Shown here piece after piece: positions 1 through 64,000 of a stretch of 64,000 bases of DNA. Under the pieces are notes generated by a model. It was not told the DNA's origin and ran no database searches. It was given only the letters and a program-made list of their open reading frames with translations. How positions within the stretch are numbered: the first letter of the stretch is position 1; the number at the start of each line of letters is the position of its first letter. The position numbers and the translations under genes were made by a program. The stretch covers positions 1 through 64,000 of the forward strand of contig JASANH010001668.1 in NCBI GenBank assembly GCA_030248295.1, given 5' to 3'. The DNA comes from Mesodorylaimus sp. YZB2_4 (Eukaryota > Nematoda > Enoplea > Dorylaimida > Dorylaimidae).

Positions 1-53
1 GCCCAGTGCATAAGCGGATGGAGCCGTGACCTTGGAGTCCAGCCTGTTCGCCT
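1..53 (-). repeat. Left terminal inverted repeat of the MULE
   Basis: The stretch containing GCATAAGCG, GGAGCCGTGACC and GCCTGTTCGCCT is the reverse complement, with a few mismatches, of the repeat unit at 9291-9371. It may begin before the window. Confidence 0.7.
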
Positions 54-195
54 CATGAGAAAGACAAGCTAGGCGCGAATTTTTAACGCAGTAGATGCGA
101 TAGGCACTTTAGGCTGTCAACTTTTTCTTGTCCACGAAAACTTCGAACTACATACGATATAAAAGGGTAATAATAGCATGCGAGTAGCGTTAGAA

Positions 196-809
196 TTATA
201 GACGATGCATCATAAAACGCATATGACTTTCGATTAGCTGCATCATAGCATCCAGCCTCATTGGACCGACAGGCAAAGCAGCTATTTCGCGTAGCAACCT
301 AGTTTTGCGCGTAGCAATATTTTCGTCAAGCCTGCGATAAACTGAGTCTCGGGCTCGTGGCAGTTCGCCAGCCATTAGCTGTCGCATCCGAACTTGATTA
401 AAATGGTAGGATTCCTGCAGCCACTGCAAGAATCCGTTTAACGCCGGATGTGGATGACCGAAGTCATGATTGAGTCGACTATGCCTGCCCTCCGCATGGT
501 TTGTCGTTCTTGGACCAGGTAGCGGAAATTGCAGCTGCCAAGCTGGTACCACTGTTTGGTTCTGTTGCCAGTCGTTAGTGAAGTGGTTCCACAACACTAT
601 TTCGTAACGCCCATCCATCCACGTCTCCTACCATGACTGGAACTCGTCAGGTCAAGTCAGTACTATGACTTCTCATTCTTTTTACTTCAACGTAATCTCG
701 AAATCGCATCATTTTCGCGGCGAGCAACTGATCGTCAAGCAGTGGAGGGTTCCGCAGCCACGTCGTCCAGGCGGAATCGACCAATCAGACGTCAGTAGCG
801 CGCATGCTT
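196..809 (-). pseudogene. MULE transposase, C-terminal segment
   Basis: The frame holds the third catalytic acidic residue region of MULE transposases (RTTNHAEG, E of the DDE triad), followed by the family's HPHPALNGFLQWLQ stretch. It is closely similar to the C-terminal part of the second MULE at 21978-22325. The frame ends at a stop near 196. Upstream it runs to the retrotransposon insertion point and continues beyond it at 8017. No intact start exists because the gene is interrupted. Confidence 0.8.
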
Positions 810-810
810 T
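807..810. repeat. Target-site duplication CTTT (partner 8013-8016)
   Basis: CTTT directly precedes the 5' LTR and directly follows the 3' LTR. Four bases is a normal duplication length for Ty3/gypsy integrases. Confidence 0.75.
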
Positions 811-1067
811 TGCAATGTAGTTAGTTTGAATTCCCGCTCCAATTCCAGTTCACGTTCTATTGACTTTGGAGCCGAGGTCACCGGGTGAGGATGATGATAA
901 TGGAACTGGATCTCACCTAGGTCTGTTTGATAGTGGTGCAACTTATTTATCCTGGGTCCCTGTTTCGCCCTGGTACCCGGCCTAGATCCTATGTATTGCG
1001 GTGCAAATTCGGTGACCTAGGTTTTGATTATGTTGGGAAATGTTGTTTGTTTTGGACAGAACAGGTC

Positions 1068-1106
1068 GCAGCCAGCAGGTATAAAAGGACTCCTCTTGCT
1101 GGCTGC
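1068..1106 (+). promoter_or_regulatory. TATA box inside a perfect 10-bp inverted repeat
   Basis: GCAGCCAGCA (1068-1077) and TGCTGGCTGC (1097-1106) are perfect reverse complements. They enclose 19 bases that contain TATAAAAG at 1080-1087. The same structure occurs in the 3' LTR at 7781-7819. If the TATA box is used, the transcript would begin just after the right arm, so the 5' RNA would lack the hairpin while the U3 copy at the RNA 3' end would contain it. Confidence 0.7.
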
Positions 1107-1157
1107 AACCAGAGAACGTATTCTTCTGCCATTTGGTCACGACGTGTATTGCTATCG

Positions 1158-1163
1158 AATAAA
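1158..1163 (+). terminator. Polyadenylation signal AATAAA in the LTR
   Basis: AATAAA lies about 75 bases after the TATA box, as expected for the R region of a compact LTR. The copy at 7871-7876 would act at the end of the transcript. Confidence 0.6.
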
Positions 1164-1302
1164 GACGTGAAATCTTATGGCGAGGTTCGGACGGGGCAGA
1201 CGATCAAATCAGCGATATCAGCCATATCGAAACCTGGGTAAGCAGCATTGAGTGTAACGTAATTAGGAAGTGACTCAACCCCGAATCAACTACGTCCCAT
1301 TT

Positions 1303-1320
1303 TGGGGGCCGCTCGATCTG
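1303..1320 (+). other. Candidate primer-binding site
   Basis: TGGGGGCCGCTCGATCTG starts three bases after the 5' LTR and begins with the TGG expected opposite a tRNA CCA end. I could not assign the tRNA. Confidence 0.4.
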
Positions 1321-1335
1321 ACCCGGAGGAGGAGT

Positions 1336-1584
1336 GTGAGTTCGCATTCTGTTCTCACTAAAGAAGTTCCCAGTGTGTTCTTCTGGTCGGAAAGTCGCAC
1401 TCTGTCTTTCCGCAGTGGTACCCAGTGAGTCCACTCTTGGAGAGCCCAGTGTGTTCTCCAAAACGGAATTTCCAGTGTACCTTCCGTTTCGTGGTTCCCA
1501 TTGCGTTCCACAGTCAAGGATTCCCATTGTGTTTCCTTGAAAGGAGTCCCATTGCGTCTCCACTGAGAAGGCCCATTGGCCCTT
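1336..1584 (+). promoter_or_regulatory. Array of ten stem-loops in the retrotransposon leader
   Basis: Ten short inverted repeats follow one another, loop centres 24-26 bases apart. Stem arms are 1336-1340/1354-1358, 1362-1366/1380-1384, 1388-1394/1406-1412, 1414-1418/1431-1435, 1437-1443/1455-1461, 1462-1468/1482-1488, 1491-1494/1508-1511, 1514-1520/1534-1540, 1543-1546/1558-1561 and 1568-1571/1581-1584. Stem sequences differ from unit to unit but stay paired (CGGAAAG/CTTTCCG, TTGGAGA/TCTCCAA, TCAAGGA/TCCTTGA). Loops are conserved: CCCAGTG or CCCATTG in eight units, GCAYTCTG in two. Different stems with preserved pairing indicate selection on RNA structure. It lies between the primer site and the Gag start, where packaging signals lie in retroelements. 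A protein-binding array such as the gypsy insulator is an alternative. Confidence 0.8.
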
Positions 1585-1643
1585 TCACGAACAAGGTGTG
1601 TCAGATCTGTTAACAAAATTTGAAACGATTAAGTGTTTTCGAA

Positions 1644-4600
1644 ATGGCTTTGGCACAGAATGCAGATTTACAGGCCGCACTGGCCTCGCTGAATCAGCCA
1701 TTCTATCGGATTTGGGAAACGAAACCATTGACTGGCAGTCCAGAACAGGATGTCACTCGGTGGTTTAAGCATTTTGAATATCAGGCTAACTTAATAACAG
1801 GAATAACGAATGAAACTCGCTTGAGAGAACTAAAAAAGGCTGTGAGGGATAAAGCACAGCAAATCTTGGAAGATGCGGAGCCTGAGGAAATCGACACGTA
1901 CGATCACGCTAAACAACTGTTGACGCAGAACCTGATCCAGCCGCATCAGATCGCCGTCTGGCGTCAGCAATTTTCGAGCAGATGCAAACAAGAGAGTGAA
2001 ACAGTAGCCGATTATCTGAGAGATCTGAAAGTTTTAGTCAAACTGGCTTACCCTGGTGAACGGGACGAGGCTCAGAATTTGGTTTTGAAGGAACGTTTTA
2101 TGCAAGGCCTATTTGTGCAGGATAAATCGCACCCTAACTTTAAACTGTGGAAGGCCGCATACGTTAATATCTCTAAACCCATAGGGGATGTCATCGCAGC
2201 AGTAAACGCAGCGGAAGTCAGCCAACGAATGTTCTCCCTGTCTTCTTCAGCTGTCATCTCGAACCCCAGCCCGACGGACGTACAGAACACGTTCAACGCG
2301 ATGTTGATCGGGGGCCGTGGTCGAAACAGTTTCCGTGGCCGAAATGGATCTCGTGGCCGTGGACGAGGCCGTGGAGGAAATGGGCAAGTCCAGTCGAATG
2401 CTCAAACGGCTCAACCATCGAACAGCCAAAGACAACAATCAGCCCGTCGACAGTGCCAGTACGACGGAAACCATGGACACGTGCTGGCCGAATGTCGGTC
2501 ATTCAAAATTGCCCGCCAACATTTCGAGCAGAACGCTGGTCAGAACCCATGCAAGCACTGTGGGGATCTTGGCCACGAACGCGCATCATGCGATTGGTAC
2601 TTGGGAGCCAAGGCCCGCCTGCAAGGAACTGAACCGGTGCCCGTGGACAAACCACTCACGAACAGTGGTAACGTAAGTAACCAATTTCGAAGGGCTTATA
2701 ACGGAAGCAGTAGCTCATCAAATCGAGGTAGCCGAGGAAGAATAGGCAGGAGCCCCCTGCATCAGGGACTCACCCAAAACAGGAACCAAAACGCGGGAGG
2801 ACATCACGCAGCAGTAGAGGAAGAGGAAAACTTAAATTTGGAGGAATTCTTTTTTGCCGAATGCAGTACGTTCGACAAAGTAGCACAGAACGAGGAAGAG
2901 TTTTGGGTAGATTGCGAGGCGTACATGGCCTCAGATAACGAATATCAGTTTTACTCGCAGGAAGCGAGCGGAGTCGGCGCGGTAGTCACCAACGGCACTG
3001 CTGGAAATACGAATAAGGATACGAATAATACGTCAGCCGCCACGACAGGAGCAAACAATGACAACATGGCGCCAAACATCGCAGCCACCACGGTAGCTAA
3101 AGATCAAACCAATAAGGACGTGGAAAGCAACGAACAGGTAAAGGCAGTCGATATTTGGAACATGGTGTGGACACCATTAACAAGGGTGTTCTCCCACTTA
3201 GGAACCGCGCCCGCCGTTGGACGAGCATGTCAACGCATTACTGGATGCGTTGACCCAACCGGATCACTCGCACGGGGCTCCATGAAATCAAGAAGCGAAG
3301 GAAAAGCCCAGGAAGCCGTCACGATCGCTTTAGTGATAATTTGGACATGGCTATTGTGGAATGCTTTCGGATTGACTTTCATTTTGGTGTTGACGCACTT
3401 GATGGTGCAAGTTGATTTGTGGACAACAAGAGGACAAAAATCCAAAAAGTTTCTAAAAAGTCCAACAGAAATCAACGAAATATTAGGCGCACAGTGCGAA
3501 CAGGAACCTTCCATACCAGCCGCAGTACCTTTGGTTCACTTTCTCGATGCGAACACGCAGTCCCGAGCTCTGCTAGATACAGGTGCAGGAAAAACCTTTA
3601 TCAGCGACGCCTTACTGCAAACTCTCATACGAAATGAACCCGCGCTGAAAGTGAAGGAGTGTAAACAAGCACCCATGAAATCCATAAATGGTACAGCTGC
3701 AATAGCAAAGAAACAAGTCACATGCAAGATGCAAATCCTTGGAAGGATGGTGGTGCATCGCTTGCTAGTGTTGGACGGTATACCTGTACCTATGATAATA
3801 GGAAGAGACCTCATGTCGAAACTCGGGAAACTTGAATTCGATTTTTCGCAACAAGTGCCTTTAAACGCAACTGTTATCGAAGCCTGTCAAGGAATACGCA
3901 GCGGAGACAAATGCCATGAAGTGGTCGCATTGGCCGAGTCAGTAGTCATCCCTCCAGGCGTTGAAAAATATGTCTGGGGAAGCTTGGTGACCCAGGATGA
4001 CACGGACAGAACTGTGTGCATAGTACCAGACTACCGGCCACTCTCAAATGACAAAACTGTACTGGTAGCCCATGCGTTAGCTGAAACCCGAAGGGGTCAA
4101 GTTCCAATAAGAGTGATGAATAACTCGCAGAACCCAGTCTCACTCCCAATTGGTACTGTAATGGGATACGCGGAGGAAGTAGCAGAAGTCATCCCTACGG
4201 ATATGCATGTCACAGAGACGAAACCAAAGCAAATTGAAGATCTGATCAGGGATGTACAAAACATGACTTTCGACAACTCGCATGCCACCCTGGAGGAAAA
4301 AGCAGATCTGAGAGCATTTCTGAGCGGATGGGTGAGGAAAAAGCTGTTCGCCACGAGCACCATGGATTTGAAACCAGCTAACGTGGAGATAGAGCATACT
4401 ATCAATACAGGTGACCACCCACCAATCCATATTCCTCCCCGGAGGATACCATTTCGTCAGAGAGAGGTGGTTCACAAGATGATAGACGAGATGAAAGCAG
4501 GAGGTCAAATTGAAGACTCGTACAGCGCATGGGCTAGCCCAATCTGTTTGGTGAAGAAAAAAAGCAACGAGTATCGTTTCTGCGTGGATTACAGAGCGCT

Positions 4601-7487
4601 GAATGCAATCACGCTGCGGGATGAGTTTCCCTTGCCACGAACAGATGAAATATTACAGTCGTTGTCTGGAGTCAAGTTCTTTGCCAACCTGGACCTGATA
4701 TCGGGCTATTGGCAGATAAAGCTGAAAGAAGGTGATAAGGAAAAGACCGCATTTCGGGTACCAGGCGGAGGTCATTACCAATGGAAAGTGTTACCATTTG
4801 GTCTAACGAATTCGCCCGCCGTTTTCATGCGTCTTATGACTGCTGTATTAGCTGGGCTAAACTGGACCCATTGCCTAATATACCTAGACGACATACTCGT
4901 ATTTGGAAGAACGTATAAAGAATTCAAAGCACGATTGCAAGCTGTCTTTGAACGGTTACACAAGGCAAATTTGCGCTTGAAGCTATCGAAGTGTAGCTTC
5001 TTACAGTCGGAAATACCTTTTTTGGGGCATATCATATCCGCAGAAGGTCTCAAACCTGATGAAAGCAAGGTTCGAGCTGTTAAGGAGATGCCAGAACCCA
5101 AGGATAGAAAAGCAGTGCGCCGATTTCTCGGCATGTGTGGGTTCTACAGGAAATTCGTGAAAGGCTTTTCGGGGATAGCTCGACCGTTGTTTGAACTGAC
5201 CAAAGACAGCGTACCATTCGTGTGGAATGACGACGCCAAGAAGGCTTTTAACGAACTCAAGGATCGCCTAATAGCAGCACCAGTCCTAGCATACCCAAAC
5301 TTTCAGAAATCATTCACGATCTACACTGATGCTAGCAGGGAAGGATTGGGTGCAATCCTAGCCCAGAATGACGATAACAACGTGGAACACCCGATAGCCT
5401 ATGCCAGTCGATCATTATTGCCTAGCGAGAAGAATTACCCAGTCACTGAACTGGAGGGTTTGGCTGTGCATTGGGCCATAAAACTGTTCCGACCATATGT
5501 ATATGGGCAGAAATTCACTGTCATCACTGACCATCTCCCGCTCGTATACATCTTTAAGAACAAATATCACGAAGGCCGTTTTGCCAAGTGGATCGCGAAC
5601 TTGGGAGGAATGCATTTCGAAATTAGGTATCGACCAGGAAAACGTCACGACAACGTCGACGCCCTATCGCGAGCTAGCCTGAACGTGCTGTTAGCCGCAT
5701 TGGAGAAGGAAGTTTCGCAACTGGACTTAAGTTTATGGGAAAGTCATGCTAGACTGGCAGATCTCGCGTTACAACAACGTAACGATAGTAGGCTGAAGGC
5801 CAGAATTGAATTCTTGGAAGCGGGCATCATACCCGCAGATGAACAAACTGCAAAGCAGTTCCTGCTGGAAAAGCCACGATATATCATGAAAGATGGAATC
5901 CTAGTCCATCTGATGAAATGGACCAAAAGCTCGGAGCCGGTATATCAAACAGTGATTCCACAGAACATGAAGGGCGAAATTTTAGAACAATGCCACAGTG
6001 ACGCGTTTGCATCCCATTTTGGGGTGGGAAAAACGTTTGACAAGATAGCGCAGCGCTATTATTGGGACGGCTACTTTCAAGATGTTGAGAGGTACGTGAA
6101 GCGGTGCCCGTACTGCGCCAGGTTCAAAAATCCGAATCGTAGCAACATCGCCCCTCTGCAACCCATGCCGCTCACAGCTGGTCCATGGGAACGCGTAGGC
6201 GTAGACCTGGTGGGACCTCTGCCACAAACGAAGAATCAAATGCGTTACGTGGTCGTGTTCACCGATTACTTCAGCCGTTGGGTGGAAGCAGTGGCTATTC
6301 CTGACGCTACAGCGAAAACGGTCGCTTCCGCGTTCATACAAGAAGTGATTTGCCGTTATGGGAGCTGCAACGAACTCGTATCGGATCGAGGTGCGCAATT
6401 TCTGTCAGCCATGATGAAGGAAGTGTACGATTTGTGCGACATCAAGAAAAAGAACACAACAGCGTATCACCCTATGTGCAACGGATTGACGGAGCGATTC
6501 AACAAAGTCATAGGTACAATGCTAGGTATATATGTCAAGCAGTTTGGACAACAGTGGGATGAGGCTTTGCCGTTTATATTGTTCGGATATCGGTCATCGA
6601 TACAATCATCTTTGAAATATTCACCCCATAAAATCCTCTTTGGTCGCGAGCCAAGAATTCCAGGTGAATTGACGGTACAACCCACTGAAAGGAAGACCAC
6701 TACTGAATATGCGGCACAAGTAGCTGCTGGTCTTGCAGCCATGAAATCCATCATACGATGCAACCTAAGAGAAGCACAAGAAAGGCAGAAACATCACTAT
6801 GACAAGAATCGGGAGCAGCGGGATTTCCCAGTCAAAAGTCTGGTCTGGTTACAGACAGTACCGAAAGGGCTTGGTCAAAAGCTGCAACCCAAATGGGATG
6901 GTCCGTATGTCGTTTTAGCGAAGCCGACGTTGGTGGACAGTGTCATCCGACTTTGCGACAAGCCCACTGCCGACAGCAAGTTGGTCCATAACAACCGATT
7001 GAAGCCATGTTATGCTCCATGGCAGGCGCCTCCGAATGAAGAAGATGAAGAAGAGGATACACCGCAAATGACAGGCAACACGAAACAGAAACAACAAAGG
7101 GAACCGAGGCAAGAACAACGACAGCAGGCTCAGCAACAGCAACAGCACCTTGAGCCGTATATGGAAGAGCGACCTGGTCTGAGGTTGGACCGCTCAATGA
7201 CGCCGACGTATGCAACGCCACCGACATCACCAGCCAGGCCAGCCACACCGCCCACCATTCTCCCACAGGATCCATTTACTGCGACGCAAGTTCCACCCGT
7301 CATACCGGCGCAGTCCAATGATCCCGACAATGCACCCACCGTCAGCACCACGGCGTCCACAGACACCTCAGCGCCCGCTCCAACCACATCAATGGTAGCA
7401 CCCACTCGGACCAGGGGTGCTGGACTGCGGTTGAACCCAACCAAGACAAGGCGGTATTCCCCAGAACCGATCAAGAAGAAGCGTTGA
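1644..7487 (+). CDS. Gag-Pol polyprotein of the Ty3/gypsy element
   Basis: One uninterrupted frame of 1947 codons makes all structural and replication proteins, so no gag/pol frameshift is needed. The frame is open from 1614, but 1644 is its first ATG. Order: Gag capsid-like region (about 20-200); RG-rich stretch; a degenerate zinc knuckle near 271 with its second Cys replaced by Asp; an intact CCHC knuckle at 303-316; an acidic linker; a hydrophobic stretch at about 558-593; aspartic protease (DTGA, Asp645; IIGRD); reverse transcriptase (YLDD, Asp1082-1083); RNase H (TDAS, Asp1229); HHCC zinc region (about 1450-1500); integrase DDE at Asp1521, Asp1581 and Glu1617 with D35E spacing; then a Gln/Pro/Thr-rich tail. 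All key residues are present, so it looks competent. No envelope protein is encoded. Confidence 0.95.
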   Translation: MALAQNADLQAALASLNQPFYRIWETKPLTGSPEQDVTRWFKHFEYQANLITGITNETRLRELKKAVRDKAQQILEDAEPEEIDTYDHAKQLLTQNLIQPHQIAVWRQQFSSRCKQESETVADYLRDLKVLVKLAYPGERDEAQNLVLKERFMQGLFVQDKSHPNFKLWKAAYVNISKPIGDVIAAVNAAEVSQRMFSLSSSAVISNPSPTDVQNTFNAMLIGGRGRNSFRGRNGSRGRGRGRGGNGQVQSNAQTAQPSNSQRQQSARRQCQYDGNHGHVLAECRSFKIARQHFEQNAGQNPCKHCGDLGHERASCDWYLGAKARLQGTEPVPVDKPLTNSGNVSNQFRRAYNGSSSSSNRGSRGRIGRSPLHQGLTQNRNQNAGGHHAAVEEEENLNLEEFFFAECSTFDKVAQNEEEFWVDCEAYMASDNEYQFYSQEASGVGAVVTNGTAGNTNKDTNNTSAATTGANNDNMAPNIAATTVAKDQTNKDVESNEQVKAVDIWNMVWTPLTRVFSHLGTAPAVGRACQRITGCVDPTGSLARGSMKSRSEGKAQEAVTIALVIIWTWLLWNAFGLTFILVLTHLMVQVDLWTTRGQKSKKFLKSPTEINEILGAQCEQEPSIPAAVPLVHFLDANTQSRALLDTGAGKTFISDALLQTLIRNEPALKVKECKQAPMKSINGTAAIAKKQVTCKMQILGRMVVHRLLVLDGIPVPMIIGRDLMSKLGKLEFDFSQQVPLNATVIEACQGIRSGDKCHEVVALAESVVIPPGVEKYVWGSLVTQDDTDRTVCIVPDYRPLSNDKTVLVAHALAETRRGQVPIRVMNNSQNPVSLPIGTVMGYAEEVAEVIPTDMHVTETKPKQIEDLIRDVQNMTFDNSHATLEEKADLRAFLSGWVRKKLFATSTMDLKPANVEIEHTINTGDHPPIHIPPRRIPFRQREVVHKMIDEMKAGGQIEDSYSAWASPICLVKKKSNEYRFCVDYRALNAITLRDEFPLPRTDEILQSLSGVKFFANLDLISGYWQIKLKEGDKEKTAFRVPGGGHYQWKVLPFGLTNSPAVFMRLMTAVLAGLNWTHCLIYLDDILVFGRTYKEFKARLQAVFERLHKANLRLKLSKCSFLQSEIPFLGHIISAEGLKPDESKVRAVKEMPEPKDRKAVRRFLGMCGFYRKFVKGFSGIARPLFELTKDSVPFVWNDDAKKAFNELKDRLIAAPVLAYPNFQKSFTIYTDASREGLGAILAQNDDNNVEHPIAYASRSLLPSEKNYPVTELEGLAVHWAIKLFRPYVYGQKFTVITDHLPLVYIFKNKYHEGRFAKWIANLGGMHFEIRYRPGKRHDNVDALSRASLNVLLAALEKEVSQLDLSLWESHARLADLALQQRNDSRLKARIEFLEAGIIPADEQTAKQFLLEKPRYIMKDGILVHLMKWTKSSEPVYQTVIPQNMKGEILEQCHSDAFASHFGVGKTFDKIAQRYYWDGYFQDVERYVKRCPYCARFKNPNRSNIAPLQPMPLTAGPWERVGVDLVGPLPQTKNQMRYVVVFTDYFSRWVEAVAIPDATAKTVASAFIQEVICRYGSCNELVSDRGAQFLSAMMKEVYDLCDIKKKNTTAYHPMCNGLTERFNKVIGTMLGIYVKQFGQQWDEALPFILFGYRSSIQSSLKYSPHKILFGREPRIPGELTVQPTERKTTTEYAAQVAAGLAAMKSIIRCNLREAQERQKHHYDKNREQRDFPVKSLVWLQTVPKGLGQKLQPKWDGPYVVLAKPTLVDSVIRLCDKPTADSKLVHNNRLKPCYAPWQAPPNEEDEEEDTPQMTGNTKQKQQREPRQEQRQQAQQQQQHLEPYMEERPGLRLDRSMTPTYATPPTSPARPATPPTILPQDPFTATQVPPVIPAQSNDPDNAPTVSTTASTDTSAPAPTTSMVAPTRTRGAGLRLNPTKTRRYSPEPIKKKR

Positions 7488-7523
7488 AGATCGAGGACGA
7501 TCTCTTTCAAATTGCCGGGCGTG

Positions 7524-8012
7524 TGCAATGTAGTTAGTTTGAATTCCCGCTCCAATTCCAGTTCACGTTCTATTGACTTTGGAGCCGAGGTCACCGGGTG
7601 AGGATGATGATAATGGAACTGGATCTCACCTAGGTCTGTTTGATAGTGGTGCAACTTATTTATCCTGGGTCCCTGTTTCGCCCTGGTACCCGGCCTAGAT
7701 CCTATGTATTGCGGTGCAAATTCGGTGACCTAGGTTTTGATTATGTTGGGAAATGTTGTTTGTTTTGGACAGAACAGGTCGCAGCCAGCAGGTATAAAAG
7801 GACTCCTCTTGCTGGCTGCAACCAGAGAACGTATTCTTCTGCCATTTGGTCACGACGTGTATTGCTATCGAATAAAGACGTGAAATCTTATGGCGAGGTT
7901 CGGACGGGGCAGACGATCAAATCAGCGATATCAGCCATATCGAAACCTGGGTAAGCAGCATTGAGTGTAACGTAATTAGGAAGTGACTCAACCCCGAATC
8001 AACTACGTCCCA
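7524..8012 (+). repeat. 3' LTR
   Basis: Same sequence as 811-1299. The bases just upstream (7498-7523) are not a purine run, so the usual plus-strand primer is not evident. The nearest purine-rich stretch is around 7470-7495, inside the end of the coding frame. Confidence 0.93.
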
Positions 8013-9217
8013 CTTTGACCAGGCCAATCCACTCACGACCCGCGGGAATATCTCGATGGGCATGGATAAATCCTTCGCTCTGCACATTCCGAATAAGGCA
8101 TTAACCGAAATGGAACAGGCATCCGAGCGCCTGAACCTGAAGAGTAGCTCGAACGGAGTTGTGGCTGGCGGTCTCGAAATCCACGATGACGGTTCGCACC
8201 AAACCGATGTTGCCAAAACGATCGATCAAAGCGTCGCGCAGCACAGTGAACAGGATGTAATACGTAGCTCTGGTTCGATTCGGGAGCAGAGCAGGACAAC
8301 AAGGAACCGCTTCTCCGTTGCAAAACGCATGAATTGTGTAGAGTTGATGGAATTCGGATGGGACGAACTCGAATGTGCCATCTCCAACCCAGTATTCAGA
8401 CAAGTTCATCACTTCGAGGTCCAACTCCGAGGCGAAGATGAGAATGTTATTTGCATTGTACAATTACATTTTCTCATTAGCTAACGGATGATCCGGGTCA
8501 GCGGTGAAGGCTTCTCGACCCCGCAAAGTCAGCTGATATGGGACTGGTAAGTCATGGATGTCCGCGATAGGGATGACGCTCTTAGCTAGAGCCCTAAAAG
8601 GGTTTTTGGTCACGAAGGAACACATCACACCTGGGACTACATCTCTTACCCATAGAGACTACTTCTCATTCGCTTAAAAGGAGGGAAAGCCAATTTAACA
8701 GCTTCTTGAGCAGCCTGAGCAGGATATCGCTTGGCAATTGACGCAACGCCTTGTCGGTAAGCTTGCAGTGGTTTCAGGCCTTCCCGGCCAGTGCGTTCGA
8801 TGATTTCGCGCTTGATTTTCAAAGCCTCGACCGCCGCTCGATTAAGAGCAGCGCAGAATTGGGCATGACCGCCGTCAGGATTCGTCATCACTCGACCATT
8901 TCGGACACTCACACGAGACTTTTGCCATCGCCGAGCTCTGAGCACCTACGACACTGGTAATAAATCACCTCTTGGCCACTAGCTAACCTTTTCGCTTTCG
9001 TCTTTTGGAATAAATTGAAATGGCCTTCATTCACTCGACTTTCACAAATCAATAGCGTCGCGTTATGATGAACTGTAAGCATGTACTCACACGTGGCTTC
9101 TCCGAAATCGGCACCCATGTTCACTTTTTGAAGCTCAAAATCAAAACCCAAAACAACGTGATCTTGGCCGTCGTGCTTTTTGTCATAGCGGCGTCCTTTT
9201 TGACTTATGATGCGCAA
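8013..9217 (-). pseudogene. MULE transposase, FLYWCH and N-terminal catalytic part
   Basis: Reading leftward from 9217, a FLYWCH-like region is seen with YYQCRRC and then, after a one-base frame change near 8930, NGRVMTNPDGGHAQFC, giving the Cys/His spacing of that finger. The catalytic part at 8463-8101 has YWVGDGTFEF (first Asp), FHQLYTIHAF and TVIVDFE (second Asp), then GCLFHFG followed by TAA. The related copy at 22.6 kb has Gln at that position (FHFGQCL), so this looks like a CAA-to-TAA change. The frame then continues to 8017 and resumes at 806 beyond the retrotransposon. Confidence 0.8.
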
Positions 9218-9290
9218 TGAGTTTCGCAGTAAGAACGCATTTGCTTGCTTTCCTTATTTGTGCAGATACGGTATCATTGATCTGAACATT

Positions 9291-9493
9291 AGGCGAACAG
9301 GCCGGACTGCGAGGTCACGGCTCCGTTCGCTTATGCATAGGGCGAAGGCTGGACGGGCGAACAGGTTGGACAGGCGAACAGGCCGGACTGCGAGGTCACG
9401 GCTCCGTTCGCTTATGCATAGGGCGACAGGCTGGACGGGCGAACAGGTTGGACAGGCGAACAGACCGGACGGGCGAACACGCCGGACAGAGCC
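9291..9493. repeat. Right MULE end: 81/82-bp tandem units
   Basis: Units at 9291-9371 and 9372-9453 are nearly identical, and a partial third runs to 9493. Each contains GCGAACAGGCCGGACTGCG and CGGCTCCGTTCGCTTATGC, matching the inverted left end at 1-53. Shorter GGCGAACAG motifs recur within each unit. Tandem repeats at or just inside the terminal inverted repeat are known in MULEs. Confidence 0.75.
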
Positions 9494-9748
9494 GAAAATT
9501 AAAGGCAAACTCGTAGCAAATCGTTGATAATTTGATAAGTGTCATAGCGTATTATCAACTCGGATCAGATCGAAGCGTCCGATCGAATCGAAGTCATGGG
9601 CGTCGTATGCGCCGGAGTGGCCGCTGGTTTAATCATTCAGTCACGCAAAGCAGACACAATGACAACAGCCTGTGTCTGTGTGCTCTGATTTGACTGGAGT
9701 CTTGGATCATGCCATGAGATTGCCCTTGTATTTAATAGGAGTTAAGGC
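9494..9748. other. Spacer, nothing recognised
   Basis: Between the MULE end and the next inverted-repeat element I see no coding potential and no repeat. Confidence 0.5.
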
Positions 9749-10403
9749 ACCCCAATAAAAAAGGTCCATGAAATGGACCAACCCCTAGGTGCTTAGGAAT
9801 AGAGAACACAAACCTGCCACCAAAAAACCGTGCGAAAAATTTTCCCTCTCCACGCGCTTCTCTATTCCCAAGCCCTGATATACGCTTGCGTTAGGTATAG
9901 CGTGGAGAATACATTGCATGCCGAGTCATAATGCATAGAAGCATTTGCTGCATTGCTCGCATGGTTGGAGGCATGAGATTTTGCTGTTATGGCTTCGGTG
10001 CAGTGATTCGTTTAGTCTTTCAAGTAAACTATGCATTTTGTAAATGGACAGTGCGTTATGTCACTATAACTGTAGGCATGTTACGACTGCAAGCTGTAGG
10101 TCAATTAATAGAATGCCAAGTGTGCGGATATAATGGCTGTGTCGGTTACTCATTGTGTCAAAGAGCAAGCTTCCTGTGCAATGTTTATTTCACGTTATAC
10201 ATAGAACGTGAGTGTAGTGACCGCATGCCACGAAGCTTCAGCGCTTCAGCAACGCACAACGGTATCATTTGTCAGGGCTTAGGAATAGAGAAGCGCGTGG
10301 AGAGGGGAAATTTTTCGCACGGTTTTTTCGTGGCAGGTTTGTGTTCTCTATTCCTAAGCACCTAGGGGCTGGTCCATTTCGGGGACCTTTTTTAGTGGGG
10401 GTC
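9749..10403. mobile_element. MITE-like element with ~133-bp terminal inverted repeats
   Basis: Bases 9749-9880 and 10270-10403 are reverse complements with few mismatches, around a ~390-bp core without protein motifs. Each arm contains its own inverted repeat: GCTTAGGAATAGAGAA with TTCTCTATTCCCAAGC (9791-9806/9858-9873), and the same pair at 10277-10292/10344-10359. A small palindrome, GGTCCAT..ATGGACC, lies near the outer end. No target duplication was confirmed, so the element type is inferred from structure. Confidence 0.75.
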
Positions 10404-12360
10404 TCGCTTACTGGCAGGTTGCCAGTAAAAGTATATTGCATGATTGGCGTTGTGGATGATTTGTCGACCGAATTAACGACACTAGATAAGTGAACAAATA
10501 AATTTCACTGCTGAGAATCACGACGACATTAAGTCTCGGCTTCTGGTCGAAAATATGTCCGAGTTGTGCCATCCCAGATGCCCACCGACCGTGCCAAAAA
10601 TCCCCCACTGTACTTTCCACAGCCCACACACGCAAAACATACGCCCCCTCCCCTCGCCTATGGCGCTAATCTCTATTCCCTAAGCTAACCCGCGCTTACG
10701 ATGAATTGCACAACGTCACCGCAACCCGCCCGCCTATAAACAAACATGCGACCCTAACGAAATCACAGCACACCAAATAGCCAAATCGCTATTTCGCGTA
10801 CCACCATCGACAAAATTTTCTTTTCCACCTGATTTCAAAAAAATTACTCTTATTTTCTACTGTACAGCGAAAACTTCTCTACAAACTTCATATCTAAACC
10901 AACTATGTCAGCACTCAAAATTTCCGTGGACAGAAAACTGGAATAAAATCTACTTACACTTGAAAAACTCGTTAAAATGATTTCATAATCGTTAACACAT
11001 TCTACTCCTTTAAAACTTGCTACCCAACCTAACAACAATGCATAAAAACATTTATAAAATTCCATATATAACCTAATTATAACCTACTCCACTAAAACAT
11101 GCTGGCATTTCAAAATAACCTACAAACCCGATTACTAATCCACAATATATTCCCTTTCCTCCAAAAGCTTGCTCTACAGGCTAACTACCACCGATGCACA
11201 GAAATACGATCATTTCGTACTATTGCGCAATGTGACTAACATTTTAAGCACCCACCTTAAAAAATTTTTCCCCTTTAAAACAGCCTAAAACATTCGTCAC
11301 AAAACTACTAATAATAATCATATTTCACTGAACCGACACCTTGGTAAATAACCACCTGTTTGTACACCCACCACACCCCGAAACTCTTGTCATACTGCCC
11401 AGTAACACAGCACTGCAGTACCCAACCTATTCCTACATTTCACACCCATCGACAATCCTGCATACTTTCCTTTACCTCGATAATTTGTTCCACAACCAAC
11501 TTGTTGCCTACCTATGCCCACGAACACGACTATTGCCCCCTATTACGCAATACACATGACTCATACTTCTACTAAAACTCGTACTAATTGCTATGCCTCA
11601 AAAAAAACCCTAACCAGCAACGCCCCCATTTTCTTTTCCGCTTGAAACAGTCACACAACCACCTACATTTTCGACAACAAAACTCAAAACTTTCGGCATA
11701 TCCTGACCCATACTGCAACTAATTTCTCCAATAAAAAATTTCCCTCATTCCGAAGAATTGCCCAAACCATCACACACACACACTTCTCCAAACATTTTTA
11801 AAAACTTACCCCTATATGCGAAAATTGTGAAATAACTAACCAAGCAAACGTTATAGCTTAGTAAACAGATCTTGCCACAAACAATCACGGCGACATCAAA
11901 CCGCGAGCATCCTTCCAAACGTTCACCCGACGTAAAATGAATTGCACAACGCACCGTAACGCGGCTGCCTATAACAAACACGCACGGCTACCTACATCGC
12001 GTCTCGCCACGAACCCCCTTCCTCTCACTTTTTTACCTCATCCCACCTAGGAAAACCTCGAAATTACTTTTATCTTGTCCAGCGCAAAATTCTCCACACA
12101 CTTCATCCATAAAATACGTATGTCATCACTAAAACTTTCGAGAAAACACTGATCATAACATCACCTCGCTGCCACCCGCCGCCACGCCTTCAACACGTGA
12201 CCATGCATACCCCCGTGCTATACCACATGCGCGCGGGCGGTGCCAAAAAAGCTGATCTGTACTTTCCACAGGCCACACACACAAAACATACGCACCCCAC
12301 CCCTCGTCCATACTTTTCTACTCTATTCCTAAGGTAAGCGCTACCGCGCTTACGATTTCG
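10404..12360. repeat. G-poor, C-rich block with internal degenerate repeats
   Basis: From about 10.5 to 12.35 kb the plus strand has very little G and much C and A; most lines have 4-6 G in 60. CTCTATTCC(C)TAAG followed by GCGCTTACGAT occurs near both ends (10668-10698 and 12317-12353). Other shared pieces are ATGAATTGCACAACG (10698; 11938), GTACTTTCCACAG (about 10610 and 12258) and AATCACGRCGACAT (10516; 11882). The CTCTATTCCTAAG motif also lies in the arms of the preceding MITE. I see no gene. It may be an old, larger relative of that MITE. Confidence 0.5.
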
Positions 12361-13050
12361 ACTGGGAATCTTGGCCTTGTTTCGCCACGACCAAGAGGCC
12401 ATGAAGTCGCTTGGAATAAAAACCATTATTGTCTAGCCACTGCCAAAAATAAATTCGGTCCCGGCTGCAAAGTAATGAATCTTTTCCTATCGCTTCAAGT
12501 TTTTTGTTCCTGTTTATGCTTATTTTGTTGCGCTTGCACAGAAATATTAATGTTCAAAAAAAACTGTGCAAAAATGTATTTTATAACGCTGTTTCCGTAA
12601 TCTTGTGGGCACACCAATACAACTTTCGCTACTAATTTTATTAGCACGTGATAAGACCAACGCGTGCAGTATTATGCTTGGTCTTGCAGTGTTAGAAGCT
12701 CGATTGAGGCAACCAGGTCGCACGCCAACAAATACTTTAACATCCCGAACTTGCCCTCCCCCATATTCTTACTGGTTGTCATGGGGCACAACGCCCAAGT
12801 GGTGATGTTTTAGTCAGGGTGTGGTTAGATGACCTGTTCTTTCATAGATTTGGTAGTGGCAAAACGTGCAAGAAAATATGCGCAAAACGTTGCTTCCTAC
12901 TCTACACACCAAATCGCCAAGTAAGGGTGGGTGGGTAAGGATTGGAATCGCTAAGTAAGGGTGTGTGTGCAGTATAAGCTGGGTGCAATGACCACATGCA
13001 TTATTTCGCGCCTCGAACTTAAGCCCCCCCGTGATAGCCCTAGTACATTT
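12361..13050. other. Intergenic, no gene recognised
   Basis: Short AT-rich stretches and an imperfect repeat of GCTAAGTAAGGGTG/GCCAAGTAAGGGTG near 12915-12960. No coding region that I can support. Confidence 0.4.
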
Positions 13051-13054
13051 ATGA

Positions 13055-13128
13055 CCCTTTGTGGTCGAGTCGATATGATTTTCGACTTGAGAACTGAAGG
13101 TCCCGGGTTCGAGTCCCGGTCGCTCCAA
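13055..13128 (+). repeat. tRNA-like sequence (pseudogene or SINE head)
   Basis: It ends with a clear T-arm (CCGGGTTCGAGTCCCGG) followed by TCGCTCCA, and an A-box-like TGGTCGAGTCGA precedes. The anticodon stem pairs only over about four bases and the acceptor has no good 5' partner, so it is not a working tRNA. Confidence 0.5.
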
Positions 13129-13404
13129 ATCTTTATCAAAAAATAACTGCGAATAAATACTACAGCTGAAATACGGAGTTGGTGGAAAGCACAATTCTTG
13201 GTAAGACGGGTTCTTGACGGCGCATCCGTGACGCTCATACTTGCAGTGACCTCTGTGCAAGACACCTTCCCCCAGTGACGCGTGATCGCATCCGCTCGAT
13301 CCCTGGGTTGTACGAGATTCCGCATCCTCCCCTCAGCGGGATCGACTATCAGAACATTGCACTCCTCGAATTCTGACATGCCCACTACCAGTTAGCGTTG
13401 ATAC

Positions 13405-13545
13405 AGTTCTGAAAAAAGATTCAGTTTCAGTTTCAGTTAAGTTAAGTGAATTTCCTAAAAGATTCAGTTTCAGTTACAGTTAACTGGATCTCAAAAGATT
13501 CAGTTGACTGAATTTAACTGAACGATTCAGTTTTTCCTTAAAAAG
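13405..13545. repeat. TCAGTT-rich simple repeat block 1
   Basis: Repeated GATTCAGTTTCAGTT, CAGTTACAGTTAACTG and similar units, including small palindromes such as CAGTTGACTG. The same kind of sequence returns at 14530-14690. Confidence 0.75.
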
Positions 13546-14529
13546 CATTTCGCATTAAGATGTGAGCACTTGACGAGAACAATTTCCACGTTTCTGAATT
13601 CAAATAACTACTCTTCCGCATTTCAGACTTTAAACAGCTCACAAGGCGCAGCAAAGACCAAAGTCAACACCAGAGGGTCCTTTACGAGCACAGCGATGCA
13701 CGACCATGTCTCAACAGTCCACCCACCAACAAATCCGCAGACAGACCAAGTACCTGAACCTTGTAACCGTCCTAATTCAAACTTGCCATAGCTCATGATT
13801 GTAATTTTTTTTGGTCCAAAAGAAAGCTCTGCGCAAAATATTTAGCTCGTCAGGCCAACTACTCAGCAGAGGTCAGCGGCCGAAGTCCTGCAAATTTTTG
13901 GAAACATTCTCGCTTCGTCGGGTCTTTTGTGCAAAAAATTCAGAACCAGAAGCCTGGAAGACGGAACCAAGGCATATAACAGCGGGTTCAGAAGAGCCCT
14001 GCGAGTCTTTCCCAACTTTCTGTCGCCTCGCAACGCACGAATTTAAGAAACCCGCAAGATTTTAAGAGCTGACCGCTGCTGACGATAACATGAAGTAAGC
14101 ATGTCAAGTTCAACTTACTGGTTGGCAGAGCTTTCTAAGATCAAGAAGATGTAACTTCAAAATGTTTGTAATGAAATGATTGAAACGGAAGAAACCCTTT
14201 TTCATAAACTGTAGGTACTTTTATTTTATGATACTGTACCGACTGCTCTTCAACATGGACCTCGCCTAGCTTATAACTCTTTCACTCGGCGCTAGCCTGC
14301 GGGAAATGATGAAGCACTACGATATTCGTGTAGATTTTGCAACTTCTCTCTACATTTGGACCAAAATTCGAATGGATCGGATTTCTCACTAGCTTTTTAA
14401 GGATAACAAAATACACCTCAAACTCGCGATCAAGATGATTCGAACCAGCAATTCGTCTGGCTGCGTTTCGTTTCTTTTTGAGATCTGCACGAAAATCCGC
14501 GAAGAGATTATTAATTTTCGGAAGAGAGG
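13546..14529. other. Segment between the two TCAGTT blocks
   Basis: About 1 kb with only short open frames (73 and 84 codons) that match nothing I recognise. Its position between similar repeat blocks could mean a transposed unit, but I found no further support. Confidence 0.35.
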
Positions 14530-14690
14530 TAACTCGAATACTGAATTTAACTGATTCTAAAAAGATTCAGTTACAGTTAAATTCAGTTTTGGCGAGGAGA
14601 TTCAGTTTCAGTTACAGTTACAGTATATGAATTTTAAAAAAATCAGTTAAGTGATAGATTCAGTTTCAGTTTGAGTTAACTGTAACAACG
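14530..14690. repeat. TCAGTT-rich simple repeat block 2
   Basis: Same motif and orientation as 13405-13545 (AAGATTCAGTTACAGTTAAA, GATTCAGTTTCAGTT). Confidence 0.75.
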
Positions 14691-14739
14691 CCACTTGAGC
14701 CAACTTAAAATTGAAAGAAATTTCTTACCACAAGCCAAA

Positions 14740-15185
14740 TTAGCAGGTGGAAGAATTCGAACTTGTAATTTATACATCTTTTCCTTACTGGTCGCAACAA
14801 ATCCAATATTTGACTAGCGTCTTAGTTAGGCAGCTGTTGCCTCTATATTCAGAAAAAAATGTTAAAAACATTAGCCGAAGAATCTTTCTTGCAAGTCAAT
14901 ATATGTCTGACTTTGTCAAAGTGTCATGTTCTCACAATTTTTAAAACTTTGTACGTATCCCGATTTTGGTATAGTAAACCTGGCGCCATAAGAGTTTACG
15001 ACCAAATGCAAAATAGAGAGTACAGCCATCAGGAGTTGGATACTTGCTGCGTCAGAATCCTCAAATAAGTGAATCCGTCAATTTTCAACTAACAGTATGC
15101 CCACGGTTTCCCAATATTTTTGATCAATAATGGTCAAAAATTAACAAAAGACTTACACGTGGTAAGATTACCCACGAAGCTTTAG
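14740..15185 (+). repeat. Truncated 3' end of the non-LTR element
   Basis: From about 14900 to 15185 it matches the reverse complement of 17236-17530, the 3' part of the reverse-transcriptase element there (shared ACTTTGTACGTAT, ATTTTGGTATAGTAAACCTG, TCAAAAATTAACAAAAGAC). It is too short and diverged to code. A second copy lies at about 24605-25045. Confidence 0.65.
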
Positions 15186-15189
15186 GGAT

Positions 15190-15338
15190 CGCTTTGAGGC
15201 TGGAACCCTAAACCAGCCACCCCGGAGGGCTCAGCTTAAGTGACGCTGCTCAGTGCAAATGTACCACGCCCACCAGGATTCGATCCCGCAAACTTCCGCT
15301 TGCGATCCTGATGTCGTACCACTGAGCTATCAGGGCCA
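15190..15338 (-). repeat. tRNA-derived SINE head and body
   Basis: Read on the minus strand it begins GGCCCTGATAGCTCAGTGG (box A: TAGCTCAGTGG), with GGATCGAATCC (box B) about 40 bases on, as in a Pol III promoter of tRNA origin. It abuts the LINE fragment tail-to-tail. The duplicate is at about 25050-25196. Confidence 0.7.
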
Positions 15339-16028
15339 CGAAAAGAGAAAAACTAGCAGCTCACTCAAACTTGGTCGAGTGTAAAGTGCAGCCCCTCTTT
15401 TGATGAAGGAAGATCACCCCCCTTGCTCTCACTGCACACTGCTTCACACGCTGACCAAGGCTGCGTGTTATCGCACGCGTGGCCTGACCAACCGAAATAA
15501 CCAACTAGGCCGAAAGTTGGATTTCTAGTGTTAAAAGAGTATTGGCGGAGGAACGCTAGATTGCTTTCACGAGCTTCACGGATTTTGTTTGACCAATCGG
15601 TATTCTAAATTAAGTCAAGACCCGCCTATTATCGTCCGACACTAATCTCCAGTACCTGCTATGAGTTTGGAAAACGAGTCTATTTCGCCAATATTTCGAG
15701 GAAATTAGCCGAGTTGTGTTCTACCATTAGCTAGAATCGCAATGTTCTTCATGGATAATGAGCTAGTAGCTCTATGCAAGACTAGTCGTTCGTTTCGAAT
15801 TTCGTTTTCTTATTGTAAGTTTTTTAGGTTGCTTTCACTTGGCGAGGTGTCTTCATGCGAAACACGATTTTGGAATTGCTCAACATGGAAATTCACGATC
15901 CAAGGCCAGCAATATAGTCCACGACTGTCTTTCATGCTGTTCGGAACGGTCATCTGTGTTTGCAGACAAGGTCACGTAATTAGTTACAGTATGGGACTGG
16001 ATATTTTAGATGCACCGACTACAGGGAA

Positions 16029-16131
16029 AATACGCAATACGCAAACTTTCACGCATACTTTTTTGAGTATGCAATTCGTTTATGACGCAAAACGCATACG
16101 CATTGGAGAGACTTTGCGTATGCGCATTCAA
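16029..16131. mobile_element. Small inverted-repeat element (~105 bp)
   Basis: Ends AATACGCAATACGCAAACTT and, as reverse complement, GAATGCGCATACGCAAAGTC match at about 16 of 20 bases. The interior has further ACGCATAC/GTATGC pairs. A duplicate is at about 25890-25992, and similar TACGCAT-rich sequence lies at 24428-24548. Confidence 0.45.
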
Positions 16132-16408
16132 ATCAAGTAATTTTACTAACCGTAGTGCAAAGTCACTTCGATATACGGACCCTTTTTAAGGCCGTGGTCA
16201 ACACAAAATTTGGACACACAAACGGGTCAAAAGTACTGTAGTTTTGCAAGTTCCCACTACTAGAATTTCAGAAACCTTTTTACACTTGTTCGACTCCAGG
16301 ATTTTCTGAATTTGCTTCATGCATGCATAAAGACCTGCATTCCCACGTTAACATTCTGCGTAACTTCCAAGAATATCAGATGAATTCCAAGATGTTACTG
16401 ACCCAATT

Positions 16409-16841
16409 TTCTTTTTTTTTTAATTTTTTGGGTTGGGCCCTGTGCCGCCCCAGTTCCTCACGGGACTTTCCTGCCATTTTGTCAATAGCCGGCCAGCAGT
16501 CTTGATACGATAAGCAAGGCCGTGAGGTAAACAGCTCTCACAGCAGTTCCCCTCTGTGTGTCTCCACTGGGAGCACCCCCACATTAGGGCATCTTGTGCC
16601 AGCACCAGCATCCCAGGATGACACTTGGCGAAAAGAGGGACCTTCCCGACTGGTGTTTTGGAACCAGTTTCCTGATTCTTTACTCGTTCGACATTCGAGT
16701 CGCCCAGAGCCAGGTGAGCAAGGCCAGCGACGGACTTACTAAGGAATTGTCCCCAGCCGCAACAGAACTGCGGTCTCCCGGTCAGGGTTGTTGGCCCAAG
16801 CAATGTGTGACCAACGCCTTAACTAAGTGAGCCACCGCGGC
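16409..16841 (-). repeat. SINE family A, full length
   Basis: On the minus strand it starts GCCGCGGTGGCTCA (tRNA-like box A region), continues through TAAGGCGTTGGTCACACATT, and ends in an A-rich tail after GCCCAACCC. Other copies: 26273-26543 (truncated), 38841-39295 and 46491-46710. Confidence 0.8.
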
Positions 16842-17231
16842 TTTCTCGGAGTAATTTCTGCGTAAGGGTCCATTTCTAAGTTCTTGGCAACTCTGCTTAA
16901 TGGGTGGGGCTTGCCATAGTCTGACTGGGACTTATAGTCTGACCCTGGGCCAGGGACAGGGTCACATCAGTGGATGCTAGCATTAGACAACAGGTTTTAA
17001 CTGTTTAAAAAGTCATAACCCTTACGTTCCTCCATCCGTAGTGAAGGTTCTGACAGAAGCTGGTTTCCAGCACTACACAGTATGACTTTGTAGCGGTGAG
17101 GACTAGATTATATCGGGAACGAAATTGAAGTCCACAAACCACTGCTCACAGAAATTTAAGCAGGCCATTCACACATTGTTACGTCTTTTACGAGGAAATA
17201 AAAATAACCAATTCAAATTTTGGCATTCATA
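16842..17231. other. Spacer, nothing recognised
   Basis: No gene or clear repeat between the SINE and the non-LTR element. TAGTCTGACTGGGAC / TAGTCTGACCCTGGG is a short local repeat. Confidence 0.4.
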
Positions 17232-18960
17232 AATTTTTGCGTGTAAAGCTTCGTGAGTTATCTTGCAACGGGTGGGTCTTTTGTTAATTTTTGACTATTA
17301 TTGATTAGCAATATTAGGAAACCTCGAGCATAAGTGGAAAATTGACGGATTTACTTATTTGGGGATTCTATCGCGGAAAATATCCAACTCCTGATGGCTG
17401 TACTCTCATTTTGCATTTGGTCACAAATTCTGATGGCGCCAGGTTTACTATACCAAAATCAGAATACGTACAAAGTTTAAAAAATTGTGTGAAGATTTTT
17501 AATAGGAACGAGAAGCCGACAATCATCCGCGAAAGCATCCAAGGAAAAGTCAGGATATCGATATTTGAGCTCCACAAGCAGAGGATCCATAGAGGCGATA
17601 AATAATACAAGCCCAAGCACTCTGCCTCGAGGGACGCCACTAACCACTGGCAAGTCAGCTGAGGCGCAGTCACGAATTGTGACATGCTGGGTTCGATTCG
17701 AAAAACAGGACTTGATCCACGCAAGCAACTCGACTGGAACACGATGATGATTTTGGAGTGTCGACAATAAAGAGCAACGGGGAATCTTATCGAAGGCTTA
17801 TGCCAAATCGAAATAAACCGCAAGGACGAACTTATAACTAGGACTATCCGACCAATCATAGATCTGTTGCGCAGTAGAAATGAACGCAGTGTTGGTTCCT
17901 CGACGCTTCCAGAACCCATGCTGGTCAGGCGAAATCTGAATAAATTTGTGCAGCAATCTGTCCACATGTTTTTCTTATAATTTTGATGAAATCGACACAA
18001 GCGATATCGGCCTAAAATCACTGATTAACGACTTGTCCCCTGGCTTTAGTATTGGCACAACTTTTGCTGATTTCCGCATCGATGGAAAATGCCCGATTTC
18101 ATCGATCTATTGAACAAAGCCGCGAGAGCAGGGCAATGTGGATGTGCGATGTTCTTTAAAATCGACACAGTGAGACCGTCTCCACCAGGTCCACTACGTG
18201 ACTTCAGTAAACGTATACAGTTCAAAAGGAATTTGCTAGACACTGAATAGTCGGATTCATTAATAGTGACCAACGGGAGTGGCTCAAATATACCATAGTC
18301 AGTAGATTTAAAATTTCTCGCAAACCGCTCATTGAATGCATTAAAAATATCGAATGAACCAAAGATAGGGCAGTTCATATCATCCCGTAACACTGTAGGA
18401 ATCGATTGATCATGTGTTGATAGTGTCCTGAGAGCGGCCCAAAAATCGTTAGACGACTGATCATTAGTGAAAGTGTTGACAATAAAATCTCGCTTTGCTT
18501 CATAAATTTTTTTCTTACATTGGCGTTGCAAATTTTTTGATATGTACCCATCAGTAAGATTGCCATTTCGCTTCCAACGTTTATATGCCGCATTTTTCTC
18601 TTGTATGAGACGAAGCAGACAGCTGTTCATCCTAGGACATCGCTTGTTCATGCGAACTGAACGTTTGGGCACATTCTTGTCCAGAATTGAATTTGGAGAG
18701 CTAGCCAATTGTTAGAAGGCATCATCGACTGTTGACGACGAGTTTACCAATTGCTCAAGGTCCAGGGTCGATATGTGATCATTAACTTCAGCCCAGTCAA
18801 CTCGTTTGATCAGCGGAATGGTACGCCTGTCAGGCACTCGTTTCTTTAAAGCACCCGAGGCAAGAATCGATAATGTCGAGTGATCAGAAGTGGAAATGGG
18901 TGGCACCAGAAGTGGGAATAAAATCTCACCCAAAAAGGTCAGAGAAAAGGAGTCAGAGAA
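17232..18960 (-). pseudogene. Broken non-LTR retrotransposon (reverse transcriptase)
   Basis: On the minus strand the end of an endonuclease domain (ISTSDHSTLS, near 18890) is followed by the linker common in Jockey/CR1-type elements (LLKSRSGPGGDGLTVSILKN, about 18160-18220). Then come RT motifs SGVPRGRVLG and DAFADDC (catalytic Asp pair, about 17530-17650). Frameshifts separate these pieces and the 5' part is missing. The last ~250 bases (17236-17480) also occur in inverse orientation in both copies of the duplicated segment, marking the 3' end of this family. It is a dead copy. Confidence 0.85.
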
Positions 18961-19410
18961 AATCCTTGTCGGGTCAGGTTTGGGTTTTGGACTTTAGGTT
19001 TCGAGTCAGGTCAGGAACACTTTCCTTACCTGATCGGACCTAGGGGCTGAATTCACAAAAAACTGGTGTAACTGAAAAGAATTGGGTGCAGTTCGATCGA
19101 GGGTGAAGGGGCACACATAATGGCCTGAATTCAAACACTATCGCCCATAACTAGGCGCGGTGGGGGCCTAACCCAATTCAGGCCACTGGCCAGGCTAGCT
19201 TGAACGCTGCTCCATGTTAATGGCCAGAAAATTGCTACTGTAGTAAAAATCTAGCCATAATGGTGCAGGTGCGTGTTTTCTCGCTTTTTATAATTTCGCA
19301 ACTTTGTCGCTTCCCACGCGACTGCGACTATAAGCGGACTCGGCCATATATGGCCGTAATTCTGTCACTTAAGCAGTCGATGCACAGATGCAAAATAGGT
19401 AGGGTTGGTT
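18961..19410. other. Spacer with a palindrome
   Basis: AATGGCCTGAATT (near 19120) and AATTCAGGCCACT (near 19182) form an inverted repeat with a ~50-base loop. GGGTCAGG/GGTTT-rich sequence lies at 18965-19025. No gene recognised. Confidence 0.4.
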
Positions 19411-20196
19411 GCATACAAAATTATTCCTAAAAAAATCTATTATCAGACAACAAAAAGGTTAGCCCAGCCACCCTACTATAACCAAATGCGAGGCAAACGA
19501 GGTTGGCCGGGCTCCCTCGGCGGCACATGCTTGAGTGGGTTATACTTATGTGGACGTGATATATCTTTTATGTTGCCTTCAGGGCGAGGCTCACAATCGT
19601 TCTTCCACACTTACTCACAACGTATGTCTCTGTGATGTACTTGGTACCTCGTGGAGTCGTTGGGGTCGACTCCCTGCGGGATTTTATTCTGTTTTTTAAC
19701 AAAGGCACACCCACATGGATACACTTATTCGTATTTTGGAGTAAGTACAGAAGTTTGGAGTTTTGGAATACGATTGCCTTCTGTTACCTCGAACTCACTT
19801 GGGGAACAGTGAGGACTTGCTGCATTAAGGGTGCATCTGCCGTGACAGCACGAGTACTGCATGTGTAGCACCTACTCAGTGACACTAGAACCGTAAATTC
19901 AGCTTCTGTGGAGCCAGCATGCTAATAGCTTTGGCCGAACAACCTTCAGCACTAGAGCGACCATCGGGCCTTGTGTTTCCATCTCTCTATTGCCTGAATG
20001 AAGTGGCTAAGGTAGGGGACGCCCTGTTACACTTTTTTAGTGACAGTAGCAATTCTATTTGATCACAATTTCCCTACAAACGCCGCCGAGGGAGCCCAGC
20101 CAACCTCGTCTCGCCTTGCATTTGGTTAGAGTAGGGTGGCTGGGCTAACCTTTTTGTTGTCTGATAACAGATTTTTTTAGAAATAATACTTTTTCG
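19411..20196. mobile_element. Second MITE with ~113-bp terminal inverted repeats
   Basis: Bases 19411-19523 and 20082-20196 are reverse complements (shared TATCAGACAACAAAAAGG, TTAGCCCAGCCACCCTACT, GGGCTCCCTCGGCGGC). The ~560-base core has only short open frames without known motifs. Fragments of the arm (GTGGCTGGGCTAA) recur at about 20333 and 21090, suggesting other decayed copies. Confidence 0.8.
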
Positions 20197-21124
20197 CACC
20201 TACATTTGGGCTAGGAATTCAGAATAGATGAAAGAAATTTGTCGTCTAGTCCCTGCTGAGCTGACGCGAATTTCGTACAAAGAAGGTTCGCACGTAATGC
20301 TCTGTCCCTGTAGCCTACCGCGCATAAGTTCCAGAGTGGCTGGGCTAAACAGCAAACTAATGCGGCTGTTGATAGGCGGGGGGTTTTCACACTCCATTGC
20401 CGGTTGTGCTGTTGCCGTAATGTGCCGGTTGTGCCAGCAAAAAAAAAGTAACATTCGAGTTATTTTCTGGTGGCAAACGGGCTCAATTTCCGCAACAAAT
20501 ATCCTTTACTACAGATCGCGAGTGAATTTTTCAAAAACTGGGCTTAGAAATCAAAACAATAGAAAACAACCCAACTACTAATCCACCAAAATAAAGCAAA
20601 AAATTCAACCAATCTGAACAGAAAAGAAGACTCGTCTCGTCCAGTACTTAATTTAAACGAAAGGTAACTACGGCTAACGGAAACAGCGCGCGCCGCACGG
20701 CTAATAAAAATATTCCGCCTGCTGGTGGTACGCCTTAAAATTCAGTTTTTGGAGCTCAAAAAATTAATTAGCTCGAATCTTGAAATTACACCCTCAAAAG
20801 AATACTTCGCACCATTAGAGCTTTCAGAAAAATCAACTCTTTTGTCCGTAGCTTTAGTGGTTATTGCTGTAGATAGGACTTAAGTACTTCGTCGTCGTCG
20901 TCTTCCGTCGTCATCTATGGAACAGCAAAATGTGCATTATGGATCTCGAGAACGGCTGAGCCGTTTCCAATAAAATTTTGCACGATTATTGGCCATGGCA
21001 AACATGGCTCATCCCCAAAATTTTGTGCATTTTTGTTGATTTGTTGTCGAGTTATAAACGATCAAAGTTGCCCGCTTGACGCTGCGCGTCTGTGTGGCTG
21101 GGCTAAACAGGGATTGTGTCTAGC
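20197..21124. other. Spacer, nothing coding recognised
   Basis: Contains a short (GTC)n run near 20890-20915 and two fragments resembling the arm of the MITE to its left. No gene that I can support. Confidence 0.4.
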
Positions 21125-21977
21125 TATCTACCGGTCTAGGTATCTACCGCTACAGTATCCACGGCTAACCAAAATATTGCGACCCCGCACAAGGCCGGTC
21201 AGCAAATACAATTAGAGCTTGAATGAATTCTAGACGCGCGAACTTCAAGGCTATTTTACAAAATTTGCGAATGCATACGCGCGCAACTGCTGAGTCGTAG
21301 GTTGGTTTATATTGCAAAATCCGTCTTAACCCCTAGTTGGTCTCACTGTTTGCAGCATCAAGTAGCAACTGTACGATGCCTGTGCTAGAAGATAGTTCTT
21401 CCTTTCGTACGATTCATGTTTCAATTGAAGTTATTATTGTTTTTGGGCACTTTTTTGGGGTTTTCGGGCCGCCGTTTGAGAACCGCTTGATCGATTTCGA
21501 TAATTTTTGGTACTAGCATGTCCTACCTATCAACTTATGATATTACCGAACGGTTTTGCAAAATAATGGCTGGTTGTCGAGATATGCAGATAAAACCGTT
21601 TCGCCCTGTGTTATAACATGCGTTGGGTCTGTGGACCCAAGAGTTCGACCAACTTAAACGGAATCTCACCCATCCTTGTACGTGAACAAAACATGGCAAC
21701 GTACAGCTTGCGTAAAAAAATTGCTGAAGACAACAACAAAGCTCTATTTCAAGGTTCCTAACAAGTATGACACGTGACGCAAATATTTTTGGATTTCCGG
21801 CCAATGGCTGCAAAAATCGACGTTTCTTAATTCTGGCAGCGCTGCAAGTAACGTTTTTTTAGCGACTGCTATGCGCTGATCGACTTCAACGTATCGAGTA
21901 TCACGAGGCTTCGGAGGTTGACCATCAAATAACTGACGCGATCTAATCTAAAAAGAAAGCTAGTCAATTTTGTCAAC

Positions 21978-24149
21978 TTATTTTGCGGAATGTTCGTAAT
22001 CCTTCTTTTTAGATTTGGTACGCAGCTGACGACGAGCAACTGTGAGATTCATATGTAAAAAGACTCGTTTGAGCCTTACCTCAGTCATGTGATGGCACTG
22101 TTGCAACCATTGCAAAAATGTGTTCAATGCCGGATGAGGATGGCCAAAGTCGATATTGAGCTTGTTGTTCCACCCTTCGGCAATGTTTGTAGTGCGAGGG
22201 CCTGGCTGATTTTGGAGTCGGACCGTAACGCGCCAGTCGTTTGAAAAGTGATTCCACATTGAGGGACTTCGCGCCCAGTTTTTCTGAAAACCAAAGGTAA
22301 TGGACTCCGCACTAGAATGCAACATAACAGAAATAGAACTCTTACGTCAAAATAGTCACGAAATTGCAGAAGTTTGTAACCAAATGCAGCGTCGAGTACT
22401 CGAGGAGGTCGACGCAAAATTTCATTCCAAAGCGGCTGCACTAATTCTGCTGGAAACAATGGTACAGCCTTAATCAACTGAATCCATTGGTAAAACTTTG
22501 TTTCTGGCGAGTTTGGGCCGATATCATCTTTTCCGCCATCTGCATACGCCTGCTTCAATCCGATATTGGTAATGGCACGCATAAGACACTGCCCAAAGTG
22601 AAATGTACATCCTCTAGTCTTCACGCGTTCTGAAATTTCAATTTGTTTTTACAGTAAAAGAGGAAACTCCAGAAGAGTACCTATAATACTGAATAGCTTT
22701 TATCCTGTCTCTAAGAGCGCTAAACCCTTTCTGCTATAATGGCCAGGAACACTAAAATACCACCACAGCCAAGAGTTTTAGGAATAAGCCCTCATGCACC
22801 CACCACCATTCACCATGCACTCACCATTTTGGAAGACTGTTGCGATTGCTTGGCGCGCAGTCAGTTCAAAATCAATAATTATTGTATGCAAAACGCCCAT
22901 CGAACCAAACCTAGTCTCGATAGCATTCTTCACTATGCCGAAAAGTCGTTCATACGACTGTTGGAGCCGATTTGGCATCAGGGCGAGAGATACAGCCAGT
23001 CCTATAATACGGAAATAGAATCACTAGGGAACAAGTATGCAGAAACCAAAAGGAGGTACCTTCTCCATTGATGAAACCGTGAATAGTGTAAAGCTGTGAA
23101 AACGGCTTTGGGCACATCTCGAACGTTCCATCGCAAATCCAAATTTCAGACTGATGCAACACTCAAAGATTATTGGTCGATGCAAAAATAAGGAAATTGT
23201 CCTCGCCAGCATGCAACAACAGCATGTCTTCACATAGTATTGGAATCGTCGGATCGGTTTCTAATCTCTGCCGTGTTTGCAACGTCACTCGATACTCCAC
23301 TGGCAGAGCATTCGATTTGCGAATCGAAATATACTGCTTTGCTGTGTGTCTGAAGAGAAGGTTCTAGATAAATATGTAGCCTGTAGAGTAAGCTTGTTGG
23401 CTTTACTTCTCACATACCCCATGGGTGAAACCGGGTTTATCGGGAACCAAGCCTGGCAGGCGTAGGAGAGAATGTGGTCAACCGACCAAAATCGGTGGGA
23501 CAAAAACTCTGGCTGAAACAAGGCAAGTCTTGGAACTTGTGTCTCTTAGCCAGGGTAGATTCAATAAGTCTCTTTCATTCGCCGTGAGCCCACCAAAATT
23601 CAGGGTAATACATGGTAGCCATGTACAGCACAGGTACTTACGCAAAGAGGAATGCACGATTTTTCTCAAACGAGCCGAGTTTGTCTTGCACGGCATGAGT
23701 GATTGCATCCGTGGTGGCCTCGGCGGAACTTGCAACCATTGCTTTTGTATAAGCAGCCCTTGGTCGATCTCCGCTTCGACAACTGATCCTCATTCCCCTC
23801 GCCAATTTCAAGGCCTCGAGGTCAGTAAATGGCATTGAAACGCAACCAGAGTTGTGGCCAATTTCAGGGTTTGTCAGAATTCGACCATCCCGCACCTTTG
23901 CCGTCCCCAATATTCCTCTTTTTGATATTTTTCCGCAACCAGTGCATCGATAAGTGCTTGATTCCTCGCCAGAAGCCAATTTTCGTGGAGCCCCTTTTCG
24001 AAATATTTTGAAAAAACCAGGCTCGTGTTGAACGCATTCGTAGACAAGCGCTGGGCTTCCACTGAGATATTTGTGCCCAGGAATGAATACTGCCTCGCCA
24101 AAATCTTTCGTCTTCTGACGACCTGGAAAGCTACTAAATCAGATATCAC
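21978..24149 (-). pseudogene. FLYWCH/MULE transposase, broken
   Basis: In order on the minus strand: a FLYWCH-like finger (YRCTGCGK..HNSGC, about 23840-23940), preceded by a frameshift at a run of T near 24025; catalytic blocks IWICDGTFEM (first Asp, about 23130), FSQLYTIHGF and TIIIDFE (second Asp, about 22870); GCTFHFGQCLMRAI (about 22600); TTNIAEGW (Glu, about 22180); then GHPHPALNTFLQWLQ. All three acidic residues survive but several frame changes separate them, although short introns cannot be excluded. Confidence 0.75.
23420..23556 (+). repeat. Dispersed repeat, C/D family fragment
   Basis: CAGGCGTAGGAGAGAATGTG, GGGACAAAAACTCTGGCTG and TCTCTTAGCCAGGG match pieces at 28395-28560 and 57300-57450. 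It is inserted within the second MULE. Confidence 0.6.
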
Positions 24150-24551
24150 ATATCTACCCAGGGTCGGGGATATAAGCTAAGGGCTAGATAGAGTCTTCAA
24201 GTCTTCTCCGAAGGTGAATCCTCCATTGTGATTCGAAGTTAGTAAAACGAAGTTAGTAAAACGCTCGAAAAACAAATGCCAAAAACAAGACTTCTCAACA
24301 GCACTTCACCAACAGCACATGCAAAAGAGAGAAAGTTGCCCGCACTTGCCAGTGTGTGCTCATAATTTTGTTTAGCCGTGCGAGCGGTAGATACCTAGAC
24401 AGACCGCAGCTACCGCGCCTGTTGATACGCATACTGTACGCAAAGTTTGTACATCGCATTGAAATTTGGATGCGTACACCAGGCGGAATGTGTACGCATA
24501 CACGAATTGGCAAACTTGCTTGTACGCAATACATACAATGCGTTCGTTAAT

Positions 24552-26545
24552 TAGCCGCTTGAGCCAACTTAAAAATTAAAAGAAATTTCTTACCACAAGC
24601 CAAATTAGCGAGTGGAAGAATTAGAACTTGTAATTTATACATCTTTTCCTTACTGGTCGCAACAAATCCAATATTTGACTAGCGTCTTAGTTAGGCAGCT
24701 GTTGCCTCTATATTCGGAAAAAAATGTTAAAAACATTAGCCGAAGAATCTTTCTTGCAAGTCAATATATGTCTGACTTTGTCAAAGTGTCATGTTCTCAC
24801 AATTTTTAAAACTTTGTACGTATCTCGATTTTGGTATAGTAAACCTGGCGCCATAAGAGTTTATGACCAAATGCAAAATAGAGAGTAAAGCCATCAGGAG
24901 TTGGGTATTTTCTGCGACAGAATCCTCAAATAAGTGAATCCGTCAATTTTCCACTTATGCCCACGGTTCCCCAATGTTTTTGATCCATGATGGTCAAAAA
25001 TTAACAAAAGACTTACACGTGGTAAGATAACCCACGAAGCTTTAGGGATCGCTTTGAGGCTGGAATCCTAAACCAGCCACCCCGGAGGGCTCAGCTTTAG
25101 TGCCGCTGCTCAGTGCAAATGTACCACGCCCACCAGGATTCGATCGCGCAAACTCCCGCTTGCGATCCTGATGTCGTACCACTGAGCTATCAGGGCAACG
25201 AAAAGAGAAAAACTAGCAGCTCACTCAAACTTGGTCGAGTGTAAAGTGCAGCCCCTCTTTTGATGAAGGAAGATCACCCCCCTTGCTCTCACTGCGCACT
25301 GCTTCACACGCTGACCAAGGCTGCGTGTTATCGCACGTGTGGCCTGACCAACCAGAATAACCAACTAGGCCGAAAGTTGGATTTCCAGTGTTTCAAAGAG
25401 TATTGGCGGAGGAACGCTGGATTGCTGTCACGAGCTTCACGGATTTTGTTTGACCAATCGGTATTGTAAATTAAGTCAAGACCCGCTTATTATCGTCCGA
25501 CCCTAATCTCCAGTACCTGCTATGAGTTTGGAAAACGAGTCTATTTCGCCAATATTTCGAGGAAATTAGCCGAGTTGTGTTCTACCATTAGCTAGAATCG
25601 CAATGTTCTTCATGGATAATGAGCTAGTAGCTCTATGCAAGACTAGTCGTTCGTTTCGAATTTCGTTTTCTTATTGTAAGTTTTTTAGGTTGATTTCACT
25701 TGGCGAGGTGTCTTCATGCGAAACACGATTTTGGAATTGCTCGACATGGAAATTCACGATCCGAGGCCAGCAATATTGTCAGTCCACGACTGTCTTTCAT
25801 GCTGTTCGGAACGGTTATCTGTGTTTGCAGACAAGGTCACGTAATTAGTTACAGTATGGGACTGGATATTTAAGATGCACCGACTACAGGGAAAATACGC
25901 AATACGCAAACTTTCACGCATACTTTTTTGAGTATGCAATTCGTTTATGACGCAAAACGCATACGCATTCGACAGACTTTGCGTATGCGCATTCAAATCA
26001 AGTAATTTTACTAACCGTAGTGCAAAGTCACTTCGATATACGGACCCTTTTTAAGGCCGTGGTCAACACAAAATTTGGACACACAAACGGGTCAAAAGTA
26101 CTGTAGTTTTGCAAGTTCCCACTACTAGAATTTCAGAAACCTTTTTACACTTGTTCGACTCCAGGATTTTCTGAATTTGCTCCATGCATGCATAAAGACC
26201 TGCATTCCCACGTTAACATTCTGCGTAACTTCCAAGAATGTCAGATGAATTCCAAGATGTTACTGACCCAATTTTCTTTTTTTTAATTCTTTGGGTTGGG
26301 CCTGTGCCGCCCCAGTTCCCCACGGGACTTTCCTGCCATTTTGTCAATAGCCGGCCAGCAGTCTTGATACGATAAGCAAGGCCGTGAGGTGAACAGCTCT
26401 CACAGCAGTTCCCCTCTGTGTGTCTCCAGTAGGAGCACACCCACATGAGAGCATCTTGTGCCAGCACCAGCATCCCAGGATGATACTGGGCGAGAAGAGG
26501 GACCTTCCCGACTGGTGTTTTGGAACCAGTTTCCTGATTCCTTAC
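24552..26545 (+). repeat. ~1.99-kb duplicated segment, copy 2
   Basis: Direct copy of 14694-16683. It begins CTTGAGCCAACTTAAA just right of the second MULE and ends at TTCCTGATTCCTTAC inside a SINE-A copy (26273-26543), whose tRNA head is missing. Confidence 0.9.
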
Positions 26546-28145
26546 AATTGAAGCCTACAAATCGTGAATAAAATATGCTAGGCACAGTCCATATGCAGAA
26601 AGTCACTTGCGGCCACCGAAACTAAAGAGAATAATGGCGCCTGCTTACTATCTCAATATACCACAGCACCAGCGGCCTAATCATACCAGAGACTGGTTGT
26701 CCAGTGTGCACTTGTTCGATGAGTGTAAAGTGCAGAGAATACTGTGCTCCGGAATTTGCTTAGCATGTATCACGATGCCAATAATTGCAAGGTCAGGGTC
26801 ATAGTGGCTGGGGCAACACCTACTCTACCCTCGATATAAATGATTATTTTTGCCACCGATTAACCAACGAGCAGGCGCAGGACGCATGCACTCGTGGCGT
26901 GCTCACGACCAGTTCTCATCGTCAGCAGCAGACGAGGACGCGCTCGAATGGTCAGTTTTTTGGTCAGTTCAGAGTGGCCAGTTTTTCAGGTCAGTTTAGC
27001 TCTACTCAGCGGTCAATCGATCATCGCTGAAAGGTGCTACAGTCGATCCGTCACTGTAGGTTTATTACTCATAAAATCATCTTGGCGATTCCAAATCCAA
27101 AGCCACCTGGTAACAAATTGACACCGAATGACTTTCTTTACACGGCCACACGCACTTTACACTAATTCGCACTATTCTACACCGACTCACCCACATCCCT
27201 ACTGACACGGGCAAAGTGCAACTATGACCATTCCAGTTGAGCCAAAGCATACCATATTCATCGGATCCTGTACAGACTAAATGTACGCGGCAGAGTACTA
27301 CAAAGTGGAAATACTTGATTCAAGGCGAGTTATCACCCATAAGTTAAGCTTATTACAATTTTGTCATGCCTCACAGGACTATCTTTTGAAAATTTTAAAT
27401 CGAGCGTGCTTATTATTGTTCATGCCAGCCGTGTACGAGGTCGTGATCACTGGATCGGCCACCAGGAAATCGGGCAAAGGTATGTCCACGCATCGCTGGT
27501 GCCTGAAATTAAAAAACTCATTAGCAGAGTGGTTAGCATTTCCAGTTGTCCAAGGGCTACAATGGCAAAGTCTGGTCTTTTCTCGTCTAACCCTCACGCA
27601 CCCGCACAATGCGCAACAGGTCTGGGAGAGAACTACAGGAGAGTGACCAGGGGTCTTTTTGCACCTGCCCAGTGTGATAGACATGGCATAGAGACCCCAG
27701 GTCTTCCGCCAAAGACCGTGGCTGAAGCCTCACCCTCCCGGCACAGCAGGAGATCGACCACTAGACGAGCATCCACACACCTAAGGCCTATCACATTCGT
27801 TGGCACAGGCGCACTGCAAATGACATCATGTAACGAAGAGAGAAGTCGACTCTGACATGACTCATTATCCCTCTACGAAGGAAAAGCCTCGCCAGGGAAG
27901 CACTGTCCACCTTAGTCACACTGCCGTGTGCAAATGAACGATGACGCCATTTAGGCACAGGCCCACGGCTAATCCGTCATTCAACGCGCCTCGAGCCCAA
28001 TCGCCATAAAGCCCCTATTCAAAACCATGAAGGTTAATGGCTCACTCGTTCGCTTCCCCTACTCACAAATGCATTAGCCAGTCAAGGAACCTCCCCATCG
28101 TTTAATTGCAGACCGAATAAAACGCATCAATAATCCAGTGCGCAC
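26546..28145. other. Spacer, no gene recognised
   Basis: Contains GGTCAGTT-type short repeats near 26950-27000 and, at about 27515-27545, a tRNA box-A-like TAGCAGAGTGGTTAGCA that may start a SINE. Two overlapping open frames at 27281-27855 look like repeat sequence, not a gene. Confidence 0.4.
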
Positions 28146-31100
28146 TTACTGCAGCAAATCCTCGATATCGACCAGCATGGAGTCCTGCTCCATGTGCAAA
28201 CTGTCTCTTTCCATCAGCAAATGGACCAGCTCGTCGTTCAAAGCTGAAAAACCATAGCAACTTTGACATCACCTTCTCTCTCGTCATCGTCTACGCACAC
28301 ACACAGATCGTCTGCCGCACGTCAGCACAATGCATACTGTAACCGCAGCACTCACACTTGCAGGCACCCAACCATGCAGCACCCTTGAGGCGATGTCTGT
28401 AACCAGCGCAGCCAGGCGGTGGCAGATAATAGATACCAAAGGTCGCTCGGGCAAAAAACTCCGACTGGAGGAAGGCAAGTCTGGCGACAATACTTGCCGC
28501 AGAAACATCAGACGGAGTGGTTGGTGTCTCCCAGCCAGGGGAGTTATCGGCCTCCCGACCACCAGGAATGCTAGTTCACACCAGCCAGTCGAGGCTACTC
28601 ACCTTCAACCTTCGAGTGCAAGTCATTCAGTATGATCTGTAACTGTGTTATGCACATTTTCGTCAACTGCGACCTCGTCAGCTTCTTGCGTCCCACGCTC
28701 GGCACACCAATCTAAAATTAATGAGGTCACTGGCCTAATCGATCACAATCCCACCTGCCCCCCACTGACCACTTTCTCAATAATCGATTCTGTCGTCTTC
28801 CCTTGTCTTTCCATTTCCATTTGCATATGGGCAGCTTGTTTGGCTTTTATAAGCATAACCTTGGCTTCTTCTTCGAGTCGTGCTTGGCGCTTCGAGAAAT
28901 CCTTGTCCTCGGATTTATGTCGTTCCAACATGGCTCGACGTAATTCCGAGGCACGCTTGGTCGAATCACCGCAACTTGATACACTTCTGCCCACACCCTA
29001 GAGGCCGGCAGAAACTTAGAAACACATGTTTCTCAAAGTAGGCTACGACGTACATCTTGTGCCGAGTCATAAACACCCCCCTTCCTCCTAGCGTGAAAAT
29101 AAGAACCCCCTAATCCCGGAAGAGACACCAAGATTCTGCAAATGCACAGGCTTAAGATAATCTTCAAATATGCCTGGATTTAGAGGGAGACCTAAAATAA
29201 CCCAACTGCCACTTCATCCTCGCTAATCCCAGTAAAGCATGTGAGAATATGTTCACAGTAAGCCATCGAACTTACTCTCCCGCTGCCCGACGGCTCGCCT
29301 AAATTCGGTGTAGATCGACTCTTTGGCACTTTTCCACTCGTACTTTCATCCTCATCATCGCCCCATTCGCCATCCTCGTCGTCTTCGTCCGTCGGCGCCG
29401 CATCGTTCATAAAACATATCTGAAATATAAGAGAACCTCGGTTTGATAGCTTTCTCTTTAATCAAACAGGGATCGCCTGGGGATCGCCCATGCATGTCTT
29501 GTGTGCCCAATCAAATTCACCTTGGTCCACCATTCGTGCGCTTTTGGTACGGCCATTGCTCACAACCAAACTCAAGTCCAACCGCAGGTGCGCACTGCAC
29601 ACACACTGGCCGTCCCCTCGAGTAAACGAGAGATGGAGGGAGAATAAAAAGAAAAACCGTCGAAATTCCACACCGTCTAACTTTTATTAAGAATGAGATG
29701 CTAGTTTTCGGAAATCCCAACCGGCATTTCCCATTCTATCCATAAGCCGGCGGTCGTTAATGGAGTGCTCGCAAATAGACGACATTTCCATTTCACACAG
29801 CTCAAATATCGAGTAATCTTATCCGCATTCAAATAATACCACGCATCTCTTTTCAACGTCTTCGAAAAAAGGCAGATGTTATTCGCTTCTGCCTGGAGAT
29901 CCTACTATTTTAGAAACGACTCCCTCGTAATTATCAATTGCATTTGTTCAAATCGTTCTAATTATGCACGAATCACCAATTTCATTCCCCGTATATTACT
30001 CGGCTAAGAATGGTTGTTTGCCCGAGCAAAGCAGCTTTAACGATCTCGCACTACTTTTCTTCATTTCCTCGAAAGGCCTAGTAATTCGCACGCACGTCAG
30101 CACTGGCCAGCAAGAAACCACTGACAATCACGACCCGACGGATATGACTCGGCCCACTTTCCGACTCATAATCGGTCAAAAAACGGAAAATTGCCGCTCA
30201 ATTCAGTGCCAGCTGGTTGACAACAAGCTAAAAAACCACTGGCTGTGCGCTCGAAGGACCTAATATGAGGTGGCGACTCGGGCGCTTTGTTGTATTTTGG
30301 TCGACTCGTCGAGCAATCAACCAACCAAGCTCATTTTAGTTTTCAAGTCGCTCCCAAAAACAAGCGCCTCGTAAAATAGCGCAAGAATTGATATGGCAAC
30401 GGCGAAAAAGAGTAAAAGTGGTCAAGGCGCCGTCCTAAGACGACGAGCAAATTGAATCGAGCGAATATATGGGCCGCCGAGGTGCAACAAAACCGAAAAT
30501 GGCTGCACATCAATTTCGTTTTCCTATTCCGTTTTCTTCTCGCATTCCGAAGAACCCCTCCTTACATCAAACCCAAACCCGCAGCCGCCGCTATTTTCTT
30601 CTTTAAATCAAGGACCAAATAGGTTTCGCCTATTTCTTACTTTGTTGCCGGGCCAAAAAAGGGGAAAGTGGAAATTTTGTTGGAACTAAGACCAATGCCG
30701 GGGAGAATACGGTAACGATCTTCCATCGGCGACCAAAACAGGCAAAATGAAATGAAAAACTAGCCAATATGGCGCCGACGCACTTGATTCTTACGTTTTC
30801 CTTTCCGAGCAGGCTACTTAGCAGTCCGTCGACAGCACGTATCGAAAATGGCCAGTCAGTCAACTCTCGTCTTATTAGCTGACTGGCGACTACTAAGTCT
30901 TCGTCGGTGCCCCATCGAAGGTTCTACGATGACTCGCTACGTAAACAGGACAGCCTCCGGCCGTCCCTGCAAATCCCGTTTCCATTATAGATCTATGGCC
31001 CGAAACATAGAAACTTGAAACAAGTGGCCGTCCATAAAACCATAGCCACTAAGAGCACTAAGAGGGACGGCTCGACGTTATGCATTATGCAAAAGGGGCG

Positions 31101-34100
31101 CCGACAACGAACGGTGGCGCAATTACGAGTCCGTCATGAGCACACAACCTACAATCAATATCCCCAAAGACACAAGCACACTCGCCGACGGCTTTTAACG
31201 CATTCATCATTTGCTCACTGGCATACCCACTCATCTTCCATGCCCGCCCCGCACACTCGCCTGTAAGTTCATGCCAGACTGCAAACGTGCACCCAAATTC
31301 GAACGCAATGGTCGCTTGGTGGCCGGCGGTGGGTGATAACGACCTTGATCCGCCGAGTCCGACGCCAGTCGACGAAGCACGTGCTCGCTCATTAGCTACA
31401 AAACAAAAAAGACAGGCCTTCGCTGTTGCACAGCCACCAGCTCCAGTTTCCATAGTTCAAACAAAAAACCCCCGTCAATAAGTTAAAACTCGGGCCGCAG
31501 TTCATCAGTCACTATGGACGTGATATTAACCAATCCATACCCCCAACAGGGTACGTGTCAATATTTGCCCTCGGAACCAACCCTTTCTACATTCATCCAC
31601 CTGCAAGAAGGATTTCTCCCTAAAAGCCTGCAGGATCAGGGACCAGAGTGGGTGCTGCCATTTCAGGCTAACCACTTCCATTTGAACGATACTGATGAAC
31701 GTGGCCAGAAATGAAGGACAGCTTTGTTTTTCTGTATCCTTTCCCAGTTTACCCAGGCTCAATGGGCTAAAAAGTTGGCAAGGCTCCCCCCCCCCCCCCC
31801 CCGTAGGTCTTATGTAGAAGGAGGTTTTATTGACTACTACCCCCTGCGATAATGGTTTCAGAAAACCGAGCGAGTTATCGACAGGTGCAAGTGCTTTCTG
31901 TTTAAGCGTTGCCAAAACGTCAAATATGTCAAATTTCGAAAAATGGCGGGAAAATTTAGTCACTTTTGGCATCTATTCTTGCCCGTACTGGACCTGGTTC
32001 CGCTGCTAGTTCCGTGTGCGGGCAGAGTGGGAGGGCGGGGCGAGTGTAACTGGACTGAGTGGGACTGTTCCTGTGGCTTGAGCCATCCTCTGGTCAGCCC
32101 TAGATAGCCCAGGGCGAGCCAAGGATTTCACAAGCCCTGTGCACTTGGTCGACTTGAAAATTGTGCCGCACATCCTCACCTCGGGTCCAGCGAACAAGTT
32201 AAGGACCCCTGAGGATCTACCCCGACCCTAAGGCGTGGGCAGGTGCCATTATTGAATATTAATTGTGCGCACTGGAAGCAATTTTGTAACGTAAAAATTT
32301 GATCTAAAAAATTAAATTAAAAATTTGTCGGGAATTTTGCATAAATGAAGGAATTAGCTGCGAATTAGTCCCTTCCGTCCAATTAAATACGGGCAAAGCC
32401 CAGACGCTGGCTGATGGGAGGGCGTTTTCCCGCAATTTTTTAATCTGAATTTTTTCGGCGGGAAAAACCATGCGAGTGGCACCTGATAGACATAAATTAG
32501 TCCTTATGGCTTCAACAAAAAAGTTTTTAACGAGATCCCAGGCGCAGGGGAGGACAGGGTACCCTTGACAACTTTCAGCCAACTCCACCCGCACGGGCTA
32601 CAAAACTGCCGGCGCATCCTACCAGAATAAAATGGACACCATGAAAAAGTGTTCTTCACTACCCTTTGGACGATGGAGTGACAAAACCATGAGTTGGGTA
32701 GGAGGTGAGGTGCCAAGAGGGACGAGACCCTCAGTATGGTCACTGTTCCTGCAAATGCAGCCATCCATAAAGTGAGTGTTCAAATGAGCACATGTGCTAC
32801 ATCACGCATCCTGCACTGTACTTATTTTCGACCAATCCTGGTCGGTCAAGGGGAGGGTCTATTTTTGGTGGAGAAGCCCCGTGCGAGGGGTCTAGGGGGC
32901 TTGTTGACACCATCACCACCGACTGGTGTCAATGCGGGATGCGTGCCGGACTAGAGCGCGCGTTGGTCGCTACTCCGCGATGTCAGCCATACCCAGCCCG
33001 TGCCCCTTGAGGGACCCGGATTCGAGAGCCTCCCGCCCCGTAAGGCCTCTCCTTGTTTGTCGACCCCGGAGGATGAAGGGTGAGCCACCCACCTGCCAGG
33101 GGTGCAAGGACGAAGACAACTTTACCAAGTTCTCAGAAGCCTAGAGTTGAACTCGGGGCCGACCAGTTTGCAGCCCTGCCAAGCAAACTGTGACACGCCT
33201 TTCACTGCTACACCACCCAGGCGGCTCCTGCACTGCACTTGCAAGAAGGCACGCAGCAGCGCCTTGTGCAATGTGCAGTAGGTGGAAACCGGTGGGTGCA
33301 TATTTTCCCTTGCACCCTTGGACTCTCACGAAAATCGTTTGTCACTACCTCTTGGATGATGGAACTGGAAAACACATGACCAAGAGTAGAAGGCATGAAA
33401 TTCTCAAGGCCAGGGGTCACCACTCCACCCGTGCGAGGTATGGGGACGAATGACCTACACTTCGTATTTCACCTTCCTCACGACCCGGCCCGACAAAACT
33501 CATAAATTTCCCGCCAAAATATATTTCAAATTATTTTGCGTACCCTTCTCTGATTCATCTCTCGTTCCTTGGCCGCATCGGTCAACTGTTTCTCTAATTT
33601 CTCAAAATCGAACACGGGCAATGCGGTGTCGAGCGATGACAACTCCTCGTTGATACTTATCCTCAGTCGACTGGTGCAAGTGGTGGTTGTGCCAAGGCTG
33701 CCAGTCAGCCCCGCCCCTCCCTCACCGCTGCTCTTTTGATTAAATAACGCAGTTGTCGTGCTTCCCGCCGGGACCAGCTCGCAAATATGATTGCCCGGCA
33801 TCAGCTCATTTTTGACACAGTCCGAGCTATTATGGTCCTCGCCCACTTGCATGGCCTCGGTCGACGACGAGCCTCGGACACACTCCCCCCGTGAGTGGGC
33901 CGATCGAAGGCCACATTCGACTGGAAGGGTAGCAATTTCGAAACTGTCCTCGCTACACGACGTACTCGATGCTAGCGACGAGCCGTCGTCGTCCACTTCG
34001 TCCTCGCCATCTAATTTCGATAAGGATGAGACCATATTCTTGCACTTTCTTTTCTTCTTTTTCTCCTTCATTTCATTAACTTCAGTCTCGCTTTCTTGAC

Positions 34101-35314
34101 TAGACGGATTGGAGAGACACACCTGTTCTTCATTTTCACTCAGACAAAGGCCCTCGCCGTCGGACATGTCGGCACTGAGGCTGGACGAAGAGATGTCGTC
34201 TCGTTTCGATAAACAGTACCGTTCCCGCCACAGGGCACGGCACGCCTTCGACTTCCTCTCCTCTTCCTCGACCTCCTCGTCCTCCTCGGTCGTCACGTCA
34301 CCGAACTGTTGCCTCACGTTCTCCAACGCCGATCCCCGCCGACCAGTCAATTGAGCAAGAATTGTTTCAGGATCCATTTTAAGTGGCGAGATTGATTTAG
34401 AGGTATCATTTTCAGGGGTAATTCTGCACGCCGAATCGGCATTCCATTTCGATTTAAAGGCTAATTCTATATTCGATGGGGTTTTTATTTCAGATTTCGC
34501 CTCCGATTCTGGTTCTTTACTTTTAATTTTCTCATCTCTCGATTGTTCCTGCTCGAACACTTGATCTAGTCTGGCTTCGTTCAAGGGGGTCATTTCTGAT
34601 TTCCACTCAACGTATCGTTTCCTCTCCTTGTTCGGCCTTCCTAAAATGGACATATTCGAATCGGATTCTTCCACAATCGGCAGTGCACGTTCTTTTTTCG
34701 TGTTTGGAAATGTACGAGCGAAATGGGCTGCTTTATATCCGGCAATGGCATCGTGGAATTTGGACTCGTTGGAAACAGCATCTCGAAACTTTGACTTTCC
34801 GCTTTGGCCATTGGGACAACCATCGAGGTCCTGCATTGGGTCGGGGCTCAGAGGGCTATTCGTATCATTCTTCTCTTTCCCAGCAGCGACGGTTGTGGCC
34901 TCTTTGTCAAAGTTTCCATCATCGAGACTCGTTTTGTTTGCTGAATTTTTTTCCTCTCCACTCATCCCTGTCCAATTTCCATTATGACTGGTAAGCGATT
35001 CCGCCTCCTCCCGCCACTCTCGGCCATTTCCTATCGCTTGGCCGCTCGATTTTCCTTCAGTTTCATGTGATAGCAGATCAGTGTCGTAGTTAGTACATGG
35101 GAATTTTAAGCGTTCATCGAGTTTATATTTGTGGAAAGCGTTATTATTAGCAAAATCGTCTTCCATCAATGCCGTCTCCGATTCCTTGCATCTTCCAGAA
35201 ACTTCCATGTTTTCACACTGGGTCGTGGTCGATTTGATAGCGATCGCATCGGCTGGCTGGCCACTCGCGGAGGATGCGAATAATTCAAGTTGGCATTCGT
35301 AAATTTCGACCAAC
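28146..35314 (-). CDS. SCHIP1: SCHIP1 homologue (schwannomin/merlin-interacting protein 1)
   Basis: A cytoplasmic coiled-coil adaptor; in mammals SCHIP1 binds merlin/NF2 and ankyrin. Exons on the minus strand: 35314-33544, 29419-29276, 28997-28755, 28711-28603, 28243-28146, all with GT..AG junctions in frame. The first is a long acidic, Ser-rich region of low complexity. The third encodes a helix ([30 protein letters not shown]). The last two encode the conserved C-terminus: [17 protein letters not shown], then [20 protein letters not shown] and [11 protein letters not shown], which identifies the family. The 4.1-kb intron between the first two exons holds repeats. The 5' end is unresolved: the first exon starts at a splice acceptor or has no nearby ATG. 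The stop TAA overlaps a GTAAGT, so another 3' exon is possible. About 788 codons are visible. Confidence 0.82.
28360..28595 (+). repeat. Dispersed repeat in a SCHIP1 intron
   Basis: Contains GGCAAAAAACTCCGACTGGA, GAAACATCAGACGGAGTGG and GTCTCCCAGCCAGGGGAG, shared with 57300-57450 and 23455-23550. Confidence 0.6.
29420..33543. other. Long SCHIP1 intron with repeats
   Basis: No exon recognised inside. Bases 33140-33222 (minus) form a tRNA-like SINE head: GCCTGGGTGGTGTAGCAG with box-B-like GAGTTCAACTC; its body may extend to about 32800. Imperfectly similar stretches occur at 32650-32730 and 33340-33425. A 16-base C run lies near 31787-31802. Confidence 0.5.
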
Positions 35315-37839
35315 CTTATTATTGAGAGAAATAGGATTCGAAAAATGGGGTTCGTTGAACTCGAAACAAAGTCTCTTCTATTTCGTCCACTTTTCTACCA
35401 CTCAACTCGTCGTCCACTCGGTCGTCCTTCTGTAATAAAAACACCACCATAAAATATAAAAAACCGTTTCCCCACTATCCGTCACACTCTAAATTGAAAA
35501 TTTTTCACCAGCTACAAAAGGGTAAACAGGCAAACAAGTCGCGTAGTGAAGGCACGGTGGTGAGGACTCGCGTGCCAACGAGGGAATGTAAGAATGCAAA
35601 CAAACTGCAGACCTAAAGTACTTTTAAAATGATTCTATGCCAAGTACTGGCCGTACTGGTAGCACTGGTTGCCCATCATCCCACACGCACGCTTCAATAT
35701 CGCATTTTTCCACAAACTACAACTCGGCCAAAAGCTTAGCGCGAGAAAATGGCTACTCGAGGCTGTGATAGCTTACGTAATAGTCGACTCGCCTAGCACC
35801 ATCGGCCAGCGGCTTTCATAGCCTCATTGCTTATGCGTAAGTTTTTTTAGTTAAGAAATCATAGCTCAGTCAGTGAGCATCGAGCTGGAAACTCGGCCTT
35901 CTCTAACCAATAGGTATCCGTATAGACGGGCTGTCAAGCCGAGAAACGAATAGGAATGCGGCTAAAAGGGCCGGCGGACGTACGTGGTGGACGTTTGTGA
36001 ACAACTTCCCCCCAATGGGCCACAAAACACGGCCTGCCCCGAGCCGAGCAGAGGATCGATACAAGCTATTGCATACACCGTGATCCATATCACTTCTAAA
36101 TAGAACACAAAAAATGTAAAGCAAAATGAAAATTTAGAAAATACAAACATTCTCGTATTGATCTTAGAGCTCAGATCTTGAAACGTAATTTGATAAAATG
36201 AAAAAAGACCTCATTAGAGATTGGTGACTGCGGAAGAGAGAATGCGAGGAATGACTGATGAAGGTATGATTCAGAGACATTACCACTCCCGACTCGACTG
36301 CTAATCGGAATGGTGGACGCGCGCCAAAAATGGACAAATCCCCGAGCGAAGTTGCCAGGGGTGAGCAGACCAACTAATCTCGAGTTCAATTATCGTGATC
36401 TGGCAAACTAAGCTAATGGAAATTGAATGTCAATTGGGCGTCCATAATCCGCCAATCGAGCACGAACGGCGAAGTAATCTTTGATCTGGGTCAGTTTCCT
36501 TGGCTTCAAATCCCTCGGCTCGACCTCGGCACGATTCAGCGAGCAATAAAGGCTTAAAAAACGAGACGAGTCTGGGCAAGAATGAAGACATAAGAAGGAA
36601 GGCTCAATAGGTTAGTTCCGCACCAAGTGCTTCGACGCTTTCCAATGCACCGGTAGACGAGAAAGCGTTTCCGCCCTCCCGCCCGCTCGCCCTCCGTCCA
36701 ACCGTCTAATCGTCTACTCGGCCGCCAAAAGCAATTGTTGAATAAATCGATCAAAACAAGGCTTCTGGTAAAGAAAAGCAGCTAACCGAGCTAAGCTCAT
36801 CTAAGAAAACTAGACCCGACTTAGCCTTCGACGAAAGAAAAGCTAAACAGCCAGCGGCTATCGCCTATTCGCCGCCAGACCCACTCAAAAAAAGCAATAT
36901 ATACAAGTCCCACGGCTGAAAAGCGGTGCTTTTCTTCCTCGTTCGATTCTCCCACGAATAAGAAGTCGGACTAAGATTTCCGGAAATCCCGTTCCTTCCT
37001 CACTTCGAGCCCAATTAGGCGGCGCGTGCTAAAACGTACCCGTGTACATAAAAGAGGTGAGAATTGTAGAATACTTTAATGGCCTGTACACATCGACCCT
37101 TCCTGCATTCAAATACTCTAACATTCCGTTTGTGTGAAATCCGGTTTTTTGCATGGAATGGAATTCATGAGGGCAAAACTAGGTCGACTGTAATAGAGAA
37201 TAGGTGGTAAAATATAGTTCAGGGTAAAACCTTTTTAATATAATATTTTTGTTCGTAAAACATTCCAAAATAAAAAATTTGCATAAATAAAAGGACGATT
37301 TGATATGCGTTTTGTTCCAAAATGGAAGGAATATTGGTTTTCCCTTTATAATTAGTATACCTGAAACTTTAGTTTACCATGGTGTGCGCCCATATTTTTC
37401 TTGCTCATTTTTTTTCTTGGAGAACCTTGAGAGAACCCCCAATTCGGATAAAAATTGGTTTGAAAGATTATTTTTGGCAAATACTAGTATAACACAGGTC
37501 TTTAAATTTCGGATTTAATGAACCTTCAGTGCCGTTGGAGAAGGTAATGCTTGTATATTTAGTTCAAAGTGAGCAAACATAACGTTTCCGCGGAAAAAAG
37601 TAGTAAGCCTAGCTGACTTACTTACTGTATACTTTTTTGGAGGAGACTTGGTAGTCTTCATAATCAAACCTGAGTAGGTACTCTTCGTGCACTGCTACAA
37701 TGTCTACAATAGCCTAGGTCTGTCCTAGCTTTGCCTAAATGTTGACGGGGACGTGCCTTGAATTTAGTGAATTACGGTTTCTCTGGAACGGTAATGACTG
37801 CATTCTAGATTCGTTTTCTTGGATTAAATTGATCGGAAA
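35315..37839. other. Divergent intergenic region between SCHIP1 and PIKfyve
   Basis: About 2.5 kb separates the two genes, which point away from each other. It should hold SCHIP1 5' exons and both promoters. A possible short exon follows a good acceptor at about 35430 (minus; KDDRVDDELSGRK). No other coding sequence recognised. Confidence 0.4.
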
Positions 37840-40800
37840 ATGATAACGGATGATTCGGATGTCGATCGATTGACTCAGTTTCGTCCACTCAGTCCGCCGG
37901 CGGAACGTTCTACAAATAGTGTCACGGATTTTTTCATGCGATGGTTTGGTGCTGAAAATGAGACAGGTAGGACCAAAAGGGTGCGGGAGTTGCTGCGGGA
38001 AGGAGTCGAATTTGCCTATGATCTTGCGGCTTTTGTTCTCCTCCGGCAGTCCTGGTTTTTGTGTTCATGGATCCTGTCCTTGGCTCTGCCTTGCTAATCT
38101 GTGCCCGGATCTGTGATCGTTTCGTTTCAGCCTGTCCGCCAGCCACTGCTTCCACGACTGTTGTGGCCGTTCTATCGGCGACCCACATACCGATGGCATC
38201 CAGTCCGTCCTCGCCCTACGTGGCCACCCGGTCACTCAGCATGGTGACCAATCGAATAAGCAACCTGCTGACTCGCAGTACTTCGCAGACGGGCAGTACA
38301 TCGAATCTTTCCACCACCAGTTCAACATCGGCCGATCAATCAGAAAAACGACCCCGACTCAAAGATTATAATAGCAGTGATTTTCGTCAATATTGGATGC
38401 CCGATTCGAGGGGAAAAGAATGTTACGAGTGTCAAGAAAAGTTTACCACCTTTCGTCGTCGTCATCATTGTCGAATTTGTGGGCAAATATTTTGTTCGAA
38501 ATGTTGTAAACAAGAAATTCCTGGTCGTCTGCTCGGCTATGTCGGCGATTTACGGTTATGCAATTATTGTTGTCGGGTCGTCCTGCAATATTTGAACTCG
38601 CCCGCTGGTGAACGCGCCTTTCTACGCGGTGGTCGGGGCGATAACGAATCCGATGTGGCGCAGTTGAGGGAGAATTTGTTGAGGACATTGACTGATTCCA
38701 CACCCAAGTAAGTCCGAGTGAGTCCTCCACTTCTGGTCTGATGAAGACGAGGGAAGCTGATACTGACCTGGCTTAGGCATCCAGTCTTGGATGCCTACAT
38801 GCGTAGGGCAGTCGGGCAAAACATGTGCAGGAAACGTGGCGCCTTGGGGGCTCGGGTGGTGAAGGCGTTGGTCCCGCATTGCTTGGGTCAGCAACCCTGA
38901 CCAGAGGCCGCAGTTCTGTTCCGGCTGAGCGCTGAGGACGGCAGTTTAGTAAGTCCGTCGCTGGCCTTGCACACCTCGCTCTGGGCGACTCACCCAGTAC
39001 CGTCAAGTGGCGGACGCCTGACGAGCAGAGAATCAGGAAGCTGGCTCCTCATTACCAGTCGGGGAGGTCCCTCCCTTCTCGCCCAGTATCGTCCTGGGAC
39101 GCTGGTGCTGGCACAGGGTGCCCTCGTGTGGAGGTGCTCCTAGTGGAGACACAGAGGAGAGCTGCCGTGTGAGCTGGTCACCTCACGGCCTCGCTTATCA
39201 TATCATGACTGGCTGGCCGGCTATAGGCAGAACGGGTTGGAAGGCCCGTGGGGGAAATGGGGCGGCATAGGGTGCAACCCACAAAAATTTTTTTGAATGT
39301 GCAGATAACATGTCACTTTATATTTTACTGTCACCCGAAGCACTCGCTTAGAGACTGACTTGTCTCGCGAAGTGTGTTTCTGAATTTGATTTTGGCGGAA
39401 GTATCAAATTGTAGAGGTCAACCATTCTTTTGAGAGAGGGTTTCTGAGTGACTCGACCCGGGGCTGGCTAGTCGACTTTTTTTACCCCCCTTTTTTATAT
39501 GCTCTTTCGAAAGGACTCACAAAACTGATTGTCTTGGCGGAAGTAAAATTTTTCTAAAATTTCCATACTATATATGGAAATTATACCTTATCCGTTCCAG
39601 CCTTGTTTCCTCCTTACTGTGCATGGCTTTCATGGCTTATGTGAAAAATTTGGATCATAGTAAAAAATGCGAACCAGAATTGTTTCGCGCTCATTATATG
39701 CATAAGTGCGTGTATGGTGTGCGGGCGTGGTCTAGATTCAGGAGGCAGATGTATTTAAAATGTGCAAATTTCCCACCATTTTTGAATTTTGTTTTTCTTA
39801 AACTTTTCCCAGCTATTAAAAAAGCACGCCTAGAAAAGTCAAGAGACCCCCACCCCAATGTCGCTTTCACCACAGTGTAAGTCCCCTATTCCACCTTGCC
39901 AGCCTGCTTTGACCAGATCAGAGGGGTGCCGGCTCTTCGTCAAGATGATCACAGTACTGCTTCGAATAGCCAAAATTAAATTGTGTGCTCTCGGTTATCG
40001 ATCGATATGACCGATTTTGGCGGCCTCGTCAACTGAACATTCGAATTTCCCGCTAGAAGTCGCTTATGACAGTTTGACGTTGGTGAAACAACCCCCTCAC
40101 TTTGAAGCCTGTGCGCGGGGATGCAGATTGAAGATTTTCAGTTTCAGAAAAGCATCAGCACGGTGCCGCTTTATTTTAAAAAAAAACGATGAAAGGCATC
40201 GATGAATTACAATAATTTCTTGCGAATACAACGCGCGCACAGGTTTGGAAGCAAGGTAGTCTTCATCCATGAAAACTTGTCATAGGCAGTTTATAGAGGG
40301 AAATTCAAATTGTGCAGTGTATGAAACCTGTGAAATGGTCAATACTGTAAGTCAGGGATCAGCTAGCCGTGCGAATTGTCTCTTTGCAGGACGCCGAGCA
40401 TCCAAGTGCAGGTGGACGAGGTGAGCGTTGAGGATGGCGAGGAGTCGGAAGAAGATCTGTTCGACACTCTGGTCACACCGAGGAAAATATCGGTGGCCTC
40501 TGAAGCGTGGTCGACGCCGACTGGGGGCCATCTGTCGACGAGTCGGCATCGCGAAAGCAGTGTGTCGTCGTCGATCAGCGATTCGCAGTCCTTGTTCGGA
40601 ATGGAGACGGCGACTGGCCAGAACGTGGCCACCCCTAAATCGTTGCTCAAATCGCCGTCCACGAGCACATTGGACGCGGATACGGAATCGGGCGCGAATA
40701 TTGTGGATAATGAAAACGAAGAACCAGATTGGCTGCGGTTGATCGAAACGAAGGAAGATTACGCGCAAAAACGACAAGAAACTGAGAAAATAGCGGCCCA

Positions 40801-43800
40801 GTTGTCCGTGCCCGTTGCTGAAGCCGTCGATTCCCCCGGCCAATCGGGAATTGTTCCGAGGCCGACATCGCTTTCGGCAAAACGACAAAATATTCGTCGG
40901 AAAAGCGTTAGTTTGGATTTATTTCAATCGGACGATACGCCGCATCGAAAACAATCGAAACGCGGATTAGGGATCGTCGCGAGTCGAAGTTTCGCCGCGA
41001 CTTCGCCAGTTTTTTCCAAGTATCGTTCAGCGTCGTCAGAAAAATTGGTGAATAATTTTCAAAATCGGTCAACTCCGAGCAACGTGCATTACGGTTCGTT
41101 GCACAGAACATTCGAATTTGAAGCGCAACGTGTTTTGGAATGTTTGCTTCGACGATCGAATGTGAATGTGGCGCGTTGGAAACCCGTTTTGTGGCCTTTG
41201 ACGCAGGAGATTGCGTTCAGTGTGCAGCCGCAAGTGCGATCGAGAAAAGACGACATGGACGCGCTGAGGTACGTGCACGTGAAGACCCTTCAGTCGTCGA
41301 TGATCCCCGGAGCGCAAGTCATATTCGGCACGGTGTGCACGAAATCAGTGGCCGATAAGAGGATGCCGAAATCCTACATTCATCCGAGCATATTCGTTGT
41401 TGGAGGATCGATCGAATATGAACGCGTTCAAGGCAAATTTTGTCCGATCGATCCAATTATTATGCAAGAAAAAGAATATTTACAAAGTCTAGTAAGAAAA
41501 ATCGCTGCGTTGAAGCCGCAGTTGTTGGTGGTTGAGAAATCGGTGGCTCGATTGGCGCAGGAATATTTTCGACAGGCTGGTTTGACTTTGGTCTTCAATA
41601 TGAAGGGATCGGCGCTGCGTCGTATCGCCAGGTCGGTCGAAGCGAGTGTGGCGCCGTCGGTGGAAGATCAATTGATTAAACCTCGAATGGGACGATGCGG
41701 ATCGTTTCGAACTGAAACTTACACGATTTTGAATACGAGTAGATCGAAAACGGGAAGTCTGAAATCAAAGACTTTAATGTTCTTCGAAGATTGTCCGCCC
41801 GATTTAGGCTGTGCTATTATTTTGACTGGTCCCAATTTGAAAGAATTAAGGTTGGTAAAACGCGTCGCGAAATTTATGATCGGTGCTGCTTATTCGTCGA
41901 AATTGGAAATTGAATTTTTGAGAGCTTATCAAGCGTGTATCGAATCGGAGTCATTTGTGGAGCGACCTTTGCAGGAAGAGGACACTTTGAATGCGTGCAG
42001 TGTGTGCGTGAGAAATGGCGAACTGTTGGCCGGGAGTAATTCATGTTCGAAAGATAATGGCGAGTTGGAAGAAAATGAAGATCTGAGGAGGAAATTCGTG
42101 GATCGTGTTGGCGAGACTGCGTTCACAGTCAGCTGGTTCATTGGTGTTTATCTGCCCTATTTGCAGACCGTGAGTGGAAGTCGGTGCGCGTTGAGGCCTT
42201 TCTTCAATATGGATCGAATATATCGTTGTTTGGAGGACGAGAAGGAGGGAGACGCGAATTGGGAGGAGGAATCGATTAGTGGAGATTCATCGCCGTCGAA
42301 AACGGATGAGGAGAATGGAGAAATATTTCGACATGAATTTGTTGGAACGAAACTGATCAATTCGGCCGACAGTTTGGATGTGAGAAGCAGGTTGGCCCGC
42401 TATCGGGCGCAGAGTGCCAAGTTGTTCAGAAAAAGGTTGGAACAGAGCAAAGGCAAGGATGGCCGGGAAAAGACGAGCCTGCACAAGGTGGACGCCATGA
42501 CGGACTCGATGAGAGGGTGAGTGTGAAATTAGCTGAACAGGGTCGGGCGGGGCTGTTTTAAAAGGGAGTCGACGTCTAGGCGAGTACAAGTTTTTTAAAA
42601 ATTTTGCGCGAAATTCAAATATACAGTGTTTTGCGAGGGAATGTAAAAAGCTTCAATTTTCATGAGGTCTGCTGCAGAAATTTTTAAATGTCACCTGACG
42701 AGGGGATGAAATCAACAGATGAAGAGGGTCGATTTAGGTTTAGAGGGGCCAAAGAGAATCTTGAACGAACAATGCCTTGGTTCGGCCAAATTGAGACATG
42801 GGATTTGCTTGCTTTAGACGGGGTCTGGCCCTCACAACCACGTCTGGCAGGCAAGGAGAGAAGATAAAGCAAAAAAAGTGTAGGACTACGCCTGAAACAT
42901 CAACCCGACGGGTTGCCGTTGCCCAGCCTGGAGTGATCGACATTTCTGTCCGATTCGATACAACTCGCCAGGCACGAGGGCACTATTGAGGATCTGAGGT
43001 CAGGGTGAGGCTGCTTAGTCAGCACTAGTGTTAATATGGATTTCAATATCATATCTGTACCTCAGGGTTCATACAAGGCTCCTGGAAAAGGCAGGGAAAA
43101 CTGAATGGTAGCATATTTAGAGACTCTAAATTTCGAGTCACTCTCCTTTCCTGTGTTCCTTTGATAGTGTTATAAGTCGGTGGATCAGTAGAGCTGAAAC
43201 AGTGAGAACATAATCAAGGAAAATCAAACCAAAAAATCAGGGAAAATGACTTTCCGCCCATTGCATGAACCCTGCTGCTACGTTATATCTTTTTTCAAGT
43301 TCCTCTCAGCTCTAGTCAGGACCCTCACACACCCCGCGATGGTGGAAGGGGTATCCGCAGCCAAAATTTGTGATGAAGGATGGGACTTCAGAATTGTACT
43401 AGTAGGAAATCTTTTATAGTCCCCTTCCACCTACTAGAGTACCCACCCATACTAGAGTGATGCGTGTAGAATGCATATGTACAATACATAGGCCTAGCGT
43501 GGTACTCTGTCCACGGGCAAGAGCTGCGTGATACAGCGTAGATACACATGGGAGTTTTCCCGCCATTTTTCGAATATAAAATGTTGTATTAGTAGTAGTG
43601 TAGGAAGCACGCATAATCGATCTGGAATGAATTGACGGGGCTGTTGAGGAATTCGGAGGTGCTGTACCTGATTTAATGACCTTGACGCAAGTGACTCACG
43701 ACGGGTGGGTCCACTCGCAACATTTTAGCTGACGAGCTACTGTAGCTCAGGCTCCGTAATAGGCATAATGCGTTACTTGCATGCACTGACAGGGGGCACT

Positions 43801-46800
43801 TTTCTGTGAGCTTGAGCAGGCCAGAGATCTGGTGAATTCGTACTGCACACCCGAGTTGTGGGGCTGTTTTCAAGGCAAATGTCATCACCATCGTGTGCCT
43901 CCTGGCTGCAACATTACACTGCGGCTTCAATTTTCTGCCGCCTCAGATCCAGGTCTGACCCAGAACGCAGTTGGCAGCCGTTATTCATCGGTGAATCAAT
44001 ATTTGGGTTGGTTCTGGCCTCAGATGCCAGTTAAAATTTGGGCTGTTCCGCTGCAGGATGTACACTGTGTGGCTAGGCACAATGGCCTATTGTGTGGGAT
44101 GGGTGTGGCCATTGATTATATAGCGCAGCACTGTGTTGGTGGGGGCGGCCTTACGATAACTAGGCCTAAGACCAGTTGCACAAGCAGTCAAGACATGTCC
44201 TCAGTCTTCGGGCCTCCCAAATCCTGCCATAGTGATATGGCCGTCCCAAATTTGGGACGTGTCTTGGCTGACTGATGTGGGATTTGGGGTGGTCGCTTCC
44301 TGTATAATACACACATACAGTAAGTGTCGTGGAGATGTGTAGTGCTTCCATTTTTAGTGCGCAGTCCCCGACTTCGATGGTCGACGTCCTCGATCCGTTC
44401 CTTCATCGTCGCATCGCCGTGCTCTACTCCAGTTACTCCCCGAAATCGGACAACGCGCCTGGTTTTTGTTTGAAGCCGCGCGTTTTCGTGATGCATTTCT
44501 ACGGGCGATTCGATGTGACCCTGGGGGACTATTTGGAACGGTACTGTTTCGACCCGGCCTACGAGTGTGCCAATGAATCTTGCGAGGCGAGTATGGTCAC
44601 TCATGTTCGCAAGTTGGTGCACGGCAATTGCTGCGTGGAAATCACGACTCAAAACATCGATGTTCCAAATACGGGCAATGAAACGACCAAGGCCAGTGCG
44701 GATTTGGTGGAGCAGCATATTCTGTGCTGGAATTGGTGTGGAATTTGTAAGACGACAACGCCAGCCACCCCCATGAATTCAGAATTCTGGCATTTATCTT
44801 TTGCGAGGTGAGTCCGTTCAGCCTCTGGGAGTGTGGGCTGCTGGATGAGTGTTGTCCTATATTCAACACCCTCGTACCTCGCTTACTGCGTGTTCATGAC
44901 TTACCACATCACCAGGTACAGGGATGCTGCTTCGGGGGAAGGAGAGGGACACATTACACAGAATGATTCACCCCACCACCAGCATCGACCGATCCGACCC
45001 TCAACCCGGATCCCGATTCGATCCGGTCAATCCTAAGCCAGAAACTGTGTGCGAAATTCTGCGCAATCTTTGTTCTTCAATCACTGATTAAAAAACTCCG
45101 ATTTCAGATTGTTTTACATTTCTTGATTTCTACAGTACCATAAACGACAGATCTATTTTCTTTCTTAGACAAACGAACCCGCTTTTCTTGACAACGAAAT
45201 ATTGTTATAAGCAGTCGCTTTCGCAGGGTTCCCACTAGCCTGGTAGGATGAATTCAAAGAAGGTTTTGAGGATTAAGAACAGAATTCTCCCAGATTTGAA
45301 GAAGATTTTGCACACACTTTTTTGCCACGAAACTGGTCACAAAAGTAATCTTTCAATCTTGAAGCTTAATTGCACCCAACCCTGCATGCTACTGTACATA
45401 CAAATCATCGTAGCACAAAATTCACGCTAAAAAAACTTTTTACCGGGCTGCACTCATCCCTTCAGGCCCAATTAGCGATTTAGGCACAGGGATTCTGCAT
45501 AAATAAAGACAAATCACGCTTGGCAGGCTGGTCTGTTTATCGTAGTCTGTAGCAGCTCTGGGGGCGGAAGAAAAGCTGGGTCGTAGCCTTGCGGTTATCG
45601 ACGTCTGCCTGTCACGCTGGGTGCGCACTTCCAGGGAAGGGTTCGACTCCCGCCTGGGTGAAATTGATTGTCAATACATAGACATATGTTTCCTAGCCCC
45701 TGAGTCTGCTGCATAGTGCTTGGCCAGGGGTAAAGAATGACATGGCCTGAGCTGGCTCGGCTTATTCTATATCTAGGCCTGTATCAGAACTCCCTAATTT
45801 TATATCAATTTTTAAGTTATTTATGATTGATAATTGGAGAAGTTTCAAAAAAGCTGTATGACCGAAAAGTGTTCCAGTATGGTAAAAATGCCCATGCGCA
45901 AAACACAGAAAAATCCTGATCCCAATCGGGATCGCCCTGATCCTGATCCCAACCTATCGTCAAGCTCCTTATTCATTTCTTTCATTTCCCATTGCATCTG
46001 ATTTCTTTCTGACCTCTGGGACCCGTTTAATAATTCACGTACCTGATGTCACAGAGACCATGATTATGGTAGAAAACCCTAATTTCAGAGGAGTACGTAC
46101 CAAATTAGAGGAGGATTAGAGGATTTAGGGGAGGCTATTGGAACCAAAGGAGGTCTTAAAAGATTAAGAGGGTGCTGGGAACCCTGCTTTTCCGATGGTG
46201 TCGCAGAAAGTGTATTATACGCGTGTTTGTCAAGCAGGTAATGCGCGGCAAATTTAAAATGCCGAGCCGGCCGATTCAGCGGTCGGATCGGATTGGGAAC
46301 CGATCGATCGGTCCGGCCGGATCGGTTGATGCTGGGCCCAACCAGGAGTCGAACACTTGCCAGTAAATGCACTATACTGTACTTTTCTGGCAGAGCATTT
46401 TAATTTTGCGCCAAAATCAAATATTTCCCGTGGTCACCCCCTTCACTGACTTGGGGATTCTGCCAACCGTGACGTGGACCCTTTTCACCCGGAAACTGGT
46501 CCTGGCTCACTATCGTCCTGGGACGCTGGTGCTGGCACAGGACGCCCTCGTGTGGAGGAGCTCCTAGTGGAGACACACAGAGGGAAGCTGCCGTCGGAGC
46601 TGGTCCCCTCACGGCCTCGCTCAAGACTGCTGGCCAGCTAAAGGCAAAACACGGGATGGAACTCCCGTGGGGAACTGGAACGGCAGAAGGCCCAACCCAC
46701 AAAAATTAAGATAAAAAACCATATGCTCATGGACTGCCTCTTCCATTCTGCTCCACTCACATTGTCAACTTACTGATTCTTTAGTTTTGTGCTACAAGAC

Positions 46801-49110
46801 AGTCTCGTTAGTAATACCAATTTTTGCTATCTACTGTATCCGAACTGTCTTTGCCAACCAAACGCTAAGCGAAACTCTGGACTTGAACATTCAGATTCCG
46901 ATTTGACGCTAAAATGCATTTTTTGGTTTAAAAAATGTCTTTAAAATTGCTATAAATCTCTCCAAAGTCCTTGAAAACCTGATAGAACTTTTGGCATCGA
47001 GTCCTGGTGGGAACCTTGTTAGAATGTCTAATGCATAAACTATTTTGCTTCCCCCCCCCCCCCTCCGAGTGTACAACGTCGTACTGTATTTGTGGGGCTC
47101 TCAGGCCCTGAAGCACTCGATCTCACTATTACTTACTGTTTCAGATTTCTGGACTACCTATTCAATGGGAAACGGGTTGGTTCATTCACAGTGCGCGACA
47201 CGCCGTGCAAGCATTGCCTCTTCCATCAGCATCAACATTACTTCGCATTTCGCAATTCGGTGGTTTCATTCAAATGCACCCCGATAAACTTGTACGACGT
47301 GTCATTCCCGCCTTCGGTCTGCTTTTGGAAAGCGGGCCGAGTGGGGGCCATGAGTTTGGTGGAGGACACTATGCGTTTATCGGAAAGAGCAGGCGAAATA
47401 TTCAGTCATATGGTTGAGATACTATGCGGACTGAAGTCAGTGGTGCCCTTGGATCAGTCGTCGAACACATCGCCGTCACCGATTTCGGTCGTGGCTCAAT
47501 CGGTGATCGAATTGCAAAGAGTGCACGAAAATGAACAAGAAGCGTTTCGAACAAGATTAGCAGCCGCGCAGGCCATCTTGCCCTCGTTTCACAGCGATGA
47601 TCAATTGGAAACGAATGCTGATCAATATTTGGTCATTGTCAATGCGCACACTGTGGCCAAACATATCCTGGCCAGGGCTATTCAACAGTGGAATGGTGTC
47701 GTCGCCGAAATGGTTAGCTGGTTGAAAAAGAAGCAGCCCGGCGAGGAAAGTAGAACGAATTTAACAAAATTGGTTGCCTTAATTGACGAGAATTCGGGGG
47801 AGAGGACTGCATTGAATAATGGCAGTTCCGGTGTCAACACGACGCCGACCGCGTCTGCTGGCCAGGATCGATCGAGTTCGTTGAGTACGCCGAATGAAGA
47901 TGCGACCAATGCGAAAAGAGCGTCGACTGATGCGGGAGATAGTCGGAAACAAATTTCGAAAATTCTATCGACTTCGAATTTAAGTTCGCCATTCGATCCC
48001 AGCGAACATTACGCAATCTTGGCCAATACGAGTCGAACGCCGATCGTGATGAGAGATAATGAAATTAGTTCGATCGTCGCGTTCGCCTTGTCGAGTGAAG
48101 AATATGAGAATCAAAGGAGATGTATGCGAGACGCGTGGAATGCGGAAGGTGTCGTGTTGAATTTACGCAAAACGCCCAATTCGTTGGACGAATCGAACGG
48201 ATCGATGACGTCGATAATCGATCGGGACGATGTATCGATTTCGTCGTCGGCTCAACAACAACATATCGAATTACAATTCGCTGATAATACGGCAAGATTT
48301 TATTGTAAAATTTATTACGCGGAAAAATTTCGTCTTTTGCGTAAATTAATTTTCCCCGATGGCGAAGATGTTTTTATTCGTTCATTGTCCAGATGTAAAT
48401 GTTGGCAACCGAAAGGAGGCAAATCTGGGGCGAATTTTTATATAACGCACGATAAAAGATTTATTTTGAAACAATTATCGAGATTTGAAATTCAATCGCT
48501 TTTAAAATTTGCGCCAAATTATTTTCAATACGTTGCATCGGCTAGTACGGAAAATAAATTATCGGTTTTGGCGAAAATTTTTGGCGTTTATCGAATTGGA
48601 TTTCGAAATCCTCAAACAAACTCGGCGACGAAATTGGATTTACTAGTTATGGAATATTTATTCTATAATCGAAATATTTCTCAAATGTACGATTTAAAAG
48701 GATCATTTCGGAATCGATTTATTCCAGAAAAGAAACAAGACGAATTGGTTTTGTTGGATGAAAATTTATTGAAGACAATATGTTCCAATTCTTTTTATTT
48801 ATATCCACATTCCAAAAGTGCCCTAAATGTTGCAGTGAATAATGATAGCGAATTCTTGGCCATGAATTCCATCATGGACTATTCGTTATTGGTTGGAGTG
48901 GACGAGGAGAAAAGGGAACTGGTGTTGGGAATCATCGATTTCATGCGCACATTTACTTGGGATAAGAAAGTGGAGAGTTGGGTGAAAAGTGTCTCAGTGA
49001 CGGGGCAATTGCCCACCGTCGTCTCGCCCGATGTTTATCGTGATCGATTCGTGGAAATTATGGATATTTATTTCCCCGTGGCCCCTGATCAATGGACTGG
49101 ATTAGTGTGA
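37840..49110 (+). CDS. PIKFYVE: 1-phosphatidylinositol 3-phosphate 5-kinase (PIKfyve/Fab1)
   Basis: Makes PI(3,5)P2 from PI3P on endosomes and lysosomes, controlling vacuole size and membrane traffic. Five exons: 37840-37966, 38131-38707, 40390-42516, 44358-44807, 47145-49110; all junctions GT..AG and in frame, 1748 aa. FYVE finger at about 134-195 (WMPD, RRRHHCRICG, CNYC) binds PI3P. The TCP-1/GroEL-like domain is at about 470-750. A Cys/His-rich PIKfyve region follows at about 945-1150 (ILCWNWCGICK, CKHCLFHQHQHYF). The lipid kinase domain is at about 1480-1748 with the catalytic Lys in FILKQLSRFE, MYDLKGSFRNR, SIMDYSLLVGVD and IIDFMRTFTWDKK. No DEP domain was recognised, unlike the vertebrate enzyme (about 2100 aa). 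Introns 2 and 4 carry SINEs. The start is the first ATG of exon 1; untranslated exons may lie upstream. Confidence 0.95.
38841..39295 (+). repeat. SINE family A in PIKfyve intron 2
   Basis: Full-length sense copy: tRNA-like head with GTGAAGGCGTTGGTCCCGC, core with GGGACGCTGGTGCTGGCAC and GTGCTCCTAGTGGAGACAC, ending CAACCCACAAAAATTTTTTT. Confidence 0.8.
42840..42945 (+). repeat. C/D repeat fragment in PIKfyve intron 3
   Basis: TGAAACATCAACCCGACGGG and CCCAGCCTGGAG match fragments at 51698-51765, 53028-53070 and 60455-60525. The remainder of the intron (42517-44357) shows no exon or repeat that I recognise. Confidence 0.55.
45583..45660 (+). repeat. tRNA-like SINE head in PIKfyve intron 4
   Basis: TAGCCTTGCGGTTATCGACG (box-A-like) and GGGTTCGACTCCC (box B) bracket CTGCCTGTCACGCTGGGTGC. 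Related to 52690-52765. Confidence 0.55.
46491..46710 (+). repeat. SINE family A, 5'-truncated, PIKfyve intron 4
   Basis: Contains GGGACGCTGGTGCTGGCACA, GAGCTCCTAGTGGAGACACA and the tail CCCAACCCACAAAAATTAAG. The tRNA head is missing. Confidence 0.75.
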
Positions 49111-49492
49111 TTTATTGATTGATTGTGATGATTTCAAAGGAATTCCATTTTGTGCCTATAATTTATGGTGCGGGTGGGGAGCCGAGATAGCGTTATTTTT
49201 TGGTCGGAGAATTATAATAACGGTAGATTTTTCGGGTTGTTTTTGGTTAATTTTCAAAAAATAAAAATAATCAGTTTTTGAAACCTTACTTTTTAAAATC
49301 CATTAGTTTTTGTGTGAAGAGGCCAACAATAATGAAGGACAAGGCGCCACAACCGGCGTTCGATCATTTTCAAATTTCCCGCCTTTTGATGCTCAAGGTT
49401 GTTGCGCAAGCAAATGATTGAAGTCTAGCGGGAAGGGGGGAGAAGAGAGTCGATTTTCGCCTCTGTTCTTTCAGTTTATTGATTTTTCCAAA

Positions 49493-51017
49493 ATGCAAAA
49501 AAATCGCAACCCAAATTTTGCAGAATCGGCATGGAAAAAACAAAAATTGGAAAGAAAATCATTGACTGCATTGCGTTGCATCCCGAGGCCAATCGAAGAA
49601 CGAGACTTCACGTACAGACGAATTTGTGAAACGGATGATACAAAGTCGATAGCAGCTGCGGAAGAAGCTGTGACGGGTAAGTGAAACGCGGTGATAAACT
49701 TGAAGATCGATCGTTGAAAACATTTCGTTGCTTTCTTTAAAACACGTTGCAAATTTTTGGTTTTTTTGAGCGATTATAAAATGGTTATTATTGAACGATG
49801 GATTTGACTGAAAAACTTTGTTGAATTGAGTAATAGCTCGCGAAAATTGTATGCTTTCAGGCATTCTAGAATCGGTATCGTGTTTGGATCGCTCTCACCC
49901 TGGAACCAAAGTGACTTTCACTCCGAACATGTTGAATGACGTGGAGGTAAGGAACAGACTTTTGCAAGTTTCAAGGGCTGTATCTCGATCGATTATTGAA
50001 TCGACTCGATTGCTTCGTGACGTAAGGGAGCTTAGAGACTAAATAATATGCTGTGGCGACCAAGTTCTAGCCCGCTAAGAAGACACAACGTTCTGATCGT
50101 AAGTAATGGTGGTAAAAAAGTAACATCAGATTCGGATTCTGCATATCAACAAATGGATACTTGCCTTTTCTTTTCTCTGTGGGCAAAAATAACAAAGTTT
50201 ATGCTTTAAACGCGCAGAAGTAAAGCATTTCTTGAAAAATTTTCAAAAGTTAAAAAATATAATGCATTTTTTCAATACTGAACTTTAAAAAACCACGAAG
50301 CTCTTTGCTTCCGGTGTCAAAACTGTATGGGCACTTTACTGATTGCCCCTGGTTAGCAGGGCTAGCAGAATGAAGTTCAAAAAAACACCAATTCAAACAA
50401 GTCACTCTAATCGGAAGGGCGAGAGGAAAGTTTGATTGCTATTTAAGGGGATGTTGGAGAGTGGAGTCATCGATAATATCCCTGGTACATATATCATTGA
50501 TTTTTCAGGTGATCGGACAATTTGACAAGAAATTTATCATTTGTCGCATGAAATATGTGAAAAACGGAGTAGAGAGCACGCTAATCACTGCCTTCGATCA
50601 ACACGCTGTTCACGAACGGATCAGGTTGGAGTATTTATACAAAGGTGGGTACATAAGAAAAGAGAAATATCATTTTTGGAAAGGAAAGAAAAATGTTTTT
50701 TTTCCAGAACGTGGTGTCACGAAATCGTCGAAAATGTCGCCCTCGATCAAATCCACTTTGGCTTCTATGGCTTGCAAAAGTATCCTGACTTCTCACAGAT
50801 TTTATCCTCGTTTTTCCCTGGCTTTGTTATTGTTGCAGGCGCTGTTCGATTCGGCGATGTTCTCAACAAAGATATGTGCGATCTGTTGGTCAAAGGATTG
50901 CGCGACTGTTTGCATCCTTTTCAATGCGCCCACGGCCGACCGTCCGTTGTTCCATTGATGAAAATGCCTGAAAATGTGGACTCAGCAGATCCAGCACCAT
51001 CACATTCTAAAAACTAA
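49493..51017 (+). CDS. MLH3: MLH3-type MutL C-terminal (endonuclease) domain protein, no ATPase
   Basis: MLH3 pairs with MLH1 as the MutL-gamma nuclease in meiotic crossing-over and mismatch repair. Five exons: 49493-49676, 49861-49946, 50509-50644, 50708-50779, 50839-51017; all GT..AG, in frame, 218 aa. The C-terminal signature is complete: VIGQFDKKFIICRM, the metal motif DQHAVHERIRLE (DQHA-X2-E-X4-E, from residue 120), ACKSAVRFGD and the zinc motif FQCAHGRPSVVPL. The GHKL ATPase half that should precede it is absent: the gene begins only ~380 bases after the PIKfyve stop, and the 90 residues before the domain are not ATPase-like. An ATG opens exon 1, but an acceptor-like CAG lies just before it (about 49476), so a missing upstream exon remains possible. 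It could be a split gene, a shortened protein or a misassembly. Confidence 0.83.
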
Positions 51018-51398
51018 GCTTTTGTCCCCATAATATGAATCGATTTCAGTCTGATCGTACTGATTCCTTAGAGCTGAAATTCCGTTTAAAAATGTGCGAA
51101 AGTTTTGTGTGTTCTGTTCTAGTTCGTGCAAGAAGTTTCACCTCGCCTAAGCTTGTGTAAATTTTTGTTCTTCCTAGCTCGTGCCAAATTGTTCCATTGT
51201 TTCGTGAACGAGATATTTGCTTTCTTGTTTCTCGTTTTTCTTGGCGTATGCCACGAACAAGCACGCATTTGCCTCGTGTTTTTTCACCTGTAACCCTTAA
51301 AAAATTTCCTGGTATTTGCCGTCGTTAGAATGTGTCTTCGCCAGTATTGGAATATTCCTCGCTGTTGCACTGCCCGTTTTCCACCTCAGGTCGAGACC
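51018..51398. other. Short intergenic gap
   Basis: Between MLH3 and the carboxypeptidase; nothing recognised. Both genes are on the plus strand. Confidence 0.4.
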
Positions 51399-54300
51399 AT
51401 GACTGCATTTTATATCAACTTATTTCTTTGGACTATTTTTCTGATGCTGGTCGATCCTCATCGACACAGTGTCAGTTACAAAGGGTACTGCGGGCTCAAA
51501 TTTTTTGAGCAATTCTATGTGTTCTGTTTAATTTTTTGCTTAGATATGCCCTGTATCGAATTCGGGCCGATACGAAAAAGAAGATGGATTTTTTGGACTC
51601 TGTATGGGATGAGAAAAATGAAGAAGTGAGTGCAGTGGGAGAACCAAGCCCATGGAAGCACTCATGTCAAGCAACCAAGTTTTTCCTCCTAGTCCGTGGC
51701 TGAAACATCACCATGACGGGTACAGTTCACAGCTACCAGCTCTGTGCACATGATCGATTGCCGTACATTGTCTTTGACTTCTTTGAACCTTGCCACTTTC
51801 ATAGGTGTCCGAAAAACCTGCCTTTTTTACAGTAAAATTTGAATTATTCTCCTCAAATCATGTGTATAAGTTTTATAAATTGATGGCTCGTCAGGTTGGC
51901 CGTGTATTATTTCCTTCGATGTGCTGATTTGAATTCATCCCGCGTTTGCAGAGGGTGTGGCTCTCGGAATTGCCTGAGTTCTGTACCCAAACCCTCAAGC
52001 CTTACTCTGTTCCGAGGTTGTTTTGTTTTGTATTGTCGTTTTAGATCGATTTCTGGAGCGCACCCGGCTCACTAGACGAGCATGCCGAGGTGCTCGTGTC
52101 GCCAAAAGCCAAGGAAAAGTTCGAAAAGGAACTAAAATCGAAAGAAATCAACTATAGCGTTGTTCATGAAGATATTCAACAGTGAGTTGGAAGAAGGATG
52201 GTCAAAAAATGAGCTAGCTGCGGGCCTTGCCTTGACTTATCAGCTGTCTTTAGGGCCATCGACGAAGAGATGGGGTCAGCTCGTGAACCCGCCAAACAAA
52301 GGAAAAGAGTCCTCAAAGATGGCGCCGTGTTTGACGTGTCCAAGTACAATACCTGGGAAGAGGTATGGAAATCCAGCATTTTTGGACTCTATATCCCGAT
52401 AGGGAGGTTCTTACCCTATTTCCCACCGCTCCGCTCAGGGAGGGGGAAATAGTTACAAAGGTGGAGAGCCAAGCTTTAGTGGAGTGCAGACTTAGTACCT
52501 CCCCAGAAGCTCGAGTGAGAGGGGATGGTGAGCAACAGACAAGTATTCCTTGCATGGAATCCTTGGCTTGCCCTCAGGCAAACCTCGAGGACTGACTAAC
52601 GGGCGGTTAAGGGCCATAGAAAGGAAGCCCGCTCAGTCTATCCTTACCTCGTGTTGAGTTTATCACCTAACGATAAGAGCTTGGTCATTTTGGTGGCTAG
52701 GCGTCTGCCTTTCACGCCAGGTGCGCAGTTACGGGCGAGTGTTCGACTCTCGGGCCGGTAAATCATTCCGTGCAAAATGTGTCCCTTCACCCTCGAGTGC
52801 GCAAATGCGTTTGGTGATGTGGTAAAACATGAACATGATGTTCTGATGGGTCTGGAGACAGCCTCTTTCAAAATGGCATTACTGGCCAGTAACTACAGTG
52901 CTGTAGCAGCTAGCTGCACCTGGTATCAGGACACTGGTCAATCGTGATTCAAATTTAAATCTCACCCAATAATTACCGCTGTAACCCAGGCGGCCATGGC
53001 GTGAAAGAGAGTAATCTAGCTTCCGTGGCTGGAAAACATCAACCTCTCGGGTTTATGTTTCAGCCGCAGTCATATTCGCAAGACTTGCCAGGCTCGGCGG
53101 TATTGCTCCCTCCGTCCTGCGCCTGCCAGGCTTAATCAGAGTTACGGTACCAAGTATTTTCTTCCTGAGGGTCTTGTAGGAATTATGGCCCATGTCCACC
53201 TCAGTATAACCTGTTTTCCTTTGGAATATACACGCCTGTCGCGTTAAAGAATAGTCCGCGTGTACATTCCCAAAGAAAACAGATAGTAAACCTGGTGATC
53301 GCAGGGGGTCTGATCTCGCAATGCGACAGGAAGACAAAACTGTCGTGACTTCATCGTGGTCTCTGTTTTCAGATCCAGTCGTACTTGCACAAGCTGCCTG
53401 AAAACTACCCTGCGCTCGTTAGCATCCTGACCATTGGACAATCTCACGAAGGTCGAGACTTGCTTGTTGTGAAGGTTAGTTGCATTTTATTCTGTTAAGC
53501 ATTTCTGATTCTCCTTTCTGCTCAGGTTGGGGCAAACAATTCTGAGCGGGCGGAGAAGAAGCCAGCTATTTGGATAGATTCAGGGGTAAGCGCAGAAAAC
53601 ACGAGTTTTCCACTTCTGTTAAGATGAGCTAAATATTTTTAGATCCATGCGAGAGAATGGATAACTCCAGCCACGACCTTGTATATATTAGATAATGTAA
53701 GTAAGAATGTGGGTGTCGCCCACTCGAGGACACCTGCCATAAATGGTTGAAATATGTTTGAAGAGGAATTCAAATGTCCTGTACCTGAATCCCATACTTT
53801 CGGTGAACCTAAAATGCCCGCGACGCGAACGTCCCGTTGCTCGAGTAGGTCTGATGGTGATTTGCAGGCTTTGACCGCCGAAGTCACGTCGCAGCTATTG
53901 AATCCCCTGCTTGGGCGCCAGCCTATGCCACATACTGTCGCAGGACATGATATTCCACACTACCCCAGGAAACTATTTTAGGGGAAATTATCAAACCAAA
54001 TGGGTCAAGGCGGGGGAAGCGGAGCTAAATAAATTTTGGTGGTCACAGTGGTTCAGGTACTTTGAGTCATCGTGTGGAGGCTCGTCTGGCAGCGTGTCCT
54101 CTCTCCAGAGCCTCGGATGGGAGATGATGATGATCAGCAGACAGGGTCGGACGATTAGACACCGGATCAGGTCGGGTTGAACCCGACCCGAAAGTCCCTG
54201 ACCCGAAATTTCGGGTCGGGTTGACCCGAAATTATAGCAGCTGAAGTTCCCTGAGATAAAAACCCTCTCGCAAATCCTCAGAACATGCGGTGACTTTGCT

Positions 54301-56957
54301 GTAAAGGTGACCATGTGAAAAGGATGCAAGGGTTTTGATTATACGCACCCGAATTTTCATGTTTTGTTATCCCTAGTACACCTTCCAAAACAGCGCTCCT
54401 TCATAACGTTATTTCCGACTATAGTAGCCTAATTATTTGAAAAATACCTTGGTAGATCTAAGAGCGACTAAATCTGTCTGCTAGTCTTTAGCAAGATTTA
54501 ATCAATCCAAATAATATTGACTACTTGCATAAATTTTGCAATCAGACAGGCTATACTGGCTAAATATAGAAATATCTATAGATATTGACCCACCCAAGAA
54601 TATGCATCTAGTCTTCACAAAAGGTACTGCTTACAAAGTCCTATTGTGCTGGAGTCATATAGCTCGTCAGAACATTGCTACTGATGGGGGAATGTAGGGT
54701 ACTAACTACGTTTTGCCTGTAGCTGGGCAGCAGTCAAACCTTCTAAGCAGGGCGGCGCGGGGACCGGCACTAACAGCAGCTTCCCTCTGCGCGTCTCCAC
54801 TAGGAGCACCTCCACTCGAGAGCATCCTGGAGTGGACACCGACTTCCTCGGGCGACGGCGGGCGAGCTTTTAGCCCTGTCGGTGTTCGACAGCCGAGACT
54901 GTCTACTCGTTTGGCTCCCGTCTCTCCACTCGGAGCACCTCTGGTTTACCGGGTGAGTCACCCACGGCCTGGGGTACAAGGTCAGCGAGGGTTTATGGTT
55001 CGCAAACCGACTTCCGTCACCGGGGATCGAACCCGGGACGAGTCCAGCCACTCGCTCCCAAGCAATACGGGGAGACGAACGCCGAACCGCTGCACCACCG
55101 CGGCCGCACACTCACTGTCAGAAGAGTCGGCTGGGACCTGCTTCCCAACTTGTGCCAGGCGCTGTGGTGCAGGATAGGACAAGCTTGAATGTCCCGAGGC
55201 GGGGTCCATCTGTTAAAACTCCCTTTTCCTTTGCTTTCCAAGTTTCAGGGGTGTCTTGTATTGTTCCATATACTAAAGACTGAATGAGGCATGCTGTAAA
55301 GCCCCTCGGCGACTTTGTGCATTGAAAGCAAGATCATACTGCAACTTCCACAATTTTCAGATTTTATACTCGTACCAGAGCAGTCGAAGTATCAAACAGT
55401 ACTTGGACGAGATCGATTGGTACATTTTGCCAGTCATGAATCCAGACGGTTATACTTACAGCTTCACAACGGTATGCATATTCCTAGTTCGAGTGGTCAG
55501 GTGTAAGAATGAACTGATTTTTAGGATCGCATGTGGCGAAAAAATCGAAGCATCAGCAACTGTATTTTAGGTAAACGATGTTGCGTCGGCGTCGATCTAA
55601 ATCGCAATTTCGGTTATTATTGGGGAGGTGAGACTTTTTGATTGTTCTTTTTTGATTTGGTCAAGATTTGTTTAAACAGAAATTGTCTGGTAATTTTATG
55701 ATTTGAGGCAGTGTTGTGCTCAGAGGACACAATTCTGGGTTAGACACAGTCATAGCTCCTTCAGCAGGAGGCTCCTCAAAATCGTGACCGTAGGCAGACT
55801 ACACCGAACAGTGAATTTTTATGGAGAACCGAAATATCTGCGCTTGATCGAGTGCTAAATGCGGTGGTACTAGCATTTGTGTTTGTGCTTGGTGCAAACG
55901 CACAAAAACGGCCGTGTTCCTACAAAAATATTAGGGGTTTGAGGAGAGCAACATGATCCTTCTGCCATGCCTGCTTCTCCGATTTCCAGTCAGTGGCTCG
56001 AGTTCGAGTCGGTGCAGCAACACGTATTCTGGTGCAGCAGCCTTCAGCGAACCCGAATCGAGAGCAGTCCGAGACTTCGTTCTGCAAAACAGTGACACCA
56101 TCAAAGCATTTCTTACTTTCCATTCGTACGCTCAATCGTGGCGACACCCGTTCGCATTTCGCAAAAATACATTTCCCGAAGATATTGACGAACTGGTAAA
56201 AAAAATTTTTCTATGCCCAAATTTTTAGTAAAATTTAGTAATTTAGCGCGATCTTGGGAACAAAATTATTCAGAATCTTCAATCGGTGCACAATGTTCGC
56301 TATAAACTGCACACTGGCGATAAAATTTTGTGTAAGTGTGACCTTGCTTAAAAAGTTTTGAGCTACTCTTTGTGGCTGCTACTTGATAACATGGTGTACA
56401 GAATTCGAAAATTCGCGGGCTAGCGGGATTTCAGTCCCTTATTTGTCCAAAATGAGGTTTTTAGCTGGAGTATCTCGAGATTGGGCTAAAGGTGAAGCGA
56501 AAATCAAGTACGTCTATGCGGTGGAATTAGCATCGAGAGGCAACGGCTTCGTGGCGCCGCAGTGGACTATTGTGCCATCTGGGGAAGAAAGCTGGGCCGC
56601 CTTGACTTTAGTGGCGGAGAAAATTATAGAAAAGTGTAAGTGTTGTGATTTATTTGTGATACTCTGTTTTTTTCCAGAAATATAACCTCCGTTTTAGACG
56701 TGAATGGTACTTTTAATAGCATTCTGAACGAGACCACGGCCAGCCCGCTAATCGATTCTACCATGACCGAGGAAAATCAAAATAATTCTAGTTCCATTTC
56801 AAGCACAATGCCAGCAGTCGATGTGGGCGGAGAAAATCGAGCCATAAATATTTGTGATGATCTGAGACCCGATTGTGCTCAAAGATTTGACAAAGCCATT
56901 TGCGATTCGGACCTTGTACTAAGGACTGTGTGCAAAAAATATTGTGGGAACTGTTGA
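51399..56957 (+). CDS. Secreted M14 zinc carboxypeptidase with C-terminal ShK domain
   Basis: Removes C-terminal residues from peptides outside the cell. Thirteen exons: 51399-51484, 51544-51625, 52045-52181, 52254-52362, 53373-53474, 53526-53585, 53643-53696, 55361-55471, 55525-55627, 55990-56195, 56247-56331, 56465-56635, 56698-56957; all in frame, 521 aa. A signal peptide (MTAFYINLFLWTIFLMLV) is followed by the M14 propeptide (IDFWSAPGS; VVHEDIQQAI). In the catalytic domain: zinc ligands His194 and Glu197 (HAREW) and His327 (TFHSY); substrate residues in MNPDGY and DLNRNFG (Asn273, Arg274); catalytic Glu399 (YAVEL). The residue matching the mobile Tyr of carboxypeptidase A is not seen. A Ser/Thr-rich linker precedes a six-cysteine ShK module (about 487-521, ending CKKYCGNC). 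This architecture resembles nematode SURO-1-type proteins. Introns 4 and 7 hold SINEs. Confidence 0.93.
51650..51765 (+). repeat. C/D repeat fragment in carboxypeptidase intron 2
   Basis: GTGGCTGAAACATCACCATG, GACGGGT and GCTCTGTGCAC..GATCGATTGCC match 60440-60525. Confidence 0.55.
52675..52770 (+). repeat. tRNA-like SINE head in carboxypeptidase intron 4
   Basis: GGTGGCTAGGCGTCTGCC, TTTCACGCCAGGTGCGCAG and GTGTTCGACTCTC (box B). Similar to 45583-45660. A C/D fragment (GAAAACATCAACCTCTCGGG) lies at 53028-53070. Confidence 0.55.
54721..55108 (-). repeat. SINE family B in carboxypeptidase intron 7
   Basis: On the minus strand it starts GCCGCGGTGGTGCAGCGG, with box B GGTTCGATCCCCGG, and ends with a 3' module (GTGCTCCTAGTGGAGACGC, AGAGGGAAGCTGCTGT) shared with family A. 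A second copy lies at 57717-58100. Confidence 0.8.
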
Positions 56958-57716
56958 GTCCATTGAACTTGTAGTTTCTGTCTTCTATATACCTCTTTGA
57001 TGGTGTATCACTTTGTGGATTGCTAGTGCCGTATAAACTTACCTAATATCCATATGCAAAACTTACGATCAGACACGACCAGTGTCCCTCCTACCCTAAA
57101 TCGAAGTTCAAAGACATGGTCAGCACTCGACCAGTTAAATCTCAGGGTTCGATTCCCGCTCATTCCTCATGTTTTTCATCATGTCTCTGATTTTTGATTC
57201 TATTTCTTAACAATAGTCGTCTTTCCGAAGCTTGTACTGCACTATCTGGAGCCGAGTAGGCCTCGCTTACAAACCCTGGATATCTGCTAATGACTGCAAC
57301 CGTGCCAGCAGGCGTAGGAGAGAGTGTGGCCAAACGAAGTCAGCGGGACAAAAACTCCGACTGGAGGCAGGTTATTCTCGCCACTATGCATGCCCTAGAA
57401 GCATCAACCAGAGAGGTTGACGTCTCCCATCCAGGGGAGGTCGATTACTCTCTCCCACTCGCCATGGCCTGCCGGCAGAGGGTTAAAATGACCCCACAGT
57501 GGAATATGTGGTGTTTCAGCTGATCGTGAGCTTAGATGCTTCAGCCACACTGTGTCATTGGCGACTGTAGCTACAGATTGTGGATAGAGCCTTCTCTGCA
57601 CGCACCGCCACCTCGCTCTCGGTTTTTTTACTGATCACCTCGCTCTTATTCTTTTCTTATGTCTCCTGCTCTTTTAATTTGCATTTCGTACCATCTGCAT
57701 TTGGGTGGTTCAGGCC
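56958..57716. other. Intergenic with repeat fragments
   Basis: Bases 57100-57170 end in a box-B-like GGGTTCGATTCCC. Bases 57295-57500 are a C/D-family copy (CAGGCGTAGGAGAGAGTGTG, GACGTCTCCCATCCAGGGGA). No gene recognised. Confidence 0.5.
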
Positions 57717-58100
57717 TTGTGCCTATTGCCACCAGCAGTCAAACCTTCTTAGCAAGGCAGCACAAACAGCAGCATGTCTCTGCGTGTCTCCACTAGGACC
57801 ACCTTCATGCGAGGGCATCCGACTGGATACTGACTTCCTTGGACAATGGCGGGTTGGCTGTGAACCCTGTGGGTGTTCGACAGCCGAGACTGTCTCCTCG
57901 TTCGGCTTTCGTCTCTCCACTCGGAGCACCTCGACGGTATTGGGTGAGTCACTCATCCCACAGCCTCGCGCGCAAGGTCAGCGAGGGTTCATGGCTCACA
58001 AACCAACCTCCATCACCGGGGATCGAGCCCGGGACGAGTCAGCCACTCGCCACCAAGCAATACGGAGAGACAAACTCTGACCGCTGCACCACCGCGACTA
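57717..58100 (-). repeat. SINE family B, second copy
   Basis: Same organisation as 54721-55108, head at the right end (GCGGTGGTGCAGCGG), more diverged in the body. Confidence 0.8.
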
Positions 58101-58703
58101 CTGTGTACAATTTGATGTGCTGTTTTCGCTCATGATCGCCCACTTACGCAAAAACTCTCTTGTAACGAACTGCCTTTCCTAAGGATGGGCTCCCAGCTCC
58201 TGTCCATCCTAGACCGAGTCTGGGGACTCAACCTCGGTGAGGCCTAATCAGACTTCTCGAAGAAGAATGGTGCCGACTGCTCACGCTGGCTGCACGATTC
58301 ACTCTACTAAGAGCGAGGGAACCGCCATCCACTCTTCAACTCCATCCACACTCGCTCATCCTCCCGCACACCAGCTCACTAGCATACAACATTGATACGC
58401 AGGACAATAATGGTGCCACATTCAAATCAAAAGGACAACACAGCCTCACTGCATTCTTCTAACACTAAATTATCGAATGAAAAGTAAGACTAAAGGAAAC
58501 ATTGAGTTTAGAGATCAGAAATCTTGTAACACATTTGATTCATGAGCTTCTTTACACTGGGGCGTCAGTATGTGCATCTAAAGGTGGAAATATACTCCTG
58601 CCCGAAAGCTACCCGTCGGTCTTGACGGCAGCTATAGTCTGGACGTTACTGCCACCAGAAGTCGTCTGACTAGATTTGGTTTGTAGTCGTAATATGAGCA
58701 AGG
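58101..58703. other. Downstream region of the 7TM gene, no exon found
   Basis: I looked for transmembrane segments 6 and 7 of the receptor on the minus strand here and found none. Confidence 0.4.
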
Positions 58704-59286
58704 TCAAGCACCGAGCATAATCAGGACACTAATGCTGACAAGAATGAGTGGGGCGTAGAAATCGTTCAAGTGAACGGGTTCGGAGTATACGCCCCAACAA
58801 ACTTTGGTGACGCTGGGGACTTGGGGCACCACGTACATCATGTCGTATGTCCAGTAGCCGAGTACAAGGACTGTACGTGGAGCAGAGGACGATCCACGCC
58901 CCCGTGTATCTCTTGCCAAGATTTGAGTAAAATTTTGCTGCACTCACGGCCAACAGTCGATCGAGGGATATGCAAATGAACACCATGGGCCCGGCTTGAT
59001 AGGCGAGGACGAAAAGGCTGACAGAAGGCACAAAGACGCATTGCCACGGACGTATGAGCAAGTCAGTTTGATTTGTGAGCACGATGTGCAGTCTGAAGGC
59101 GCCGGCCAACACGAAAGCCACGCCACCGACCAGGTCAGTCATGGCCAGAGCGGCAGCCAGATGATACGCATTGAACTGTAGCTGTTTGCATTTAATAACC
59201 AAGAAAACAACGAAACCATTGTTCAGAATCTCACCAACACCAAAAACCATGTAGACAAGTTGTTTACCAATCTCGTTCGCAGACAT
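58704..59286 (-). CDS. Rhodopsin-like 7TM receptor (srsx-like), partial and frameshifted
   Basis: Starts at an ATG (59286) and runs through TM1 (VYMVFGVGEILNNGFVVFLV), TM2 (AYHLAAALAMTDLVGGVAFV), TM3 with a conserved Cys before it (RPWQCVF), and CISLDRLLAVSAAKFYSNLG, an ionic-lock motif in which the usual DRY is DRL, as in nematode srsx-type chemoreceptors. Near 58885 the frame shifts by one base; TM4 and TM5 continue in the next frame (TVLVLGYWTYDMMYVVPQ; NDFYAPLILVSISVLIML) to a stop at 58704. TM6 and TM7 are missing. It may be a pseudogene, a sequencing error plus a missing 3' exon, or a truncated copy. A GTGAGT in the DRLLAVS codons could also be a splice donor. Confidence 0.65.
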
Positions 59287-61218
59287 GGCTGAAGGAGTAG
59301 AGTCTGCTTTAAAGAGGAAAGGGCGAAGATTTTATGGCAGTCGGCATCAGAGAATGGGCAGAACAGTGGAACAAGTAAACGCCTGACAGGTTTCGGTACA
59401 CGATAATTACACATTTGTAGAAAGAGAAGACCTAGTTTCCAATTGAAACAAGACTGGGCAGGGGCAAAATGAGGCGTATTGTCTTGAGACCGTTAGGCAA
59501 GAACTGAGAAACAGGGTGGACGTGCACAAATAAGGGTAGATTGATACAGTCACCGAGCACTGTCTCATGTCGAAGTGCACTTCCTCTTGAAACAGGTCGC
59601 TCGGAGATCAATTGCCTGTAGCAATCTTGTAACCCTTTGCTGCCCCCATACGACGGCTTACAGCAAAACCAGAATGTAGAACTGCAGAATTTTTCTTTAG
59701 TTTTTTTGACGCGTGTGTACTCACGATCAGAGCCTGGAAGCAAATATCACGATTGAATTTGTCCACTTCTATAATTTCGTAATCCAATCCGGCTTCTGGT
59801 GTTGACAAATGCGGTCTAGCGAAGTGAGCAGTTGCCTATCCTCGCGCAGATCAGAAAATACAAGGCAGATACTGTACTCTAATCGTGAGATCCGAGTGCT
59901 CAGTCAATTGATTTTTACACTCTCAGAAACAAAATCGATACAAAATTGGAATCGGAGGGACAATCAAAGTTACGTGTGGTCGGGGAGGGGTTTCTGTAAG
60001 GGTCGACCCATACGCAGCTTGACTTGTCAAGTGAAAATTTTGGCAATAGTATCACACGCACTTACTTAGCACGTAGCTTAGCGCTACGTTCGAGTCCTTA
60101 GCAGCAAGTACTCCATGAGTGTATGGTGACGCAAAAGTTAAAAACGTATTTCACTCCCTCCTAATGGAAATGATCTTAAAACGTGATGCTTAGGCAATAT
60201 TGGGCAGGTCTCCCCACCCTTGGTCCTGGAATGAGCTAAGATATATAAAAATCCGCACGATGATAGGCTATCAAATGCGTTTTTGAATTTTCTCCTAGGT
60301 CTTACCGTCCATGAGACATTCCCACCCAAAGTCAAATTTTTAAATTTTATGCATGAACATACGACTGGGTCCGTATAACTGGAAGGAGTGACCGGTGGAG
60401 CTTTTGCACCACGCCAAAAACCCAGGGCAGCCTATTAAGTCCTCCGACCTAGTACATGGCTGAAACGTCACCCTGACGGGTGACGCTCCCAGCTGCCGGC
60501 TCCGTGCAGAGTATCGATTGCCAGTCGAGCCTCTACATGCACATACTTGTTGGAATAACTCAAAATAGAAACAATCGTAATAAAAATAATACGCGTCCTG
60601 TACTCGGTTCTCTGTGACTGGTTGTGGTTGTGTAGAGAAGGAAGCTTCCGTGGGCTGCTCGTCTACCACACGAACTTGCTTATTGGAAGGGTTCACTGTT
60701 AGTCGACTCAAAAACAGGCACCACGCAAGAAGCAGCATCGAAAATTCACACGTCAATTGCTATCCCGGTATACTAGTGAGAGGATTACTAGCGCATACAC
60801 TGTATATACTGTGTGCCATTCAACAAAATACCCCGCGGTTGTCGTGCACAAGGAAAACGATAACGACGGACAAATAGTAGTGAAAATAGAAAGAAAAGTT
60901 GATGCGCAAACTGGAGTTTTCGCATTTATTACTTAGATAGGTACAATACTCGTATTTCGGATATTTCGGATCTTACTACCCTGGGAATCAATAGTATCAC
61001 TATGTATGTACTAGACATCACCAAAATATGCATACCAGACAGCTGTATAAAAGCTGTGACTTGAGAGTATACTGTAAACTATGACTTACGACCCGCAACA
61101 CGTTGTTGAATATACTAAAAAATAGGGAAGTTACCTCATATTTCGCAGGCTAACAAACAGGTTCTCTATTTTGACACTAGGCCTCACCAGATATCGTTCG
61201 ACTAGATCGTTCCCCACT
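59287..61218. other. Intergenic, weak exon candidates only
   Basis: A possible minus-strand exon (about 59792-59725; EAGLDYEIIEVDKFNRD) is flanked by CAG and GTGAGT. A possible signal-peptide exon begins at 60756 (minus; MLLLAWCLFLSRLTVNPS). Neither matches a family that I know. A C/D repeat fragment lies at 60440-60525. Confidence 0.3.
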
Positions 61219-62019
61219 CTAAGCGTGTGCTTGCCGTCCCTCCTTCAATGGCTTCAGGACGCGAGGTCCGAGTGTGGGCCACATCGGTTTGCCCATGGCG
61301 TGGCGTGCGCTGAGGTAGCCGCTGTCATCATTGGCTGGCGCGTGCCCGTGCGGGATGCTTATTGGGTGGTCGTCGTCGTGGATCTCCAGCGGCATGGGCG
61401 TCGTTGCTCTCATACTGTGTGATGTCTGGCATCTTTCCTTTTCTGCATTCGACCAGTTTGGAATAGGCGTAACTGCACGGAAATCTTCGCCTTGTTCGGG
61501 CTGGTCTGGGCGCCTGAGGCCATTTATGGCAACACTGTTGGCGCTGCCTCCGAGGGTGCTCGAAGAGGTGGATGGTGGTACGGAGATGGTTTTCGTGCCC
61601 TCCTTATTGCCTCGACCATTCAAACTCTCATCTTTCACATTTTTGCGGACGTAGTAGATCAGAATCGTCAGACTGGCCGATGCTAGAATGACTACCACGA
61701 CAGTCATGATCACCATGCATATCTCTAAGTTCACTACCGAGGTCTCGACTTCGGCCAGACTTTGCGTCAGTTTGGTCCACGTATCGGCTAGTTCGCGTAG
61801 ATTGCAAATTTCTACGCAAAACGGGAGGCTGAACTTGCCTCCCTCGCCGCTCAGACCACCAAAGCTTTGGAACATACTGGAAAGGCTGGAATCGGCGCCT
61901 CCTTTGTGTTCGTCCGGATCTAGACTGGCAGGCACGACCATCGCTGTAACATTGCCGCCACTGTCTTCAGCCATTTCTTGATCAAGATCAAACAGCGATT
62001 CCATCGCGTCGAATGCCAT
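61219..62019 (-). CDS. Unrecognised single-pass membrane protein
   Basis: A 266-codon intronless frame starting at ATG 62019. Residues 1-95 are polar, with one N-glycosylation sequon (NVT) and two close cysteines (PFCVEICN). One transmembrane segment lies at about 100-125 (CMVIMTVVVVILASASLTIL), followed by basic YYVRKNVK, which predicts an extracellular N-terminus and a cytoplasmic C-terminus. The tail (126-266) is Ser/Thr/Pro-rich with short TP repeats (AVTPIP, ATTPMP). There is no signal peptide. I do not recognise the family; the length of the open frame and the topology favour a real gene, though it could be one exon of a larger one. Confidence 0.6.
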   Translation of the reverse strand: MAFDAMESLFDLDQEMAEDSGGNVTAMVVPASLDPDEHKGGADSSLSSMFQSFGGLSGEGGKFSLPFCVEICNLRELADTWTKLTQSLAEVETSVVNLEICMVIMTVVVVILASASLTILIYYVRKNVKDESLNGRGNKEGTKTISVPPSTSSSTLGGSANSVAINGLRRPDQPEQGEDFRAVTPIPNWSNAEKERCQTSHSMRATTPMPLEIHDDDHPISIPHGHAPANDDSGYLSARHAMGKPMWPTLGPRVLKPLKEGRQAHA

Positions 62020-64000
62020 CTTGGTCGAGTAGTATGCGAGGGGAGCTTATTGCTTGCTGTTCCTAGGATGGGACTGAGGCAGCAGTCAGTAGGAGACCTC
62101 GAGCGATCGAAATCGGGGGTAGGCACCGCTCTCACCACCTCGAAATATTCAGGATACGTGCATTATCAGCGCCAGCGGGGCGTTCCATTTACGTCAGTTG
62201 AAAGGGACACGCCGCACTCGTAGAAACGGGCCAGTCACCATGGCTGACTCGGAGAATCACGCGCCATTGGCTCAGGACTGGTGATAATGGATTAGGCTAG
62301 GACTAAAGACTGGCTTTAGGGCTTCGGGCATGAGGCCAATAACGAATACAAGCCTGCCCTGGGCTGGAGTGTCTAGAAAAGCTCGTAATCCTATCAAAAC
62401 ATAATTCAACATTTTTTCAGTTTGGTGATCATATTCCCACACTGTAATAAATAATTTCCAATTTTTTGCACTTAGCAGGATTTACAAGTTCATGTACTGC
62501 CTGACTGAAAAGCTGAGTGTATTTTCTTTAGATCAGAGCAATCCAGAGGGAGGAATCGAACAAGGCGGGATACGGAAAGTGCGCCCCACACCTTTAGTCC
62601 CAAGGTAATTTTGTCCCCACATCAATTTTGACACCTCACGATCAGTTGAAGAGTTTATAGAGCTCAGCCATGTCATCGTGGCAAACCACCGAGTGATTCA
62701 CCGATGGGACACTTAGCACGGCACCAGCGCTTCTCGGACTCGTCTACGCTATGAAATGGCCGATTGGTCCTAGTGCTAGAGAACTGGACGAACGGGCTGG
62801 CCCAAATACCCATTTAGATTTCTTATGCTTGACTCTTTTGAGTAAATCTGCGTGGAATCAAGGCGTAGAGTGTTTTCAAATGACAAATGTGAACTAATTT
62901 AGCACATCCTTTGCGGAACTTGTTTCTACTGGATCGTATTTCACGCACTCTGCTTGAACAGCAATAAAATGTTTTTCACTCACAAAACACATTTGAAGGT
63001 TTTCTCAGCATTGTAGTAGTGATCGAAGTTTAACCTGACTTTTTTTGCCAATTGTAAATTTACTCACCCAATCGTGTGAGTGAGTGAGTGGCAATTTACA
63101 AATATGAGTATTTTCTGGGGACGATTGGGAACGAAATGTGAGGAGACGAAATCGCTTGGGGGGCGAGCTGCGCGGGGACGAAAGGTGGGGGGGGGGGGAC
63201 GAACTTCACGCAAACTATTGGCCAAGGCTATCTGCTGTGGAGCGTGATATCCACTGCATACAGTACGTCTGGTCTGGTGGAATCCCACCACATGACCCTC
63301 CCTCAGTCCTCTCACAGAAACTCACCAACAACCATACCCCCATACCTCTCCCGTCTTTTTTTGGAGCTGTTTGTCGAAACAAATTGTGATTAGTTCCACC
63401 TTTTGCAGATGCGCTTTTATAACGTTTTATACGTCTCCTTTGTGGTAGTGCTTCTTCTGCCACTACTGTACAAGCACAGCTCTTTGGAGCTTAGGCGAGC
63501 AAGCAGCCAGTCGGTCGGACGTGCACACTGGTGATTTTCAAAGATAGGTCGCGCGCGTTCTGCAATCTTTCAGATGTGCCCCATCCATATTTACTTACGA
63601 CCACTTTTATCTTCCCCATCCACCCGGATAGCCTGTACGTCCTTTATGGATGACCCCTTTCTCTTTTTAACCCCTCCAAAGAGCCAACAACATCTGCGTT
63701 CATGAGTTGGATTCGGGTTGAGCATCTCAAGATCAGTAATTATACGCATCTTGACCAGTTCTCAGGCATCTCACAGTCGTGCTTAAATTGGTATATTACT
63801 GCTAACAAAACACCAACTATCGAATGACATAAAATGAGTATACACAATCAAAGATACACAAACCATAAAAAATAAATTTTGGTCGCCCGAGCTGTCTTAT
63901 AATACATGAAAGGCCATTAGGATATACTATATTCGCACACACCAATGGACCGAATTGCCTCGAAAATACACTTATTTTCACTGCACTGAATAGATATACC
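62020..64000. other. Right end of window, nothing recognised
   Basis: Contains a GTGAGTGAGTGAGTG microsatellite at about 63074 and a G run near 63186-63197. Short open frames only. Confidence 0.4.

What the first reader, a model, noticed from the sequence alone, without database searches (positions are those of the whole stretch)
1336..1584. Ten regularly spaced stem-loops with covarying stems in a retrotransposon leader
Ten inverted repeats, 24-26 bases apart, have conserved loops (CCCAGTG, CCCATTG, or GCAYTCTG) but different stems, each paired within itself (5-7 bp perfect in seven of them). Independent stem sequences that all keep pairing are hard to explain except by selection for structure. 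Position between primer site and Gag start suggests a repeated packaging or dimerisation element read by the CCHC knuckle. A DNA-binding array comparable to the Su(Hw) sites in the gypsy leader is the rival idea. I know of no described element with this arrangement.
Basis: partly seen in the sequence, partly recalled or inferred. Interest (0 to 1): 0.88.

Follow-up and report, generated by a model that had tools for sequence, protein, structure and literature searches.

The report
Hairpin array in retrotransposon leader RNA
The untranslated start of this jumping gene's RNA carries ten small hairpins that share one loop but have different, self-matching stems, and related jumping genes in the same genome carry similar arrays with loops of their own, which suggests a private recognition tag repeated many times.

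Summary
Between the presumptive primer site and gag of a Ty3/gypsy LTR retrotransposon lie ten hairpins (1336-1586) with a shared loop and different, self-complementary stems: 44 of 50 central stem cells are Watson-Crick, against 21.5 when arms are dealt among units (1 of 200,000 as high). An inner pair closing CANU is C-G in eight units, G-C in two, and U-A in unit 10 of two diverged copies. The architecture recurs: 25 leader clusters of related Gag elements were collected from this genome; with anchors chosen by eye, cognate stems pair better than non-cognate ones in 12 of 21 testable families, loops differing between families. A blind scan singles out the window but only 5 of 25 families. 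Leaders are nearly free of AUG (4 seen, 61 expected), so the plus-strand RNA is probably scanned by ribosomes; folding itself does not prove the strand. Best reading: a multivalent, element-specific RNA recognition array, most likely a Gag packaging or assembly signal. The structure is well supported; Gag binding is inference. Translation control and RNA export remain open. Nine literature searches found no description.

The parts
811..1299 (+). 5' LTR (approximate; TG...CA)
   Evidence: blastn 811-1304 against 7524-8017, 99.8% identity over 494; end placed at CA by eye
1177..1251 (+). short Arg-rich frame MARFGRGRRSNQRYQPYRNLGKQH inside the LTR, running across a GTAAG donor-like site at 1238
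   Evidence: short frames matching a loose motif R[FYST].?P[YH] upstream of the primer site in 16 of 25 families; the three differences from L005 are all synonymous; GTAAG within 120 nt upstream of the primer site in 18 of 25 (shuffled mean 2.3, max 7)
1302..1323 (+). presumptive tRNA primer-binding site
   Evidence: position right after the LTR; a similar motif recognised by pattern in 68 of 95 loci; tRNA not identified
1336..1358 (+). hairpin unit 1: GTGAG / CTCAC, loop TTCGCATTCTGTT (inner pair G-C)
1362..1384 (+). hairpin unit 2: AGAAG / CTTCT
1388..1412 (+). hairpin unit 3: CGGAAAG / CTTTCCG (inner pair G-C)
1414..1435 (+). hairpin unit 4: AGTGG / CCACT
1437..1461 (+). hairpin unit 5: TTGGAG / CTCCAA
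1463..1487 (+). hairpin unit 6: ACGGAA / TTCCGT (8 bp with flanks)
1491..1511 (+). hairpin unit 7: GTGG / CCAC
1515..1539 (+). hairpin unit 8: CAAGGA / TCCTTG (7 bp with flanks)
1543..1561 (+). hairpin unit 9: GGAG / CTCC
1567..1586 (+). hairpin unit 10: GGCC CATT GGCC core; the pair 1573/1578 is C-G here and U-A in L004 and L005
1644..7487 (+). single gag-pol frame (Retrotrans_gag, RVP, RVT_1, RNase H, Integrase_H2C2, rve); knuckles CQYDGNHGHVLAEC and CKHCGDLGHERASC in gag
   Evidence: no further frame of 100 aa between its end and the 3' LTR
7524..8012 (+). 3' LTR (approximate)

Best explanation
The leader of this Ty3/gypsy element is a tandem array of ten short RNA hairpins whose stems serve mainly to present a conserved loop (CANU closed by an inner C-G, G-C or U-A pair, inside an asymmetric internal loop). 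The array is best read as a multivalent, element-specific recognition site on the unspliced genomic RNA, most likely read by the element's own Gag (nucleocapsid zinc knuckles) for packaging or assembly. Many weak hairpins instead of one strong one would let ribosomes scan through to the gag AUG while still offering many loops for cooperative binding; different stems would limit cross-pairing and loss of repeats by recombination. Shown: self-pairing and covariation of the units, family-specific loops, recurrence in other families, AUG depletion.
For: Unit covariation in the window. Arms change least between copies: L005 2/110 in arms (together one compensatory pair), 11/118 in loops, 6/21 in spacers, 15/93 in leader flanks; L004 5/110, 8/118, 5/21, 10/79. 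Recurrence: permutation p<0.05 in 12 of 21 testable families (anchors by eye); p<=0.0012 in 8 of 13 pooled sets and 0.012-0.018 in 2 more. Loops are family-specific: the window's covariance model finds 9 of 10 window units, and over 30 loci its 18 matches up to E 5 all lie in the same family's copies L004 and L005. Different loops in one host speak against one host reader and for an element-encoded one; among six related elements Gag cores are 68-85% identical and the knuckle region 44-63% (a seventh, L054, broken by stops, was left out: 61-68% and 24-33%). Leaders lack AUG: 4 against 61 +/- 6 in shuffles, none in 22 of 25 families; CAT 55 against 84. The array lies downstream of a donor-like GTAAG found in 18 of 25 families, as retroviral psi often does (recalled). 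[quoted passage not shown]
Against: No binding or packaging data exist. Folding does not favour the plus strand: mean z -1.18 plus, -1.68 minus, plus better in 8 of 25 (Wilcoxon p 0.048; for the window alone plus -3.38, minus -1.63); G.U 26 against A.C 16 in stems is not decisive. Blind scan: only 5 of 25 leaders exceed the control 95% level. With MFE structures, double changes between copies are kept 13 and broken 17 times, single kept 66, broken 126: no support, though many copies are decaying and the MFE includes pairs outside the array. 9 of 21 families were not significant and 3 of 13 sets (some have near-identical stems and no power). L004 breaks two stem pairs (units 5 and 7). Gags as close as 85% (L024, L029) carry quite different loops, which a strict Gag-loop pairing must explain. 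The knuckle region includes low-complexity linkers, so its lower identity is weak evidence.
Confidence: 0.5

Rival explanations
1. Translation device: after the short LTR reading frame, ribosomes cross the AUG-free hairpin leader by re-initiation or shunting and start at gag.
For: Only two AUGs between the TATA box and gag in the window, 1177 (short frame) and 1644 (gag); no ATG in the first 215 nt in 22 of 25 families; a similar short frame in 16 of 25.
Against: Explains AUG depletion but not why a family repeats one loop about 4-12 times on different stems; shunt leaders such as that of CaMV use one strong hairpin (recalled).
Confidence: 0.2
2. Export or stability element for unspliced RNA, a CTE- or RRE-like array read by a host factor or by the Arg-rich LTR peptide.
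For: Donor-like GTAAG in 18 of 25 families suggests that unspliced RNA must be handled; the peptide is Arg-rich and recurs.
Against: Very similar peptides (L015, L016, L024) stand beside quite different loops, and one host factor should not need a different loop in each family. Splicing itself is not shown.
Confidence: 0.13
3. DNA-level array of protein-binding sites (insulator or enhancer), comparable to Su(Hw) sites in gypsy.
For: Repeated core motif at regular spacing upstream of gag.
Against: Stem arms differ but keep pairing; a protein site has no need of that. Arms are the most conserved part between copies.
Confidence: 0.04
4. Mutational origin: polymerase or reverse-transcriptase template switching keeps perfecting quasi-palindromes, and tandem duplication copies loops, without function.
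For: Across families pairing is about as good on either strand; such correction is known in general (recalled).
Against: It would not keep loops conserved while stems diverge, nor place arrays just after the primer site in many families.
Confidence: 0.06
5. Reverse-transcription or dimerisation aid near the primer site.
For: The array begins 12 nt after the presumptive primer site.
Against: No self-complementary hexamer in the ten loops. Ty3 packaging does not need its primer sites (PMC11381356, passages), so nearness alone says little.
Confidence: 0.07

Closest known systems
Retroviral packaging signal (psi), hairpins between splice donor and gag
   Same: Place in the leader, small hairpins with conserved loops, downstream of a donor-like site, element with CCHC Gag.
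   Different: Known psi elements have a few unlike hairpins (recalled); here about 4-12 like hairpins form a tandem array, with a loop of its own per family. Gag binding untested.
Multiple packaging signals of ssRNA viruses (STNV AXXA stem-loops, MS2, HBV RGAG loops)
   Same: Loop-specific, stem-indifferent presentation; several copies act together (PMC3593212, abstract and passages; MS2 and HBV only from abstracts in the listing).
   Different: Those sites are spread over the genome; here they are packed into one leader cassette.
Ty3 and Ty1 leader RNA
   Same: LTR retrotransposon RNA with cis-acting sites at the 5' end.
   Different: Gag-binding sites (PMC4974528) and packaging sequences (PMC11381356) are called not precisely defined; no hairpin array appeared in the passages I saw.
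Su(Hw) repeats of Drosophila gypsy
   Same: Repeated motif between LTR and gag (recalled).
   Different: Protein-binding DNA without covarying arms (recalled).
Iron-responsive element
   Same: CAGUG loop letters in four units.
   Different: Columns 11-15 cannot pair in u1 and u3, while 10-15 pairs in all ten; no Rfam match of that kind up to E 1.

Membership tests
Retroviral psi-type packaging signal | lies in the 5' leader of the genomic RNA, near gag | tested here: met
   1336-1586 between presumptive primer site and gag AUG 1644
Retroviral psi-type packaging signal | conserved RNA hairpins under selection | tested here: met
   covariation among ten units; RNA plus strand not proven by folding, supported by AUG depletion
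Retroviral psi-type packaging signal | present in unspliced but not in spliced RNA | tested here: inconclusive
   GTAAG upstream of the primer site in 18 of 25 families; acceptor and splicing not shown
Retroviral psi-type packaging signal | bound by Gag and needed for packaging | not testable with these tools
   needs biochemistry
STNV-type multiple packaging signals | same loop on sequence-indifferent stems, several copies | tested here: met
STNV-type multiple packaging signals | copies spread through the genome | tested here: not met
   model R1, up to E 10, finds units only in the leader within 64 kb, plus a minus-strand echo of unit 5
Su(Hw)-like DNA site array | conserved double-stranded site with unconstrained flanks | tested here: not met
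   flanking arms pair and change least between copies
Iron-responsive element | CAGUGN loop with C1-G5 pair | tested here: not met
   C and C at columns 11 and 15 in u1 and u3; no Rfam hit of that kind
Ty3/gypsy LTR retrotransposon (host element) | LTRs, gag, PR-RT-RNaseH-IN order | tested here: met

The most novel reading that the evidence does not exclude
A whole clade of Ty3/gypsy elements marks its genomic RNA with a modular barcode: a private loop per family, shown about 4-12 times on interchangeable weak stems in an AUG-free leader, read by a fast-evolving Gag nucleocapsid, so that families living in one genome do not package each other's RNA.
Probability: 0.35. Interest if true: 0.88.

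Novelty: new variant of a known kind. Interest (0 to 1): 0.8.

Why it matters
How LTR retrotransposons pick their own RNA is poorly defined even for Ty1 and Ty3 (PMC4974528, PMC11381356, passages). Here one genome offers some 25 leader families, many with a countable array and a loop of their own, so loop-Gag specificity can be tested directly by mix-and-match binding. The design (many weak hairpins, hardly any AUG) would also show how one RNA can be both scanned by ribosomes and recognised by Gag.

Tried and rejected
Rfam on 800-2000: two sub-threshold matches outside the array. Relatives outside this genome: a Gag search gave two proteins on short contigs, without DNA context, with 7984 candidates scored; viral contigs and genome contigs gave no confirmed locus, plasmids none. 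Whole-leader MFE z-scores are too blunt: 25 families range from +0.9 to -3.4. The first automatic motif test gave p<0.05 in 5 of 25, because the chosen repeat often sat in the stem; I then picked anchors by eye, which is a weakness. L080 was given no anchor there, and L044, L051 and L079 had fewer than 4 usable units. The between-copy test with MFE structures gave no support. Strand tests were inconclusive. BEL/Pao controls: 4 leaders, no array seen by eye; by the 5-mer count 1 of 4 reaches 4, and none exceeds the control 95% level; for L102-L104 the LTR end was not located, so those stretches may hold LTR. A search for leader copies without gag (trans-mobilised forms) was begun and not followed. 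The IRE-like reading was rejected, and kissing-loop dimerisation is not favoured.

Full report
What the element is. Window 811-8012 is a Ty3/gypsy-type LTR retrotransposon: LTRs about 811-1299 and 7524-8012 (blastn 99.8% over 494 nt), a single frame 1644-7487 with gag, protease, RT, RNase H and integrase domains, and a presumptive primer-binding site just after the 5' LTR (tRNA not identified).

The array. Ten units lie at 1336-1586. Each has a stem of 4-8 perfect pairs, an internal loop (often UUC on the 5' side and NGUU on the 3' side), and an inner pair closing CANU (CAGU in four units, CAUU in five, CACU in one). In the hand alignment 44 of 50 cells of columns 2-6 are Watson-Crick, against a mean of 21.5 for permuted arms (1 of 200,000 as high) and 13-19 for slid registers. 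The inner pair, columns 10-15, is C-G in eight and G-C in two units and becomes U-A in unit 10 of copies L004 and L005. The count of structure pairs on the MAFFT alignment agrees: 96.5% paired against 65.9%, covariation 0.702 against 0.254, both 0/500.

Copies in the genome. Five leader places match: the window, two at 100% (one over positions 13-321 of 321), and two at 91-92%. Substitutions avoid the arms: L005 2 of 110 arm sites (together one compensatory pair), 11 of 118 loop sites, 6 of 21 spacer sites, 15 of 93 leader-flank sites; L004 5 of 110, 8 of 118, 5 of 21, 10 of 79. L004 breaks two stem pairs, in units 5 and 7 (read from the list).

The clade. A Gag search in this genome scored 150 of 262 candidates, many of them 40-63% identical to the window's Gag. 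Reading upstream of them showed tandem hairpins after the primer site with different loops, for example AGGUCCUCGAAUAGGCC (L011), UUGGUGCCUUGUAGCCC (L025), UCGCAGGWGG (L039), GUGUCUC (L063), CCAAGU (L033). Of 95 loci examined (several overlap), 68 gave a leader with a recognisable primer site, in 25 clusters. Anchoring on the repeated motif by eye, 24 families were tried, 3 had fewer than 4 usable units, and 12 of 21 gave p<0.05 for cognate over non-cognate stems, the loop window being maximised inside each permutation. Pooling distinct units over copies with fixed windows, 8 of 13 sets gave p<=0.0012, two more 0.012 and 0.018, and three were not significant; pooled units are related by descent and not all independent. 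The most distant Gag lineage (L059, L063, L066, L072, L079, L080) forms a fully supported clade (100/100); of it L059 and L063 pass, L066 and L072 do not, L079 had too few units and L080 was not anchored.

Controls and results against. Exact 5-mers shared by hairpin loops: 18 of 25 leaders reach 4, against 4 of 158 other stretches of the window, 1 of 17 gag-pol stretches, 1 of 4 BEL leaders and 2 of 60 BEL coding stretches. A blind scan over all 6-mers and loop windows puts the window first of 260 sequences (25 leaders, 235 controls), but only 5 of 25 leaders above the control 95% level (Mann-Whitney p 4e-5). Leaders fold better than shuffles on average, yet the minus strand does slightly better than the plus strand. 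G.U over A.C is 26 to 16. The between-copy test on MFE structures gave no support.

Plus-strand evidence. In the first 215 nt from the primer site of 25 families, ATG occurs 4 times against 61 +/- 6 in dinucleotide shuffles, while its complement CAT occurs 55 times against 84. The window's sequence from the TATA box to gag has two ATGs, 1177 and 1644. So the leader is most likely scanned by ribosomes.

LTR micro-frame. At 1177 a frame MARFGRGRRSNQRYQPYRNLGKQH runs over a GTAAG site at 1238. Short frames matching a loose motif (R[FYST].?P[YH]) stand upstream of the primer site in 16 of 25 families; GTAAG lies within 120 nt upstream in 18 of 25 (letter-shuffled mean 2.3, max 7), with related donor-like words in 4 more; the three differences between window and L005 are synonymous. 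It may be an upstream ORF, the first exon of a spliced message, or both. If the donor is used, the array lies where retroviral psi lies (recalled).

Mechanism. Loops kept and stems exchanged mean that the loop is what is read. Different loops in families of one host speak against one host reader. Gag is the natural candidate: the knuckle region is less alike (44-63%) than the Gag core (68-85%) among six related elements (L054, broken by stops, left out; L015 and L029 share a leader cluster), though low-complexity linkers are part of that region. STNV offers a working analogue (PMC3593212, abstract and passages). I put 0.5 on a Gag-read packaging or assembly array and 0.2 on translation control.

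Literature. Nine answered searches of an open-access library gave no description of such an array; three papers were looked into by passages. Subscription papers are not held, so the absence is weak evidence.

Noticed in passing
window 1177-1251: Short Arg-rich reading frame in the LTR crossing a GTAAG donor-like site; similar frames in 16 of 25 related families.
   Followed up: partly
window 1300-1643 and 25 family leaders: Leaders are almost free of ATG (4 seen, 61 expected in the first 215 nt of 25 families).
   Followed up: yes
L066, L079 leaders: In these families the conserved motif (GC..TGCGGA) flanks a variable hairpin instead of lying in its loop (read by eye); the permutation test did not support L066 and L079 had too few units.
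   Followed up: partly
L016, L033, L044, L058 leaders: CCAAG-type loops recur in several families, perhaps an older shared loop (by eye).
   Followed up: no
window 9287-9487: Tandem repeats with 17-nt steps, and an inverted copy of part of them at 1-57.
   Followed up: no
window 9750-10400: Long inverted repeat, 143 nt arms, 91% complementary.
   Followed up: no
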